Below, in pieces: positions 1 through 64,000 of a stretch of 64,000 nucleotides of DNA. The position numbers and the translations under genes were made by a program. Where the stretch lies: NCBI RefSeq assembly GCF_000010725.1, contig NC_013854.1, forward strand, positions 1 to 64,000, read 5' to 3'. The stretch's first letter is position 1. Each line of letters starts with the position of its first letter. Origin of the DNA: Azospirillum sp. B510. GTDB taxonomy: Bacteria > Pseudomonadota > Alphaproteobacteria > Azospirillales > Azospirillaceae. The notes under the pieces are model-generated. The model did no database searches. It was not told the origin of the DNA and was given only the letters and a program-made list of their open reading frames with translations.

Positions 1-57
1 CGGCTTCAGGGCGGGCTGGGAAGCCTGGGTCTGGCTGTCGGAGCTGGTGGCGGACAA
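1..57 (-). CDS. Possible 5' end of hemE (uroporphyrinogen decarboxylase), partial
   Basis: On the minus strand an open frame runs off the left edge. It begins at a TTG preceded by an AGGGGA ribosome-binding-like sequence and reads LSATSSDSQTQASQPALKP. A short variable leader ending in a K-P pair would fit the start of HemE, whose conserved part usually begins just after such a residue pair. hemE flanks the chromosomal origin in Caulobacter and Rickettsia, and the next feature here is a probable oriC. Only 19 codons are visible, no catalytic residue is covered and the start codon is weak, so the identity rests mainly on position. Confidence 0.3.
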   Translation of the reverse strand, partial: MSATSSDSQTQASQPALKP

Positions 58-74
58 GACGGTGCGTTCCCCTC

Positions 75-490
75 GATTGCGATTCTCGGTTCCGCGATTC
101 CGGTGCGGAATCCGGGACGGGTTTATCCCCTCTTCTTCACTATATTTTTTAATAGGAGAAAGGAAGAGGATGAGGTGGATGCCTGTGGATAACGGTGATC
201 CCCGTCGAAGGCGAATCTATCCACAGATCCGGAGGCTCGCGCCGCCATGTGCGCGGATCTGTGGACGATTCGGAGCACTACCGCCGGAAACGGCGGAAAT
301 GCTATAGCTGGACGAACGGGAGTCCCGTGGATAACAGCGCGGACGGGGCCGGATCTTCCCAGCTTCCGAAGCGGTCGGCGGAGTTGTCCTCCCCTTGACC
401 GTAACGGGGAGGAGGAGTCCCCCGGTCGGGACGAAACGCAGGCGGATCCGGTTGTCCACAGATCTGGGCCGGGTTCTCCACAGAATGTTG
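75..490. other. Probable chromosomal origin of replication (oriC)
   Basis: This stretch has no convincing gene. It holds six DnaA-box-like 9-mers: a perfect TGTGGATAA at 184-192; single-mismatch boxes at 217-225 (CTATCCACA), 326-334 (CGTGGATAA), 452-460 (TTGTCCACA) and 474-482 (TTCTCCACA); and a two-mismatch box at 260-268. An AT-rich run at about 135-155 could be the unwinding element. Seven GANTC sites (81, 96, 108, 213, 267, 320, 415), the CcrM methylation target of alphaproteobacteria, lie in the same interval, several times the number expected by chance. The gene to the right, ppsR, flanks oriC in several alphaproteobacteria. Overlapping short frames here lack family features. Confidence 0.75.
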
Positions 491-497
491 GGGACGG

Positions 498-1337
498 ATG
501 AAAGAGTTCCACCTACATCTCGTGTCCGATGCGACGGGCGAGACCATCAACAGCGTGGCGCGCGCCTGCGTCATCCAGTTCGACGACGTCCGGCCGATCG
601 AGCATTTCTGGAATCTGGTGCGGACCGACCGCCAGCTCGACCTTGTACTGGAGGGGATCCGGGACAATCACGGGCTGGTGATGTTCACGCTGGTCGACGA
701 GACGCTGCGCCGCCGGCTCCAGGATTTCTGCCGCGAGATGCAGGTGCCCTGCATCCCCGTGCTCGATCCGCTGATCAACGCGCTCGCCGCCTTCCTCGGC
801 GTGGAATCGCAGCGCCAGCCCGGTCGCCAGCATGTGCTGGACGCCGAGTATTTCAGCCGCATCGACGCCGTCGATTTCGCCCTGTCCCATGACGACGGCC
901 AGTCGAACTGGGACCTGCACGAGGCCGACGTGGTGCTGATCGGCGTGTCGCGCAGCTCCAAGACGCCGACCTGCATCTATCTGGCCAACCGCGGCATCAA
1001 GGCGGCCAACATCCCGCTGGTTCCCGGCAGCCCGCTGCCGGCCGAACTCGACCTGCTCACCCGGCCGCTGATCGTCGGGCTGACCAAGGACCCCGACCGT
1101 CTGGTCCAGATCCGCCGCAACCGGCTGAAGCTGCTGAACCAGGGCGAGGGCTCCAGCTATGCCGATCCCGAGCTGGTGCGCTCGGAGGTTCAGGAGGCGC
1201 GGCGTCTGTTCAGCCGGCGCGGCTGGCCGGTGATCGACGTCACCCGCCGCTCCATCGAGGAGACCGCGGCCGAGATCATGATGCTGCTCGCCCGTCGCCA
1301 GAGCGGCAATTTCAGTCCGGAAGGAAAGAAGACGTGA
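498..1337 (+). CDS. ppsR: Pyruvate,phosphate/pyruvate,water dikinase regulatory protein (DUF299)
   Basis: This 279-residue protein belongs to the bifunctional kinase/pyrophosphorylase family that inactivates and reactivates PEP synthase or pyruvate phosphate dikinase through phosphorylation of a threonine. It opens with the family-typical HLHLVSDATGET and carries the nucleotide-binding loop GVSRSSKTPTCIYLANRG near residue 155. The length is normal for the family. The ATG lies just right of the DnaA-box cluster, and the stop overlaps the maf start by four bases (GTGA), so these genes are probably translated together. Which dikinase it controls cannot be told from this window. Confidence 0.93.
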   Translation: MKEFHLHLVSDATGETINSVARACVIQFDDVRPIEHFWNLVRTDRQLDLVLEGIRDNHGLVMFTLVDETLRRRLQDFCREMQVPCIPVLDPLINALAAFLGVESQRQPGRQHVLDAEYFSRIDAVDFALSHDDGQSNWDLHEADVVLIGVSRSSKTPTCIYLANRGIKAANIPLVPGSPLPAELDLLTRPLIVGLTKDPDRLVQIRRNRLKLLNQGEGSSYADPELVRSEVQEARRLFSRRGWPVIDVTRRSIEETAAEIMMLLARRQSGNFSPEGKKT

Positions 1338-1948
1338 GCGCGCCGCTTCCGTTGCCCCAACTGGTTTTGGCCTCGGGCTCGCGCACACGGGCGGCGATGC
1401 TGGAGCAGGCCGGAGTCAGCGCCATCCTCGACAAGCCGCTGGTCGATGAGGATGAGGTGAAGGCCGCCGGCCGCGCCGAGGGTGTCCCCGCCGACATCGT
1501 CGCCGAGGCCCTGGCCGAGCTGAAGGCCCAGCGCATCACCCGCCGCCACCCCGGCGCCCTGGTGGTCGGCGCCGATCAGATGCTGGAGTGCGAGGGGCGC
1601 TGGTTCGACAAGCCGGCCGACCTCGCGGCGGCGCGGGCCCAGCTTCTCGACCTGCGCGGCCGGACCCACCGGCTGGTCAGCTGCGCCGTCGTGGTGCGCG
1701 ATGGCGAGCGGATCTGGCATAAGGTCGACAGCGCCCGTCTCACCATGCGGAATTTCACCGAAGCCTTCCTCGACGAATATCTGACCCGTGTCGGTGATGA
1801 TGTGCTGCACTCCGTCGGCGCTTATCAGCTGGAGGGGCTGGGAGCCCAGCTGTTCCAGCGCGTCGAGGGCGATTTCTTCACCATTCTCGGGCTGCCGCTG
1901 TTGCCGCTGCTCGGTTTTCTGCGCGTGCATGGGGTGGGTAGGGAATGA
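1334..1948 (+). CDS. maf: Maf-like nucleoside triphosphate pyrophosphatase
   Basis: This is a 204-residue Maf/YhdE-family protein, predicted to hydrolyse non-canonical or modified nucleoside triphosphates to monophosphates in the cytosol (house cleaning, with a proposed septum-related role). The N-terminal LVLASGSRTRAAMLEQAGV is the signature (LASxSxxRxxLL-like), and the catalytic segment VVGADQMLECEG follows near residue 80. The start is a GTG overlapping the end of ppsR. The next gene, aroE, overlaps its stop by four bases, so ppsR, maf and aroE form one coupled unit. Confidence 0.93.
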   Translation: MSAPLPLPQLVLASGSRTRAAMLEQAGVSAILDKPLVDEDEVKAAGRAEGVPADIVAEALAELKAQRITRRHPGALVVGADQMLECEGRWFDKPADLAAARAQLLDLRGRTHRLVSCAVVVRDGERIWHKVDSARLTMRNFTEAFLDEYLTRVGDDVLHSVGAYQLEGLGAQLFQRVEGDFFTILGLPLLPLLGFLRVHGVGRE

Positions 1949-2835
1949 CCGGGTTCAATTCGATCAGCGGCAAGGCGAGGATCGCCGGGGTGATGGGCTG
2001 GCCGATCGGCCATTCGCGCTCGCCCCGGCTGCATGGCTTCTGGTTGCGGCACTATAGCATCGACGGCGCCTATGTGCCGCTGGCGGTGGCGCCGGAGCGG
2101 GCCGAACAGGCGATCCGCGCCCTGCCCGCCCTGGGGTTCCGCGGCTGCAACGTCACCGTTCCGCTGAAGGAGATCGCCTTCCGCAGCGTCGACCGGCTCG
2201 ACGAGACCGCGCGGCGCATGGGAGCGGTCAACACCATCGTCGTCGCCGAGGATGGCGCGCTTGAGGGCGGCAACACCGACGGTTTCGGCTTCATCGAGAA
2301 TTTGCGCGCCGAACAGCCGGGCTGGACGGCGGAGCAAGGCCCGGCGGTGGTGATCGGTGCTGGCGGCGCCGCCCGCGCCGTGGTCGTCGCCCTGCTCGAT
2401 GCCGGCGCGCCGGAGGTTCGTCTGGTCAACCGCACCCGCGCCCGCGCCGAGGAGCTGGCGGCGGATCTGGCCCCCGCTCTCGCCCCGGATCTGGCCGCCG
2501 TCGGGGTGACTGGCCGTGTGACGGTGGTCGATTGGGTTTCACGTGAAACCGCGCTCGACGGCGCGTCGCTGCTGGTCAACACCACGACCCAGGGCATGGC
2601 CGGTCAGCCGGCGCTGGACCTGTCCCTGCGCGCCTTGCCCGTCTCGGCTCTGGTCAACGACATCGTCTATGTGCCGCTGGAAACGCCGCTGCTGGCCGAA
2701 GCCGGGAGGCGCGGCAACCCGGTGGCCGGCGGCATCGGCATGCTGCTCCATCAGGCCCGTCCCGGCTTCAAGGCCTGGTTCGGTGTCGAGCCGCAGGTGA
2801 CGCCGGAACTCACCCGCGTCGTCCTGGAAGGCTGA
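1945..2835 (+). CDS. aroE: Shikimate dehydrogenase
   Basis: AroE reduces 3-dehydroshikimate to shikimate with NADPH in aromatic amino acid synthesis. The 296-residue protein shows the substrate-binding GWPIGHSRSPRLH, the catalytic lysine motif NVTVPLKE, NTDGFGF, and the nucleotide-binding GAGGAARAVVVAL near residue 137. It starts at the ATG of an ATGA overlap with maf. It is slightly longer than the E. coli enzyme because of a loop near residues 165-205. Within the gene, the codons for V-S-R-E-T form a parS site, so the coding sequence doubles as a chromosome-partition site. Confidence 0.95.
   Translation: MTGFNSISGKARIAGVMGWPIGHSRSPRLHGFWLRHYSIDGAYVPLAVAPERAEQAIRALPALGFRGCNVTVPLKEIAFRSVDRLDETARRMGAVNTIVVAEDGALEGGNTDGFGFIENLRAEQPGWTAEQGPAVVIGAGGAARAVVVALLDAGAPEVRLVNRTRARAEELAADLAPALAPDLAAVGVTGRVTVVDWVSRETALDGASLLVNTTTQGMAGQPALDLSLRALPVSALVNDIVYVPLETPLLAEAGRRGNPVAGGIGMLLHQARPGFKAWFGVEPQVTPELTRVVLEG
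2535..2550. promoter_or_regulatory. parS site inside aroE
   Basis: The 16-mer GGTTTCACGTGAAACC is a perfect palindrome that matches the ParB-binding parS consensus TGTTTCACGTGAAACA except at the two outermost bases. It is read as V-S-R-E-T in aroE. With the sites near mnmG, in rsmG and in maeB it forms an origin-proximal parS cluster around parAB. Confidence 0.85.
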
Positions 2836-2844
2836 GGCGCCGGC

Positions 2845-3489
2845 ATGGTCGTGCTGGGCCTGACCGGTTCCATCGGCATGGGCAAGAGCACCGCCGCCGG
2901 CATGTTGCGGGCGATGGGGGCTCCGGTCTGCGATTCCGACGCGGTGGTGCATCGGCTGCTGGGGCGTGGTGGCGGCGCGGTGCCGGCCATCGCCGCCGCC
3001 TTCCCCGGCGTGGTGGTCGACGGGGCGGTCAGCCGGCCGGCGCTGGGCGCCGCGGTCTTCCGTGATCCCGACGCGCTGAAGCGGCTGGAGGCGATCCTGC
3101 ATCCGATGGTCCAGGCGGCGCAGCGCGGCTTCCTGGCCCGTGCCGCCCGGCGTGGCGCCCGGATCGCCGTGCTGGACATCCCGCTGCTGTTCGAGACCGG
3201 GGCCGAGCGGCGGGTCGACGCCACCATCGTCGTCTCCGCCCCCTTCGCGGTGCAGCGCGCCCGTGTGCTGGCCCGGCCCGGCATGACGGCGGAGAAGTTC
3301 GCCGGCATCCTCGCCCGCCAGATGCCGGATGCGGAAAAACGGCGGCGTGCCGACCATGTTGTGCCGACCGGGGCCGGTCGGCTGGTGACGCGGCGGGCGC
3401 TTCAGGGCATTGTGCGGGACGTGGTGCGGCGGCCGGCCAGGCAGTGGCCGCCGCGCGGCTATCAACCAGGGCGGATCCATCATGCGTGA
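2845..3489 (+). CDS. coaE: Dephospho-CoA kinase
   Basis: CoaE phosphorylates the ribose 3'-hydroxyl of dephospho-CoA in the last step of coenzyme A synthesis. The 214-residue protein begins with the P-loop GLTGSIGMGKST, followed by the family motif CDSDAVVHRLL. The segment IAVLDIPLLFETGAE matches the conserved core, and HPMV precedes it. It lies nine bases after aroE, and its end overlaps the start of dnaQ by eight bases. The aroE-coaE-dnaQ order is widely conserved in alphaproteobacteria. Confidence 0.94.
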   Translation: MVVLGLTGSIGMGKSTAAGMLRAMGAPVCDSDAVVHRLLGRGGGAVPAIAAAFPGVVVDGAVSRPALGAAVFRDPDALKRLEAILHPMVQAAQRGFLARAARRGARIAVLDIPLLFETGAERRVDATIVVSAPFAVQRARVLARPGMTAEKFAGILARQMPDAEKRRRADHVVPTGAGRLVTRRALQGIVRDVVRRPARQWPPRGYQPGRIHHA

Positions 3490-4165
3490 AATCGTTCTCG
3501 ACACCGAAACCACGGGCTTCAAGCCGGAGGAGGGTCACCGGCTGGTCGAGATCGGCTGCATCGAGCTGGTCAATCATCTCGCCACCGGGGAACGCTTCCA
3601 CGTCTATCTCAATCCCGAGCGCGACATGCCGCCGGAGGCCTTCGCCGTCCATGGGTTGAGCGAGGAATTCCTGGCCGACAAGCCGCTGTTCAACGATGTC
3701 GCCGCCGACTTCGTCGCCTTCATCGGCGATTCCCCGCTGGTGATCCACAACGCCGCCTTCGACATGCATTTCCTGAATTGGGAACTGAAGATCGCCGGCT
3801 ATCCGGTGATGCCGAAGGACCGCGCCATCGACACCCTGCTGATGGCCCGGCAGAAATTCCCCGGCTCGCCGGCCACCCTGGACGCGCTGTGCAAGCGTTT
3901 CGGCGTCGACAATTCCAACCGCACCCTGCACGGCGCTTTGCTCGACGCCCAGCTGCTCGCCGAGGTTTATCTGGAGTTGCTGGGCGGCCGGCAGACCGGC
4001 CTGTCCTTCGCCGGCGGCCCGGTGTCGAAAGGCGGGGTCGCCGGCCCGGTCCGCGTCGACCGCCCCTTCCGCGAAGCCCGCGTCTTCGCCGTCAGCGAGG
4101 AGGAGGCCGCCGCCCATGCGGAGATGCTGAAGAAGATCAAGAACCCGCTCTGGGCGGTGGAGTGA
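3482..4165 (+). CDS. dnaQ: DNA polymerase III epsilon subunit (3'-5' proofreading exonuclease)
   Basis: This is the proofreading subunit of the replicative polymerase. The 227-residue product starts MREIVLDTETTGF, so exonuclease motif I (DTETTG) comes immediately after the start. Motif II is NAAFDMHFLNWE and motif III is HGALLDAQLLAEVYLELL, giving the metal-binding acidic residues and general-base histidine of a DEDDh exonuclease. An in-frame extension upstream was rejected because the ATG chosen places motif I at the usual position and overlaps the end of coaE. The C-terminal tail would contact the polymerase subunit. The gene closes the origin-side operon. Confidence 0.95.
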   Translation: MREIVLDTETTGFKPEEGHRLVEIGCIELVNHLATGERFHVYLNPERDMPPEAFAVHGLSEEFLADKPLFNDVAADFVAFIGDSPLVIHNAAFDMHFLNWELKIAGYPVMPKDRAIDTLLMARQKFPGSPATLDALCKRFGVDNSNRTLHGALLDAQLLAEVYLELLGGRQTGLSFAGGPVSKGGVAGPVRVDRPFREARVFAVSEEEAAAHAEMLKKIKNPLWAVE

Positions 4166-4201
4166 AGTGGGGCGGCGATCGCCCCACCCCCACCCCCAAC
4201 C

Positions 4202-5176
4202 TTACGGCACCAGCACCGTCGACCCGGTCGTCGCCCGTGACTCCAGCGCCCGGTGCGCTTCGGCGGTGTCCTTCAGCGCGAAACGCTGGTTGACCGTGAA
4301 GGTCACCCCGCCATTCTTCACCGCGTCGAACAGATCGGCGGCCGAGGCCATCAGATCCTCCCGCTTGGCGGTGTAGGTCGCCAGCGTCGGCCGCGTCACA
4401 TAGAGCGACCCCTTCGCCGCCAGAACCCCCAGATCCAGCGGCGCCGGCTGACCGGAGGCGGCGCCGAACAGCACCATCAGTCCGCGTGGCCGCAGGCAAT
4501 CCAGCCCGCCGAGGAAGGTCGTCTTGCCGACGCCGTCATAGACCACCGGCACGCCCTGCCCGTCCGTCAGCTCCTTCACCCGGGTGACGAAATCCTCACG
4601 GCTGTAGTCGATGGTGTGATGGCAGCCATGGGCCTTGGCCAGCTCGGCCTTCTCCGCCGATCCGACGGTGCCGATCACCGTGGCGCCGAGATGCCGCGCC
4701 CAGGAACACAGCAGCAGCCCGACCCCGCCGGCGGCGGCCTGCACCAGGATGGTGTCGCCGGGCTGCACGACATAGGTGCCGCGCAGCAGATACTGCGCGG
4801 TCAATCCTTGCAGCAGCGTGGCGGCGGTCGCCTCTTCGTCGAGCCAGCTCGGCAGCGGCACCAGCCGGTCGGCGGCGATCAGCCGGCTCTCGGCATAGGC
4901 GCCGATCGCCATGGCGTAGCCGACGCGGTCGCCGATCTTCAGCGTGGTGACGTCCGGCCCCAGCGCCTCGACCACGCCGGATCCCGCCATGCCGATCACC
5001 GCCGGCAGGTTCGGCAGCTTGTAGGCGCCGGAGCGGTGATAGGTGTCGATGTAGTTCAGCCCGACGGCGGTCTGGCGGATGCGCACCTGGCCGGGGCCGG
5101 GCTCGTCCAGCTCGATCTCGTCCCAGCGCAGAACCTCCGGCCCGCCATGTTCGTGGATGCGGATCGCGTGAACCAT
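4202..5176 (-). CDS. Quinone oxidoreductase (NADPH-dependent, zinc-free MDR family)
   Basis: This 324-residue medium-chain dehydrogenase/reductase resembles QorA: MVHAIRIHEHGGPEVLRWDE at the N terminus, NYIDTYHRSGAYKLP, and the nucleotide-binding AAAGGVGLLLCSWARHLGA near residue 150. No structural or catalytic zinc cysteine cluster is present. It is predicted to carry out one-electron reduction of quinones by NADPH in the cytosol. It is the last gene of a minus-strand group with the methyltransferase and DUF255 genes, which suggests stress or repair functions, but shared transcription is only inferred from orientation and short gaps. Confidence 0.88.
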   Translation of the reverse strand: MVHAIRIHEHGGPEVLRWDEIELDEPGPGQVRIRQTAVGLNYIDTYHRSGAYKLPNLPAVIGMAGSGVVEALGPDVTTLKIGDRVGYAMAIGAYAESRLIAADRLVPLPSWLDEEATAATLLQGLTAQYLLRGTYVVQPGDTILVQAAAGGVGLLLCSWARHLGATVIGTVGSAEKAELAKAHGCHHTIDYSREDFVTRVKELTDGQGVPVVYDGVGKTTFLGGLDCLRPRGLMVLFGAASGQPAPLDLGVLAAKGSLYVTRPTLATYTAKREDLMASAADLFDAVKNGGVTFTVNQRFALKDTAEAHRALESRATTGSTVLVP

Positions 5177-5215
5177 GATGCTTTGGTTTCCTTTATCGTT
5201 GGAGAACGGGGGGCC

Positions 5216-5713
5216 TCACAGCAGCGCGAGCTGTTCCGTTCCGATCGCGTCGCCCTGCCCCACATTGGCATGACGGTGTTCCAGTGCCAGCAGCCACGCC
5301 TTGGTGTCCAGCCCGCCATGGCCGGAATAGCCGCCGGGCGCCCCGCCGCTGGCCAGCACCCGGTGACAGGGAATGATGATCGGGATCGGGTTGGCGCCAC
5401 AGGCGCCGCCGACCGCGCGCGGCGCGCTGCCCAGCATCTTCGCCATCCCGCCATAGGTCGCGGTGCCGCCATAGGGGATCGCCAGCATGCCGTCCCACAC
5501 GCTGCGCCGGAACGGCGTGCCCGCCGGCTCCAGCGGCAGAGCGAACCGCTGGAGCCGGCCGGCGAAATAGCTCTCCAGCTGGCGCGCCGTCTCCTCGAGC
5601 AATGCGTCCGGCTCGTCCCGCTCGAAGCGGCCCCAGCCGAGTTCGGTCAGGGCGGATCCGTCCCCGGTCAGCATCAGGGGGCCGAGCGGGCTGTCGATGG
5701 AAAGACGCGCCAT
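5216..5713 (-). CDS. ogt: Methylated-DNA--[protein]-cysteine S-methyltransferase
   Basis: This suicide DNA-repair protein transfers alkyl groups from O6-alkylguanine to its own cysteine. The 165-residue product carries the active-site motif IIIPCHRVLASGG, preceded by the conserved asparagine of GANP and followed by GGYSGHGGLDTKAWLLALE. The DNA-binding helix region is FRRSVWDGMLAIPYGGTATYGGMAK. No AraC/Ada domain precedes it, so it is the Ogt type. It sits 39 bases before the quinone reductase on the same strand. Confidence 0.93.
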   Translation of the reverse strand: MARLSIDSPLGPLMLTGDGSALTELGWGRFERDEPDALLEETARQLESYFAGRLQRFALPLEPAGTPFRRSVWDGMLAIPYGGTATYGGMAKMLGSAPRAVGGACGANPIPIIIPCHRVLASGGAPGGYSGHGGLDTKAWLLALEHRHANVGQGDAIGTEQLALL

Positions 5714-5741
5714 GGTTTCCTCCCGGAAGATCGATGTTCGG

Positions 5742-7814
5742 TCAGCTTTTCGTCGCCAGAAGCGCCGCCAGATCCGCCGGGGCCGTCACCGGCGCCGAAC
5801 AGGTCATGCCGCGGCAGACATAGGCGGTGGCCGTCCCGTCGCGCATCCCCTTCCCCTGGGCCGGGTGGCCGGCGGGCAGATCCGCTGGAAAATCCCCCTT
5901 GGGCGCCAGCACGGTCAGGATGCGGTTGGGCAGCGAGCGGTCCAGCACGGTGCGGCGCAGCGCCTCCGTCTCCGCCGTCCTCGGCGGGCCGACGATGACG
6001 ATCTGCAACGGCGCCGTCATCAGCTCCACCGCGTTGAGGAAGGTCGGCAGCGGGAAGAAGTTGCGGGTCAGCTCGCCGGAGAAGGCGGTGGCGAGCGCCT
6101 CGGCCCGGTCGCGATAGGCATCCTCGCCGGTGCGCTGGAACAGAATGGTCAGCACCGCCAGCATGGTGCCGTTGCCGCTGGGGGTGGCGTTGTCATAGGC
6201 GGTCTTGGTGCGGACGATCAGCCCCTCGGCATCATCGGCGGTGAAGAAATAGCCGCCATTGGCGTCGTCCCAGAAATGGGCGTCCAGCGCCGCCGCCCAG
6301 ACCTTCGCCTGATCGAGGGCCGCCGGATCCCCGGTCGCCTCATGCAGGGCGAGCGCCGCCCGCGCCATATGGGCATAGTCGTCCAGCATCCCGGCATGCT
6401 TGCCCTGCCCGTGCCGCCAGCTGTGGCAAAGCCGCCCGCCGCTGTCCATCCGGTCGCGGACGAAGGCGAAGGCGCGGCCGGCGGCGTCCAGCCACTCGGG
6501 TTCGTCCAGCGCCAGGGCGGCATGGGTCAGCGCGGCGATCATCAGGCCGTTCCAGTCGGCCAGCACCTTGTCGTCCCAGCCCGGCCGCACCCGCTTGGCC
6601 CGCGCCCGCGACAGGGCCTCCCGGCCCTTGGCGAGCATCGCCTCGGTGGATTCGTCGGCCGGGGTCAGGCCGCCCAGGCGGTTCAGGATGGTGACGCCTT
6701 CCCAATTGCCTTGGGGCAGCACCTCGTAAACGCGCTTAAACGTCGCCAACCCGTCGGCGCCGAGCGCGGGGCCGAGCAGCCGGTCGACCTCCTCCTCCCT
6801 CCAGATATAGAAGAGTCCCTCCTCGCCCTCGCTGTCGGCGTCCAGCGTCGCGGCGAAACCGCCGCCTTCGGCGATCATCTCGCGCAGCAGCCAGCCGACC
6901 GTCTCGCGGATGCGGGTCTCCAGCAGCGGGTCGCGCGTCTCCTGCCAGACCAGTGTCATCAGGTCGAGCAGCTCGGCATTGTCGTAGAGCATCTTCTCGA
7001 AATGCGGCACCAGCCAGCGTTCATCGACCGAATAGCGGGCGAAGCCGCCGCCGAGATGGTCGTAGATGCCGCCCTGCGCCATGTTGGCCAGCGTGTGGGT
7101 CACCGCGTCGCGGAACGGCTCGCGCCCCGTGCGCCGCCACGCCCGCCACAGCAGTTCGAACAGCGGCACCTGCGGGAATTTCGGTGCGCTGCCGATGCCG
7201 CCATGGATCGGATCGACCTCGCGCAGCAGCCGCTGCGCCACCTGATCCAGCATCCCGGCATCGATCGTTCCGGCGGCACCGGCCGAGCGGTTCTCCCCTA
7301 TGCCGGCGAGCGCCGATCTCAGGGCCTCGACATTCTTGCCGACCTTGTCCGGCTCATCGGTATAGGTGCCGGCGATGCCGCGCAGCACGTCGGGGAAGCC
7401 GGCCCGGCCATAACGCTGCGCCGGCGGGAAATAGGTGCCACCCCAGAAGGGTTCGGCATCCGGGGTCAGGAACATGGTCAGCGGCCAGCCGCCCTGCTGG
7501 CCCAGCAGGGCCAGGGCCGATTGGTAGATGGTATCGAGGTCCGGCCGTTCCTCCCGGTCGACCTTGATGTTGATGAACAGCTCGTTCATCAGCCCGGCGA
7601 TCTCCGGATTCTCGAAGCTCTCATGCGCCATGACGTGGCACCAGTGGCAGGCGGCATAGCCGACCGACAGCAGCACCGGCTTGTTCTCCGCGCGGGCGCG
7701 GGCGAAGGCCTCCGGTCCCCAGGGCATCCAATGCACCGGGTTGTCCTTGTGTTGCAGCAGATAGGGGCTCGTCTCCCGGCCCAGCAGGTTCGCGCCCAAC
7801 GGAGTGGCGGGCAT
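5742..7814 (-). CDS. Thioredoxin domain-containing protein (DUF255/YyaL, SSP411 family)
   Basis: The 690-residue protein has an N-terminal thioredoxin-like DUF255 domain followed by an alpha/alpha-barrel glycosidase-like region. The hallmark start [21 protein letters not shown] is present (residues 9-29), and the redox pair is C56-x-x-C59 in ACHWCHVM. Further family segments include [10 protein letters not shown] and [24 protein letters not shown]. The biochemical role of this widespread family is not settled; the human relative is SPATA20. It is the first gene of the minus-strand group, and the space upstream could hold divergent promoters. Confidence 0.9.
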
Positions 7815-7991
7815 GGCGGTGTCCGATCTGTTGGTGTGTCGTGACTAGAGTAGGTGGCGCCGGGTGGCGTTGCGCCAGTGCATCCTATCTGTATAGTGGG
7901 GCATGAGCCGCCGTGGCGCTCAACCCCAAAATCAACAAGGGCCAATGCCGGGACCACCCCCCGGTCCTGGGCCGGCTCTGGAGGGGGGTCC

Positions 7992-8243
7992 ATGAAGATC
8001 ACCGTCGATATCGACTGCACGCCCGACGAGGCCCGGCATTTCCTGGGCCTGCCCGATGTGAAGCCGATGCAGGATGCCATGATGCGCGAGATCCAGGAAC
8101 GGATGCGCGCCAACCTCCAGGCCATGGATCCGGAGACCATGCTGAAGACCTGGCTCCCCGCCGGCATCCAGGGCATGGAGCAGATGCAGAAGATGTTTTG
8201 GTCCCAGATGGCCTCGGCCCTGGGCCAGGAAGGAAGAAAGTGA
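7992..8243 (+). CDS. DUF6489 family protein
   Basis: This small acidic protein of 83 residues, MKITVDIDCTPDEARHFLGL onward, matches a conserved alphaproteobacterial family of unknown function. It contains the repeated pattern MQDAMMREIQERMRANLQAMDPE and ends WLPAGIQGMEQMQKMFWSQM, suggesting amphipathic helices, possibly membrane- or protein-interacting. The ATG is preceded by GAGGGGGG; a longer in-frame start upstream has poor coding character and was rejected. Its stop overlaps the start of the iron-sulfur protein gene by four bases, so the two are coupled. Confidence 0.85.
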   Translation: MKITVDIDCTPDEARHFLGLPDVKPMQDAMMREIQERMRANLQAMDPETMLKTWLPAGIQGMEQMQKMFWSQMASALGQEGRK

Positions 8244-8599
8244 CCGATCCCAACCCCTATTTCGAAGCCCATGTCTTCTGCTGCACCAACCGCCGTCCCG
8301 ACGGGCACAAGCGCGGATCCTGCGCCGCCCAGGGTTCGGAGAAGCTGCGCGACTATATGAAGGCCCGCGCCCGTGAACTCGGCTTCGACGGCAAGGTGCG
8401 GATCAATTCCGCCGGCTGCCTCGACCGTTGCGAGCTGGGACCGACGCTGGTGATCTATCCGGAGGGCGTCTGGTACAGCTATCACAGCACCGCCGACATC
8501 GACGACATCCTCCAGACCCATCTGGTCGAAGGCCGCCGCGTCGAACGGCTGATGCTGACGACGGAGCAGCGGGAACTGCGGCCCGACCAGCGCGGCTGA
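8240..8599 (+). CDS. (2Fe-2S) ferredoxin domain-containing protein
   Basis: This 119-residue thioredoxin-like [2Fe-2S] ferredoxin has cysteines positioned as in the family: HVFCCTNRRPDGHKRGSC near the N terminus and NSAGCLDRCELGPTLVIYPEGVWY in the second half. It is predicted to be a cytosolic electron carrier or cluster protein of unknown partner. The GTG start overlaps the stop of DUF6489. It ends ten bases before mnmE, so this gene, DUF6489 and mnmE may share one transcript. Confidence 0.88.
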   Translation: MTDPNPYFEAHVFCCTNRRPDGHKRGSCAAQGSEKLRDYMKARARELGFDGKVRINSAGCLDRCELGPTLVIYPEGVWYSYHSTADIDDILQTHLVEGRRVERLMLTTEQRELRPDQRG

Positions 8600-8609
8600 T
8601 CCGACCGTC

Positions 8610-9941
8610 ATGTCCACCACCACCATCTATGCCCTCGCCACCGCCCCCGGCCGATCCGGTGTGGCGGTGGTCCGCATTTCGGGACCCGAGGCCGGATCCG
8701 CCCTCGCCGCGCTGACCGGCCGTCCCCTGCCCTTACCGCGCCGCGCCGTTCTGGCGACGCTCCGCGATCCCCGCGACGGCGACGCGCTGGACGATGCGCT
8801 GGTCCTGCGCTTCACCGCTCCGGCCAGCTTCACCGGCGAGGATGTGGTGGAGCTGCATCTGCATGGCGGCCGCGCCGTCGTCACCGGCGTGGTCGAAGCG
8901 CTGGCCACCCTGCCCGGCCTGCGGCTGGCCGAGCCCGGCGAGTTCACCCGCCGCGCCTTCGAGAATGGCAAGCTCGACCTGACGGAGGCCGAGGCGGTCG
9001 CTGACCTGATCGATGCCGAGACCACCGCCCAGCGCCGGCAGGCTCTGCGGCAGATGGAGGGAGCGCTCGGCCGGCTCTATGACGGTTGGCGCGAGCGGCT
9101 GACCCGCGCGCTCGCCCATATCGAGGCCGACATCGACTTCGCCGAGGAGGATTTGCCCGGCGGTGTCGCCGAGGCCGTGCGGCCGGTGCTCGCCGGGCTG
9201 GCCGGGGAGATCGCCGCCCATCTCGATGATGGCGGCCGGGGCGAGCGGCTGCGCGAAGGGCTGCACATCGCCATCGTCGGCGCGCCGAATGCCGGCAAGT
9301 CGAGCCTGCTGAACGCGCTTGCCCGCCGCGACGCCGCCATCGTCTCGGCCCGCGCCGGCACCACCCGCGACATCATCGAGGTGCATTTGGACCTCGGCGG
9401 TTACCCGGTCGTGCTGGCCGACACCGCCGGCCTGCGCGAGGCCGCCGCCGACGAGGTCGAGGAGGAAGGCATCCGCCGCGCCCGCGACCGGGCGGCGCGC
9501 GCCGATGTGAAGATCGCGGTGTTCGACGCCACCACCCTGCCCGACCTCGACCCGGCGACACTCGACCTGATCGACGGTGACACGGTGGTGGTGTTCAACA
9601 AGACCGACCTGGCGGCAGCTGGCGACCTGCGGCCCGACCTGTCGCCGATCCTGCTCTCCGCCCATACCGGTGCCGGGCTGAAGCGGTTGGAGGAAACACT
9701 GAGGGCCTTCAGCGCCGATCGGCTCGCCATCGGCAGCGCTCCTTCGCTGACCCGTGCCCGCCATCGCGCGGCCTTGACCGAGTGTCGGGAGTCGCTGTCG
9801 CGGGCGCTCGACGCGCCGCTGCCGGAACTGGCGGCGGAGGATGTGCGGCTCGCCAGCCGGGCGCTTGGCCGCATCACCGGGCGGGTCGATGTGGAGGATT
9901 TGCTGGATGTGATCTTCCGGGATTTCTGTATCGGCAAATGA
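8610..9941 (+). CDS. mnmE: tRNA uridine-5-carboxymethylaminomethyl(34) synthesis GTPase MnmE
   Basis: MnmE, with MnmG, modifies wobble uridine 34 of several tRNAs. The 443-residue protein starts with the formyl-THF-binding domain (IYALATAPGRSGVAVVRISGP). It carries the G-domain motifs GAPNAGKSS, DTAGLR and NKTD, and ends with the catalytic CIGK. The G domain sits between the two halves of a helical domain, as usual. It lies upstream of mnmG, rsmG, parA and parB, a conserved alphaproteobacterial order, with a parS site in the gap before mnmG. Confidence 0.97.
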   Translation: MSTTTIYALATAPGRSGVAVVRISGPEAGSALAALTGRPLPLPRRAVLATLRDPRDGDALDDALVLRFTAPASFTGEDVVELHLHGGRAVVTGVVEALATLPGLRLAEPGEFTRRAFENGKLDLTEAEAVADLIDAETTAQRRQALRQMEGALGRLYDGWRERLTRALAHIEADIDFAEEDLPGGVAEAVRPVLAGLAGEIAAHLDDGGRGERLREGLHIAIVGAPNAGKSSLLNALARRDAAIVSARAGTTRDIIEVHLDLGGYPVVLADTAGLREAAADEVEEEGIRRARDRAARADVKIAVFDATTLPDLDPATLDLIDGDTVVVFNKTDLAAAGDLRPDLSPILLSAHTGAGLKRLEETLRAFSADRLAIGSAPSLTRARHRAALTECRESLSRALDAPLPELAAEDVRLASRALGRITGRVDVEDLLDVIFRDFCIGK

Positions 9942-9973
9942 AGGCGGCAACTGACGCCCGCAAGCGGGAGGTG

Positions 9974-9989
9974 TGTTTCACGTGAAACA
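9974..9989. promoter_or_regulatory. parS site between mnmE and mnmG
   Basis: TGTTTCACGTGAAACA here matches the parS consensus at all 16 positions. It is the only intergenic site of the cluster and lies about 2.7 kb upstream of parA, so it is the best candidate for the primary ParB nucleation site. Confidence 0.92.
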
Positions 9990-10073
9990 GCGCTGCCCTG
10001 CGGCGCTTGTCCCCACCCCGCCTCCGGATCCCCCCTCTTGGATCCCCGGCGCCATTCGGCTATGGTCCCGCAC

Positions 10074-11962
<1,889 letters not shown>

Positions 11963-11966
<4 letters not shown>

Positions 11967-12577
11967 GCGGCTTCGACGCGGTCGCGTTCCAAGAGGCCAG
12001 CGGTGTTTCACGTGAAACACTCGACCGCCTGATCGCCTATGAAGGGCTGCTGCGCAAATGGCAGCCGAAGATCAATCTGGTCGGCCCCTCCACCCTGCCC
12101 GACGCCTGGAAGCGCCATTTCCTCGATTCCGCCCAGCTCCTTCCGCTGCTGCCGGAGGATACGCGGGTGCTGGTCGATCTCGGCAGCGGCGCCGGTTTCC
12201 CCGGTCTGGTGCTCGCCATCCTCGGCGTGCCGCAGGTGCATCTGATCGAGAGCGATGTGCGCAAATGCGCCTTCCTGCGCGAGGTCGCCCGCGTCTGCAA
12301 GGCGCCAGTCACCGTCCATACCAGGCGGATCGAGACCGTCACCGGCATCGAGGCCGATGTCGTCACCGCCCGCGCCCTGGCGCCGCTGGCCGACCTGTTC
12401 GGCTGGGCCCATCCCTTCATCGGATCGCGCGGCCAGTGCCTGTTCCTGAAGGGGGCTGCGCTGGACGATGAATTGACCGCCACCACACAATATTGGACAC
12501 TGGATCCTGAGCGATTTGACAGCCTCAGCGATCCGAGCGGAACCATCCTGCGTGTGAGCAACCTTGAGCGTGTGTGA
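11963..12577 (+). CDS. rsmG: 16S rRNA (guanine527-N7)-methyltransferase RsmG
   Basis: RsmG (GidB) methylates N7 of G527 in 16S rRNA. The 204-residue protein has the SAM-binding motif [18 protein letters not shown] near residue 70, the preceding [24 protein letters not shown], and [10 protein letters not shown]. Codons 14-19 (G-V-S-R-E-T) are formed by a perfect parS, so the N-terminal residues are partly dictated by the partition site. It begins in an ATGA overlap with mnmG and is followed by parA. Confidence 0.95.
12004..12019. promoter_or_regulatory. parS site inside rsmG
   Basis: A perfect TGTTTCACGTGAAACA is embedded in the first part of rsmG and read as V-S-R-E-T. It lies about 640 bp from the parA start and is identical to the intergenic site before mnmG. 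Confidence 0.92.
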
Positions 12578-12642
12578 AGACCGTGCCTGACACCGTTGTT
12601 CCCCCGCCCTCCTCCCGCCAACCGGATTCCCGAGAGGCCGCC

Positions 12643-13440
12643 ATGTCCGCCGTCACCCGTCCCCTTGCCCGTGTGGTTGCGATCGCCAACCAGAAGGGCG
12701 GCGTGGGCAAGACCACGACGACGATCAACCTCGCCACAGCGCTCGCCGTGATCGGCAAGCGCGTGCTGGTGATCGACCTCGACCCGCAGGGCAACGCGTC
12801 CACCGGTCTCGGCATCCCCCGCTCCGACCGCCGCGTCGGCATCTATGACGTGCTGTTCGACGATGTGTCGCTGGAGGATGCCGCCACCGCCTCCTCGGTG
12901 CCGAACCTGTCGATCATCACCTCGTCGGTCGATCTGTCGGGCGCCGAGATCGAGCTGGTCGGCGCCGAGCGCCGCGAGTTCCGCCTGCGCGAAGCGGTGG
13001 CGAACAGCGCGCTCGAATATGACTATGTGCTGATCGACTGCCCGCCGGCGCTTGGCCTGCTGACGCTGAACGCGCTGGTCGCCTCGCACGCCGTCATGGT
13101 CCCGCTTCAGTGTGAATTCTATGCGCTGGAGGGCCTCAGCCATCTGGTCCGCACCATCGAGCGGGTGAAGCGCGCCTTCAACCCGAACCTCGACATCCAT
13201 GGCGTCGTCCTGACCATGTTCGACAAGCGCAACAACCTGTCGGACATGGTGGCGGCGGACGTCCGCGGCTTCTTCGGGGAGAAGGTTTACGACACCGTGA
13301 TCCCGCGCAACGTCAAGGTTTCGGAGGCGCCGTCGCACGGCAAGCCGGTGCTGATCTATGACATGCGCTGCCCCGGATCCCAGGCCTACATCCATCTGGC
13401 GGGCGAGGTGCTGCGCCGTGAGAAGAGACTGACCGCATGA
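12643..13440 (+). CDS. parA: Chromosome-partitioning ATPase ParA
   Basis: ParA is the Walker-type ATPase that moves ParB-parS complexes to segregate origins. The deviant Walker A NQKGGVGKTTTTINLATAL is close to the N terminus. Further motifs are VIDLDPQGNASTGLG and YDYVLIDCPPALGLLTLNAL. I chose the ATG preceded by GAGAGG, giving 265 residues. An in-frame GTG at 12574 overlapping the rsmG stop would add a 23-residue proline/serine-rich leader and cannot be excluded. It overlaps parB by four bases, so ParA and ParB are co-translated. Confidence 0.95.
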   Translation: MSAVTRPLARVVAIANQKGGVGKTTTTINLATALAVIGKRVLVIDLDPQGNASTGLGIPRSDRRVGIYDVLFDDVSLEDAATASSVPNLSIITSSVDLSGAEIELVGAERREFRLREAVANSALEYDYVLIDCPPALGLLTLNALVASHAVMVPLQCEFYALEGLSHLVRTIERVKRAFNPNLDIHGVVLTMFDKRNNLSDMVAADVRGFFGEKVYDTVIPRNVKVSEAPSHGKPVLIYDMRCPGSQAYIHLAGEVLRREKRLTA

Positions 13441-14348
13441 TCGACGACACCAAGCAAGGCGGCGCCCGCCGCGCCAGCCTGGGCCGCGGCCTTTCCGCCC
13501 TGTTCGGCGAGGCGACCGAGGATTATTCGGCGCTCGACAAGGTGCGGCAGTCGAAACAGGTTCCGATCGAATTCGTCCATCCCGGCAAATACCAGCCGCG
13601 GCGGACCTTCGATGAGGAGGCGTTGCAGGGCCTCGTCGAGTCGATCCGCGACAAGGGCATCCTCCAGCCCCTGCTGGTCCGTCGCGACGCCGAGGATGCC
13701 AATTCCTACGAGCTGATCGCCGGCGAACGCCGCTGGCGCGCGGCGCAGATCGCCGGCCTGCACGAGGTCCCGGTCATCATCCGCGACCTCAGCGACCGCG
13801 AGGCGCTGGAAATCGCGCTGATCGAGAACATCCAGCGCCAGGATCTGACCCCGCTGGAAGAGGCGGAGGGCTATCGCCGCCTGATGGAGGAGTTCGAACA
13901 TACGCAGGAGGATCTGGCCCGCGCCGTCGGCAAGAGCCGCAGCCATGTCGCCAACATGATGCGTTTGCTGGCCCTGCCGGAGCCGGTCAAGACCATGGTC
14001 CAGGACGGCGCGCTGACCGCCGGCCATGCCCGCGCCCTGCTGACCGCCCCGGATCCGGTGGAGATGGCCCGCGAGGTGGTGATCCGCGGCCTGAATGTCC
14101 GCCAGACCGAAGACCTGATGCGCGGCGACCAGCCCAAGGCGAAGAAGGGCAAGGGCGCCAATGGCGCCGCCGGATCCGCCCCGGCGATGAAGGATGTCGA
14201 CCTGATCAATCTGGAGGAGGAGATCTCCGCCCGCATCGGGCTGAAGGTCGCGATCAATCCGCAGGGACAGCGCGGGACGATCACCATCCATTACCAGACG
14301 CTCGACCAGCTCGACGACGTGCTGCACCGGCTGGGCGGCGAGGAGTAA
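13437..14348 (+). CDS. parB: Chromosome-partitioning protein ParB
   Basis: ParB is a CTP-dependent DNA clamp that loads at parS. The 303-residue protein has the N-terminal ParA-stimulating box [15 protein letters not shown], the CTP-binding/arginine-rich segment [33 protein letters not shown], and the helix-turn-helix [25 protein letters not shown]-terminal dimerisation domain follows a glycine/alanine/lysine-rich linker. Its targets are the TGTTTCACGTGAAACA sites on both sides of the operon. Confidence 0.96.
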
Positions 14349-14372
14349 GGGGAGCTTCGGTTGCCGCTCCCC

Positions 14373-14867
14373 CTACCCTCCGGCCTTTTCGAAGTCGATG
14401 TAGCGGTAGAACAGCCCATTCTCCTCCAGGGGCGCGCTCGACCAGACTTCCGCCCAGTCCGGTCCGACGGGCGGCATGAACGTGTCGCCCTCCACCGCGC
14501 TCTCGACGCGCGTCAGATGCAGGCGATCGGCGATCGGCAGCGTCTCGCGGAACAGGGCGGCGCCGCCGATGACGCAGAGTTCGGCCGCTCCCGACCCCTG
14601 CGCCCAGGCGACAGCGGCTCCGAGACCGGTGAACCAGCGGGCGCCGTCATGCTCGCCCAGCATGCCCCCGCGGCTGATGACCAGATTGTCGCGGCCGGGC
14701 AGTGGTCGTCGCGGCAGCGATTCCCAGGTCTTGCGACCCATCAGGATCGGCTTGCCCAGCGTCAGCTGCTTGAAGCGGCGCAGGTCGCCGGGAAGATGCC
14801 AGGGTAGCTGGCCGTCGCGGCCGATCACGTCGTTCGCCGCGGCGGCGACGATCAGACTGATGAGCAT
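14373..14867 (-). CDS. folA: Dihydrofolate reductase
   Basis: This reduces dihydrofolate to tetrahydrofolate with NADPH. The 164-residue product starts MLISLIVAAAANDVIGRDGQLPWHLPGDLRRF, which contains the substrate-site Trp and the catalytic acidic position. It carries PILMGRKTWESLPRRPLPGRDNLVISR and the later GGAALFRETL. It is convergent with parB, with 24 bases between them. It lies 30 bases downstream of hemW on the same strand and may be the last gene of an rph-rdgB-hemW-folA transcript. Confidence 0.94.
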   Translation of the reverse strand: MLISLIVAAAANDVIGRDGQLPWHLPGDLRRFKQLTLGKPILMGRKTWESLPRRPLPGRDNLVISRGGMLGEHDGARWFTGLGAAVAWAQGSGAAELCVIGGAALFRETLPIADRLHLTRVESAVEGDTFMPPVGPDWAEVWSSAPLEENGLFYRYIDFEKAGG

Positions 14868-14897
14868 TCCCCGCCCTCTCTGCTGAAAAGATGAATC

Positions 14898-16082
14898 CTA
14901 CGCCAGAATCGCGCCGAGCACCGCGTTCAGACGCTGTAGCCCCTCCGATGTCGCGACCAGACGCTTGGCATCGCGGCTGAGGAAGCCGCCGTCGATCAGG
15001 CGGGACAGGGCCGCCGGATCGACGAACTCGTCGAGCGTCCGGCCGGTTTCCTCGACCAGGCGGGAAAGCCGTACCCCCTCGGTCAGGCGCAACCCCATCA
15101 TCAACAGCTCGGTGCCACGGGCGTCGCGGTCGATGGGATCGGGGGGGGCGGCGGCATGGCCGTCACGCTCCACCCGCTCCAGCCAGATTTCCGGGGCGCG
15201 GTGGGCACGGGTGGCGAATTTCTCGCCGTCCAAGGTCAGCCGGCCATGGGCGCCGGGGCCGATGCCGACATAATCGCCATAGCGCCAATAGGTCAGGTTG
15301 TGGCGGCTTTCCTCGCCCAGGCGGGCATGGTTGGAAATCTCGTAGGCGGGCAGCCCCGCCGCCGCCAGCTGGCTTTGCGTCGCCTCATAGAGATCGCCGG
15401 CCAGATCCTCGTCGGGCAACACCAGGTCGCCACGGGCATGCAGGGGGTGGAAGGCCGTCCCCTCCTCGATGGTCAACTGGTAGACCGACAGATGGCCGAC
15501 GGCATGGTCCAGCGCCCGCGCCAGTTCGGCCTGCCACGCCGCCACCGTCTGGCCGGGCCGGGCATAGATCAGGTCGAAGGAGAAGCGGTCGAAGATCCGC
15601 GCCGCCAGCGTGATGGCGCCGGTCGCCTCCGCCGCGCTGTGCTGGCGTCCGAGAAACTTCAGGCTGGTATCGTCGAGCGCCTGGATGCCCAGCGAAACGC
15701 GGTTGATGCCGGCGCCGCGGAAGGCGCGGAACTTGTCCGCTTCGACGGAGGTCGGGTTGGCCTCCAGCGTCACCTCCAGCCGCTCGGCGACCGGCCAGCG
15801 TTGGGCGACGCGATCGATGATCGCGCCGACCGTCGCCGGCTCCATCAGCGACGGGGTGCCGCCGCCGAAGAAGATCGAAGTGACGGTGCGGCCGGCGGTC
15901 AGGTCGGCGTAATGGTCCAGCTCGCGCAGCAGCCCGGCCCGCCAGCGGTCATGGTCGACCCGCTCGCGGACATGGCTGTTGAAATCGCAATAGGGGCATT
16001 TCGACTTGCAGAAGGGCCAATGGACATAGACGGCGAAACCAGGCCCGTCCTGACCGGGAACCGATCCGCTCACCGGAAACAC
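14898..16082 (-). CDS. hemW: Radical SAM heme chaperone HemW
   Basis: This 394-residue radical SAM protein has its 4Fe-4S cysteines at C25-x3-C29-x2-C32 in [14 protein letters not shown]. The residue after the last cysteine pair is F rather than the extra cysteine of coproporphyrinogen dehydrogenase HemN, so the heme chaperone HemW is the better call. Further motifs are [18 protein letters not shown] and [14 protein letters not shown]. The start region overlaps the end of rdgB by 13 bases. Older annotations call this family coproporphyrinogen III oxidase-like. Confidence 0.92.
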
Positions 16083-16684
16083 CGCTCCACCAGCTGGCGG
16101 AAGGCGTCGGCGCGGTGGCTCATCTCATGCTTCCTGGCCGGCTCCATCTCGCCGAAGGTCAGGCCATGGCCGTCCGGCAGGAACATCGGGTCGTAGCCGA
16201 AGCCCTGGGGACCGCGCGGCGGCCACACCAGCGTGCCGTGACAGCGGCCCTCCACCGTCTCGACATGACCGTCCGGCCAGGCGAGCGACAGGGCGCAGAC
16301 GAAATAGGCGCCGCGGTCCGTCCTCCCCGCCTTCACCTGTTCGGCCAGCCCATCCTCGACCTTCCGCATCGCCAGGGCGAAGTCCTTGGTCGGACCGGCC
16401 CAGCGGGCGGAATAGATGCCGGGATCGCCGTTCAACGCCGGCACCACCAGCCCGCTGTCGTCGGCGAGCGCCACATGACCGGCGGCGGCGGCGGCCCTGG
16501 CCTTCAGCTCCGCATTGGCGATGAAGCTGCTGCCGGTCTCCTCCGGCTCGGGCAGGCCCAGCTCCCCGGCCGAGGTGAAGGTGGCGACATAGGGGCCGAG
16601 AAGCTCGGCGATCTCGCGCACCTTGCCCTGGTTGTGGCTGGCGATGACGAGGGTGTCGCCGGTGAAGCGGCGGGGAGCGGACAT
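16070..16684 (-). CDS. rdgB: XTP/dITP diphosphatase (non-canonical purine NTP pyrophosphatase)
   Basis: RdgB/HAM1 hydrolyses dITP, XTP and related nucleotides to keep deaminated purines out of nucleic acids. The 204-residue protein shows [18 protein letters not shown] near the N terminus, the catalytic [27 protein letters not shown], and [20 protein letters not shown] with [10 protein letters not shown] at the end. It follows rph on the same strand and overlaps hemW. The rph-rdgB-hemW arrangement is common in alphaproteobacteria. Confidence 0.95.
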
Positions 16685-16726
16685 GATGATGAACCTTTGG
16701 GCGGTGAATTGCCGGCTGGATTGGCC

Positions 16727-17455
<729 letters not shown>

Positions 17456-17811
17456 TCCGAAGATCGGTTGCAGGTCGGCGGCAAGCTAACGGCTCCGCCC
17501 GCCGCCGTCCATAGCGGTGTCCGGCGCGGTGTCCGCGCTGGACACTGCGCCCCCATGGTGACAGCCGCCGCCCGGCCCTCCCAACCGCCGGGGTCATGCG
17601 TGGCGGGCGGATCAGATCGGACGTGTTTCCAGCGGGATGTGTCGCCAATCGTCAGGAAAATGCATGATTCGTACAAAAACGGGTTGAAGAAGGCTTGGCG
17701 AGTTGCGCGTGCGGCGTATACCATCGCGGCCCCACCGTCGGCAGCGCACCGCAAGACAAGGCACAACGAAGACCGGCGGGCATCAGCACTCCGTTGAGGA
17801 ACACGACATCC
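17456..17811. promoter_or_regulatory. Divergent intergenic region between rph and maeB
   Basis: No gene is supported here. A possible sigma70-type promoter for maeB is TTGGCG (17696-17701), 16 bases, then TATACC (17718-17723), about 90 bases before the maeB ATG. GAGGA at 17796-17800 is the likely maeB ribosome-binding site. An in-frame extension of maeB into this region lacks coding character and would absorb the promoter. Confidence 0.4.
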
Positions 17812-20076
17812 ATGTCCGACACCAAGCGCGTCACCGACGAAGAGGCCCTGCTGCTGCATTCCAGCGGCCGGCCCGGCAAGCTGGAAATCACCGCGACCAA
17901 GCCGCTGACCACCCAGCGCGATCTGGCGCTGGCCTATTCACCCGGCGTCGCCGCCCCCTGCCTGCGCATCGCCGAGGATCCTTCCCTCGCCTATGACTAC
18001 ACCGCCAAGGGCAACATCGTCGCCATCATCTCCAACGGCACCGCCGTGCTGGGGCTGGGCGACCTGGGGGCGCTTGCCGGCAAGCCGGTGATGGAAGGCA
18101 AGGCGGTGCTGTTCAAGCGTTTCGCCGATGTCGACGGCATCGACCTGGAGGTCGACACCCGCGACGTCGACGAGTTCGTCAATTGCGTGCGCTTCCTCGG
18201 CCCCAGCTTCGGCGGCATCAACCTGGAAGACATCAAGGCGCCCGACTGCTTCATCATCGAGGAGCGGCTGCGCGAGCTGCTCGACATCCCGGTCTTCCAT
18301 GACGACCAGCATGGCACCGCGATCATCGCCGCCGCCGGCCTGATCAACGCCTGCGACATCACCGGCCGCAAGGTCGAGGACGTGAAGATGGTGGTGAACG
18401 GCGCCGGTGCGGCGGGAATCGCCTGCGCCGAGCTGTTCTGCACGATGGGTGTTTCACGTGAAAACATCATCCTGTGCGACACCAAGGGCGTGGTCTATCG
18501 CGGCCGCACCAATGGCATGAACCAGTGGAAGTCGTCCTTCGCCGTCGACACCGACAAGCGCACGCTGGAAGAGGCGGTCGCCGGTTCCGACGTGTTCGTC
18601 GGCCTGTCGGCCAAGGGGGCGATGACGCCGGAGATGGTGAAGTCGATGGCGGCCAAGCCGATCATCTTCGCGCTCGCCAACCCCGATCCGGAAATCACCC
18701 CGGAGGAGGTCAAGGCGGTGCGCGGCGACGCCATCGTCGCCACCGGCCGCTCCGACTATCCGAACCAGGTCAACAATGTCCTGGGCTTCCCCTATCTGTT
18801 CCGCGGCGCGCTCGACGTGCGCGCCACCACCATCAACGAGGCGATGAAGGTCGCCGCCGCCAAGGCGCTGGCGGCGTTGGCGCGCGAGGATGTGCCGGAC
18901 GAGGTCGATGCCGCCTATTCCGGGCGCCGGCTGCGCTATGGTCCCGACTACATCATCCCGGTGCCCTTCGACCCGCGCCTGATCGTCACCGTGCCGGCCG
19001 CCGTCGCCCAGGCGGCGATGGAAAGCGGCGTGGCGCGCAAGCCAATCCTCGACCTGACCAGCTACAGGCATTCCCTGCGCACCCGCCTGGACCCGACCGC
19101 CGACAGCCTGGAGCTGATCCTGGAGAAGGTGCGGACCAACCCGCGCCGCGTCGTCTTCGCCGAGGGCGAGGAGGAGCGGACGATCCGCGCCGCCATGTCC
19201 TTCCGCGCCCACGGCTATGGCACGCCGGTGCTGATCGGCCGCGAGGAGGTGATCAAGGAACAGCTGGCGGCGATGGGTCAGCCCCATGTCCAGTTCGAGA
19301 TCCACAACGCCCGCCTGTCGGACGCCAACCGGCGCTATGCCGACCATCTCTACCGCCGGCTCCAGCGCAAGGGCGCGCTGCTGCGCGACTGCCAGCGGAT
19401 GGTCAACCAGGACCGCAACGTCTTCGCCGCCTGCATGGTGGCGCAGGGCGACGCCCACGCCATGGTGACCGGCCTGACCCGCAGCTTCGGCGTGGCCTAC
19501 GAGGAGATCCGCCGGGTCGTCGATCCCAAGGCGAACGAGCCGGTCTTCGGCCTGCATCTGTCGATCACCCGCAACCGCACCGTCTTCATCGCCGACACCA
19601 CCGTCCATGTCCGTCCCGACGGCAAGACGCTGGCCGACATCGCCATGGGTGCTGCGGCCAAGGCGCGGCAGATGGGGCACGAGCCGCGGGTGGCGCTGCT
19701 GTCCTTCTCCAATTTCGGCCAGACGCCGCATCCGAACACCGATCCGCTGCGCGAGGCCCTGTCGATCCTCGACAGCCGCCGGGTCGATTTCGAGTATGAC
19801 GGCGAGATGTCGGCCGACGTGGCGCTGGACTATCAGCTGATGAAGCGGGTCTATCCGTTCTGCCGCCTGTCCGGTCCGGCCAATGTGCTGATCATGCCCG
19901 GCCTGCATTCGGCCAACATCTCGGCCAAGCTGCTGAACAAGATGGCCGGCGGCCAGATGATCGGCCCGCTGCTGATCGGTTTGGACAAGCCGGCGCAGAT
20001 CGTCACCATGGGCGCCACGGTCAACGACATCGTCACCGCTGCCGCCCTGGCGGCGCATGACTCGCTGCCCTGGTGA
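17812..20076 (+). CDS. maeB: NADP-dependent malic enzyme with phosphotransacetylase-like domain
   Basis: MaeB decarboxylates malate to pyruvate with NADP+. The 754-residue chain has an N-terminal malic domain (LAYSPGVAAPCL, GLGDLGALAGKPVMEGKAVLFK), the NAD(P) fold (NGAGAAGIACAEL), and then a C-terminal phosphate-acetyltransferase-like regulatory domain from about residue 430 (RVVFAEGEEERTIRAA to the end). This fusion is typical of alphaproteobacteria, where acetyl-CoA often inhibits the enzyme. The codons for G-V-S-R-E contain a parS-like site. Confidence 0.95.
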   Translation: MSDTKRVTDEEALLLHSSGRPGKLEITATKPLTTQRDLALAYSPGVAAPCLRIAEDPSLAYDYTAKGNIVAIISNGTAVLGLGDLGALAGKPVMEGKAVLFKRFADVDGIDLEVDTRDVDEFVNCVRFLGPSFGGINLEDIKAPDCFIIEERLRELLDIPVFHDDQHGTAIIAAAGLINACDITGRKVEDVKMVVNGAGAAGIACAELFCTMGVSRENIILCDTKGVVYRGRTNGMNQWKSSFAVDTDKRTLEEAVAGSDVFVGLSAKGAMTPEMVKSMAAKPIIFALANPDPEITPEEVKAVRGDAIVATGRSDYPNQVNNVLGFPYLFRGALDVRATTINEAMKVAAAKALAALAREDVPDEVDAAYSGRRLRYGPDYIIPVPFDPRLIVTVPAAVAQAAMESGVARKPILDLTSYRHSLRTRLDPTADSLELILEKVRTNPRRVVFAEGEEERTIRAAMSFRAHGYGTPVLIGREEVIKEQLAAMGQPHVQFEIHNARLSDANRRYADHLYRRLQRKGALLRDCQRMVNQDRNVFAACMVAQGDAHAMVTGLTRSFGVAYEEIRRVVDPKANEPVFGLHLSITRNRTVFIADTTVHVRPDGKTLADIAMGAAAKARQMGHEPRVALLSFSNFGQTPHPNTDPLREALSILDSRRVDFEYDGEMSADVALDYQLMKRVYPFCRLSGPANVLIMPGLHSANISAKLLNKMAGGQMIGPLLIGLDKPAQIVTMGATVNDIVTAAALAAHDSLPW
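18450..18465. promoter_or_regulatory. parS-like site inside maeB
   Basis: The sequence TGTTTCACGTGAAAAC keeps 14 of 16 parS positions; the palindromic core TTTCACGTGAAA is intact and the last two bases differ. It lies about 4 kb from parB. Binding would be weaker than at the perfect sites but remains plausible. Confidence 0.65.
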
Positions 20077-20141
20077 GGTGGGAAGGGTGCGGGGGTAGGC
20101 ACGAAGCCATGAGGTCCGGGAATCTTGCCCTCCCCCTCCCC

Positions 20142-20156
20142 CTCCCGGGACGGGAG
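20142..20156. repeat. GC-rich palindrome in convergent gap
   Basis: CTCCCG-GGA-CGGGAG forms a perfect six-base stem, flanked by outer GCCCTC/GAGGGC pairing, in the 104-bp gap between the ends of maeB and the acetyltransferase gene. There is no T-run, so a simple intrinsic terminator is uncertain. It resembles other CCTCCCC/GGGGAGG palindromes in this window. Confidence 0.4.
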
Positions 20157-20180
20157 AGGGCGCTTGTGGACCAAATGTCC

Positions 20181-20750
20181 TCACCCCAACGCCTTGTAGA
20201 AAAACGTCGTGTCACAGAAGCCGCCCTGCGGCCACAGGGCGTAGTTGGGGATGACGCCCACTTTCGTCCAGCCGGCGCGCCCGTACAGGCGTTCGGCGTC
20301 GGCGGAGCCGGTGTCCAGCACCAGCAGGGTCTTGCCGGCGGCACGGGCGGCGTCCTCCGCCGCCCGCATCAGCAGGGCGCCGACGCCACGGCGGCGGGCG
20401 CGGCGGTGAACCAGCATCTTGGAGAGATCCGCGCGGTGCGGCTGGTTCGGCGGCTGATGGACGACCAGCTGAACGGTTCCCAGCACGCCCTCGCCATCCT
20501 CCGCCGCCAGCAGGATGCGCTCGCCCCGCTCCACCCCGGCCACCACCTGCCGCCAGAACTCCTCGGCGGTGGCGCGGTCGAGCGGGGCCATGAAACTGAC
20601 CGACGCCCCGCCGGCCACGCAGTCCAGCAGCACGTCGGTCAGCCCCGGCACCGTGGCGTGGGCCTCGGCACCGGACAGCATGCGGACCGTCACGGCGGCG
20701 CCGCCGCTCTCGCCGTTCCGCTGGCGGGGATCCGGGCAGTCCCTGTCCAT
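20181..20750 (-). CDS. GNAT family N-acetyltransferase
   Basis: This 189-residue protein has the GNAT acetyl-CoA-binding motif A in LSKMLVHRRARRRGVGALLMRAAEDAARAAG, and the C-terminal LYGRAGWTKVGVIPNYALWPQGG. The N-terminal part has no recognised extra domain. The substrate is unknown. It is 12 bases downstream of the XRE-cupin regulator on the same strand, so the regulator may control this gene. Confidence 0.85.
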   Translation of the reverse strand: MDRDCPDPRQRNGESGGAAVTVRMLSGAEAHATVPGLTDVLLDCVAGGASVSFMAPLDRATAEEFWRQVVAGVERGERILLAAEDGEGVLGTVQLVVHQPPNQPHRADLSKMLVHRRARRRGVGALLMRAAEDAARAAGKTLLVLDTGSADAERLYGRAGWTKVGVIPNYALWPQGGFCDTTFFYKALG

Positions 20751-20762
20751 CGCATGTTCCTT

Positions 20763-21368
20763 TCAGCGTTTAGCCGCGTTTAAACCTAAGCGGCCGTCGG
20801 TGATCAGCGCCACGATGTAGCGGGCGGCCCGATCGGTCGGGTTGTGGAAGCCGGTCGGCCGGTCGAGCCGCATGGCGAGGCAATCGCCGGCCGACAGCCG
20901 GTGCGTCACCTCCCCCACCGTCAATTCGATGGTGCCGTCGAGCAGATAGACCTGTTGCTCCACCCCGGCGGCGCGGGTGCCGCTGTCGTAGGAGACGCGG
21001 GTACCGGCCGGCAGCTCGACCTCCACCAGCTCGATCGGCGATGGAAAGCCCGGCGGTGACAGGTTGCGGCGGCGATAGCCGGTGGCCGGGTCGGTCCAGG
21101 CGATCTGGTCCGACTGGCGGGCGACCGGGCTGGCATCCCGGCGCTCCGCCTCGGCGAACAGGGTGGCCAGCGTCACCCCCAGCCCGGCGGCGAGCCGGTC
21201 CAGCACCGAGGCCGTCGGGCTGCTTTCCCCCCGCTCGACCAGCGAGATCATCGAGCGGCTGACGCCCGACCGTTCGGACAGGCTGTCCAGGGTCAGGCCA
21301 CGGTCCGCCCGCAGGGCGCGCAGCCGGGTGGCGAGACGGCTGTCAATGTCATTCGCGGCGTTTTCCAT
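20763..21368 (-). CDS. XRE-family transcriptional regulator with C-terminal cupin domain
   Basis: The 201-residue protein has an N-terminal helix-turn-helix (LATRLRALRADRGLTLDSLSERSGVSRSMISLVERGESSPTASVLDRLAAGL, about residues 10-60). It also has a cupin-like sensor domain (GVEQQVYLLDGTIELTVGEVTHRLSAGDCLAMRLDRPTGFHNP, about 125-170). The ATG chosen gives the standard distance to the HTH; a longer upstream frame is proline/glycine-rich and unlikely. It lies divergent from phoR with a 187-bp gap. It probably regulates itself and the adjacent acetyltransferase. Confidence 0.87.
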   Translation of the reverse strand: MENAANDIDSRLATRLRALRADRGLTLDSLSERSGVSRSMISLVERGESSPTASVLDRLAAGLGVTLATLFAEAERRDASPVARQSDQIAWTDPATGYRRRNLSPPGFPSPIELVEVELPAGTRVSYDSGTRAAGVEQQVYLLDGTIELTVGEVTHRLSAGDCLAMRLDRPTGFHNPTDRAARYIVALITDGRLGLNAAKR

Positions 21369-21555
21369 GAAGATAGAATGGTGATCCAGGATATTGGAGT
21401 CAACACTCCATCGCCCAATCCTTTCCATCACGGTCCCGCCCATGAATCTTTTATGACCTCCGCGCGGCCTGTCGGGCGATGGTGTAGAAGGGCCTGACCT
21501 CGACCGCCCCCCGCCTCCGCCCCCTTGTTCCACCTCCCACTCCGGTGCCGACCCC

Positions 21556-23088
21556 ATGCGCCAGAAGGCGTTGCCGCCCACCCCGCTGTTGACCGCCCTC
21601 CTGTTGATGCTGGTGCCGCTTGCCGGCGTGCTGGCCTGGGCGGTTCAGGCCGGGGCGCTGCATGGCGGGCTGGCGCTGGCCGCCGGTCTGGCGGCGCTGG
21701 CGGGGGCCGCCCTGGCGCTGCGTACCCATCGCCATTTCGCCGATGCGATGACGGACTATGCCGCCCGGCTGGCCGAGGCGGACGAACCGCTCGCGCCCAC
21801 CTTTGCACCGCCCGCCCTGAAGGCGCTGACCGCCACCATCGGGCGGCTTCACCGGGTGGGACTGCGCCGCGCCGAGAGCGTGCGGATGCAGCTGGACGCC
21901 GACGAGGCGGTGATCGACGCCCTGCCCGCTCCGCTGCTGCTGATGGACGCCGAGCGCCAGGTGGTGCGCGCCAACCAGACCGCGCGCGAGCTGTTCGGCG
22001 ACAAGGTGGTCGATCGCGACCTCGCCTCCTCCCTGCGCAACCCGGCGGTGCTCGAGGCGGTGGATGCGGTTCTGCGCGGCGGCGCGTCCCGCATCATCGA
22101 ATTCACCCTGCCGGTCCCGGTCGAGCGCAGCTTCGAAGCGCAGGTGAAGCCCTTCCAGCGGCTGGTGCCGCAGCCCGACCCCTCGCTGCTCGACGGCGAG
22201 ATCGAGGAGGAGCAGGCCCCGCCTCCCCCCACCGTCGCCCGGATGGCGATCCTGACCCTGCATGACGTCACCGCCGCCCGCCGGTCGGAACAGATGCGCG
22301 CCGACTTCATCGCCAACGCCAGCCACGAGCTGCGCACGCCGCTCTCCTCGCTGCTGGGCTTCATCGAGACGCTGCGCGGCCCCGCCCGCGACGATCCGGA
22401 GGCGCAGGACCGCTTCCTGGCGATCATGCATGACCAGGCCAGCCGCATGGCCCGTCTGGTCAACGACCTGCTGTCGCTTTCCCGCATCGAGCTGGACGAG
22501 CATATGCCGCCCGGCGGACGGGTCGATGTGGTGGAGGAGCTGGAGAATGTCATCGCCGCGTTGCAGCTGAAGGCGGCCGACCGCCGCATCCGCCTGCGTC
22601 TGGAAGCGCCCGACGGCCTGCCGCCGGTGGTCGGCGACGAGGACCAGCTGACCCAGGTCTTCCAGAATCTGGTCAGCAACGCGATCAAATACACGCGCGA
22701 GGATACGGACGTGACCATCACCGTCGCGCTGGCCGATGGAGCGGTGGTGGGCTTCACCGGTCTGCCGGTTTCCGGCGCCGCGGCGAAGGACAGGCGCGGC
22801 GGGCGGGGCGGCACCGCCATGGTCTCCGTCGCGGTGCGCGACCGTGGCGACGGCATCGCCCGCACCCATCTTCCCCGCCTGACCGAGCGCTTCTACCGCG
22901 TCGATGCCGCGCGATCGCGCGCCATGGGCGGTACCGGGCTCGGGTTGGCGATCGTCAAGCATATCCTGAACCGCCACCGTGGCCGCCTGACCATCGAAAG
23001 CGAGGTCGGGGTGGGCAGCGCCTTCACCGTCTATCTGCCGGCGGAATCCCCCTCTTCCAGGGCGGAGAAGGCAGCGGGCGGGCTGTGA
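21556..23088 (+). CDS. phoR: Phosphate regulon sensor histidine kinase PhoR
   Basis: This 510-residue membrane kinase senses phosphate limitation through the Pst system and phosphorylates PhoB. Two hydrophobic segments lie near residues 10-55. A PAS-like region follows (VIDALPAPLLLMDAERQVVRANQTARELFG). The phosphoacceptor histidine is in FIANASHELRTPLSSLLGF, with the N box NLVSNAIKYT and the G box GGTGLGLAIVKHIL. It is immediately upstream of pstS, as in many alphaproteobacteria, whereas phoB is at the far end of the cluster. Confidence 0.94.
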   Translation: MRQKALPPTPLLTALLLMLVPLAGVLAWAVQAGALHGGLALAAGLAALAGAALALRTHRHFADAMTDYAARLAEADEPLAPTFAPPALKALTATIGRLHRVGLRRAESVRMQLDADEAVIDALPAPLLLMDAERQVVRANQTARELFGDKVVDRDLASSLRNPAVLEAVDAVLRGGASRIIEFTLPVPVERSFEAQVKPFQRLVPQPDPSLLDGEIEEEQAPPPPTVARMAILTLHDVTAARRSEQMRADFIANASHELRTPLSSLLGFIETLRGPARDDPEAQDRFLAIMHDQASRMARLVNDLLSLSRIELDEHMPPGGRVDVVEELENVIAALQLKAADRRIRLRLEAPDGLPPVVGDEDQLTQVFQNLVSNAIKYTREDTDVTITVALADGAVVGFTGLPVSGAAAKDRRGGRGGTAMVSVAVRDRGDGIARTHLPRLTERFYRVDAARSRAMGGTGLGLAIVKHILNRHRGRLTIESEVGVGSAFTVYLPAESPSSRAEKAAGGL

Positions 23089-23113
23089 CAGGGGATGGCC
23101 GCTCTGTGACGTG

Positions 23114-23146
23114 GTCATGAAAGCGTCATAAAAACGTAATGAATTA
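23114..23146 (+). promoter_or_regulatory. PhoB-binding Pho box upstream of pstS
   Basis: Three head-to-tail 11-bp units follow one another: GTCATGAAAGC, GTCATAAAAAC and GTAATGAATTA. This fits the PhoB direct-repeat pattern, a GTCAT-type heptamer plus four AT-rich bases. It lies between the phoR stop and the pstS start, 72 bases before the latter. It predicts phosphate-starvation induction of pstSCAB-phoB. Confidence 0.82.
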
Positions 23147-23217
23147 TTCGCCCTCCGGGTCTATGGTCCGCGCCATTCCGACGGACCAGTTTCCGCTTCC
23201 CCGAGGAGGGCCACCCC

Positions 23218-24267
23218 TTGACCATCCGGACGCCCGCCGTCGCCGCGACCGCCTTGGGTTTGGGGTTGATCCTGAGCCTCGCCACGGCGTCCGCCTGGGC
23301 GCAGTCGCGCGACCAGATCCGCGCGGTCGGGTCCTCCACCGTCTTCCCCTTCACCACCGCGGTGGCGGAGGCCTTCGGCCGAAGCGGCAGGTTCAAGACC
23401 CCGGTGGTGGAATCGACCGGCACCGGCGGCGGGCTGAAGCTGTTCTGCGGCGGTGTCGGCCCTGCCCATCCCGACATCGCCAACGCCTCGCGCCGGATCA
23501 AGAAGTCGGAGATCGACCAGTGCGCCGCCAATGGCGTCACCACGGTGACCGAGCTGAAGATCGGCTATGACGGCATCGCGCTGGCCTCCTCGCGGAAGGC
23601 GGCGCCGGTCTCGCTGTCCACGCTTGTCCTGTGGAAGGCGCTGGCCAAGGAGGTGCCGGTGAATGGCGCCCTGGTCGCCAATCCTTACAAGCTGTGGTCC
23701 GACATCGACCCCGCCCTGCCGAGGACGGCGATCGAGATGCTGGGCCCGCCGCCGACCTCCGGGACGCGCGACACCGTCAACGAGCTGGTGATGCTGCAAG
23801 GCTGCGGGAAGGTGGCCGAGGTTGCCAGGGTGGTTCCCGACGAGGCCGCCCGCGAGCGCGCCTGCATGACCATCCGCGAGGATGGCGCCTATGTCGAGGC
23901 CGGCGAGAACGACAACCTGATCGTCCAGAAACTGGCCGCCAACCCCGACGCCTTCGGCATCTTCGGCTACAGCTATCTCGACCAGAACCGCGACACGCTG
24001 CAATCCGCGACGATGGACGGGGTGGAGCTGACGGCGGAGACGGTGGCCGCCGGCAGGTACGAGCTGGCGCGTCCGCTCTACATCTATGTGAAGAACGCCC
24101 ATGCCGGCGTCATTCCGGGCATCCGCGAGTTCATCGGCGAATACACCTCCGAACGCGCGATGGGCGATGACGGCTATCTGGTCGACAAGGGCCTGATCCC
24201 CGAGCCGAAGCCCTTGCGCGAGGCCGCCCGCATCCTGGCGGTGAACCTGACTCCGCTTCAGTTCTGA
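23218..24267 (+). CDS. pstS: Phosphate ABC transporter, periplasmic substrate-binding protein
   Basis: PstS binds phosphate in the periplasm and delivers it to PstCA. The 349-residue precursor has a signal peptide (TPAVAATALGLGLILSLATASAWA) followed by IRAVGSSTVFPFTTAVAEAFG, the phosphate-binding loop region, and ESTGTGGGLKLFCGG. The start is a TTG with a strong GAGGAGGG ribosome site just upstream; no ATG or GTG gives the same signal peptide. It belongs to the long alphaproteobacterial PstS subgroup and heads the Pho-box-controlled operon. Confidence 0.93.
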   Translation: MTIRTPAVAATALGLGLILSLATASAWAQSRDQIRAVGSSTVFPFTTAVAEAFGRSGRFKTPVVESTGTGGGLKLFCGGVGPAHPDIANASRRIKKSEIDQCAANGVTTVTELKIGYDGIALASSRKAAPVSLSTLVLWKALAKEVPVNGALVANPYKLWSDIDPALPRTAIEMLGPPPTSGTRDTVNELVMLQGCGKVAEVARVVPDEAARERACMTIREDGAYVEAGENDNLIVQKLAANPDAFGIFGYSYLDQNRDTLQSATMDGVELTAETVAAGRYELARPLYIYVKNAHAGVIPGIREFIGEYTSERAMGDDGYLVDKGLIPEPKPLREAARILAVNLTPLQF

Positions 24268-24290
24268 CCCCTTCCCCCGAGCGACCGCGC

Positions 24291-25673
24291 ATGCAGCCGA
24301 CCCTCCTCGCCCTGATCCTGGCCCTGCTCACCGTGATCGGTTTCCTGATCGGGCGGTCGCGGGCGGCCGAGTCGGTCGGCGGGCGGGTGGCGGAGCTGCA
24401 TTCGGTTCCCTCCTACCATGGCGCCTATGTGGCGCTGTGGGCCGGGCTGCCGGCGCTGTTGCTGCTGGCGGTCTGGACCGCGTCGGAGGGCTGGCTGGCG
24501 CTGCGGCTGGTGCTGTCGGCCCTGCCGGAGCGGCTGACCGGCGGCGACGGCCAGTCGGTCACCCTGCTCAAGGCCGACATCCTCAACCTCGCCCGTGGTG
24601 TCGCCACCGGGCGCCAGCCCGATCCGCTGGTGGCGGAGGCGGCGCGGCGCTACGCCGCCTTCCGCGATCTCGCCGGCTGGAGCCTGCTGGGGGTCGGCGC
24701 CAGCCTTGCGGTCGCCGGCATCGCCTGGGGCCGCCACCGCGTCGGGCCGGATCTGCGCGCCCGCCCGGCGGTGGAGCGGGTGGTGCGGGTGGCGCTGGTC
24801 GTCTGCTCGCTGGTCGCCATCCTGACCACGGTCGGCATCGTGCTGTCGCTGCTGTTCGAGGCGCTGCGCTTCTTCAGCGCCGTCTCGCCGCTCGACTTCC
24901 TGTTCGGCATGCATTGGAGCCCGCAGATGGCGATGCGGGCCGATCAGGTCGGCTCCAGCGGCTCCTTCGGAGCGATCCCGCTGTTCGCCGGTACCCTTCT
25001 CATCACCGTCATCGCCATGCTGGTGGCGGTGCCGGTCGGTCTGATGGCGGCGATCTACATGTCCGAATATGCCGGGCGCGGCGTGCGCACCTGGCTGAAG
25101 CCGGCGCTGGAGATCCTGGCCGGCATCCCGACCGTGGTCTATGGCTTCTTCGCCGCCCTGACCATGGCGCCCGCCGTCCGCTCGCTGGGAGGGGTTCTGG
25201 GGCTGGATGTCAGTTCGGAATCGGCGCTGGCCGCCGGCATCGTCATGGGGGTGATGATCATCCCCTTTGTCAGCTCGCTGTCGGACGATGTCATCAACGC
25301 GGTGCCGCAGAGCTTGCGCGACGGCTCCTACGGCCTCGGCGCCACCAAGTCGGAGACGATCAGGCAGGTGGTGCTGCCGGCGGCGTTGCCCGGCATCGTC
25401 GCCGCGGTGATGCTGGCGGTCAGCCGCGCCATCGGCGAGACGATGATCGTCACCATGGCGTCGGGCCTGACCGCCAACCTGACCGCGAACCCGTTGCAGG
25501 CGGTGACCACCGTCACCACCCAGATCGCCACGCTGCTGGTCGGCGACCAGGAGTTCGACAGCCCGAAGACGCTGTCGGCCTTCGGCCTCGGCCTCGTGCT
25601 GTTCCTCGTCACGCTCTGTCTCAACATGGTCGCCCTGCGGGTGGTCCGGACCTATCGGGAGCATTATGACTGA
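24291..25673 (+). CDS. pstC: Phosphate ABC transporter permease PstC
   Basis: This 460-residue inner-membrane permease is larger than E. coli PstC because of an N-terminal extension with extra membrane segments (LLALILALLTVIGFLIGR and a second near residue 45). The permease core contains FAGTLLITVIAMLVAVPVGLMAAIYMSEYAG and the EAA-type loop DGSYGLGATKSETIRQVVLPAALPGI. It begins 23 bases after pstS and overlaps pstA by eight bases. Confidence 0.93.
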   Translation: MQPTLLALILALLTVIGFLIGRSRAAESVGGRVAELHSVPSYHGAYVALWAGLPALLLLAVWTASEGWLALRLVLSALPERLTGGDGQSVTLLKADILNLARGVATGRQPDPLVAEAARRYAAFRDLAGWSLLGVGASLAVAGIAWGRHRVGPDLRARPAVERVVRVALVVCSLVAILTTVGIVLSLLFEALRFFSAVSPLDFLFGMHWSPQMAMRADQVGSSGSFGAIPLFAGTLLITVIAMLVAVPVGLMAAIYMSEYAGRGVRTWLKPALEILAGIPTVVYGFFAALTMAPAVRSLGGVLGLDVSSESALAAGIVMGVMIIPFVSSLSDDVINAVPQSLRDGSYGLGATKSETIRQVVLPAALPGIVAAVMLAVSRAIGETMIVTMASGLTANLTANPLQAVTTVTTQIATLLVGDQEFDSPKTLSAFGLGLVLFLVTLCLNMVALRVVRTYREHYD

Positions 25674-26970
25674 CCTCGTCGAACGGGACGCGGCGGCCGT
25701 GACGCCCTCCACCAGTCCGGCGAAGCCGCGCCTGCGCGGCGAGGCCTTCGCCCGCCGCCTGCGGGCCCGCCACGCCGCCGAGCGCCGCTTCCGGCTGGCC
25801 GGGGCCGCCGCGGTGACGCTGGCGGCGCTGATGCTGGTTCTGCTGCTGGGCTCCATCGTCGCCAAGGGCGCCGGCGCCTTCCTGGAGGCGCGCATCCGGC
25901 TGGAGGTGACGCTGGACCCGGCGGAGATTGCCGACCGCAACTTCACCGCCCCGCTGCGCCGCGCCCTCCATGCCCAGTTCCCGCAGGTGACCGACCGTGC
26001 CGGCCGCCGCGTGCTGAACGAGCTGCTGTCGTCGGGCGCGCCCTACGAGCTGGAGGCGATGGTGGCGAAGAACCCGGCGCTGGCCGGGACGACGCGGACC
26101 GTCTGGGTCCGGGCCGACGACCAGATCGACCAGCTGGTGAAGGGCGGCTACCGCCGCGACCTGCCGGAGGGCGAACGTGGTCTCAGCGACGCCAAGGTCG
26201 CCGCCGCCGACGCGCTTCTGGCCTCGGGCGCGCTGGCGCAAGGCTTCAACACCACCCTGTTCACCGCCGGCGACAGCCGGGAGCCGGAACAGGCCGGCAT
26301 CGGCGGCGCCCTTGTCGGTTCGCTGCTGACGCTGCTGGTCACCATGGCGCTGTCGGTGCCGGTCGGCGTCGCCGCCGCGGTCTATCTGGAGGAGTTCGCG
26401 GCGAAGAACCGCTGGACCGGCCTGATCGAGGTGACCATCAACAACCTCGCCGCCGTGCCGTCGGTCATCTTCGGCCTGCTGGGTCTGGCCGTGTTCCTCG
26501 GCTTCTTCGGCATGCCGCGCTCGGCGCCGCTGGTCGGCGGGCTGGTGATGGCGCTGATGACGCTGCCGGTCATCATCATCTCGGCCCGCGTCGCGTTGAG
26601 GGCGGTGCCGCCGTCGATCCGTGACGCCGCGCTCGCCATCGGCGCCTCGCCTTTGCAAACGGTTCTGCATCATGTGCTGCCGCTGGCGATGCCCGCCATC
26701 CTGACCGGCACCATCATCGGCATGGCCCGCGCGCTGGGCGAGACGGCGCCGCTGCTGATGATCGGCATGGTCGCCTTCATCGTCGACATCCCCCATGGGC
26801 TGACCGACAGCGCCACGGTGCTGCCGGTGCAGATCTACATGTGGGCCGACAGCCCGGAGCGCGCCTTCACCGAACGCACCTCCGCGGCGATCCTGGTCCT
26901 GCTCGGCGTCCTGATCCTGCTGAACGGGGCGGCGGTCATCCTGCGCAAGATTTTCGAGAGACGGTGGTGA
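25666..26970 (+). CDS. pstA: Phosphate ABC transporter permease PstA
   Basis: This 434-residue PstA has a long periplasmic insertion (about residues 75-205, a DUF3333-type domain) between the first membrane helix and the permease core. The core carries [33 protein letters not shown] and the coupling loop [27 protein letters not shown]. It overlaps pstC and ends beside the pstB start. Both permeases being enlarged is typical of alphaproteobacterial Pst systems. Confidence 0.93.
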
Positions 26971-26975
26971 GCGCC

Positions 26976-27806
26976 ATGAGCATGCGAAGCCCGTTGAAGC
27001 TGCGGCCCCATGGCGACCGGCGTCCCGACCAGCGTCGCGGCGCCGCCCTGCCGAACAAGATGACCGCCCGCGGGGTGACGGTGTTCTACGGCGCCAAGCA
27101 GGCGCTGCGCGGCATCGACCTCGACATCCAGGAGAACCGGGTGCTGGCGCTGATCGGCCCGTCCGGCTGCGGCAAATCGACCTTCCTGCGTTGCCTGAAC
27201 CGGATGAACGACACCGTCGAGGGCTGCCGGGTCGAAGGACGCATCGCGCTCGACGGCGAGGACGTCTATGGCAAGACGGTCGACGCGGTGCAGCTGCGCG
27301 CCCGTGTCGGCATGGTGTTCCAGAAGCCGAACCCCTTCCCCAAATCGATCTACGACAATGTCGCCTACGGCCCGCGCATCCATGGTCTGGCGTCGGGCCG
27401 CGCCGAGCTGGACGAGGTGGTGCAGACCTCGCTCAAGCGTGCCGGCCTGTGGGCGGAGGTGAAGGACCGCCTGCGCGAACCCGGCACCAGCCTGTCCGGC
27501 GGCCAGCAGCAGCGGCTGTGCATCGCCCGCGCCATCGCCGTCAGCCCCGAGGTGATCCTGATGGACGAGCCCTGCTCGGCGCTCGACCCCATCGCGACCG
27601 CCCATATCGAGGAGCTGATCGACGAGCTGCGGGCCAACTACACCATCGTCATCGTCACCCACAACATGCAGCAGGCCGCCCGCGTGTCCCAGCGCACCGC
27701 CTTCTTCCATCTCGGCGAGATGGTGGAGTGCGACGACACCGAGGACATCTTCACCAACCCGCGCGACGAGCGCACCCAGGGCTACATCACCGGCCGCTAT
27801 GGCTGA
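26976..27806 (+). CDS. pstB: Phosphate ABC transporter ATP-binding protein PstB
   Basis: PstB powers phosphate import. Walker A is GPSGCGKST, followed by the family-specific [19 protein letters not shown]. Also present are the Q-loop [23 protein letters not shown], the signature [16 protein letters not shown], Walker [14 protein letters not shown] and the H-loop [11 protein letters not shown] chose the ATG within GCCATGAGC, giving 276 residues. A GTG nine bases upstream, overlapping the pstA stop, is an alternative. No phoU gene follows. Confidence 0.95.
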
Positions 27807-27908
27807 TCTCTTCCCGCTTGCGCCCCACCCCCGCCTCCCCTCCCTCCTTGTTGAAAAGGCTGTCCCATGCCGGTTAACGTCGAGACGCGCGCCGTGAACG
27901 GAGCCACC

Positions 27909-28613
<705 letters not shown>

Positions 28614-28620
28614 TGCGAGG

Positions 28621-28678
28621 TCAGCCCCCGACCTTGATCCTCCCCGCCCCGCGGGGGAGGATCAAGGTCGGGAGCTGA
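28621..28678. repeat. Long perfect inverted repeat after phoB
   Basis: A 19-bp arm (28627-28645) pairs perfectly with 28654-28672 around an eight-base GC loop, and pairing extends five more bases after one mismatch. It occupies most of the gap between phoB and the next gene. No T-run follows, so it may act as a Rho-dependent or structural stop, or be a dispersed intergenic palindrome. Confidence 0.6.
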
Positions 28679-28718
28679 CTGCTCCTGACATTTCCCATCC
28701 GGCCGCGCTGCCCCCCTC

Positions 28719-29447
28719 ATGATCCTGCTCTTCACCGACTTCGGCCTTTCCGGCCCCTATACCGGCCAGATGAAGGCGGTGTTGGCGCAACAGGCGCCCG
28801 GCGTGCCGGTCATCGACCTGTTCGCCGACGCTCCCGCCTTCGACCCGCAGCTCTCCGCCTATCTGCTGGCGGCCTACGCCCCGGCCTTTCCGGCCGGAAG
28901 CGTCTTTCTCTGCGTCGTCGATCCCGGTGTCGGCACCGACCGGCGGCCGGTGATGGTGGAGGCGGACGGGCGCTGGTTCGTCGGCCCCGACAATGGTCTG
29001 TTCGCCCTGGCCGCCCGCCGCGCAACGTCGCTAAACGCCTGGACCATCGACTGGATTCCGGAGCGGTTGTCCGCCAGCTTCCATGGCCGCGACCTGTTCG
29101 CCCCGGTCGCCGCCCGTCTCGCCACCGGACGGGCCGTCGAGCGCGGCCCGCTCGCCCCCGCCGACATCGACCGACCCGGCTGGCCGGACGAACTGCCGCG
29201 CATCGTCTATGTCGATGTCTATGGCAACGCCATGACCGGAATGCGGGCTTCCACCCTGCCCGCCGATGCGGTGCTGGGCGCGGCCGGCACGCGCATCGCC
29301 CGCTCCCGGACCTTCGGCGCCGTCGGGCCGGGGCAGCCGCTGTGGTACGAGAACTCGAACGGCTTGGCGGAGATCGCCGTCAATCGCGGGCGGGCCGACC
29401 GGGCGCTGGGGCTGGCGGTGGGCGATGTGGTGACCGTCGAACCTTGA
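28719..29447 (+). CDS. SAM hydrolase/SAM-dependent halogenase family protein (DUF62)
   Basis: This 242-residue protein belongs to the SAM hydroxide adenosyltransferase family, which splits S-adenosylmethionine to adenosine and methionine, related to fluorinase and chlorinase. Family features are ILLFTDFGLSGPYTGQMKAVL at the start, FLCVVDPGVGTDRRPVMVEADGRWFVGPDNGLF, and FHGRDLFAPVAARLATG. The C-terminal domain ends in WYENSNGLAEIAVNRGRA. No halogenase-specific context is present, so hydrolase is the more likely activity. Confidence 0.88.
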   Translation: MILLFTDFGLSGPYTGQMKAVLAQQAPGVPVIDLFADAPAFDPQLSAYLLAAYAPAFPAGSVFLCVVDPGVGTDRRPVMVEADGRWFVGPDNGLFALAARRATSLNAWTIDWIPERLSASFHGRDLFAPVAARLATGRAVERGPLAPADIDRPGWPDELPRIVYVDVYGNAMTGMRASTLPADAVLGAAGTRIARSRTFGAVGPGQPLWYENSNGLAEIAVNRGRADRALGLAVGDVVTVEP

Positions 29448-29462
29448 GCCGCCCAAAAGAAA

Positions 29463-29493
29463 ACCGCCCGGAAGCGGGAGGCTTCCGGGCGGT
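29463..29493 (-). terminator. Intrinsic terminator for the Bax-inhibitor gene
   Basis: A perfect 13-bp stem ACCGCCCGGAAGC/GCTTCCGGGCGGT with a five-base loop is followed, on the minus strand, by TTTTCTTTT. It lies 43 bases beyond the stop of the minus-strand Bax inhibitor-like gene and probably also blunts transcription from the plus-strand gene that converges on it. Confidence 0.82.
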
Positions 29494-29535
29494 GATCGCT
29501 GTGATCAGCGGCTTGTCCGATCAGGTTTGCCGGGG

Positions 29536-30261
29536 TCAGTCGTTGTTGCGCTGGCCCAGGAACTGCAACAGGAACTGGAACAGGTTGATGAAGTCCAGAT
29601 ACAGCGTCAGGGCGCCCATCAGGGCGAGCTTGCCGGCGCTCTCGTGATCGTAGCTCTCGGCGTAGCTTTCCTTGATCGCCTGGGTGTCATAGGCGGTCAG
29701 GCCGGTGAAGATCAGCACGCCGATGGCGGAGATCGCGAAGTGAAGGGCCGGCGACTGGAAGAAGATGTTGGCCAGGCCGGCGATCACCAAGCCGATGACG
29801 CCCATCATCAGGAACGAGCCCATCTTCGACAGGTCGGCCTTGGTGGTGTAGCCGTACAGGCTCATCGCCAGGAAGGTCGCGGCGGTGACGAAGAAGGTCA
29901 GCGCGATCGACGCCCCGGTGAAGACCAGGAAGATGGCCGACATCGACAGGCCCATCGCGCCGCAATAGGCCCAGAAGATCATCTGTGCCGACGCGAAGGA
30001 CAGGCGCTGGATGCCGAAGGACAGCACCATGACGAAGGCCAGCGGGGCCAGCATCACCACCCACTTCAGCGGCGAGCCGAAGATCGCCATCATGATGGCC
30101 GGGCTGGACGACACGAGGGCCGCGACCAGACCCGTCAGGATCAGGCCGGCACCCATGTAGTTGTACACGCGCAGCATGTGCTGCCGCAGGCCTTCGTCTA
30201 AGTATCCCCGATCTGTCGCGCGGCCCACGGTCGCGAAGCGGTTATAGGTCGGGTCTGCCAT
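29536..30261 (-). CDS. Bax inhibitor-1/YccA family membrane protein
   Basis: This 241-residue protein with seven predicted membrane helices matches the BI-1/YccA family. Examples are YMGAGLILTGLVAALVSSSP, WVVMLAPLAFVMVLSFGIQ, and the conserved late segment ISAIGVLIFTGLTAYDTQAIKE, whose aspartates resemble the pH-sensing pair of the family. The ATG with a GAGGA site was chosen over a longer frame. The related YccA modulates FtsH; here the role is unknown. It ends at a clear terminator. Confidence 0.9.
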   Translation of the reverse strand: MADPTYNRFATVGRATDRGYLDEGLRQHMLRVYNYMGAGLILTGLVAALVSSSPAIMMAIFGSPLKWVVMLAPLAFVMVLSFGIQRLSFASAQMIFWAYCGAMGLSMSAIFLVFTGASIALTFFVTAATFLAMSLYGYTTKADLSKMGSFLMMGVIGLVIAGLANIFFQSPALHFAISAIGVLIFTGLTAYDTQAIKESYAESYDHESAGKLALMGALTLYLDFINLFQFLLQFLGQRNND

Positions 30262-30407
30262 GGTTTGGTTTCCTCGGTGGAATAGGGTGATCCCGTCGCA
30301 AGACATATTGGCGAGTCCGCCATGCGGTTCAATAGGAATCGGCGACGCTTTTTCGGAATGAAAAAGCTTTCACGATTCGTTTTTGCTGCGGCGTCATGAC
30401 GCGGGAA

Positions 30408-32957
30408 TCACTCGTTCCGAAGCAATGGCGCCGAAGGCTGGCCCAAAGCCCGCCAAGTACCATAAAACCCGAAAGCCAGCGTGATCGCCGTGCTCAGCAA
30501 AGCGGTGGTGACGACCGCCGACGGCAGGAAGCTCCATTCCCAATGCATCAGGAACTTCAGCACCGCCCAGGCGGTCAAGGTGCCGATGATGCCGGCGATG
30601 ACCGCGGTCAGCAGGCCGAGCAGCCCATATTCCAGCAGGAAGGCGCGCAGCACGTCGCCGCGCGTCGCCCCCAGCACCTTCAGCACCACCGCGTCATAGA
30701 CCCGGCGGCGGTGGCCGGCGGCGACGGCGCCGGCCAGCACCAGGGTGCCGGCGGCCAGCGTGATGCCGGCGACGATGCGCACCGCCGTGCCGATATGGCC
30801 CAGCATCTCCGCCACCGTGTCCAGCGCGTCCTTCACCCGGACCATGGTGATGTTGGGGAAGCGTTGCAGGACGGCGCGCTGCACCTGGGTCTCGGCGTCG
30901 GGCGTGGCGCGGACGGTGGCGATCCAGGTCTGCGGCGCGCCCTCCAGCGTGCCGGGGGCGAAGACCAGGGTGAAGTTGATCGCCATGCTGCCGAAATCGG
31001 CGGCGCGGATGTTGGCGACCTTGGCCTCGATGCCGCGGCCCAGGATGTTGATGGTCATGGTGGCGCCGGGACCGATGCCGAAGGCCTCGGCGACGCTTTG
31101 GTGGATGGAGATCAGCGGCGGGCCGGCATAGTCGGTCGGCCACCACGACCCGGCGGTGACGGTCGAGCGTTTCGGGATCGTCGCGGAATAGGTGATGCCG
31201 CGGTCGCCGGCCAGGATCCAGGCCTGCTCCGGATCGACCAAGGCCTTTTCGGCGTCCCGGCCGTTCACCCGCTCGATCCGGCCGCGCAGGCTCGGCACCG
31301 CCTCGAAGCCGCCGGCGCCGGGAACGGCGGTGACCAGATCGCGCAAGGGATCGAACTGGTCGCGCTGGATGTCAACGAAGAAGAAGCTGGGGGCGTCCTG
31401 CGGGATCGTCTCCGACACCCGGCGGGCGAAATTGCCCTGGATCAGCGCGATGGCGACCAGCACGGTCAATCCCAGCCCGAGCGACAGCACCACCGCCGCC
31501 GTCGGGTTGCCCGGCCGGTGCAGGTTGGCGAGCGCCAGCCGCAGCCCCGGACGCCTGGCAAGTCCTATTCCACCCCGGCCGACCCGCGCGGCACCCCAGG
31601 TGACCAGGGCGGCGGCGGCGCGGAAGGCGAGGAAGGTGGCGATGGAGCCGCCGACGAACCACAGCGCGAACAGCTTGTTCTGGGCGCTCAGCACCGCCAG
31701 CCCGGCGAGCGCCAGGGCCGCGGCGATCATCGCCAGGGTGTAGGGCTTGCGCGGCCGTCCGCCGGCGGGGGCGATCACGTCGCGGAACAGGGCGCCCGCC
31801 GGCACCTCGCGCGCCCGGCCGAGCGGCCACAGCGAGAAGGTCAGCGCCGTCAGCACGCCATAGAGGGCGGCGAGCGCCAAGGCGCCGGGATAGACGCCGA
31901 TCTGGGCCGACACCGGCAGCACGCCGTCGAGAAGCCGGCCCAGCGCCAGCGGCGCCACCGCACCCAGCGCCAGCCCGATGACGATGCCGAGCAACGCCAG
32001 CGCCAGGATCTGCGCCAGATAGAGCTGGAAGACCAGGGCGCCGGGGGCGCCGATGCATTTCAGCATGGCGATGGTGCGGGCGCGCGACTCCAGATGGCTG
32101 CGCACCGCGTTGCCCACCCCGACGCCGCCGACCAGCAGGGCGGTCAGCCCGACCAGCGTCAGGAACAGGGTCATGCGCTCGATGAAGCGTTCGATCTGCG
32201 GCGAGGCGTTGGTGAAGTCGCGCATCCGCCAGGGCGCGTCGGGGAAGCGGGCGCGCAAGGACTCCTGCCATGCCTTCAGGTCGGTGTCCGGCGGCAGCGC
32301 CACCTTGGCGCTCCACCAGGTGAGACTGCCGGGTTGCAGCAACCCGGTGTTCGTCAGCGACGGCAGCGCCACCAGCAGGCGCGGCCCCAGCGAGAAGGCG
32401 TTGGAGGAGGCGCGGTCCGGTTCGCGCTCCAGCACGGCGGCGACGCGAAAGGCGCCCTCGCCGACCTGGATGGTGTCGCCGGGCTTCACGCCCAGCCGGT
32501 CGGCCAGACCGGCCTCGATCACCGCGCCCCAGCGGCCGTCCTTTTGCGCCAGCGCGTCGCGCAGGTCGCCGCCACCCTCCAGCGCGACCGTGCCGTAGAG
32601 CGGATAGGGATCGTCGACCGCCTTCAGCTCGACCAGCGAGGAGCGGGTATCGTCACCGGAGCGGGCCATCGCCCGCATCTCGGCGGCGGTCGAGACCCGG
32701 CCGCCGGCCTTCAGCGCCGCCATCTGCTCGTCGTCCGGCGGGCTGTAGAGTTGCCGCAACGCGACGTCACCGCCGAGGATGGAGCGCCCGTCGCTCGCCA
32801 GCCCGTCGAGCAGCCCGCTCGACACCGACTGCACGGCGGCGATGGCGGCGACGCCCAGCGCCAGACAGGCGAGGAAGACCCAAAAGCCCTTCAGCCCGGT
32901 GCGCAGTTCCCGCCGGGCAAGGCGGAGGGCGAGAGGGAGGTTGGTCATCCCCCTCAC
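30408..32957 (-). CDS. ABC transporter permease (FtsX-like, YbbP type)
   Basis: This 849-residue permease has the ten-helix MacB/FtsX-like layout: an N-terminal helix (LKGFWVFLACLALGVAAIAAVQSV), a large periplasmic domain, one FtsX block near residues 250-380 (LFLTLVGLTALLVGGVGVGNAV) and another at the C terminus ([22 protein letters not shown] to the end). It overlaps the ATPase gene start side by four bases, forming the YbbA-YbbP exporter pair. With tesA divergent, the locus matches the ybbAP-tesA arrangement of many proteobacteria. The substrate is unknown. Confidence 0.9.
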   Translation of the reverse strand: MRGMTNLPLALRLARRELRTGLKGFWVFLACLALGVAAIAAVQSVSSGLLDGLASDGRSILGGDVALRQLYSPPDDEQMAALKAGGRVSTAAEMRAMARSGDDTRSSLVELKAVDDPYPLYGTVALEGGGDLRDALAQKDGRWGAVIEAGLADRLGVKPGDTIQVGEGAFRVAAVLEREPDRASSNAFSLGPRLLVALPSLTNTGLLQPGSLTWWSAKVALPPDTDLKAWQESLRARFPDAPWRMRDFTNASPQIERFIERMTLFLTLVGLTALLVGGVGVGNAVRSHLESRARTIAMLKCIGAPGALVFQLYLAQILALALLGIVIGLALGAVAPLALGRLLDGVLPVSAQIGVYPGALALAALYGVLTALTFSLWPLGRAREVPAGALFRDVIAPAGGRPRKPYTLAMIAAALALAGLAVLSAQNKLFALWFVGGSIATFLAFRAAAALVTWGAARVGRGGIGLARRPGLRLALANLHRPGNPTAAVVLSLGLGLTVLVAIALIQGNFARRVSETIPQDAPSFFFVDIQRDQFDPLRDLVTAVPGAGGFEAVPSLRGRIERVNGRDAEKALVDPEQAWILAGDRGITYSATIPKRSTVTAGSWWPTDYAGPPLISIHQSVAEAFGIGPGATMTINILGRGIEAKVANIRAADFGSMAINFTLVFAPGTLEGAPQTWIATVRATPDAETQVQRAVLQRFPNITMVRVKDALDTVAEMLGHIGTAVRIVAGITLAAGTLVLAGAVAAGHRRRVYDAVVLKVLGATRGDVLRAFLLEYGLLGLLTAVIAGIIGTLTAWAVLKFLMHWEWSFLPSAVVTTALLSTAITLAFGFYGTWRALGQPSAPLLRNE

Positions 32958-33721
32958 TCCCCCGCCGCCTGGAGCTTCGCGCGCCGGGCCGCCTGACCGT
33001 CGTCGGCGATGCGGCCATCGGCCAGCCGGACCGTCCGGTCGCAGCGGGCGGCAAGCGCCTGGTCGTGGGTGATCAGCACCAGCGTCGTCCCCCGCCGTTC
33101 GGCCAGATCGAACAGCAGCTTGACGATGGTGGCGCCGGTGTCGATGTCGAGGTTGCCGGTCGGCTCGTCGGCCAGCAGCAGAGACGGCTCGGTGACGAAG
33201 GCGCGGGCCAGCGCCGTGCGCTGCTGCTCGCCGCCCGAAAGCTGGCCTGGATAGTGATGGATGCGGTGCCCCAGCCCGACCTGCTCCAGCCCGGCGCGGG
33301 CGCGGTCGAAGGCGTCGGCGACACGAGCGAATTCCAGCGGGATGGCGACATTCTCCAGCGCCGTCATGGTCGGCACCAGATGGAAGGCCTGGAAGACGAT
33401 GCCGACATGCCGCCGGCGGAAGCGCGCCAGACCATCCTCGTCCAGCCGCCCCAGATCCTGCCCGGCGACACGGACGCCGCCGCCGCTGGGGCGTTCCAAC
33501 CCGGCCATCACCATCATCATGGTCGACTTGCCGGAGCCGCTGGGACCGATGACGCCGACCCGCTCCCCGGCCGCCACCTGAAGATTCACGCCGCGCAGGA
33601 TGTTGACGGGTCCGGCCCCGCTGTCCAATTTCAGGTGGATGTCGTCGAGTTCAACGATGAAGTCGTTGGAAGACCGGGCGATGGAGTTTGACGACGTTGC
33701 GGGGGACTGGGCCTTGGACAT
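32954..33721 (-). CDS. ABC transporter ATP-binding protein (YbbA/LolD-like)
   Basis: This 255-residue ATPase has Walker [10 protein letters not shown], the Q-loop [24 protein letters not shown], the signature [16 protein letters not shown], Walker [13 protein letters not shown], and the switch histidine in [12 protein letters not shown]. It partners with the downstream FtsX-like permease. The start ATG shares the CATG palindrome with the ATG of the divergent esterase gene, so the two coding regions overlap head to head by two bases. Longer in-frame starts reach deep into the esterase gene and are unlikely. Confidence 0.91.
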
Positions 33722-34451
33722 GCGACACTCGCACAAGCGGAATGGACCATCGCCATATGGCACGGCCCGCCGGGCTTTCAACTCGGGCGCGCTTGGCGCC
33801 GCGCTGGCCTTCCTTCTCACCGCAGGGATATCGATGACCGTTCCGACCCCCGCCGCCGCCCAGCCGGTGAAGCTGCTGGCGCTGGGCGACAGCCTGACCG
33901 CCGGCTATGGCTTGCCGGAACCGCAGGGCTTCACCCGCCAGTTGGAAAAGGCGCTGGCCGCCAAGGGCTACGGCGTCACCGTGATCAATGCCGGCGTGTC
34001 GGGCGACACCACCGCCGGCGGCCGGGCGCGGCTCGATTGGGCGCTGGCCGATCGGCCGGACGCCGCCATCGTCGAGCTGGGCGCCAACGACATGCTGCGC
34101 GGGCTCGATCCCGGTCAGGCCAGGGCCAACCTCGACGCCATCCTGAAGAGCCTGACGGAGCGCAAAATCCCGACGCTGCTGGCCGGCATGTACGCCTCCC
34201 CCAGCCTGGGCAAGCCCTACACCGACAGCTTCAACGCCATCTATCCCGATCTGGCGAAGAGCCACAACCTGCCGCTCTATCCCTTCTTCCTCGACGGGGT
34301 GGCGTTGCGGCAGGCGCTGTTCCAGCCGGACGGGCTGCACCCCAACGCCCAGGGCGTGGCGGTGATCGTGGAGCGCATCCTGCCTTCCGTCACCGCCCTG
34401 CTCGACAGCCTGCCGCGGATGCGGAAGACTGGCGAAAAGACCGGAGGCTGA
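33720..34451 (+). CDS. tesA: Arylesterase/lysophospholipase (SGNH hydrolase, TesA-like)
   Basis: This 243-residue exported SGNH hydrolase has a signal peptide (ALGAALAFLLTAGISMTVPTPAAAQ). It carries block I LLALGDSLTAGYGL (nucleophile Ser), the glycine in NAGVSGDTTAGG, block III ELGANDMLRG (Asn), and block V PDGLHPNAQG (Asp/His). It is expected to cleave short acyl esters, thioesters or lysophospholipids in the periplasm. Divergence from an ABC exporter pair is conserved for this enzyme family. A later in-frame start would cut the signal peptide. Confidence 0.9.
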   Translation: MRHSHKRNGPSPYGTARRAFNSGALGAALAFLLTAGISMTVPTPAAAQPVKLLALGDSLTAGYGLPEPQGFTRQLEKALAAKGYGVTVINAGVSGDTTAGGRARLDWALADRPDAAIVELGANDMLRGLDPGQARANLDAILKSLTERKIPTLLAGMYASPSLGKPYTDSFNAIYPDLAKSHNLPLYPFFLDGVALRQALFQPDGLHPNAQGVAVIVERILPSVTALLDSLPRMRKTGEKTGG

Positions 34452-34457
34452 CCCGTC

Positions 34458-35609
34458 ATGACCGCGACCCTCGACAGCGACACCCGCTTTCACGCCGCCT
34501 GCGCCGCCGGGGCGGAGTGGGGGCCGACGGTCAAGGCCTGCCTGGACCGGCTGGGGCCGGTCGCCGGCTGCAACCTGGGCTTCCTCTATCTGACCGACGG
34601 GCTGGCGGAGCATGCGACCAGCATCGTCACCCTGCTGCGCGGCGTCACCGGCATCCGCCACTGGGTCGGCACCGCCGGCATCGGCGTGATGGCGAACGGT
34701 GCGGCCCTGTTCGACGAGCCGGGGCTGGCGATCATGGCCGCCCGCCTGCCGGAGGACAGCTTCCGCCTGTTCCCCACCCTGACCGACGGGCTGGAACCGC
34801 TGCGCGGCAGCGCCGGCGGCTGGCTGGACCGGCATGGCGCGGCGCTGGCGCTGGTCCATGTCGACCCGCACCATGCCGACATGGCCGGGCTGGTGTCCCG
34901 TTTGTCGGAGGAGGCCGGCGTCTTCCTGGTCGGCGGCCTCACCGCCTCGCGCGGGGAGTTCCCGCAGATCGCCGCCGGGGCGGAGGATGCCGATCCGGTC
35001 ACCAGCGGCGGCGTGTCGGGCCTGCTGTTCGCGCCCACCCTGCCGGTCGCCACCGCCCTGACCCAGGGCTGCCGCCCGATCGGGCCGACCCGCAGCGTCA
35101 CCGCCAGCGACGACAACGTCATCCTGGAGATCGACGGCCGCCCGGCGCTGGAGGTGTTCAAGGAGGATATCGGGCCGGCGCTCGCCGCCGACCTGCGGCA
35201 GGTGGCCGGGCTGATCTGCGCCGGGTTGCCGATCACCGGATCAGACACCCAGGATTATCTGGTGCGCGACCTGATCGCCATCGACCCGCGCGCCGGCTGG
35301 ATCTCCATCGCCGAACAGGTGACCACCGGCCAGCCGGTGATGTTCACCCGCCGTGACCGGGAAACCGCCGCCGCCGACATGCGCCGCATGCTGGACAGCC
35401 TCAAGAAACGGGTGAAGGCGACGCCGAAGGGGGCGGTGTATGTCAGTTGCATCGCCCGCGGCCCCAGCCTGTTCGGCGCCGCCAACGCCGAGCTGTCGAT
35501 GATCCGCGAGACCTTCGGCGACATCCCGCTGACCGGCTTCTTCGCCTCGGGCGAGGTGTCGCACAACAGGCTCTATGGCTATACCGGCGTGTTGACGCTT
35601 TTCCTCTAA
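34458..35609 (+). CDS. FIST-domain sensory protein
   Basis: This 383-residue protein has a FIST N-terminal domain (GPVAGCNLGFLYLTDGLAEHATSIVTLLRGVTGIRHWVGTAGIGVM, followed by GVSGLLFAP) and a FIST C-terminal domain. The latter ends YVSCIARGPSLFGAANAELSMIRETFGDIPLTGFFASGEV. FIST domains are proposed ligand sensors, often beside signalling proteins. It starts six bases after tesA and 29 bases before the aldo-keto reductase. No membrane segment or output domain is present, so any signalling partner would be encoded elsewhere. Confidence 0.88.
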   Translation: MTATLDSDTRFHAACAAGAEWGPTVKACLDRLGPVAGCNLGFLYLTDGLAEHATSIVTLLRGVTGIRHWVGTAGIGVMANGAALFDEPGLAIMAARLPEDSFRLFPTLTDGLEPLRGSAGGWLDRHGAALALVHVDPHHADMAGLVSRLSEEAGVFLVGGLTASRGEFPQIAAGAEDADPVTSGGVSGLLFAPTLPVATALTQGCRPIGPTRSVTASDDNVILEIDGRPALEVFKEDIGPALAADLRQVAGLICAGLPITGSDTQDYLVRDLIAIDPRAGWISIAEQVTTGQPVMFTRRDRETAAADMRRMLDSLKKRVKATPKGAVYVSCIARGPSLFGAANAELSMIRETFGDIPLTGFFASGEVSHNRLYGYTGVLTLFL

Positions 35610-35638
35610 AAGTCAATTTCGGACAAGGAACGTTTCGG

Positions 35639-36682
35639 ATGCAGTATCGCCCGCTCGGCCGCACCGGCCTGTCGGTTAGCGCCATCGGCCTCGGCACCAT
35701 GACCTGGGGTCGCCAGAACACCGAGGCCGAAGGCCATGCCCAGATGGATGCGGCGCTCGACCGCGGCATCAATTTCTGGGACACGGCGGAGATGTACGCC
35801 GTCCCGCCCATCGCCGAGAGCTATGGCAAGACCGAGGAGGTGATCGGCAGCTGGTTCCAGTCGCGCGGCAAGCGTGACAAGGTGATCCTCGCCAGCAAGA
35901 TCATCGGCGCCCCGGCCGGCGGCTTCGGCTGGGTGCGCGAGGGCAAGTCGCGCCTCGACCGCGCCAACATCTTCGCGGCGGTGGAGGCCAGCCTATCGCG
36001 GCTGAAGACCGACTACATCGACCTCTACCAGATCCACTGGCCCGACCGCGTCACCAACCGCTTCGGCGGCCGCACCTACCAGCACAAGCCCGAGCAGGAC
36101 GGCGTTCCGATCGAGGAGACGCTGGCGGTGCTGGCCGAGCTGGTGAAGGCCGGCAAGATCCGCCATGTCGGCCTGTCCAACGAATCGCCCTGGGGGGTGA
36201 TGCGCTATCTGCGCGCCGCCGAGGTGGCCGGGCTGCCGCGTGTCGCCTCGATCCAGAACGCCTACAATCTGCTGAACCGGACCTTCGAGAACGGCTTGTC
36301 GGAAGTGGCGCTGCGCGAGGATGTCGGGCTGCTCGCCTATTCGCCGCTGGCCGCCGCCACGCTGACCGGCAAATATCTGAACGGCGCCATTCCGCTGGGC
36401 AGCCGCCGCGCGATCGACCACCGGCCGTCGCGCTATGCCACGGTGAATGCCGACGCGGCGACGGAGGCCTATCTCGACATCGCCCGCCGCCATGGTCTGG
36501 CCCCCAACCAGATGGCGATCGCCTTCACCTTGCGGAAGCCCTTCGTCACCTCGTCCCTGATCGGAGCGACGACGATGGAGACGCTGATCTCGAACATCGA
36601 GTCCCTCGACGTCACCCTGTCGCCGGAGGTGATGGCGGAGATCGACGCCGTGCACAACCGCATGCCGGATCCGTGCCCGTGA
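35639..36682 (+). CDS. NADP(H)-dependent aldo-keto reductase (Tas-like)
   Basis: This 347-residue protein is of the AKR superfamily: MQYRPLGRTGLSVSAIGLGTMTWG, catalytic Asp/Tyr in FWDTAEMYAVPPIAESYGKTEEVIG, Lys in VILASKI, and His in DLYQIHWPDR. The C-terminal NADP-binding segment is present (SSLIGATTMETLISNIES). It most resembles E. coli Tas. It begins after ACAAGGAACG, a fair ribosome site, and has a longer upstream frame that overlaps the FIST gene and was rejected. The substrate is unknown. Confidence 0.9.
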   Translation: MQYRPLGRTGLSVSAIGLGTMTWGRQNTEAEGHAQMDAALDRGINFWDTAEMYAVPPIAESYGKTEEVIGSWFQSRGKRDKVILASKIIGAPAGGFGWVREGKSRLDRANIFAAVEASLSRLKTDYIDLYQIHWPDRVTNRFGGRTYQHKPEQDGVPIEETLAVLAELVKAGKIRHVGLSNESPWGVMRYLRAAEVAGLPRVASIQNAYNLLNRTFENGLSEVALREDVGLLAYSPLAAATLTGKYLNGAIPLGSRRAIDHRPSRYATVNADAATEAYLDIARRHGLAPNQMAIAFTLRKPFVTSSLIGATTMETLISNIESLDVTLSPEVMAEIDAVHNRMPDPCP

Positions 36683-36724
36683 GGGGTTGGTAGGGCGCCG
36701 GCCGCGGTTGCCCCCTCCCATCCT

Positions 36725-36742
36725 CCCCCGCTCTCGCGGGGG
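36725..36742. repeat. GC-rich palindrome between aldo-keto reductase and thpR genes
   Basis: CCCCCGC-TCTC-GCGGGGG is a perfect seven-base stem in a 120-bp gap. No T-run follows. It resembles the other C-rich/G-rich palindromes seen after phoB and maeB. Confidence 0.4.
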
Positions 36743-36802
36743 CGGGTCGGGGCGGGCGGAAGGTCAGGGTGGGGCTGACGCCGCCGAACCATGGAGGTGC
36801 CC

Positions 36803-37345
36803 ATGCTCCGCCTGTTCGTCGCTCTCGACCTGACGGAGGACATCCGCCAACGGCTGGCCGGGCTGGCCGGCGGGGTGCCCGGCGCCCGCTGGACCGATCC
36901 CGAGGCCATGCATCTGACCCTGCGCTTCATCGGCGAGGTGCCGGAGGATCAGGCGATGGACATCGACGCCGCCCTGGCCGAGCTGCGGGCGCCCGCCTTC
37001 GCGCTGACCCTCGACGGGGTCGGCCTGTTCGGCAGCGGGCGCAAGGCGCGGGTGCTGTGGGCCGGGGTCGAGCGCAACGAGGCGCTAGCCCACCTCCAGG
37101 CCAAGGTCGAATCCGTTCTGGTCCGTTGCGGCCTGCCGGCGGAGGAGCGGAAATTCTCCCCCCACGTCACGCTGGCCCGGCTGAGGGACGCGCCGGCCGA
37201 CCGCATCGGCCGCTTCCTGTCCGACCGCGGCCTGTTCCGCGCCGGCCCGATGCCGGTGGATCATGTCACGCTCTACCGCAGCCATCCCGGCAATGGCGGG
37301 GCGGTATATGAGGCGTTGCGCGACTATCCGCTGACGCCGGTGTGA
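36803..37345 (+). CDS. thpR: RNA 2',3'-cyclic phosphodiesterase
   Basis: This member of the 2H phosphoesterase family (LigT/ThpR) hydrolyses 2',3'-cyclic phosphate ends of RNA. The 180-residue product has both catalytic HxTx motifs, HLTL near residue 43 and HVTL near 128, and the N-terminal LRLFVALDL. The ATG with TGGAGG seven bases upstream is preferred to an ATG four codons earlier. It is convergent with the epimerase gene, three bases away. Confidence 0.92.
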   Translation: MLRLFVALDLTEDIRQRLAGLAGGVPGARWTDPEAMHLTLRFIGEVPEDQAMDIDAALAELRAPAFALTLDGVGLFGSGRKARVLWAGVERNEALAHLQAKVESVLVRCGLPAEERKFSPHVTLARLRDAPADRIGRFLSDRGLFRAGPMPVDHVTLYRSHPGNGGAVYEALRDYPLTPV

Positions 37346-37348
37346 CGG

Positions 37349-38236
37349 TCAGGCCCGGAACATCGCCTCAAGGTCGGCGATCAGGCCGGGGCCTCGCGGT
37401 TGCCAGCCGAGCTTGGCCTGGGTCCGGATGCTCGACGCCATCAGGTCCATGCCGGCGAAGGCGCCCAGCCAGCCGAGATGATCGGCCGCCCTGTCCTGCG
37501 GGATGGAGATCGCCTCGATCCCCAGGCCGCGCGCCACCGTTTCCACGATCTCGCGGAGCGGGATGCCCTCTTCGCCGACCGCATGATAGCGCGCGCCGGG
37601 CTCCTTCCTCTCGATCGCCAGACGATAGAGGCGGGCGACGTCGTCCAGATGGCAGGCGGACCAGCGGTTGCGCCCCTCGCCGACATAGGCGGCCACGCCC
37701 CTCTGGCGGAAGATCGCGATCAGGAACGAGATCAGGCCCTGCCTTTCCGTGTCGTGAACCTGGGGCAGCCGCATCGCCGCGACATTGACGCCAGCCTCCA
37801 GCAGCGCGTTGCCGGCGCGTTCGGAGGCGACGCGGGGGCTGTGGTGGCTGTCGTCGAAGATGTCCTCACGGGCCGGCTGGCCATGGCCGGCGCTGCCCAT
37901 GCCGACCGCCGAGGTGATCAGCAGCGGACGGTCCGATCCCTTCAGCACGTCGCCAAGCGCGCCGATGACCCGGCGGTCCTTCTCGCAATTCTCGGCGAAG
38001 CGCGAGAAATCGTGATCGAACGCCGTGTGGATCACCGCCTCGGCTGTCTCTGCGCCGCCCCGGATGCTCGCCAGATCCTCCAGCGTCGCCTGGTGTGGCT
38101 CGGCCCCGGCGGCTTCCAGCGCGCGGGCGCCATCCTCGGAGCGGGTCATGCCGATGACGTGATGGCCGGCGTTCAGAAGTTCGGAAAGCACCGCCCGGCC
38201 GATGAAGCCGGTGGCTCCGGTAAGAAAAATGCGCAT
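37349..38236 (-). CDS. SDR-family oxidoreductase / NAD-dependent epimerase-like
   Basis: This 295-residue extended-type SDR has the nucleotide-binding motif FLTGATGFIGRAVLSELL at the N terminus. The segment GRNRWSACHLDDVARLYRLAIER matches the substrate-side region of epimerases. The canonical YxxxK catalytic pair is not obvious; SERAG stands in the usual place, so it may be an atypical SDR. It is divergent from the HTH regulator, and the tandem repeat between them may let that regulator control it. Confidence 0.83.
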   Translation of the reverse strand: MRIFLTGATGFIGRAVLSELLNAGHHVIGMTRSEDGARALEAAGAEPHQATLEDLASIRGGAETAEAVIHTAFDHDFSRFAENCEKDRRVIGALGDVLKGSDRPLLITSAVGMGSAGHGQPAREDIFDDSHHSPRVASERAGNALLEAGVNVAAMRLPQVHDTERQGLISFLIAIFRQRGVAAYVGEGRNRWSACHLDDVARLYRLAIERKEPGARYHAVGEEGIPLREIVETVARGLGIEAISIPQDRAADHLGWLGAFAGMDLMASSIRTQAKLGWQPRGPGLIADLEAMFRA

Positions 38237-38315
38237 GGGGTAGGTCCTTTTTCCAGAATCCGCACCCCCACTCTGGCGACCGGATGTATCCTGTTAAAGT
38301 AGTGACGTTTTCCTA

Positions 38316-38349
38316 GTATAATGATTACCAGGGTATAATGATTACCAGG
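38316..38349. repeat. Perfect tandem 17-bp repeat, likely operator
   Basis: GTATAATGATTACCAGG occurs twice head to tail without a single difference, ending seven bases before the ATG of the HTH regulator. Each copy contains TATAAT. This suggests an autoregulatory operator overlapping the promoter, possibly also acting on the divergent SDR gene 80 bases away. Confidence 0.7.
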
Positions 38350-38356
38350 ATCGCCG

Positions 38357-39238
38357 ATGCCGACGGATGCCAGACCGACCGACAGCGCCAATACGCTGGC
38401 CTCCTTTCTGCGGGACCGCCGCATGCGGCTGGATCCGGCGGCCTTCGGCTTCTCGGGCCGCCGCCGCACGCCGGGGCTGCGCCGGGAGGAGGTGGCGCAG
38501 CGCGCCAACATCAGCCCGACCTGGTACACCTGGCTGGAGCAGGGGCGCGGTGGGGCGCCGTCCGCCGATGTGCTGGACCGGATCGCCGGCGGTCTGATGC
38601 TCACCGATCTCGAACGCGAGCATATGTTCATCCTGGCGCTCGGCCGTCCGCCGGAGATGCGCTACAAGCCGGTGCAGGGTGTCAGTCCGCGGCTGCAACG
38701 GCTGCTGGACGCCTTCGACGCCTGCCCGGCCTTCATCAAGACCCCGACCTGGGACGTCGTCGCCTGGAACCACGCCGCCGCCATCGTCCTGACCGATTAC
38801 GGCACGCTTCCCGCCGACCGGCGGAACATCCTGCGCCTCGTCTTCTGCGATCCGGCGGTCCGCGCCAAACAGACCGATTGGCAGGGCATGGCGCGCTTTC
38901 TGGTCGGCGCCTTCCGTGTCGACGCCGCGCGGGTCGGTGCCACGAAGGAGATCACCGACCTCGTCGATGAGCTGTGCCGGGCCAGCCCGGACTTCGCCGT
39001 CTTCTGGAAGGAGACCGACGTCTATGCGCCGAGCGAGGGCATCAAGCAGCTCCGGCACCCCCTGCTCGGCATCGTCCGCATGGAATATTCGGCCTTCGCC
39101 GTCGATGGCCGCCCGGACCTTGGCCTGATGGTCTATAACCCGCTGGACGGGCCGGTCAAGGAACGGATCCGGGCCCTGGTCGGCGAGAGGATTGAAGCCG
39201 ACCGAAGAGGCGGTCCGGGGGATGGCGGCCGCGAGTGA
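38357..39238 (+). CDS. Helix-turn-helix transcriptional regulator (MmyB-like)
   Basis: This 293-residue protein has an XRE-type HTH (LRREEVAQRANISPTWYTWLEQGRGGAPSADVLDRIAGGLMLTDLEREHMF, about residues 38-92) and a C-terminal MmyB-like ligand-binding domain (TPTWDVVAWNHAAAIVLTDYGTLP, NILRLVF, HPLLGIVRMEYSAFAVDGRPDLGLMVYNP). Such regulators often control a divergent oxidoreductase gene, which matches the arrangement here. It converges on the diguanylate cyclase gene seven bases away. Confidence 0.9.
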   Translation: MPTDARPTDSANTLASFLRDRRMRLDPAAFGFSGRRRTPGLRREEVAQRANISPTWYTWLEQGRGGAPSADVLDRIAGGLMLTDLEREHMFILALGRPPEMRYKPVQGVSPRLQRLLDAFDACPAFIKTPTWDVVAWNHAAAIVLTDYGTLPADRRNILRLVFCDPAVRAKQTDWQGMARFLVGAFRVDAARVGATKEITDLVDELCRASPDFAVFWKETDVYAPSEGIKQLRHPLLGIVRMEYSAFAVDGRPDLGLMVYNPLDGPVKERIRALVGERIEADRRGGPGDGGRE

Positions 39239-39245
39239 ACGCCGC

Positions 39246-40451
39246 TCAGATGACGACGCCATCCCACGGCTGGTCGCCGGTATCCGCTCCCGTCCCTGCC
39301 CCGATGGTCACGCCGCTGTCGGTGACGACCCGGTTCTTGCCTTCCTGCTTGGCGCGGTACATGCGCTGGTCGGCCAGTTCCACCAGCGCCTCCCAATCGG
39401 CGGGGCGGTCGGCCGAATGTTCGGCGATGCCGACGCTGGCGGTTTGCAGGCTGCCGTCCGGACGCTTGCCGAAGCCGGCGCGGCGCATCCGCTCCACCGC
39501 GATCAACGCGCCCTCCACCGGGGTATCCGGCATCACCACCAGGAACTCCTCGCCGCCCCAGCGGATCAGCGCGTCGGACTGGCGCAGCAGGCTGCGGATG
39601 GTGTTGGCGGCATGGCGCAGGACGCGGTCGCCCTCCTCGTGCCCATAGCGGTCGTTGACCGCCTTGAAGTCGTCGAGATCGACGAAGATCGCCGTCAGCG
39701 GCTGGGCCGCCCGTTCGGCATGGGCGACCTGGAGTTTCAGCACCTCCTCGCCGATGCGGCGGGAAAAGGCGCCGGTCAGCGTGTCGTGCGCCGCCTGCTC
39801 CAGCAGCGCGATCATGAAATGCAGCTGGCTGATCGCCGCCAGTGTCGCCACCACCGCGATCAGCGCCAGCAGCCACAAGGCACTGATGTAGGAAGGGAAC
39901 GGCATCACCAGCGACCCGTAGAAGCCGGCGCCCAGATGGGCGGCCAGCATCGGCGCGGCGAACAGCGCGCCCTCCAGCGCGGTCAGCGGAAAGACGCTGA
40001 GCCCCGCCACCATCACGAAGGGCAGATAGCCATAGCCGGCGCTGACGGCGATGCGCAGATCGTCGACGCCCTGATTGTAGAGCAGCGGGTGGGAGATGGC
40101 GAAGAACAGCGTCGGGATCGCCAGCAGGCCGGTCAGCCGCCACCAGGCGCAAGCCATGTCGTCGCAGGACCGGCGGTCGAAGGCGAGCGCCAGGAAGGCG
40201 GCGCTGGCGGCCAGCCGCAACAGGATCAGCCAGGCTGCCAGCGACCAGTCGAAGACGGTCACGTCGATGACAATCCACAGCGGGGTCAGCACGCCGAAGA
40301 CCAGCGCCACCATCCGCACGCGCGACTGGATCATCGCGGCGCGTCGGCGTTGCAGGATCGGCGTATGGCCGGCCGGAAGGATCAGGTCGGGCAGCTCGTC
40401 GCTGCGGACGAAGGCGTCGAACAGCGCGGCCAGAAGCCTCTCACTCCGCAT
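39246..40451 (-). CDS. Membrane diguanylate cyclase (GGDEF domain)
   Basis: This 401-residue protein has about six membrane helices in the N-terminal half (MVALVFGVLTPLWIVIDVTV, LAAWLILLRLAASAAFLALAF and others). A GGDEF domain follows from about residue 225: HDTLTGAFSRRIGEE, FVDLDDFKAVNDRYGHEEGDRVL, and the active-site RWGGEEF. An RQSD sequence five residues before GGEEF is an intact product-inhibition I-site, so it should make c-di-GMP and be feedback controlled. The start at MRSERLL is preferred to a longer upstream frame without coding features. Confidence 0.91.
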   Translation of the reverse strand: MRSERLLAALFDAFVRSDELPDLILPAGHTPILQRRRAAMIQSRVRMVALVFGVLTPLWIVIDVTVFDWSLAAWLILLRLAASAAFLALAFDRRSCDDMACAWWRLTGLLAIPTLFFAISHPLLYNQGVDDLRIAVSAGYGYLPFVMVAGLSVFPLTALEGALFAAPMLAAHLGAGFYGSLVMPFPSYISALWLLALIAVVATLAAISQLHFMIALLEQAAHDTLTGAFSRRIGEEVLKLQVAHAERAAQPLTAIFVDLDDFKAVNDRYGHEEGDRVLRHAANTIRSLLRQSDALIRWGGEEFLVVMPDTPVEGALIAVERMRRAGFGKRPDGSLQTASVGIAEHSADRPADWEALVELADQRMYRAKQEGKNRVVTDSGVTIGAGTGADTGDQPWDGVVI

Positions 40452-40673
40452 GAAGCAGCCTGCCCCCGGCACCGGCCGGACATGTCGCCAATGGATCAGC
40501 CATGAAGGGTGATTACACGTGCATGACGGTAGCTTCAACGGCTTTCGCGTTGAAATGGTGGTCCGGCGGCGGGAAGGCGGGGCGGGACTCCGTCCTGCGG
40601 CAAAAGGTGACGGGCGGCGCGTCACCGACACGCCGCCCGTCTCAAAGCTCCGTCCCGACGATGCCGGTGACGG

Positions 40674-41828
40674 TCAGTCCTTCAGGTCTTCCCAAAGCTC
40701 CTTCACCTTGGCGAAGAAGCCCTCCGACTGCGGGTTCGACCCTTCCTTGGCGGCACCCTCGAACTCGCGCAGCAGCTCCTGCTGGCGCTTGGTCAGGTTC
40801 ACCGGGGTCTCCACCACCGCCTGGATGTACATGTCACCACGCTGGGCGCTGCGCAGCACCGACATGCCCTTGCCCTTGATGCGGAACTGGTGGCCGGACT
40901 GGGTGCCCGGCGGGACCGTCACCTTGGTGCGGGTGCCGTCGATGGTCGGCACCTCCACGGACCCGCCGAGCGCCGCCGTGGTCATCGGGATCGGCACCCG
41001 GCAATGGATGTTGGCGCCGTCGCGCTGGAAGATCGCGTGCGGGGCGATCGCCAGGAAGATGTAGAGGTCGCCGGCCGGCGCCCCGCGCAGCCCCGCCTCG
41101 CCCTCGCCGGCCAGACGGATGCGGGTGCCGTCCTCGACACCGGCGGGGATGTTGACCTGCAGGGTCTTTTCCTTGCGCAGCCGGCCGGAGCCGCCGCAGG
41201 TCTTGCAGGCGTCCTTGATGACCTTGCCGGCGCCGTGGCAGCCGGGGCAGGTCCGCTCGATGGTGAAGAAGCCCTGCTGCGCCCGCACCTTGCCGTGACC
41301 CTGGCAGGTCGGGCAGGTGATCGGCTGGGTTCCCGCCGCCGCACCGGAGCCGTTGCAGCCGTCGCACTGCACGGTGGTGGGGACGCGGATGGTGGTCTGG
41401 GCGCCCTTGAAGGCGTCCTCCAGCCCGATCTCCAGATTGTAGCGCAGGTCCTGGCCGCGGCCGGACGCGCCGCCGCCGCCGCCGCGGCGCCCGCCCATGA
41501 ACTCGCCGAACATCTCGTCGAAGATGTCGGCGAAGCCGCCGCCGCCGCCGAAGTCGAAGTTGAAGCCGCCGGCCCCGGCGCCGGCGCCCGGACCACGGCC
41601 ACCCTCGAAGGCGGCGTGGCCGAACCGGTCATAGGCCGCGCGCTTCTGATCGTCCTTCAGGACGTCATAGGCTTCGCTGATTTCCTTGAACTTCTGCTCG
41701 GCGTCCTTGTCACCCTGGTTGCGGTCCGGGTGGTACTGCATCGCCATCTTGCGATAAGCCTTTTTCAGCTCATCCGCGCTGGCGTTCTTCGCCACACCGA
41801 GCAGCTCGTAATAATCCTGTTTCGCCAT
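40674..41828 (-). CDS. dnaJ: Molecular chaperone DnaJ
   Basis: DnaJ is the Hsp40 co-chaperone of DnaK. The 384-residue protein has the J domain with the HPD motif ([22 protein letters not shown]) and a Gly/Phe-rich region (about residues 75-130). Four zinc-binding CxxCxGxG repeats follow ([32 protein letters not shown]), then the C-terminal substrate domains. Its start at [12 protein letters not shown] is clear, and a longer frame is rejected. It follows dnaK on the same strand after a 150-bp gap containing a stem-loop. Confidence 0.97.
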
Positions 41829-41903
41829 GGGGGCCGACCGCCTTTGAGTCGTTCTGGTCCAAACTGTCCGCGCCGTGCCGGAGCCTGATCCCAGCATACC
41901 GAA

Positions 41904-41932
41904 GGCCCGCCGCCGGGGAAAGGCGGCGGGCC
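41904..41932 (-). terminator. Stem-loop between dnaK and dnaJ
   Basis: GGCCCGCCGCC/GGCGGCGGGCC is a perfect 11-bp stem around a seven-base loop, 47 bases past the dnaK stop. The T-content after it on the minus strand is low (TTCGG), so it may only partly terminate. That would lower dnaJ expression relative to dnaK or protect the dnaK mRNA end. Confidence 0.6.
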
Positions 41933-41978
41933 ATCGATGCTCGCGTCAGGTCCGTTGCGAAAAGAAGCGTGCCGGGTC

Positions 41979-43895
<1,917 letters not shown>

Positions 43896-44057
43896 GTTCA
43901 GCCTCTTTCGTTCGGCAGATGCGTGGCGGCCCGTCTGGTCAGGCACCGCCGCGATCCCCATTGGGTCGGTGAAACGTCGGTGGAGCGCGTGGGGGTCCGG
44001 TCCGCGGAAAGGCGATGCTGGGAAGCGTCGCTCCCTGGTCCGGCCCGTGCTGGCGGA

Positions 44058-44086
44058 GATATAGGCGGAGCCGTTTCGGGCTGCAA
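44058..44086 (-). promoter_or_regulatory. Putative heat-shock promoter of dnaK
   Basis: Read on the minus strand, TTGCAG is followed by 17 bases and TATATC, within CCTATATCTCCG. The -10 side fits the alphaproteobacterial RpoH pattern CYTATNTNNG, while the -35 side (GTTGCAG) is only a partial match to CTTG. It lies 163 bases before the dnaK ATG. Confidence 0.45.
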
Positions 44087-44169
44087 CAGGGCGGCGCAGC
44101 TTTCGGCCCGCAAAAGCGGGGAAAATGCGCGGCGGCGACATCCTCCCCCACAGGGCCGCCATATCCATG

Positions 44170-44529
44170 AACTCCCCAATAGAATACCAGTGTATTCGAG
44201 TGCCTAGAAATGAATATTCCGATAATCACTCGCGTTGATACAAATCGTCACAGATGTTACAAGTGATTAATGGTTCGATATTGAATCATCCAAGGGAGTT
44301 AACCTTTCATTAACAAGCAACGGCGTGCAGAGTATGGAGGAATCAATTCGCAGTTGCTGTGATTATTCATAGTTTTGAGATTCTAATAGTGAAACTCCGA
44401 AAGAGATATGCTATCTCTTCTGCGCTATGAGGGTAGACCGCAAGGGAATGGACTGGCGATGCCGGTACCAGCCACCGGAGCATGCGGTTCCCTGCGAAGC
44501 TGGTCACACAGGTGTGAAAGGGAAGCGCG
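44170..44529. other. AT-rich intergenic region upstream of a 67-residue gene
   Basis: About 250 bases here are far richer in A and T than anything else in the ordinary chromosome. No gene is supported. A perfect palindrome AAGAGATA-TGC-TATCTCTT lies at 44402-44420, operator-like in size, about 110 bases before the small gene at 44530. TTAACC/TTAAC and several TGATTA-type runs could bind a xenogeneic silencer such as MucR. Confidence 0.5.
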
Positions 44530-44733
44530 ATGATGGACGAACGACGCGATGTGGCCCTGGCGATCAAGTCTTGCCTGGACAGCCTGATGAGCGATGCGAC
44601 GCGCTGCGATCTCGACGATCTGGTGCGCTTCCTCAGCCTCGCCGCCCTCGCCGCGGAGGAGGCCGCCGTCGCCCATGATCCGAAGGCCATCCGTCTGAGG
44701 GCGATGATGGCGAGCGGTGCCGGTCACTGCTGA
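44530..44733 (+). CDS. Hypothetical small protein (67 residues)
   Basis: The short frame encodes a mostly helical, acidic product: MMDERRDVALAIKSCLDSLMSDATRCDLDDLVRFLSLAALAAEEAAVAHDPKAIRLRAMMASGAGHC. A GGGAAG ribosome site stands at the right distance from the ATG, and codon use is GC-biased like the surrounding genes. No family is recognised. The long AT-rich leader with a palindrome suggests it is regulated. Confidence 0.5.
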   Translation: MMDERRDVALAIKSCLDSLMSDATRCDLDDLVRFLSLAALAAEEAAVAHDPKAIRLRAMMASGAGHC

Positions 44734-44897
44734 CCCGCAATCCCCGCCTGTCCGGATCCAGAAGGGGCGGACGTCCGTCCGTCCTGCGGTTCGAATCCCC
44801 GGTCGAGGGATCCCCATTGAGAGTCGAAAATTCACCAAAAAGCCCGGCCGGCAGGTTCGGGTCGTGACAGTCGTAGCGACCGTTCTCCGCCAAGGTT

Positions 44898-45434
44898 TCA
44901 GATTATTTCCGCGTTGCGGATGGCGTCGTCGATCCGGCCCAGCATTTCGGCGCATGACTCGTCGCCATCCATCAGGTCGGGCAACGCGAAGCTGAACATG
45001 GCGACCGCGGCGACGGCATCCCGCCCGCCGGCGGGCGGGCGTTCCGCTCCGACCAGCCACAGGTAATGGGTCTCGGCCCGGCCATCCTCTTCCGTCCGCA
45101 TCATCGCCTGGGCGATCACGGCGCCGTCGGCCCGGCTTTCCACCGTCCGGTCCCCCGCCCGCGGATCCTGCGGCCTGACGAAGCGCAACGCCATTTCCCG
45201 CAGGGTGCCGGCGGTGCCGCCGGAGTCCGGCCGTGGCGTCACCCTGTCGGTCACCAGCCGCAGCACGCCGACGGCTGGCGGCGGCGGGCGGAAACTACCC
45301 ACGGGCTGTCCCTCATGCTCCTCGACATCGACCGTCCAGCCGGCCGGCAGCCGGAAGCGGACGGTGTCGGCCCATCCGATGTCGGAGCCGATCCCGTTCT
45401 CCCGCCCGATCGGTGATTGTGTCTTGTCGGTCAT
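44898..45434 (-). CDS. Hypothetical protein (178 residues)
   Basis: This is a soluble protein of unknown function. It contains DTVRFRLPAGWTVDVEEHEGQPVGSFRPPPPAVGVLRLVTDRV, followed by a region reading GAVIAQAMMRTEEDGRAETHYLWLVGAE, and ends with a helical FSFALPDLMDGDESCAEMLGRIDDAIRNAEII. The pattern (beta strands with RLPAGW, then YLWLVG) recalls small lipoprotein-like or PsbP-type folds, but no family can be named. The start at MTDKTQ was chosen over a longer Arg/Pro-rich frame. Confidence 0.65.
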   Translation of the reverse strand: MTDKTQSPIGRENGIGSDIGWADTVRFRLPAGWTVDVEEHEGQPVGSFRPPPPAVGVLRLVTDRVTPRPDSGGTAGTLREMALRFVRPQDPRAGDRTVESRADGAVIAQAMMRTEEDGRAETHYLWLVGAERPPAGGRDAVAAVAMFSFALPDLMDGDESCAEMLGRIDDAIRNAEII

Positions 45435-45596
45435 AGCCCGCTCCCGAAAATTACCGCGCGCACTCCCAACGGTGCGCTGGGACGGATCACCCCGGTGGCG
45501 CGCCCGACAATGCGCCCGGTGATGCGCCGGAGCCGGCACCATAGGCGGCCCGGACCTTCCCGCCAATAGCTCGGCGGCAAGGACCGCGGTGGCCGG

Positions 45597-46649
45597 TCAC
45601 TCCGGAATCAGGAACTGCACGCCCAGCCAGCGCCAGCGGCCCTCGGCGGCCGGCAGCGTGCAGTTGACGCGGGCGCGGCCTGGCGGGAAGGGATCCTTGA
45701 TGCGGACCTCCACCCGATCCTCGGCGATGCGCTCCAGGGCGGTGCGGCCCTGGCCGGTGGCGAAGCAGGCCAGCTTGGAGCTGTCGCCAACCCCGTCGGC
45801 GATGGTGAAACCCAACGGCGGCGGGTTGACGGTGACCAGGGGGTCGTCGGGCGTCAGGTCCGACACCGGCAGCGGCAGCGCGTTGGCCGCCAATTCGAAG
45901 CGGTCGGCGCTGCCATAGGTCTCGTTCATGACGAAGCGGGGAAGGCTCCAGGGATCGGCCTGCGGGTGCAGAACCCCCGATTGCTGGCCGAAGGCCGCGG
46001 TGAAGCCCTGATCGATCACCAGTTGCCGCACCGCCAGCGAATATTCCCCCTGCGGGTAGGCGATGATCGCCGGGCGCCGTCCCAGCTCGGCCTGGAAGCG
46101 GTCGGACATCCGGCGCAGGTCGGCGGCCACCTGGTCCGGGCTGCGCGCCAGCAGCGACTGGGTGGAGGTGCCGAGCGCCCCGATGGTGACGCCGGCCGCC
46201 GCCAGCTGGCGGATTTCGCTCCAGGTCATGTGGGCGGGAGACCCGCGGTCCACCGGGTCGGTGGCGACGAACAGGGTGAAGGGCAGATTGGCCGCCTTCA
46301 GCCGCGGCCAGGCTTCGGTGAAGGCGGAACGGCTGGCCTCGTCGATGGTGATCGCCACCGTGCGGTCGGGCAGCGGCTTGCCGGTGCGCAGCGCGTCCAG
46401 AATCCTCGGCAGCGGCAGGACCTGATAGTCACCGTCGGTCAGCTCGTCCAGATGGGCTTCGAACTGGTCGACGCGGATGCTGATCGAGGGATTCTGATCC
46501 TCGCCGAAGCGGTCATAGGCGAAGACCACCGCGCTGGCGCCCGGCGAAGGCGCGGAGTCGGCGGCGGCGGGCCGGGATGCCGGCACGAACGCGCTCCAGA
46601 AGGACAGCGCGGCGGCGGCAAGTACCGTGACGGCACGACGGAACGGCAT
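45597..46649 (-). CDS. Exported polysaccharide deacetylase family protein
   Basis: The 350-residue precursor starts MPFRRAVTVLAAAALSFWSAFVPASRPAAA, a clear signal peptide, and carries a NodB-like fold: VVFAYDRFGEDQNPSISIRVDQFEAHLDEL, then RTVAITIDEASRSAFTEAWPRL and IAYPQGEYS. The usual TFDD metal motif reads TIDEAS, so one metal-site aspartate is a glutamate and catalysis may differ. The C-terminal region is a beta-rich extension. It acts in the periplasm or envelope; the substrate is unknown. Confidence 0.78.
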   Translation of the reverse strand: MPFRRAVTVLAAAALSFWSAFVPASRPAAADSAPSPGASAVVFAYDRFGEDQNPSISIRVDQFEAHLDELTDGDYQVLPLPRILDALRTGKPLPDRTVAITIDEASRSAFTEAWPRLKAANLPFTLFVATDPVDRGSPAHMTWSEIRQLAAAGVTIGALGTSTQSLLARSPDQVAADLRRMSDRFQAELGRRPAIIAYPQGEYSLAVRQLVIDQGFTAAFGQQSGVLHPQADPWSLPRFVMNETYGSADRFELAANALPLPVSDLTPDDPLVTVNPPPLGFTIADGVGDSSKLACFATGQGRTALERIAEDRVEVRIKDPFPPGRARVNCTLPAAEGRWRWLGVQFLIPE

Positions 46650-46845
46650 GGCGCCCTTGCGGAAAAGGCTGATCGGGACGACCTCCGCCCCGACGCAAAT
46701 GATGTGCCACAGTCGCCGCGGTGCGAACAAGCGCCGACCGCCGCTTTCCCGCGGAGAACAGCGATGCGGTGCGCGCGTGCAACAATGGAACCTCGCCAAA
46801 CCGGCGCGGGTCGGGATGCCGCCCCATCCTTCCCATCGGCAACCC

Positions 46846-47394
46846 TCACATCAGCCTTCCACCCGCCGCCGCGTCGGTCAGCAGCGGATAGCGTCCGGCG
46901 TCCGGCAACTGGTAGTGCCACCATTCCGACGGGTAATGCTCCCAGCCGGCCCCGACCATCACCCCGAGCAGCAGGGCGCGGTTGCGCTGCTGTTCGGTGG
47001 TCAGATCGCTGCGGCCGTGGTGCGACCGCTCGGTCATCGCGTCGAAACCGGTGCCCATGTCCAGCGGCTCGCCCATGCCGTTCACCAGCGTCAGGTCGAT
47101 GGCGACGCCGCGGGTGTGGTTGGAGCCCTGCCGAGGATCGGCGATGTAGGTCGGATCGGAAAAGGCGTGCCAAAGCCTCCATTGCGCCTCGGCGGGGCGG
47201 AAGGCATCGTACACCCGCAGCCGGCAGCCTATGCCGCGGGCCAGCCGGATGGCGTCGCCAAGCCGCCGGGCCGCGTCGGGGTGCAGCAGGCACACCGCCG
47301 AGCGGTAGATCGGGACGCCCGACAGATTGTCGGCGGTGGCGTAGAGCAGCTCCAGCTCGATGTCGAAGGCCGGGGGCGTGATCTCGGTCAGCAT
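46846..47394 (-). CDS. ddpX: D-alanyl-D-alanine dipeptidase (VanX/DdpX family)
   Basis: This zinc dipeptidase family cleaves D-Ala-D-Ala. The 182-residue product has RVYDAFRPAEAQWRLW, the metal-site SNHTRGVAIDLTL (His and Asp) and the catalytic EWWHYQL. No signal peptide is evident, so it is probably cytosolic, as in VanX. I chose MLTEITPPAF as start. An in-frame ATG at 47463 would add 23 residues and is possible because ribosome sites are poor for both. It is divergent from tsaB. Confidence 0.85.
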   Translation of the reverse strand: MLTEITPPAFDIELELLYATADNLSGVPIYRSAVCLLHPDAARRLGDAIRLARGIGCRLRVYDAFRPAEAQWRLWHAFSDPTYIADPRQGSNHTRGVAIDLTLVNGMGEPLDMGTGFDAMTERSHHGRSDLTTEQQRNRALLLGVMVGAGWEHYPSEWWHYQLPDAGRYPLLTDAAAGGRLM

Positions 47395-47594
47395 GAAATG
47401 GGCAACCGTCGGCGCATGGGGAGGATGAAGCTCCTCTAGCATGGCCGTGCCGCCATCTGCCATGGTCGCGGATCTGCCATGCCCCCGCCGGCGGACCCGT
47501 TCCGGGGATCGGCGCCGGCAGGCGGCATGGGGATGTTGGCTTGCGTGGTATGGATCGGCCGGCGGCGGGATGCCGAGGCCAGGAGGGCGGAGTG

Positions 47595-48350
47595 ATGAAG
47601 GTTCTGGGTCTGGATACGGCGACGTCCGGCTGTTCGGCGGCGGTGTGGGACGGATCGTTTCGGGATGCCGGGCAAGCCGATGAGGCCGGTCAAGCCGATG
47701 GAGCGCGCGTGACCGTCCGGCGCAGCCCGCCGATGACGCGCGGGCAGGCCGAGCTGCTGGTGCCGCTGGCGCAGGAGGTGCTGGCCGACGCCGGTGTCGG
47801 GTTCGCCGATCTCGACCGCATCGCCGTCACCGTCGGACCCGGCGCCTTCACCGGGCTGCGCATCGCGCTGGCCGCCGCGCGCGGCATCGCGGTCGCCCAG
47901 GGGCTGCCGGTGATCGGCGTCACCAGCTTCGACGCCATCGCCCATGGCGTGCCGGCGGCGGAGCGCGCCGGCCGCTTCCTGCTGGTCGCCGTCGACAGCC
48001 GGCGGGCCGAGCCCTTCCTCCAGCTCTATGACGCGGCGCTGGCCCCTCTCGGTGAGCCGGCGATGCCCGATCCGTCGGCCGTCTCCGCCTGGCTCGAGGC
48101 GCTGTGCCCCGCCGCTCCGCTGCTGCTGGCCGGCGACGCGGCGGCGGCGCTGGTCCCGTTGCTGGGCGGTCGGGCCGATCTGGCGCTGGCGTCCGGCGAC
48201 GGGTTGCCGGATGCCGCCGTGGTGGCGGCGCTGGGGGCGACGCGTCCCACCGGTCTGCCGGCCGAGCCCTTCTATCTGCGTCCGCCCGACGTCACCCTGC
48301 CGAAGGCGCCCGGACCGAAGCCCTCCCCCGGACCGGGAGCGGCCGCATGA
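47595..48350 (+). CDS. tsaB: tRNA threonylcarbamoyladenosine biosynthesis protein TsaB
   Basis: TsaB is the partner of TsaD for the universal t6A37 modification of ANN-decoding tRNAs. The 251-residue protein begins MKVLGLDTATSGCSAAVWDG and has the YeaZ-type VTVGPGAFTGLRIALAAARGIA. It has GGAGGG at an apt distance. It overlaps rimI by four bases, the usual tsaB-rimI pairing of proteobacteria. Confidence 0.94.
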   Translation: MKVLGLDTATSGCSAAVWDGSFRDAGQADEAGQADGARVTVRRSPPMTRGQAELLVPLAQEVLADAGVGFADLDRIAVTVGPGAFTGLRIALAAARGIAVAQGLPVIGVTSFDAIAHGVPAAERAGRFLLVAVDSRRAEPFLQLYDAALAPLGEPAMPDPSAVSAWLEALCPAAPLLLAGDAAAALVPLLGGRADLALASGDGLPDAAVVAALGATRPTGLPAEPFYLRPPDVTLPKAPGPKPSPGPGAAA

Positions 48351-48817
48351 TCGCCGACGCCATCCGCCTCCACCCGGCCGGCCCGCTGGAGGCCGCGGTG
48401 GTCGCGGCGTTGCAGCAGGCCTGCTTTCCCGACGACCCGTGGGACGAGGCGTCCATCGCCACCTTGACGGCTCCGCCGGCCGGCTTCGCCGTCATCGCCG
48501 CCGATGCGAGGGATCGGCCGGTCGGCTTCGTCATGGCCCGCGTCGCGGCGGATGATGCGGAGATCCTGGCCATCGGCGTGCTGCCGCGGGCACGGCGCGG
48601 CGGCGTCGGCCGCCTGCTGGTCGAGGCCGTCGTCACCGGATCCCGTGACCTGGGGGCGACTGCGCTGTTTCTTGAAGTCGCCGAGGATAATCCGGCAGCA
48701 TGGAGTCTATACAAGGCTTGCGGCTTTTTTTCCGTTGGCCGCCGTCCCGGATATTACAAACGCTCCGATGGTCCTGTCGCGGCGCTTGTCCTCCGTCGCA
48801 ATCTGGGCGGGGAATAG
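48347..48817 (+). CDS. rimI: Ribosomal protein S18-alanine N-acetyltransferase RimI
   Basis: This 156-residue GNAT enzyme is expected to acetylate the N terminus of ribosomal protein S18. Family marks are FPDDPWDEASIATL near the N terminus, the acetyl-CoA site LAIGVLPRARRGGVGRLLVEA, and LEVAEDNPAAWSLYKACGFFSVGRRPGYY. Its position behind tsaB supports the assignment. The stop lies three bases from the end of the convergent tusA-like gene, so the two transcripts probably overlap. Confidence 0.92.
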   Translation: MIADAIRLHPAGPLEAAVVAALQQACFPDDPWDEASIATLTAPPAGFAVIAADARDRPVGFVMARVAADDAEILAIGVLPRARRGGVGRLLVEAVVTGSRDLGATALFLEVAEDNPAAWSLYKACGFFSVGRRPGYYKRSDGPVAALVLRRNLGGE

Positions 48818-48820
48818 GGA

Positions 48821-49075
48821 TTAATTTTTTCTGACGATCAGGCGGTGAATCCCCTCCGGCTCCTCCAGTCTTTCGGGGTGGACAGACAGAATGCAGTGCC
48901 CCAACTCGATCAAGGATCGTGGAACGTTTTCCAAGGGTTCGCCGGCATTCAGCCGGACTTCGAGGGTCTGCCCCGCGTCCATCCGTTCCACCATCAACTT
49001 GGTCTTGACGAAGGTTAACGGACAAACCTGGGAGGTGATGTCGAGAAACAAGTCAGCGGACATTTTTTCGGTCAC
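48821..49075 (-). CDS. TusA-family sulfurtransferase-like protein
   Basis: This 84-residue SirA/TusA-fold protein carries DITSQVCPLTFVKTKLMVERM and RLNAGEPLENVPRSLIELGH. The usual CPxP is CPLT here, a pattern common in one alphaproteobacterial subgroup, so whether it relays sulfur like TusA is open. The GTG start with AGAGGA upstream was preferred to an ATG four codons further in. It is divergent from mucR. Confidence 0.85.
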   Translation of the reverse strand: MTEKMSADLFLDITSQVCPLTFVKTKLMVERMDAGQTLEVRLNAGEPLENVPRSLIELGHCILSVHPERLEEPEGIHRLIVRKN

Positions 49076-49104
49076 CGATTCCTCTTTGCGACAAAGGATG
49101 GATA

Positions 49105-49133
49105 TTGCACGGCGCAGCAAACCTCTTTATATG
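49105..49133 (+). promoter_or_regulatory. Promoter of mucR
   Basis: TTGCAC (49105-49110), a 17-base spacer and TATATG (49128-49133) form a good sigma70-type promoter 31 bases before the mucR ATG. The AT-rich surroundings would also suit MucR autorepression, known for this family. Confidence 0.6.
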
Positions 49134-49164
49134 GTGAGGTACATATGCTGCGGAGCAAGCTTAC

Positions 49165-49578
49165 ATGACCAACGGGTCCCCTTCCAACGCGCTGTTGTCT
49201 CTGACCACAGAGATCGTGGCGGCTCATGTCTCCAACAATACAGTGGCACTGACCGATCTTCCGACTTTGATCGAACAGGTCTACAAGTCGCTGGCCAATG
49301 TCGGCGTCGAACCGGTGGTGGCGGAAGAGCGGCCGCAACCCGCCGTGCCGATCAAGAAGTCGGTCACCCCCGATTATATCGTGTGCCTGGAAGACGGTAA
49401 GAAGCTGAAGATGCTGAAGCGCCATCTCAAGACGGCGTACAATATGACTCCAGAGGAATACCGTGACCGCTGGGGCCTGCCGACCGACTACCCGATGGTC
49501 GCGCCGAACTACGCCCGTCAGCGCAGCTCGCTGGCCAAGCAGATCGGTCTCGGCACCCGCGCCCGCCGCGGCGCGTGA
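49165..49578 (+). CDS. mucR: MucR-family transcriptional regulator
   Basis: MucR/Ros proteins bind AT-rich DNA and silence envelope, motility and symbiosis genes. The 137-residue product has the N-terminal oligomerisation region (LTTEIVAAHVSNNTVALTDLPTLIEQVYKSLANVG) and the zinc-finger-like domain PDYIVCLEDGKKLKMLKRHLKTAYNMTPEEYRDRWGLP with YPMVAPNYARQRSSLAKQIGLG. The ligand set reads C, D, H and then A where Ros has a second histidine, so the finger may lack tightly held zinc, as in some Mesorhizobium homologues. Confidence 0.93.
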   Translation: MTNGSPSNALLSLTTEIVAAHVSNNTVALTDLPTLIEQVYKSLANVGVEPVVAEERPQPAVPIKKSVTPDYIVCLEDGKKLKMLKRHLKTAYNMTPEEYRDRWGLPTDYPMVAPNYARQRSSLAKQIGLGTRARRGA

Positions 49579-49910
49579 TCGGATAGGGGTTCCGCAGGGC
49601 GGAATGGCGTCGCGACGCGCCGCCGCCCCTGCCCGACCCCTTCGGTCCGCCGCTTCCTGTCGGCCCGTGTTGGCGGCCCGTGTTGTCCACCCTTGCTGAT
49701 GGCGGATCGTCGACGTGATGGAACGGTCCGGGAGTGCCGGCTGACGGCACGCCGCGATCCTGGCTACGATGTCGGTTGACCGGCAACCGGCGGATCGTGT
49801 TATGCACTTGTGGTGCGTGCGACGCTGTCCGTACCGACCTGGCCGCCGTGGTCCGGTGACGGCAGTCCGGCGCGGCGCACAGTTCCGAACCATCGCAGCG
49901 GACCGTCGAC
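49579..49910. promoter_or_regulatory. Intergenic region before olsB with possible promoter
   Basis: No gene is supported in these 332 bases. TTGACC (49776-49781), 18 bases and TTATGC (49800-49805) form a plausible promoter about 105 bases before the olsB ATG. I see no strong terminator for mucR. Confidence 0.4.
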
Positions 49911-50828
49911 ATGGCTGATGCAAGCTTGGACCAGCCGGGCATGACCCGGACGAGCCCGGAGCGGCGCGAGACGTCAGCGCCCGGGACCGCGCCCGACGCC
50001 GTCGGCGTCGAAAAGGACACGGACGTCGAACGGCTGATGGACGGCATCCGTCTCGGCACTCTGGAGGTTCGGCTCGCCCGTTCCGCGGAGGAGATCGACT
50101 GGGCGCAGGCTTTGCGCTACCGCGTCTTCTATGAGGAGATGGCGGCGATCCCCTCTCCGGCGATGCAGGCCCAGGGCCGCGATTTCGATGATTACGACGG
50201 CGTCGCCGACCATCTGCTCGTCATCGACCATGCCCGCGGCAACGGCCCCGACATGGTGGTCGGGACCTATCGCCTGATCCGCCGGCCGGCCGCCGAAAAG
50301 GTCGGCCGCTTCTATTCCAGCGACGAGTACGACATCGGCCGCCTCGCCAGCTATCCCGGCGAGGTCCTGGAATTGGGGCGGTCCTGCGTCGATGCCGGCT
50401 ATCGCTCGCGCGGCAGCATGCAGCTGCTGTGGCAGGGCATCGCCGCCTATGTCTTCCAGCATGACATCGCCCTGATGTTCGGCTGCGCCAGCCTGCCGGG
50501 CATCGATCCGGACGCTTTGGCGGAACCGCTGTCCTATCTCTACCACCACCATCTGGCCCCGGCGGAGCTGCGGGCGACGGCATTGCCGGAACGTTTCGTG
50601 TCGCTCGACCGCATGCCGAAGGACCGTATCGATCCGAAGCGTGCGCTCAACATCCTGCCGCCGCTGATCAAGGGCTATTTGCGGCTCGGCGGTTTCATCG
50701 GTGACGGTGCGGTGATCGATCATCAGTTCAACACCACCGACGTGTGCATCGTGGTGAAGACCGATCTGATCACCGACAAGTATTTCAAGCATTACGAACG
50801 TCGCAGCCGCGACAATCAGACCGGCTGA
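49911..50828 (+). CDS. olsB: L-ornithine N(alpha)-acyltransferase (OlsB-like GNAT)
   Basis: OlsB transfers a 3-hydroxy fatty acyl chain from acyl carrier protein to ornithine, the first step of ornithine-lipid synthesis. The 305-residue protein shows ALRYRVFYEEMAAIPSPAMQAQGRDFDDYD, GTYRLIRRPAAEKVGRFYSSDEYDI, LELGRSCVDAGYRSRGSMQLLWQGIAAYV and PPLIKGYLRLGGFIGDGAVIDHQFNTTDVCIVV, all typical of OlsB/HlyC-related acyltransferases. A disordered leader of about 45 residues precedes the domain. It is followed eight bases later by a PlsC-type acyltransferase, the usual olsB-olsA pair. Confidence 0.88.
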   Translation: MADASLDQPGMTRTSPERRETSAPGTAPDAVGVEKDTDVERLMDGIRLGTLEVRLARSAEEIDWAQALRYRVFYEEMAAIPSPAMQAQGRDFDDYDGVADHLLVIDHARGNGPDMVVGTYRLIRRPAAEKVGRFYSSDEYDIGRLASYPGEVLELGRSCVDAGYRSRGSMQLLWQGIAAYVFQHDIALMFGCASLPGIDPDALAEPLSYLYHHHLAPAELRATALPERFVSLDRMPKDRIDPKRALNILPPLIKGYLRLGGFIGDGAVIDHQFNTTDVCIVVKTDLITDKYFKHYERRSRDNQTG

Positions 50829-50835
50829 GGCGATC

Positions 50836-51705
50836 ATGACCCGCACCGCCCGCGCCCTGGGGTCCTCCGGCCGCGGCGCCCTGCGCCTGACGCTGTATCT
50901 GCTGTGGACGCTGCTGCTGATCCCGCTGCAAGCCCTGGCGGTGGCGCGCGGCTGGCGGCTGTGCCGGACCCTGCCCGCCTTCTATCACCGGGTCTGTGCC
51001 CGGTTGATCGGGCTGGAGGTGGTGGTGCGCGGCAAGCCCGCGGCCGACGGACCGGTGCTGTTCGTGTCCAACCATTCCTCTTATCTGGACATCACGGTCC
51101 TGGGCTCGCAGATCGCCGGGTCCTTCATCGCCAAGTCGGAGGTCGGGAGCTGGCCCTTTTTCGGCGTGCTGGCCCGGCTTCAGCGCACGGTGTTCGTGGA
51201 GCGCAAGGCGCGCGGCACGGTCGACAAGCAGCGTGACGACATCGGCAGCCGACTTGATGCCGGCGACAGCCTGATCCTGTTTCCCGAAGGCACCTCCAGC
51301 GACGGCAACCGCACCCTGCCCTTCAAGACCGCCCTGTTCGCGGTGGCGGCCCGCCGCATCGACGGCCGCCCGCTGGCGGTCCAGCCGGTCAGCGTCGCCG
51401 CCACGCGGTTGGACGGCATCCCGATGGGCATCGCCTTCCGCCCCTTCTATGCTTGGTATGGCGACATGGATCTGGCGCCGCACCTGTGGCAGGCCTTCCG
51501 CCTGGGCGGCATGACGGTGGAGGTGGAGTTCCACCCGCCGGTGACGATCGACGGCTTTTCCAGCCGCAAGGCGTTGGCCGAGCATTGCCAGAGGATGATC
51601 GCCGACGGCGTCGCCCGCGCGATCTCCGGCCGTCCCGACGCTCCGCTGCGGGCGAAGCACGCCGCGCCGCCGCCGGGTGTCGCCGCCGCTTCCGGGAGCA
51701 CTTGA
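50836..51705 (+). CDS. olsA: 1-acyl-sn-glycerol-3-phosphate acyltransferase family (OlsA-like)
   Basis: This 289-residue membrane-associated acyltransferase has an N-terminal helix (LTLYLLWTLLLIPLQALAVA) and the catalytic motif NHSSYLDITVL (Nx4D variant of HX4D: H-S-S-Y-L-D). Also present are the substrate motif LFPEGTSSDGNRTLPFKTALF and the later VQPVSV. Pairing with olsB suggests it O-acylates lyso-ornithine lipid; a PlsC role in phosphatidate synthesis is the alternative. It is the last chromosomal gene before tRNA-Gly. Confidence 0.88.
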   Translation: MTRTARALGSSGRGALRLTLYLLWTLLLIPLQALAVARGWRLCRTLPAFYHRVCARLIGLEVVVRGKPAADGPVLFVSNHSSYLDITVLGSQIAGSFIAKSEVGSWPFFGVLARLQRTVFVERKARGTVDKQRDDIGSRLDAGDSLILFPEGTSSDGNRTLPFKTALFAVAARRIDGRPLAVQPVSVAATRLDGIPMGIAFRPFYAWYGDMDLAPHLWQAFRLGGMTVEVEFHPPVTIDGFSSRKALAEHCQRMIADGVARAISGRPDAPLRAKHAAPPPGVAAASGST

Positions 51706-51752
51706 ATCCGCTCTTGTATCCGCCGTGGCGGTCGCCTATAAACAGCGGGCGC

Positions 51753-51826
51753 GCGGGTGTAGCTCAATGGTAGAGCAGAAGCTTCCCAAGCTTACGACGA
51801 GGGTTCGATTCCCTTCACCCGCTCCA
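51753..51826 (+). tRNA. tRNA-Gly (anticodon CCC)
   Basis: The sequence folds as a standard cloverleaf: acceptor GCGGGTG/CACCCGC, D arm GCTC/GAGC, anticodon loop TTCCCAA giving anticodon CCC, T arm GAGGG-TTCGATT-CCCTT, and encoded TCCA end. It reads GGG codons. The integrase gene begins about 130 bases past its 3' end in the same orientation, so this tRNA is the probable insertion site of the element to the right. Confidence 0.95.
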
Positions 51827-51893
51827 AAATTCCCTAGGAAAATCAACGCCTTGCGCGAGTTCCTGGGCTCCTACCCCGAAATATCGTAGACTT

Positions 51894-51937
51894 TTTGGAC
51901 CAGTTTGGACCACCCGCGGTCCGCTGGTGTGGTCCAA
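51894..51937. repeat. Repeated TTTGGACCA motifs before the integrase gene
   Basis: TTTGGACCA occurs at 51894-51902 and 51904-51912, and inverted as TGGTCCAA at 51930-51937, between the tRNA and the integrase ATG. Such arm-type repeats often bind the integrase amino terminus or an excision factor. Confidence 0.5.
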
Positions 51938-51956
51938 TCTGTCTGGGGATCGGGGC

Positions 51957-53060
51957 ATGGCGACGATCGACAAGCGTGGTGACTACCAGTGGCGAGCCCG
52001 TGTCCGCCGCAACGGGAAGTCCGAGACCAAGACCTTCGAGAGCTACGAGGCTGCCCAACGCTGGGCGCTGGAGCTTGAGGGCAAGCTCGTCGGCGATGAG
52101 TACCAGGATCGGCGGCAGGCGCGTGCAACCACCCTCGCGCAGGCGTGCGCCTGGATGGCCGAGCACCTCGACCGGCGGCAGGCCGACACCAAAAACAAGG
52201 TCAGCAAGCTCAACTATTGGCAGGGCAGTGAGTTCGCCGACTGGTCGTTGGTGTCGCTTCGCCCGGCCGACTTGATTCGCTGGCGTCGCCGGGTTCTTGA
52301 TGAGGACGGTGCCGACGATGGCGAGGTTGCCGGGCCGGAAGCTGAGGTTGGGCCGCAGACAGTCGTTCACCGTCTCAACGTCCTGGCGCAGATCTACCAG
52401 CGCTGGTCCTTGGCTCACGACCAAACCCTCAACTGCCCTGTGACCAAGGGCGTGCGCCCCAGCCTGCCCGGCGGGCGGGACAGGCGATTGGATCCCCATC
52501 ATGACGAGGACGGCCACGACGAGGAGGTCCGCCTCCTCGCCGCTGCCGCCAAATCGTCGCGGCCATGGTTGCAGGCGGCGATCGTGATCGCCCTGGAGAC
52601 CTGCATGCGGCAGGCCGAACTTGCGGGGTTGGCGTGGGATCGTGTGCGGCTGGACGCGGCTTACCCTTACGCCGACCTTCTCCGGACCAAGAACGACCGC
52701 CCCCGTCGCGTTCCGCTCTCCGCAAGGGCCGTCGAAGCGTTCGCCAGCCTGCGCCCTGACGGCACCATCGCGGCCATCGGCAAGCGTCCGGTCTTGCCGG
52801 TTGAAACCGGCCGGGGCGTCGCGCATGCTTTCCGCGACGCCGTGTCCGATGCGGAATTCCCTAACCTAAGGTGGCATGATCTGCGGCATGAGGCCATCAG
52901 CAGGTTGTTCGAGAACACCGACCTTCGAGACCACGAGATCATGGCCATCAGCGGGCACCTGCGCCCAGAGATGCTTGCCAGATACACCCATCTTCGGGGT
53001 GATAGACTGGGAGCGAGGTTGCCGGGCGGCAGGCTGCATAGGAAGAGCGGTGAATCATGA
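51957..53060 (+). CDS. Tyrosine-type site-specific integrase
   Basis: This 367-residue phage-type recombinase has an N-terminal AP2-like/arm-binding region (MATIDKRGDYQWRARVRRNGKSETKTFESYEAAQRWALELE) and a core-binding region (LSKLNYW-type helices). In the catalytic domain the arginine is in LETCMRQAELAGLAW, the HxLR box is in WHDLRHEAISRLF, the histidine is in SGHLRPEMLARYTHL and the tyrosine in ARYTH. The ATG follows GGGGATCGGGG. Location beside tRNA-Gly indicates that it integrates the element there. It overlaps the next gene by four bases. Confidence 0.93.
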   Translation: MATIDKRGDYQWRARVRRNGKSETKTFESYEAAQRWALELEGKLVGDEYQDRRQARATTLAQACAWMAEHLDRRQADTKNKVSKLNYWQGSEFADWSLVSLRPADLIRWRRRVLDEDGADDGEVAGPEAEVGPQTVVHRLNVLAQIYQRWSLAHDQTLNCPVTKGVRPSLPGGRDRRLDPHHDEDGHDEEVRLLAAAAKSSRPWLQAAIVIALETCMRQAELAGLAWDRVRLDAAYPYADLLRTKNDRPRRVPLSARAVEAFASLRPDGTIAAIGKRPVLPVETGRGVAHAFRDAVSDAEFPNLRWHDLRHEAISRLFENTDLRDHEIMAISGHLRPEMLARYTHLRGDRLGARLPGGRLHRKSGES

Positions 53061-53671
53061 ATCGCTATTCTTTTGACCTGATCATCAAGCATTCCAATGA
53101 GACATCATTAAAAGTTCGAAAAGAGTTCCGAAAAGAAGTCTCTAACGTTAAAACAATATTTACAGTTCTTGATAATCTCTTTCGAGGGAAGGAGCAGTAT
53201 CCAATAAGTCTACAAAGAAATGTACAGCTTGCACTTATATCAAGATTCACAAACCACATTTTTTCCCTGTTTTTACTTAACGAAAGAGGTTTGATTCTTG
53301 ATGCATTCAACGCATCACGTTCCGCAATAGAGACCACAGCTTTCTATTGGCTGGTCTGTGTGGATCCCGGCGCCGCGAACCTGTACCAAGGAGAAAGAAG
53401 TTTAGCGCCTGTGAAAGTAAGGGAAATGCTAGAGGCTCGAGGAGTAGACGTGAAGGATCTACGAGAGCTCTACAGCCTCGAAAGTGGAATCAGCCACGTC
53501 GGCAACGACTCCGATAATCTCCAAATTAGATGGGAGGAGAAGAAGAGTGGAAAACTTCTGATTGGTGGCAGCTTCGACCCTGAAGTACAGAAGCATATAC
53601 TCAACTCCATACCAGCTATGGCCGCCATGTTCGTCCAGCACGACCCTGACTGCACCGTTACCTATGAATGA
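53057..53671 (+). CDS. Hypothetical AT-rich cargo protein
   Basis: This 204-residue protein has unusually AT-rich codons compared with every neighbour, a sign of recent transfer from a different host. It is soluble, with a central helical segment LALISRFTNHIFSLFLLNERGLILDAFNASRSAIETTAFYWLVCVDPGAANLYQGE. Regularly spaced R/E/N residues there recall DUF5677-like helical proteins, but this is only a resemblance. It is translationally coupled to the integrase (ATGA). It could be a defence or host-interaction gene; no function is claimed. Confidence 0.75.
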   Translation: MNRYSFDLIIKHSNETSLKVRKEFRKEVSNVKTIFTVLDNLFRGKEQYPISLQRNVQLALISRFTNHIFSLFLLNERGLILDAFNASRSAIETTAFYWLVCVDPGAANLYQGERSLAPVKVREMLEARGVDVKDLRELYSLESGISHVGNDSDNLQIRWEEKKSGKLLIGGSFDPEVQKHILNSIPAMAAMFVQHDPDCTVTYE

Positions 53672-53801
53672 CGGGAACCTCCATGGAGGCGCCTTCCTGT
53701 CTATGACTTTGCTGGAATCGCGCTAAGTATTTGACGACGAACAACTTCCTTGCCTACGCCACCATGGCGATCCTACCTTGGGTTGGCGGGTAGCAAGCCA
53801 T

Positions 53802-53870
53802 GTTTTCGCTTCGCGAAAACCGTTGACCACTCCCTGCGGTCGCGGACAACGGCTTGCCCTGCCGGGGGCT
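53802..53870 (+). other. Candidate origin of transfer (oriT)
   Basis: Between the cargo gene and mobC lie a perfect hairpin GTTTTCGC-TTC-GCGAAAAC (53802-53820) and a second inverted pair, CCGTTG (53820-53825) with CAACGG (53847-53852). CTTGCCCTG followed by CCGG begins right after it. IncP-type (MOBP) relaxases nick in YATCCTG/C eight to nine bases past an inverted repeat, so the nick may fall between 53861 and 53862. The position next to mobC and the relaxase supports this; the exact nick is an inference. Confidence 0.42.
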
Positions 53871-53876
53871 CAGGGA

Positions 53877-54263
53877 ATGGATACGCAGCAGCGTCGAGGC
53901 CGAGGCGGTCGCCCCCGCAGCTCCTCCCCACGCACCGCCCAGGTGTCGGTGCGCATCTCCCGCGACGAGCGCGCCCGCCTGGAGGAGGCCGCAGGGCCGC
54001 GCGGCCTCGCCGAGTACCTGCGCGCCGCCGGTCTTCGGCGATCGCCCCGGATCACCCGCAACGTCCCGGCCTTGAACGCGGAGGCGTGGCGCCAGCTGGC
54101 GCCGGTCCTCGCGAACCTCAACCAGTTGGCGCGCGCCGCGAACGAGGGGCGCCTCGTCCCGTCGGCCAAGGTACTGCCGGTGCTGGCCGACCTCGCCGTC
54201 GTTGCGCGCGCGCTGCGGGCCGCCCTGCTGGGGCAGACGGCCGAGGACGAGGACGCGACGTGA
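53877..54263 (+). CDS. mobC: MobC-like relaxosome accessory protein
   Basis: This 128-residue basic protein has a ribbon-helix-helix-like part (TAQVSVRISRDERARLEEAAG) and the MobC signature near the C terminus (LAPVLANLNQLARAANEGRLVPSAKVLPVLADL). MobC proteins help the relaxase open oriT. The ATG follows CTCAGGGA; a longer upstream frame would run through the oriT-like hairpin and is rejected. Its stop overlaps the relaxase GTG by four bases. Confidence 0.85.
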   Translation: MDTQQRRGRGGRPRSSSPRTAQVSVRISRDERARLEEAAGPRGLAEYLRAAGLRRSPRITRNVPALNAEAWRQLAPVLANLNQLARAANEGRLVPSAKVLPVLADLAVVARALRAALLGQTAEDEDAT

Positions 54264-56752
54264 TCGGCAAGCTCACCAAGGGCCGAGGCGCACGTGGCCT
54301 CGCCGAGTACTTGCTCGGTAGCCACGACCACAGCGGTGAGGAACGCCCCCGGGTGGTCGTGCTCGGCGGAACCTTCGCCGGGCAGCCCCCCCGCGAGCTC
54401 TCCCGCGAATTCGGCCAACTGCATGCGCTGCACCCTTCCCTCGGGGTCCACGTGGCCCACGTCAGCTTGCGCGTGCCAACCGACGAGCGCGCCCTCAGCG
54501 ACGAAGAGTGGCACCGGATTGGCGCCAGCTGGGCCGAGGGTATGGGGTTCGATGGATACGTCGTGGTCGGGCACGGAGACCACGTCCACGTCGCCGCCTC
54601 GCGGATCCGGCTCGACGGCTCCGTCGTCTCCGACTCGAACGACTGGGCGAGGAGCGAGGCCATCGTGCGCCGCATCGAGGAGGTGCATGGCCTCCAACGG
54701 GTCGAGGCGTCCCACCTCCTCGAACCCGAGCGCGCGGTCACCCACCGGCGGGCGCCAACCGCCGCAGAAATCGCCATTGCCGAACGGGGCGACACCCCGG
54801 CCGCACAGGTGATCGCCGACGCCATAGCGGCGCAACTTGACCGTGGCCCCATCGCCGCCAGCGACTTCGTGAAGCAGTTGGAGGAGCGAGGCATTGCCGT
54901 CCTGCCGAACCTCTCCACGACCGGCAGGCTCAGCGGATTCGCCTACGAGTTTGAAGGCCACCGCGTGACCGCCAGCGTCATGGGGCGTGGCTTCACTTTG
55001 TCGAACATGACCAAACGAGGGCTGGAGTATGACCCGGACCGAGACCTTGAACCGCTCCGTGCGCTCTGCCGCAGCCGTGCGGACGGAGACCCTGCGCGCC
55101 GAGATGAACGAACTGGAGCAGATGAGCCAGGACGTGGCCGAGGCGCTGAAGGATCTGCAAACGAGCCGGGCGCAGACCGTCGAGGACTTGGCGCGCCAGT
55201 TGGCGCCGCTCGCGGCGGCCATGGCGTCACTGACGGAGGAGACCAGGCGCACGTTGGAGCGCGTGACCCAGCAATCGGCGGCGGGTCATCAGCAGGCAGT
55301 GACAGCGGTCAGGGGCTCGACCCAGGCAGCCCAGCAGGCGGCGGACCAGTTGCGGGCGGGGATGCTGCGGGTAGAGGACCAGACCAGGCGCTTGCTGGAG
55401 GGGCTGCGCGACGCGAGGGAGACGCCGCCGCCCAGCCCGTGGCCCCCGGCGCTGGTGGCGGCCGTGGTGCCGCTGGCGGCGGTCCTGTGGCTCGCGTGGC
55501 GGGTGGGGGTGATGCCGAGCCTGTGATGCTGGAAGGGGACGATGCCGATGCAGCCGGACGATTCCTTCGTCGGTGGGCGGCGGCCGAGCGCCGCAGGCTG
55601 ACCGCCAACGCCACTCGGCAGACGATCACCGGAGAGGGACTGCCGTCCCTGTCTCTGGGGGGCGGGGGCAAATCTGTTGACGCCGGCGAGCGGCGTCAAC
55701 GTCAGCAGAAACCTGAAGAGGAGCGCCGACCAATGCCGCAGCCGACCTGTTCCCCCGCGACTGGCCCGGCCTTGCAGCGCGTGCAGGCCCTCGCCGGGCT
55801 CGTCCCCTCAGGCGACCGCACCCTTGATCAGGTTCGCCGCCAGCTGGCCGCGTTCGGAGCCGAGACCTACGAGTTCCAGCCGTTACCGCCGAAAGGGTCC
55901 GACCTCCCCAAGGAGCGGATCCGCCGGTCCGACGGCGCCGGGGTGGAGCGGTCGCTCGGCTGGCTCAAGCGGATGAACATGCAGGGGTATGACATCTACA
56001 TCCGCCCGGCCGCACCGGACGGGCACGCCGCGCCGTTCGTGTTCGTGGACGACATCGGCAGCGACGTCGTCCAGCGCCTTGAGGCCGACGGGCTGCCCCT
56101 CGCCGTCGGCATCGAGTCCAGCCCCGGCCGTTACCACGGGTGGGTGCGGGTGGGCACCGGCCCCGTGGATCGCGCGGAGGTCACCGAGGCTGCCCGCCTC
56201 GTCGCGCAGCGGTATGGGGGCGACCCCTCGTCCGCGGATTGGCGTCACTACGGCAGGCTCGCCGGGTTCACGAACCGGAAGCCCGAGCGGCGCACCCCAA
56301 GCGGCCAGCCCTTCGCGATGCTCCGGGCAGCCTCGGGCGGCAACGTCGCCCCGGCCGCCGAGAACCTGCTCTCCGACGCCCGGCAGGCGATCGAGTGGGC
56401 CGAGCGCGCCCGCCAGCGAGCCGAGCAGGAGCGTCGGAGCCTCGCTGCCTACCGAGGCGACCGACGCCAGCTGGAAGGCGCTATGGCGGCATTCCTCGAC
56501 GTCCGCGAGAAGGTCCGCACCGCCAAGGAGGGCGACCAGTCGGCCCGAGACTACGGTGCCGCGTTGGCGCTGCTGCGCCGCGGCTACACCGACGAGCAGG
56601 TGGCCGCCGCCATGCGGCAGGCGTCCCCTCATGCAGAACAGCACAGGTCCAGTCGGGATTTCGACTATGCCGAGCACACGGTTGCCAAGGCCCGCCGCAC
56701 CATCGATTCCACGCCCTCGCCTTCGAGGGCGCCCGGACCACGGAGACGATGA
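54260..56752 (+). CDS. mobA: Relaxase fused to RepB-type primase (MobA/RepB)
   Basis: This 830-residue fusion protein has three parts. Residues 1-250 form a relaxase domain (MIGKLTKGRGARGLAEYLL, HVAHVSLRVPTDERALSDEEW, and metal-binding HGDHVHVAASRI) of the MOBP type. Residues 257-422 are a Gly/Ala/Arg-rich linker that is the shadow of another gene. A RepB-type plasmid primase occupies about residues 540-690 (YDIYIRPAAPDGHAAPFVFVDDI, SSPGRYHGWVRVG, DWRHYGRLAGFTNRKP). It should nick oriT, lead the strand and prime replication. The GTG start overlaps mobC. An internal start can yield the primase alone. Confidence 0.9.
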   Translation: MIGKLTKGRGARGLAEYLLGSHDHSGEERPRVVVLGGTFAGQPPRELSREFGQLHALHPSLGVHVAHVSLRVPTDERALSDEEWHRIGASWAEGMGFDGYVVVGHGDHVHVAASRIRLDGSVVSDSNDWARSEAIVRRIEEVHGLQRVEASHLLEPERAVTHRRAPTAAEIAIAERGDTPAAQVIADAIAAQLDRGPIAASDFVKQLEERGIAVLPNLSTTGRLSGFAYEFEGHRVTASVMGRGFTLSNMTKRGLEYDPDRDLEPLRALCRSRADGDPARRDERTGADEPGRGRGAEGSANEPGADRRGLGAPVGAARGGHGVTDGGDQAHVGARDPAIGGGSSAGSDSGQGLDPGSPAGGGPVAGGDAAGRGPDQALAGGAARREGDAAAQPVAPGAGGGRGAAGGGPVARVAGGGDAEPVMLEGDDADAAGRFLRRWAAAERRRLTANATRQTITGEGLPSLSLGGGGKSVDAGERRQRQQKPEEERRPMPQPTCSPATGPALQRVQALAGLVPSGDRTLDQVRRQLAAFGAETYEFQPLPPKGSDLPKERIRRSDGAGVERSLGWLKRMNMQGYDIYIRPAAPDGHAAPFVFVDDIGSDVVQRLEADGLPLAVGIESSPGRYHGWVRVGTGPVDRAEVTEAARLVAQRYGGDPSSADWRHYGRLAGFTNRKPERRTPSGQPFAMLRAASGGNVAPAAENLLSDARQAIEWAERARQRAEQERRSLAAYRGDRRQLEGAMAAFLDVREKVRTAKEGDQSARDYGAALALLRRGYTDEQVAAAMRQASPHAEQHRSSRDFDYAEHTVAKARRTIDSTPSPSRAPGPRRR
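55029..55526 (+). CDS. mobB: MobB-like protein nested in another frame of mobA
   Basis: This 165-residue product is read from a frame shifted relative to the relaxase-primase. It has a long helical, glutamine-rich coiled-coil-like region (EMNELEQMSQDVAEALKDLQ, LEEGLR-type heptads) and a single membrane helix at the C terminus (PPALVAAVVPLAAVLWLAWRVGV). RSF1010 mobB is likewise contained in mobA and has a C-terminal membrane segment. GAGGG precedes the ATG by seven bases. The low-complexity character of the host frame in this stretch argues that this is the frame under protein-level selection. Confidence 0.8.
   Translation: MTRTETLNRSVRSAAAVRTETLRAEMNELEQMSQDVAEALKDLQTSRAQTVEDLARQLAPLAAAMASLTEETRRTLERVTQQSAAGHQQAVTAVRGSTQAAQQAADQLRAGMLRVEDQTRRLLEGLRDARETPPPSPWPPALVAAVVPLAAVLWLAWRVGVMPSL
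55733..56752 (+). CDS. repB: Separate RepB' primase from an internal start (candidate)
   Basis: Inside mobA, in frame, an ATG is preceded by GAAGAGGAG with nine bases spacing, a stronger ribosome site than that of mobA itself. It would give 339 residues covering only the primase domain, comparable to RSF1010 RepB', which is also made from an internal start of mobA. RSF1010 RepB' primes both ssi sites of the vegetative origin. Expression from this start is inferred, not seen. Confidence 0.6.
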   Translation: MPQPTCSPATGPALQRVQALAGLVPSGDRTLDQVRRQLAAFGAETYEFQPLPPKGSDLPKERIRRSDGAGVERSLGWLKRMNMQGYDIYIRPAAPDGHAAPFVFVDDIGSDVVQRLEADGLPLAVGIESSPGRYHGWVRVGTGPVDRAEVTEAARLVAQRYGGDPSSADWRHYGRLAGFTNRKPERRTPSGQPFAMLRAASGGNVAPAAENLLSDARQAIEWAERARQRAEQERRSLAAYRGDRRQLEGAMAAFLDVREKVRTAKEGDQSARDYGAALALLRRGYTDEQVAAAMRQASPHAEQHRSSRDFDYAEHTVAKARRTIDSTPSPSRAPGPRRR

Positions 56753-57552
56753 TGCGCGACGATGACGCCGACGACCTCCCCCCTGAGCACACCCCATACG
56801 CCGACCTGCTGCGTTGGCTGACGCAGCGCCTGGGGCGCCGTCCGACTCTCGCTGAGGTGGCCGAAGTCCGCGCAGCGCAGCGCGAGGCAAGCCGCCGCCG
56901 GGCGCGGAGGGCGCCCCGGCCCACGCTTGGAGGACAGCGGGCGCCCTCCCCCCGGGAGATCGTCCGCGAACTCCTCACCGGCCCGGAGGGCGTGGCCATG
57001 CTGGCCGCCATCGGCATGTTGCCGGTACTGCTGGCAGGGCTGGCGCAGACGCGCCGCCACGACGAATGGCTCACGAGACCGGAGACCGTCCAGCGCCTCG
57101 CCAAGGCCGCCGCCGAAGCGCCTCGGACTCCTCAGTTCGAGCTCCCCATGCGACGCCAGATTGCTGGGCTTCGCGCCTACTTGGAGTGGAAGCTCGGGCT
57201 TGACGACGAACCTGTTCCGGTCGGGTTCATGCCAGCCGAAGTCGAGACCGTGAATCCCAACGTCGCCGCCGCTGTCAACGCAGGGACCGACGATGCTGCC
57301 CGAGCGCTGCTGGCACAGCTGGAGGCCATTTCAGAAAGCGGCGCTCGGCTGATGTTGCGGCGGCTGCGCGACGAGGGCGCCCAGCTGCTCCAGCAATATG
57401 GCGCCTCACTCGGATGGCGGACGGGCGAGCCGCCAATCGGCCTGGTTCAACCGCCGCCTCCACCGCCACTCCCGAGTGAGGCAGAGGAGGACTGGGCAGC
57501 TATCTCGGCAGCCACGGCGCCGACGCCACCGTCTCCAGGCAACCCCCGATGA
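56749..57552 (+). CDS. Hypothetical protein of the mobilization operon
   Basis: This 267-residue protein begins MMRDDDADDLPPEHTPYADLL. It contains a conserved-looking N-terminal block (RWLTQRLGRRPTLAEVAEVRAAQREASRRR), a hydrophobic stretch (GVAMLAAIGMLPVLLAGL, possible membrane helix) and a proline-rich tail (VQPPPPPPLPSEAEEDW). No family is recognised. It overlaps the relaxase-primase stop by four bases and is itself overlapped by the next gene, so it belongs to the mobilization transcript and may be a relaxosome or coupling accessory. Confidence 0.72.
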   Translation: MMRDDDADDLPPEHTPYADLLRWLTQRLGRRPTLAEVAEVRAAQREASRRRARRAPRPTLGGQRAPSPREIVRELLTGPEGVAMLAAIGMLPVLLAGLAQTRRHDEWLTRPETVQRLAKAAAEAPRTPQFELPMRRQIAGLRAYLEWKLGLDDEPVPVGFMPAEVETVNPNVAAAVNAGTDDAARALLAQLEAISESGARLMLRRLRDEGAQLLQQYGASLGWRTGEPPIGLVQPPPPPPLPSEAEEDWAAISAATAPTPPSPGNPR

Positions 57553-57781
57553 GCGTTGCCTACCGAATCGTCGGCGGCATCACCGAGACGGCGGAGATCC
57601 CGGCAGAGGGGCTGCCGGTGATGCTCTCCCGCGCCGACCTGCACCCGCGTCTCCTGCTGCCGGGGCAGGAGGGCGAGCACTGGCCCGCCCTCCTGCCCGT
57701 CGTCAGCGAGATCTCGGCGCGCGTGGCGCCGTGGGCCACTTGGTGGTGGGGCCCGACCATCGAGGGCGACTGGCGGGCACC
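57549..57781 (+). pseudogene. 5' part of an HExxH-motif gene split by IS21 insertion
   Basis: The first 77 codons (MSVAYRIVGGITETAEIP onward, ending GDWRA) are intact and overlap the previous gene by four bases. The frame then enters the insertion sequence. Joining the bases before the insertion to those after the repeated GGCACC gives an uninterrupted 236-residue protein, so the IS inactivated a formerly complete gene. In this piece no catalytic motif is present. Confidence 0.85.
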
Positions 57782-57957
57782 TGCATATTTCGGCGGAAAG
57801 CACCCAGCGGGAACGGCGGAAAGCGCCCGGGCAGAACGGTGAAAGCGCCCAGCCGTTTCGGTGAATTCGCCCACCCGTAGGAGTGGTGGTATCGGGGTCC
57901 GAACCAGCCTTTGGCATCCCCATGATCTTTCCACGGCACAGGCCAAGGAGGATCGGG

Positions 57958-59472
57958 ATGCCCCGAGCGAGGTCGGACATGCGGCGGATCAGAGAAGTCC
58001 TTCGTCTGCGGGATGAGTTTGGCGCCAGCCAACGGCAGATTGCCGATGCCTGCCGGCTGCCGCGCAGCACCGTGCGCGATTACCTGGAGCGGCTACGGGC
58101 CTCCGGGCTGCAGTACGCGGATGTGCTGGGCTGGACGGACGTCGAGCTGGAGGAGCGGCTGTTCCCGCCTCCGGTCACGTCGGCGCGCCCGGTGCCCGAC
58201 TGGCGGCACATCAGCCGGGAACTCGGCCGCCGTGGCGTAACGCTGCGGCTGCTGTGGGAGGAATACCTGGAGGTCCATCCCGGCGGCTATCGCTACACCC
58301 AATTCGTCCAGCATTTCCGGGCATGGCAGGGTGCTCATGCCGAGCCGCGTCTGCGCCGGGAACATCGGCCGGGGGCGGCGATCGAGGTTGATTACGCTGG
58401 GATGACGCTGACCGTCGGGCTCGGCGCTGAGGCGCGGCAGGCCCAGGTGTTTGTCGCCTGCCTGCCGTATTCGGGCTACGTCTATGCCGAGGCGACCTGG
58501 ACCCAGCAGGCGGAGGAGTGGCTGGCCTCCCACACCCGGCTGTTCGAACATCTGGGCGGCGTGCCGGGCAAGCTGGTGCCGGATAACCTCAAGGTCGGCG
58601 TCAGCCACGCCTCCTTCTACGATCCGGCGATCAACCCGGCTTATCACGATCTCGCCCGGCACTACCGCACCGCCGTCCTGCCGGCCCGGGTGCGGCGCCC
58701 GCGCGACAAGCCCAGCGCCGAGAACGGCGTGCAGCAGGTCGAGCGGCGGGTGCTGGCCCCGCTGCGCGATACGCCCTTCGCCACGCTGGACGCCGCCAAC
58801 GCGGCCTTGCGCGACAAGCTGGCCACCCTCAATGCCGCTCCCTTGAGCCGCCGGCCGCAGGACACGCGCGCCGGCCTGTTCGCCGCCGAGGAGCAGCCGA
58901 CCCTGCGCCCCTTGCCGCCGGACCGCTTCGTGCCGGGCACCTGGGCGCGCCACAAGGTCCCGCCCGACTATCATCTCGCTCTCGACGGCGGCGTCTACTC
59001 GGTGCCCCACACGCTGATCGGCAAGACGGTCGACGTGCACAGCACCGCCGGCGTGATCAGCGTCTTCCTGCGCGGCAAGCGGATGGCCTGCCATGTCCGC
59101 CGGCAGGACGGCGCCACCGTGACGCTGGACGCCCATCGCCCCGCCAACCACCGGGCCGTCGCCCGCTTCACCCCCGATGCCATCCAGACCGAACTGGCCG
59201 CCATCGGCCCGGCCGCCGCGCTGCTGTTCGAACGCATCCTGGCCGGCGCCGATCACCCCGAACAGGCGGTGCGGGCCGGGATCGGCCTGATCCGCTTGGC
59301 GGCCACCCACGGCACCAGCCGGCTGGAGCAAGCCTGCCAGGCGGCGCTGGAGGCCAACGTCGGATCCTACCGCTACGTCCAGCGCTGGTTGACCGCTCCC
59401 CCGGCCACAACGGCGGACGCGGCCGGTGCCGGCGAGCACACCAATCTGCGCGGCCCTTCCTACTATCACTGA
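57958..59472 (+). CDS. istA: IS21-family transposase IstA
   Basis: This 504-residue transposase has an N-terminal helix-turn-helix (EVLRLRDEFGASQRQIADACRLPRSTVRDYLERLRASG). The DDE catalytic core has the three acidic residues in AIEVDYAGMTL, KLVPDNLKVGV and KPSAENGVQQVE. The C-terminal part is typical of IstA (YHLALDGGVYSVPHTLIGKTVDVHST, VDVHSTAGVISVFLRGKRM). AAGGAGGATCGGG precedes the ATG. It acts with the ATPase IstB encoded 10 bases downstream. Confidence 0.96.
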   Translation: MPRARSDMRRIREVLRLRDEFGASQRQIADACRLPRSTVRDYLERLRASGLQYADVLGWTDVELEERLFPPPVTSARPVPDWRHISRELGRRGVTLRLLWEEYLEVHPGGYRYTQFVQHFRAWQGAHAEPRLRREHRPGAAIEVDYAGMTLTVGLGAEARQAQVFVACLPYSGYVYAEATWTQQAEEWLASHTRLFEHLGGVPGKLVPDNLKVGVSHASFYDPAINPAYHDLARHYRTAVLPARVRRPRDKPSAENGVQQVERRVLAPLRDTPFATLDAANAALRDKLATLNAAPLSRRPQDTRAGLFAAEEQPTLRPLPPDRFVPGTWARHKVPPDYHLALDGGVYSVPHTLIGKTVDVHSTAGVISVFLRGKRMACHVRRQDGATVTLDAHRPANHRAVARFTPDAIQTELAAIGPAAALLFERILAGADHPEQAVRAGIGLIRLAATHGTSRLEQACQAALEANVGSYRYVQRWLTAPPATTADAAGAGEHTNLRGPSYYH

Positions 59473-59482
59473 CGGAGATACG

Positions 59483-60238
59483 ATGATGAAGCACGTCAAC
59501 CACGAGCGGCTGCGCCAGTTGCGGCTGTACGGCATGGCCAAGGGGTTGGAGGCGCTGGAACGCCTGCCCGATCGCGGCCAACTGGCCTTCGACGAGCAGT
59601 TGGGCACGCTGATCGAGCGGGAAGCGGCAGAGCGCGCCAACACCGCACTCGCCAGCCGACTGAAACGTGCCCGGCTGCGCCAGACGGCCTGCCTGGAGGA
59701 CCTCGACCTGCGCACCCCGCGTGGGCTCGATCGCGGTGTTGTGCGCGAGCTGGCCACCGGGCGCTGGGTGAAGGAGAACCGGCCGGTTCTGATCACCGGC
59801 CCGACCGGGATCGGCAAGACCTGGCTGGCCTGTGCACTCGGCAACCAGGCGGCGCGGGAAGGCCACAGCGTACTCTACACCCGGCTGACCCGCCTGCTGG
59901 ACGATCTGGCCACCGCCCGCCTGGACGGTTCGCTCGCCCGGCTGCTGCGACGGATCGCCCGGCTCGACCTGCTGATCCTGGATGACTGGGCGATGACCGA
60001 GCTGACCGCGCCTCAGCGCCTGGACCTGATGGAGGTGATCGATGACCGCCACGACCGGGCCGCAACCATGCTGGCCACCCAAGTTCCCGTGGCCAACTGG
60101 CATCGGCTCATCGGCGATGCCACCTACGCCGACGCCATCCTCGACCGCCTCGTGCATCGGGCCTACCGCATCGACCTGCATGGCGACTCCATGCGCCGCA
60201 CCAAGGCCGATGCCGCCAGCGAAACCCCCGACACCTAA
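59483..60238 (+). CDS. istB: IS21 helper ATPase IstB
   Basis: This 251-residue AAA+ protein has Walker A GPTGIGKTW, Walker B LDLLILDDWAM, and the IstB marks LRLYGMAKGLEALER, LGNQAAREGHSVLYTRLTRLLDDL and MLATQVPVANWHRLIGD. It oligomerises to select and shape target DNA for IstA. GGAGATACG precedes the ATG. Both IS genes are intact, so the element is probably still active. Confidence 0.96.
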   Translation: MMKHVNHERLRQLRLYGMAKGLEALERLPDRGQLAFDEQLGTLIEREAAERANTALASRLKRARLRQTACLEDLDLRTPRGLDRGVVRELATGRWVKENRPVLITGPTGIGKTWLACALGNQAAREGHSVLYTRLTRLLDDLATARLDGSLARLLRRIARLDLLILDDWAMTELTAPQRLDLMEVIDDRHDRAATMLATQVPVANWHRLIGDATYADAILDRLVHRAYRIDLHGDSMRRTKADAASETPDT

Positions 60239-60396
60239 GGCCGGTGCTTGGCAACCAAACCCACAACCTTCATAACGTAAATCCAGGGTTCGGCCCCGGC
60301 TCCCACCAGCTTGCAATTCGGGTGGGCGCTTTCGCCGAAACGGTGGGCGCTTTCAACCGAAACGCCTGGGCGAATTCGCCGAAATACGCAGGCACC

Positions 60397-60874
60397 GACC
60401 GATGGCAGCGATCGCCACCCCGGCGGGCTCGCACTGGCGCGCAGCGCGGTCATCATGCTGACCACGGCTGGCGAGCCCACCTGGACGGTCAGGGCCGCCT
60501 ACCACGAGGCGTTTCACTGCGCCGACGATTGGTTGACCCTGGAGGAACGGTGCGTGCTCGACGCCGCCGTGGACCGTGGGCAGGGGTGGCCCACAGCGTA
60601 CCTGCGATCGCGGGTCGAGCGGCGGGCTCGACTGTTCGAAAATTTCGCAATGTACATCGAGGATGGCGGCAGCGTCATTGCGGGACGACGGGTGCCGGAG
60701 GCTGAAATCCTCGCTGCCGTCTACACCGGCGAGATTGGCCGCCGGGTACTGGCGCGTCAGTCTGGCGCCAGCCCTGCGGGCCTCCTCGCTCGACTCCGGC
60801 GTTACTGGCCCTCGCGAGGCACGTCATCAACCACGACCAACAGTTCGTCCGGCCGGAATCCCTCGCTGGAATAG
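60397..60874 (+). pseudogene. 3' part of the IS-split HExxH-motif gene
   Basis: This part continues the frame of the interrupted gene exactly: APTDGSDRHPGG, VRAAYHEAFHCADDWLTLEERCVLDAAVDRG, YLRSRVERRARLFENFAMY, and a serine-rich tail ending PSLE. In the rebuilt 236-residue protein the HEAFH zinc-site-like motif falls at about residues 114-118, with acidic residues nine and ten further on. It could be a metallopeptidase-like element protein, but no family is identified. An AUG (MLTTAGEP) inside it may still allow a shortened product. Confidence 0.78.
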
Positions 60875-61014
60875 ATCGCCACATCTGGATCGAGATCCGC
60901 CACGTCGTCGGCCAGCTCTTCAATCGACAGCCCAGCGAGCCACCCCTTCGTGAGATGCTGCTCAATGGCGCCGCCACGGACGGACTCGCTCATCATTATC
61001 ACCCGCAAATGCAT
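60802..61014 (-). CDS. Hypothetical small acidic protein (70 residues)
   Basis: The frame MHLRVIMMSESVRGGAIEQHLTKGWLAGLSIEELADDVADLDPDVAIYSSEGFRPDELLVVVDDVPREGQ has coding-like composition and a GGAG site seven bases before the ATG. Its 3' 73 bases overlap the end of the converging IS-split gene, which lowers confidence. No family is known. It lies beside the inverted repeat and iterons of the putative replication origin. Confidence 0.45.
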   Translation of the reverse strand: MHLRVIMMSESVRGGAIEQHLTKGWLAGLSIEELADDVADLDPDVAIYSSEGFRPDELLVVVDDVPREGQ

Positions 61015-61037
61015 GCCCTGCTCCATCTTCGAGGGGC

Positions 61038-61165
61038 GACACCCGCCCTCCCCTCCGGGGAGGGGGAGAAAATCAGGGCCGCCCAGGTCCGGGCGAGATG
61101 GTGCTCACCGTGCGCGTGGTCGGCAAGGTCCTTTCTCTCCCTCCCCGGAGGGGAGGGCGGGTGTC
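61038..61165. repeat. Long inverted repeat with nested hairpins (possible ssiA/ssiB)
   Basis: A 34-bp arm (61038-61071) is repeated inverted at 61132-61165 with two mismatches around a 60-bp spacer. Each arm contains its own perfect eight-base stem: CCCTCCCC-TCC-GGGGAGGG on the left and CCCTCCCC-GGA-GGGGAGGG on the right. In IncQ plasmids, two oppositely oriented hairpin sites, ssiA and ssiB, are used by RepB to prime each strand next to the iterons. That fits, but similar GC palindromes occur in the host chromosome. Confidence 0.5.
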
Positions 61166-61255
61166 ACCTCCGGTTGCTGCGACTGCAAGGAGCAGCAGTT
61201 CCCTGCCAGCAAGCCGCCGACCGCGCGCCCAGCGCGGGCGGGGGCGTAGGAGATT

Positions 61256-61370
61256 TTAGTATCTCCTAGTAATGGACCGAATCTCGATTTTATATCAGTA
61301 GGTTACGAGCAACTGTGACGGCAAAACGACACGGGTGCGCGGGCAATTCGACACGGGTGCGCGGGCAAAA
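61256..61370. other. Candidate IncQ-like vegetative origin (iterons and AT-rich element)
   Basis: Two exact 20-bp repeats, CGACACGGGTGCGCGGGCAA at 61327-61346 and 61349-61368, follow with a 22-bp period. A degenerate third unit precedes them (61305-61326, keeping TGNGNNGGCAA). An AT-rich run (61256-61303) lies next to them and the end of repC only five bases away. IncQ origins combine 20-22-bp iterons, an AT-rich melting region and flanking ssi hairpins, all found here within 340 bases. Confidence 0.68.
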
Positions 61371-61375
61371 CATCA

Positions 61376-62251
61376 CTACCGCCGCCTTGGCCGAGGGGCG
61401 CGACGGACGGTCACGATCGACCGCAGGTTCTCGTCGGCCGACCAGCCCGGCAGGCCCGCGACCTCGGCGAGGGCGGCACGCAGAATGACCCGCCGGTCAC
61501 GGCGCTGACGGTCCGATGTCGGGGGCTCACCGTACAAGCGGTCAGCGAGGCCGTCCAGCGCGACAGGCCAGTAGCCGCCGGGTCTGACCTGCACCGAGAG
61601 GGTGAGGTGCAGCAAGCGCCCGGCCTCGGTCAGCTGCCTGTGCTCCAGCAGGTTGATGCGGCTGTGTTGGGCTCCTCCGAGGACGGCTGTCGCGAACCGG
61701 GCGTTGAGCACCACCCGGAGTTCCCCTCCGACCTCGTCGGCGTCGAACCCGATGAGGTTCTGCCGGGCGCCCGACTTCATCCGCCGAGCGTTACCACCCT
61801 CCCGGCCGAGCTCGGCGTAGTGGATCCCCCGAAGCCGCCAGAGAGACTCTGCGACGCGACGATACGCATCCCCTCCATGGGCCAGCCCGGCCTCTCTGAC
61901 GACTGCGTAGACGGTTGTCCGGAGCCTGACGTGCTCGTCATCGACTACCCCGCCCTCCGTCTCCAGCCCGTCCACGATGGCGATCCGGTGAGCCTCGCTG
62001 TGTGCCGCGTCCAACCGCTTGCCATCCATGCCCGCGAGGGCACAGACGGCGAGCAGCACCGACAGGTCGTCGGCGCCCAGGACAGGGCCACCGACGCGGA
62101 GAACGGCGCCACCGTGGGTGGTCGTCAGGTCGAGGTGGCGGTTTCGGGCCGCCGTCCTCCCCCGCCGCGGTAGCGGCCGGAAAAGCGGCAGCCCCATGAG
62201 CCCGGTGTCCACAAGGGCATACTCAGTCAACGTGAGGCGGGTGTCAGGCAT
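61376..62251 (-). CDS. repC: IncQ-type replication initiator RepC
   Basis: This 291-residue protein is close in size to RSF1010 RepC (283). Segments resembling it are LGADDLSVLLAVCALAG, GELRVVLNARFATAVLGGAQHSRINL and TEAGRLLHLTLSVQVRPGG. RepC binds the iterons and melts oriV. The ATG follows GGGAGCGGGATT and overlaps the end of repA by eight bases, as expected for the repA-repC unit. The family call is from recalled sequence similarity; an alignment would settle it. Confidence 0.82.
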   Translation of the reverse strand: MPDTRLTLTEYALVDTGLMGLPLFRPLPRRGRTAARNRHLDLTTTHGGAVLRVGGPVLGADDLSVLLAVCALAGMDGKRLDAAHSEAHRIAIVDGLETEGGVVDDEHVRLRTTVYAVVREAGLAHGGDAYRRVAESLWRLRGIHYAELGREGGNARRMKSGARQNLIGFDADEVGGELRVVLNARFATAVLGGAQHSRINLLEHRQLTEAGRLLHLTLSVQVRPGGYWPVALDGLADRLYGEPPTSDRQRRDRRVILRAALAEVAGLPGWSADENLRSIVTVRRAPRPRRR

Positions 62252-63206
62252 AATCCCGCTCCCGCTTCTTCTTGCCGCCGTTGCCCTCGCGGGGGAGCGG
62301 TGGATCTCTTCCTTCGAGCACACCCCCAGCTTCGCGGTACAGCCATTGGTCCGCTTGCGGGGGGGCGTAGTTGACCTTGGTCAGCGCGAATCGCACCCAA
62401 CGCCGCCGCTCTTCCGGTGCGATGTTGCGCGCCTCGGCATCGTCGGCCGACATCGTGACGAGATTGCTCTGCCATCGTGCGTTGTCGGTGATCGCCGAGG
62501 CTCCCCGCGCAGCTTGCTGATGGTCGCCTTGTCCGCCGAGGGACGCCGACTTGCTGGTGTGATGGAGCACGAGCCCGGCCGCACCGCACGCAGCGAGGAT
62601 ACGCTCCAACTCGGCGAGCACCCGCCCCATGGCTGCGTTATCGTTTTCAGACAGCCCCGCCAAACACCGGTTCATTGTGTCGATTGTCACCAGCCGAGCG
62701 CGTAGCTCCATGAGTTCCTGCTCCAACGTGAGCAGGTCCTCACTGGCCGTGAACCGGGTGCCGTTCCATTCCCCGAAGGAGAAGCCCCGGCCGTACACGC
62801 TCTTGATGCGGAGCCGGGCCAGCACTTCGGGATCCGACAGAAGACCAGGGACGGCAGCGGCCACCGAATGGAGCCGGTGGGCCAGAATGTCGGGCGGGTC
62901 CTCCGCGTTGACGATGACGACCGTGCCAACCGGCGGGTGCTCGCCATACAAGCCCCAGAAGTCGCGTCCGGCGGCAATGCTGATGGCCGTCTGAAGCGCG
63001 AGCATCGACTTGCCTGCGCCGCCGGGGCTTACCAGCATGCCCAGCGTTCCGACCAGCAAGCCCGGCACCACGAAGTCCAGTTCCGTGGGGTGACGGGAGA
63101 GGATCGCTGACACGTCCAAGTAGTCGGCGAACAGCTGGCGCGGAGGCAGGAGGAGATCGTCCTCCGCCTCCACGGTCAGCGCGGAGAGCATGGAGGGGCG
63201 CCTCAC
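62244..63206 (-). CDS. repA: IncQ-type replicative helicase RepA
   Basis: This 320-residue RecA-fold protein has Walker A in GTLGMLVSPGGAGKSMLALQ, which closely resembles RSF1010 RepA, then VVIVNAEDPPDILAHRLHSV, Walker B-like RLVTIDTMNRC, VLHHTSKSA, GDHQQAARGASAITDNARWQSNL and RFALTKVNYAPPQADQWL. RepA is the hexameric helicase of IncQ plasmids. I took the GTG that overlaps the upstream gene by four bases; an ATG five codons later (63191) with GAGG upstream is equally possible. Confidence 0.87.
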   Translation of the reverse strand: MRRPSMLSALTVEAEDDLLLPPRQLFADYLDVSAILSRHPTELDFVVPGLLVGTLGMLVSPGGAGKSMLALQTAISIAAGRDFWGLYGEHPPVGTVVIVNAEDPPDILAHRLHSVAAAVPGLLSDPEVLARLRIKSVYGRGFSFGEWNGTRFTASEDLLTLEQELMELRARLVTIDTMNRCLAGLSENDNAAMGRVLAELERILAACGAAGLVLHHTSKSASLGGQGDHQQAARGASAITDNARWQSNLVTMSADDAEARNIAPEERRRWVRFALTKVNYAPPQADQWLYREAGGVLEGRDPPLPREGNGGKKKRERDYA

Positions 63207-63535
63207 GAAGCACCCCCCACACCCAGCATGGCGGCAGATTCCGGATCCCAGAGCCAGAGCCCTGCCGCGACGTGAATCCAGTCCTCGTCGCTCCACAGTA
63301 CGTGCCCGTGGATGACGAGGATGACACCGGGATCCGCAGCCTCGAAATCGACGCGGACGCTCTCGGGGCAGGAGGGTCCCTTTGCCCCAAGAGCCGCCAC
63401 GAGGCGACCGGACGCCTCACGCGCCGTTGCGCGAGCGGTAAAGTAGCTTTCGTCCGGCGAAGAGGCAAAAATGAACACACGAGCGGTGTCAAAGGAATCC
63501 AGATGACCCGTCGCCGTCAGCTTGGGGCGAGCCAT
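63203..63535 (-). CDS. Hypothetical protein of the rep operon (110 residues)
   Basis: The product reads MARPKLTATGHLDSFDTARV then a mixed fold ending VLWSDEDWIHVAAGLWLWDPESAAMLGVGGAS. It has no recognised domain. Its stop overlaps repA by four bases and its start is three bases after the AlpA-like gene, so it is part of the regulator-repA-repC transcript. It stands where small rep-operon genes (E, F) lie in RSF1010, but no sequence likeness is claimed. Confidence 0.7.
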   Translation of the reverse strand: MARPKLTATGHLDSFDTARVFIFASSPDESYFTARATAREASGRLVAALGAKGPSCPESVRVDFEAADPGVILVIHGHVLWSDEDWIHVAAGLWLWDPESAAMLGVGGAS

Positions 63536-63538
63536 GCT

Positions 63539-63832
63539 TCAGCCCTCCCCACGCTGACGGCGGGCAATCTGCTCCGCCTTGGTGGGACGGCCCCGGCGGG
63601 GCGCCGCCGGGACCGAGGACGGCTGAGCCTCGCCCGCCAAGCTGGCGACCCAGCCCGGCAGTTCCGCGACCAGGATATGGATGGCGCGGCCAATACGGAC
63701 ATGCGGCGGCGGCGCAGGAATCCCGCGCGGCCGCTTGTCCGGCTGCATGAACGATTTTTCGAGGACGTGTTTAGGAATCCCGGTCAGCACTGAGGCATCG
63801 GGAATCCGTACGGTAAGTGGCGTTGCCACCAT
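63539..63832 (-). CDS. AlpA/excisionase-like helix-turn-helix protein
   Basis: The 97-residue protein has a MerR/AlpA-type wing: VLTGIPKHVLEKSFMQPDKRPRGIPAPPPHVRIGRAIHILVAELPGWVASL. The PPxVRIGR...LxxWxxSL pattern is typical of HTH_17/AlpA proteins. It ends with a basic tail (RRGRPTKAEQIARRQRGEG). The start with AGGT upstream was chosen. As first gene of the rep operon it may repress it, like the RSF1010 F repressor, or act as an excision factor for the integrase. Confidence 0.72.
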   Translation of the reverse strand: MVATPLTVRIPDASVLTGIPKHVLEKSFMQPDKRPRGIPAPPPHVRIGRAIHILVAELPGWVASLAGEAQPSSVPAAPRRGRPTKAEQIARRQRGEG

Positions 63833-64000
63833 GGTGCACCTGCCAGCGGCAGGCACGCTTTAGTCGTGGCGTTTAACTGTTTTTAGGAATTCGGTTAACA
63901 GGACAGAGGACTACGTATATCGGGGATTGCGGCGTTCGGATAGCGATTCACGGAATACGTATAGCGAGGTCTGTGGTCGACTCTTCGCGGCCCTAGGCTG
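63833..64000. promoter_or_regulatory. Region upstream of the rep operon
   Basis: No gene is supported. TACGTATA occurs at 63912-63919 and 63956-63963, in the similar contexts TATCGGGG and TAGCGAGG, and GTTAAC-type sequences lie near 63871-63900. It is probably the promoter/operator region of the minus-strand rep operon. The window ends here. Confidence 0.4.

Follow-up and report, generated by a model that had tools for sequence, protein, structure and literature searches.

The analysed stretch of DNA (the window) comprises positions 1 to 64,000 of contig NC_013854.1 of Azospirillum sp. B510. Its mobA-repB gene is part of a 12.46-kb element inserted in tRNA-Gly and flanked by 48-bp direct repeats, with the following features:

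51781-51828, forward: attL, 48 bp, the 3' part of tRNA-Gly(ccc) (tRNA gene 51753-51826)
51927-53060, forward: tyrosine integrase (PF00589, 63.2 bits)
53057-53671, forward: ORF without Pfam match above cut-off
53793-53820, forward: putative oriT-like block upstream of mobC, GCAAGC[ACT]ATGTT plus hairpin (sequence comparison)
53877-54263, forward: mobC/nikA-like relaxosome gene (PF21983, NikA-like, 35.9 bits)
54260-56752, forward: mobA-repB, 830 residues, from GTG to the end of the stop codon (PF03432, PF16793, PF22448)
55029-55526, forward: mobB, nested in the +1 frame, 165 residues, coiled coil and C-terminal hydrophobic helix (PF17511, hhalign, codon-position test)
55733-56752, forward: putative free primase RepB' from an internal start (AGGAG, spacer 9)
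56749-57552, forward: ORF starting with ATGATG across the mobA-repB stop (ORF list)
57782-60390, forward: IS21-family insertion (PF22483, PF01695); ends approximate, set by eye from the terminal repeats
57883-59472, forward: istA, within the IS21-family insertion
59426-60238, forward: istB, within the IS21-family insertion
60311-60874, forward: ORF listed from TTG; a similar protein lies at 5117-5725 of locus L024 (by eye)
61035-61168, no strand assigned: pair of ssi-like hairpins in opposed orientation, at 61035-61071 and 61132-61168, where RepB may prime
61320-61371, no strand assigned: 2.4 copies of an iteron with a period of 22 bp, possibly bound by RepC as part of oriV (repeat detection)
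61376-62323, reverse: repC, IncQ-type initiator (PF06504, 79.2 bits, cut-off 22.8)
62244-63296, reverse: repA-like helicase (AAA_25 ATPase) adjoining repC (PF13481, 126.7 bits)
64241-64288 of contig C1, just past the window end: attR, the second copy of the 48-bp repeat

Several gene boundaries deserve comment. The mobC-like ORF is listed from TTG 53778, with ATG 53877 as the likelier start, and its TGA is overlapped by the GTG of mobA-repB. The ORF at 60311-60874 is likely to start later than listed, since the IS end lies near 60390. Pfam searches with the protein of 60359-60871 matched no family, and those with a longer reading of the ORF downstream of mobA-repB (56140-57552) gave none above cut-off.

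The mobA-repB product contains a relaxase domain (PF03432, residues 33-145, 63.2 bits), a RepB-type primase domain (PF16793, residues 568-685, 74.4 bits) and the C-terminal domain of the primase (PF22448, residues 759-811, 44.5 bits), in agreement with the relaxase-primase fusion proposed in the initial annotation. The proposed MOBP-type rather than MOBQ-type relaxase also stood: PF03432 was matched and PF03389 was not listed, while the control of RSF1010 type matches PF03389, and its relaxase domain showed no significant match to the relaxases of the window type (best E 2.2). Two relatives, pGXY040 and pGNB2, were typed as MOBP by MOB-suite. The linker between the two domains had been described as the shadow of an out-of-frame gene; the part of MobA overlapped by mobB has 27% Gly, 11% Arg and no hydrophobic segment, which fits this description. 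MOBP-RepB fusions are already known from IncQ-2 and IncP-6, and the gene-in-gene layout is not new.

The nested protein, previously described as a MobB-like coiled-coil protein with a C-terminal membrane helix, matches Mobilization_B (PF17511) at 28.0 bits, barely above the cut-off of 27; none of ten shuffled versions matched. Its counterparts on plasmids NZ_CP027855 (Plesiomonas; L003) and NZ_OQ821182 (Serratia; L004) score 50 bits, that of the closely related locus L002 only 17.0 bits (below cut-off), and no PF17511 match at E 0.01 was listed for the proteins of L012/L024, L007, L008 and L011. A tblastn search of plasmids with the nested protein gave nothing at E 0.01, so that profiles were required to reach homologues. 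In hhalign, a profile built from the nested proteins of the window, L002 and L024 aligned with RSF1010-type MobB plus L003/L004 at probability 98.5 (E 3.8e-15), and with RSF1010-type MobB alone at probability 80 (E 1.4e-5). The C-terminus is hydrophobic, the top Kyte-Doolittle mean over 19 residues being 2.06 against a mean of 0.60 (sd 0.32) in 2000 synonymous resamplings with stops counted as Gly. The same start ATG and +1 offset occur in the window, L002, L003, L004, L007, L008, L011, L012/L024 and L029, and in each of the nine MOBP genes found to have the nested ORF intact, this ATG lies across a Tyr codon that the relaxase conserves. The offset is also that of L005 (pSCBC2-9, typed IncQ1/MOBQ), which represents RSF1010/R1162 (IncQ-1) here.

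Codon positions were compared in frame-blind DNA alignments of five pairs, three of which share sequences; L028 was left out, because the relaxase start pattern could not be located in it and its nested frame continues to the end of the fetched stretch. In all five pairs the third position of mobA is the most changed in the flanks and no longer so in the overlap. For L003/L004, the flanks had 70, 66 and 188 differences at mobA positions 1, 2 and 3, and the overlap had 57, 32 and 36 (p 2.6e-8); for the window and L002 the corresponding numbers were 181, 148, 275 and 74, 67, 53 (p 3.7e-5). The contrast between flank and overlap was moderately significant for the window and L024 (p 0.0051), with p 0.29 for position 1 versus 3 inside the overlap; the L008/L029 pair was non-significant inside the overlap (p 0.6). 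Selection on the mobA frame alone, which would speak against a nested gene, was thus not seen in the overlap of these pairs, and the substitution patterns show selection on the nested mobB frame 55029-55526.

The replication module is IncQ-like: it comprises RepC, the RepB primase and iterons of 22-bp period near repC. Arrays of 22 bp were also found in four IncQ-type control plasmids and in L002. The PF13481 family matched by the repA-like protein is broader than IncQ RepA. RSF1010 carries one single-strand initiation site on each strand. A similar opposed hairpin pair was aligned in L002; among the IncQ-type controls, the stretches searched contained only weak long opposed arms in L005 (24 nt, 71%) and none in L027. 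The fold z-scores against shuffles ranged from -0.6 to -1.8, the window hairpins (-1.3) being slightly better than shuffles. In L024, relaxase, MobB and primase are present while repA and repC were not recognised by eye in 19 kb, so the mobilization part appears independent of the replicon. The oriT-like block occurs once each in the window, L002, L003, L004, L006, L007 and L024.

Apart from the integrase and the att repeats, the integrated state is indicated by the empty tRNA-Gly site found in all four relatives checked. The element has a relaxase, and no mating-channel gene was recognised among the subset of its ORFs read or searched. Its second member, L002, is a 10.6-kb element in a metagenome-assembled genome, with integrase, mobC, mobA-mobB-repB, repC and repA (read from ORFs) and a 45-bp repeat. 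The 12.46-kb element is therefore very probably an integrative mobilizable element (IME) carrying an IncQ-type replicon, with the locus as its transfer-replication gene, a context that the initial annotation had overlooked. An IncQ-type element in integrated form was not described in the literature searched, which included only a minority of subscription papers.

Judging from its gene content, the IncQ-like replicon would live as an IME with predicted excision, replication and transfer. The integrase would excise the element as a circle, and MobC and MobA would nick oriT. MobB would be anchored in the inner membrane by its C-terminal helix and may help the relaxase to reach the type IV secretion channel of a helper. 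The relaxase-primase would travel into the recipient with the strand and use the ssi sites to prime its complement; the circle would then be replicated by RepA, RepC and RepB, perhaps joined by free RepB' from 55733, until reintegration.

Other explanations were weighed against this interpretation. The nested ORF could be an untranslated chance frame in GC-rich DNA, and indeed the +1 frame stays open over this length in 8288 of 20000 synonymous resamplings of the mobA codons (41%), for which reason openness was rejected as evidence for mobB. However, the profile matches, the failure of the shuffles to match, the frame switch of substitutions in the overlap, and the PSPWPPA and LAWR segments, invariant across the three closest nested proteins, make a chance frame extremely improbable. 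Alternatively, MOBP and MOBQ relaxases could each have acquired their nested protein independently, the likeness being confined to a coiled coil with a membrane helix. Alignment with the window group is only weak for the nested protein of the pGNB2 type (probability 51, E 1.5e-4), that of pGXY040 matches no family at E 0.01, and the two types of relaxase domain are not significantly similar (see above); nevertheless, the L003 and L004 proteins reach the PF17511 scores given above and, in hhalign, bridge the window group and RSF1010-type MobB, and independent origin is considered quite unlikely. A further possibility is that an integrated IncQ-like plasmid has left only a dead relic, in agreement with the single copy of mobA-repB in the genome and with the IS21 insertion. 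Yet the recognised genes are open, the 48 bp of attL match those of attR exactly, the IS is intergenic or at most touches an ORF edge, and L002 carries this gene set too, inserted at a different site, so that a dead relic seems unlikely.

The putative start of a free RepB' is the weakest part of the initial annotation. ATG 55733 (residue 492 of mobA-repB) is preceded by AGGAG with a 9-nt spacer, as had been noted, and at the same junction L002 has an ATG with a strong ribosome site, AAGGAGG (spacer 5). The site is, however, not general: of the two closest relatives, L002 shares it but L024 lacks any well-placed ATG of this kind ahead of the primase, and no strong one was found in L003, L004 and L011. 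This would fit a primase that works solely as a relaxase fusion, and the sections consulted of an earlier paper describe the question of one versus two polypeptides from IncQ fusions as left unsettled by previous studies (PMC7557826). On the other hand, a weak ribosome-site score cannot exclude a start, because by the same measure the primase start of the RSF1010-type control is itself weak (GGTG, spacer 5); for RSF1010, the consulted parts of PMC5572225 and PMC2200642 give RepB' a name of its own, as a separate ORF or domain. A fusion-only primase is thus tenable, if somewhat doubtful.

The layout had been called rarely preserved. This holds among the sampled genomes of the class, where it was found in two of 385, including that of the window, and less so for plasmids, as three public ones (NZ_CP027855, NZ_OQ821182 and pGXY040) share it, two with a prior annotation as "IncQ-type MobB". 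PF17511 was reported for the window alone over the 385 genomes, a count that is a lower bound since the MobB of G392 went unreported by the same search; PF16793 was matched in 23 of 398 genomes of the phylum. A motif scan of L030-L052 and L013-L022 (about 1.5 kb on each side), with a start motif that would miss the RSF1010 and Leptolyngbya forms, gave no further relaxase with a nested MobB. MobB-like nested frames were not found in the PF03432-type loci L006 and L009 (Sulfitobacter, frames of at least 100 residues) and L072 (Nostoc, at least 90 residues); in L074 (Sulfitobacter indolifex, also PF03432-type) other +1 frames are present, none MobB-like by eye. An NCBIfam scan of six proteins gave none above cut-off, and a pattern-based search of a viral collection no relative. 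In Leptolyngbya (L073), a coiled coil starting from the same Tyr-Asp codons and a membrane helix are encoded in the +1 frame as two pieces, separated by a single stop.

We lean slightly towards an undescribed Pseudomonadota family of IMEs, i.e., IncQ-type strand-displacement replicons with an integrase and with mobB overprinted on a MOBP relaxase. As part of the same tentative view, mobB would be an old overprinted gene, its start held in place by a Tyr, mostly within Tyr-Asp/Glu, that this relaxase clade conserves, whether or not a primase is attached; its range would extend from the cyanobacterium Leptolyngbya, in which it is split by one stop, to the IncQ-3 plasmids, in which it has gone unnamed. 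Because the start codon lies across the Tyr codon, a single synonymous change can abolish MobB and leave the relaxase intact. The element joins the compact IncQ relaxase-MobB-primase gene with an integrated lifestyle; having its own oriT, relaxase, primase, helicase and initiator, it should need just the channel of a helper, and would be a clean system for testing why transfer and replication priming are fused.

Among known systems, GIsul2 and SGI1 are likewise integrated elements with rep genes (PMC5704250, PMC7826253, consulted in part), but the 2017 account (PMC5704250) lists no relaxase of their own for either. According to the literature sections consulted, IncQ-2 pTC-F14 and IncP-6 Rms149 have a MOBP relaxase fused to the RepB primase, as in the window; the pTC-F14 fusion was also confirmed in Pfam. 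Unlike in the window, mobB of pTC-F14 is named as a separate gene, and no MobB-like nested frame of at least 90 residues was seen there by eye (L027). NZ_CP027855 and NZ_OQ821182 share with the window the PF03432 relaxase (by Pfam in the former, by 75% identity to it in the latter), nested MobB, RepB fusion, mobC just upstream and oriT-like block, but are free plasmids with other annotated replication genes ('replication protein' and trfA, respectively). The Komagataeibacter plasmid pGXY040 has a MOBP relaxase, RepB fusion, RepA, RepC, 22-bp iterons and a nested coiled coil with membrane helix; it differs in being a 4.8-kb free plasmid, in the lack of a PF17511 match of the nested protein and in the oriT-like block, which was not found. 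In pGNB2, counted among the IncQ-3 plasmids, a MOBP relaxase contains a nested +1 coiled-coil/membrane ORF at the same start, although its MobA lacks PF16793; IncQ-3 plasmids, for which the consulted sections of PMC7557826 name only mobA and mobC, are thereby suggested to carry a MobB-like gene. Finally, the RSF1010-type plasmid is free whereas the window element is integrated in tRNA-Gly, and its relaxase belongs to PF03389 (MOBQ) instead of PF03432, but both have the relaxase-primase fusion, a mobB nested in the +1 frame, the MobB family, RepA (in the window a repA-like helicase), RepC and the 22-bp iteron array.

The gene at 54260-56752 (mobA-repB) is an uninterrupted frame of 830 encoded residues in which Pfam recognises a relaxase (PF03432), a RepB primase (PF16793) and a primase tail (PF22448), bearing out the relaxase-primase fusion proposed in the initial annotation. 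No LPD7 domain was found among the Pfam matches of this protein; such a domain precedes the primase in the relaxase-primases of pTC-F14 (residues 453-526) and of L002, a locus from a metagenome-assembled genome (MobA residues 455-519). The protein encoded by the +1 frame at 55029-55526, 165 residues long, scores 28.0 bits for Mobilization_B (PF17511), whose curated cut-off is 27 bits, while none of ten shuffled versions matched, in agreement with the nested mobB-like gene suggested earlier. The open frame alone is no proof, because it also stays open in 8288 of 20000 synonymous resamplings. The C-terminal hydrophobic helix scores high, at 2.06 versus a mean of 0.60 (sd 0.32) in resampled frames.

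The same layout of PF03432-type relaxase, nested frame and RepB was found in L002, two plasmids (L003, Plesiomonas; L004, Serratia), pGXY040 (L011) and genome G392 (L012/L024). The nested frame also occupies the equivalent place in pGNB2 (L008), whose MobA has no PF16793 match in Pfam, in pWES-1 (L029), a near relative of pGNB2, and in L007, an Aestuarium plasmid whose 395-residue relaxase ends 24 residues past the nested gene. In the first two it is a coiled-coil plus membrane ORF:

L008 4454-5134, pGNB2 (IncQ-3)
L029 3925-4605, pWES-1, annotated as hypothetical protein

In all nine of these MOBP genes, window included, the offset is +1 and the nested ATG straddles a conserved Tyr codon and the codon following it, which is a Val codon in L011 and an Asp or Glu codon in the remaining eight. 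The RSF1010-type control likewise has a +1 offset but a different start motif. A Leptolyngbya plasmid (L073) carries a cyanobacterial MOBP relaxase that, over main-frame residues 223-507, has a +1 coiled-coil frame starting at the same Tyr-Asp codons, its membrane helix coming after one stop.

Codon-position substitution was compared across homologues in five pairs, with DNA aligned frame-blind and differences at mobA positions 1, 2 and 3 counted in flanks versus overlap (chi-square).

Differences at mobA positions 1, 2, 3
L003/L004: flanks 70, 66, 188; overlap 57, 32, 36; p 2.6e-8
window/L002: flanks 181, 148, 275; overlap 74, 67, 53; p 3.7e-5
window/L024: flanks 194, 170, 281; overlap 69, 65, 59; p 0.0051
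L002/L024: flanks 191, 157, 273; overlap 87, 83, 62; p 1.9e-5
L008/L029: flanks 8, 4, 31; overlap 6, 15, 9; p 2.1e-4

As judged from these alignments, the nested frame is under selection; the statistics treat sites as independent, and three of the five pairs have sequences in common. Within the overlap alone, position 1 versus 3 was significant in three of five pairs, and not for window/L024 (p 0.29) or L008/L029 (p 0.6). Profile comparison links the window group with the RSF1010-type MobB set (probability 98.5).

The proposed internal primase start fared unevenly. The ATG at 55733 has AGGAG upstream (9-nt spacer), and L002 has an ATG at the same junction behind AAGGAGG (5-nt spacer); L024 lacks such an ATG with a ribosome site there, and none of strength was found at the junction in L003, L004 or L011. 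By the same score, the RSF1010-type control has a weak primase start too. Free primase (RepB') is likely to be made from 55733 in the window element, and its start appears not to be general among relatives.

The gene lies in an integrated element. A 48-bp piece of tRNA-Gly (51781-51828) recurs 12,460 bp further on (contig position 64241-64288), and left flank, intact tRNA-Gly and right flank are continuous in all four relatives fetched after a search of 45 genomes of the genus; the insertion is precise. The element encodes a tyrosine integrase (Pfam), a NikA-like mobC, mobA-mobB-repB and an IS21-family copy, and on the opposite strand repC (PF06504, 79.2 bits) and a RepA-like ATPase (PF13481). 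Iterons of 22 bp adjoin repC, as in four IncQ-type control plasmids; past them lie an AT-rich stretch and two opposed hairpin copies, each followed by GAGAAA. An oriT-like block with a hairpin stands directly upstream of the mobC-like gene, the block being single-copy in the window, L002, L003, L004, L006, L007 and L024. At a Sulfitobacter relaxase locus (L006 4605) it precedes a small gene ahead of the relaxase, and no nested MobB was seen among frames of 100 or more residues. L002 has the same set as the window element, its genes judged from ORFs, and 45-bp repeats at a distance of 10,620 bp from each other enclose it. In L024 the mob module adjoins recombinase-like ORFs; repA/repC were not recognised by eye in the 19 kb fetched, and the PF06504 search gave no RepC for G392. 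Unassigned YHExFH-motif proteins, similar by eye, accompany the mob module in both elements (window 60311-60874; L024 5117-5725).

Counting the window's own genome, PF16793 occurs in 1/21 relatives, 10/385 genomes of the class and 23/398 of the phylum, PF06504 in 3/385 of the class, and PF17511 in 1/82 of the order and at least 1/385 of the class; the full relaxase-MobB-RepB layout was seen in 2/385 (window, G392). One genome of the class, 5.1 Mb in two contigs, has a RepC match (G052:C1:2643000-2643815, L053) of 515.8 bits; since this far exceeds the window's score, that copy probably lies close to RSF1010 RepC.

We suggest that the integrase would excise the element, MobA with MobC would nick the block near 53793, and MobB would dock the relaxase to the secretion channel of a helper; RepB might then prime in the recipient, with transient IncQ-type replication before reintegration. 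In R1162, going by the title of a 2007 study by Parker and Meyer that PMC3297438 cites, relaxase-primase transport signals reportedly need MobB.

The separate parts of the element are already known; their combination in one integrated element, which unites an IncQ-type replicon with a MOBP-MobB-RepB gene of its own, is undescribed as far as our literature searches go. According to the portion of PMC5704250 (2017) available, GIsul2 has RepA and RepC and SGI1 a replication initiator, no relaxase of its own being listed for either, and none of the elements described in Proteobacteria by then is canonical (own relaxase, no secretion parts); plasmid-like replication of SGI1 is the subject of PMC7826253, likewise available in part. 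MOBP-RepB fusions have been published for IncQ-2 and IncP-6 (PMC12375680, PMC4785139, in the parts available). The IncQ-3 paper covering pGNB2 (PMC7557826) does not contain the word mobB, though the nested frame is present in that plasmid. The gene-in-gene layout is shared with RSF1010 (PMC2200642, in the part available), whereas the relaxase of the RSF1010-type control belongs to PF03389 and that of the window to PF03432.
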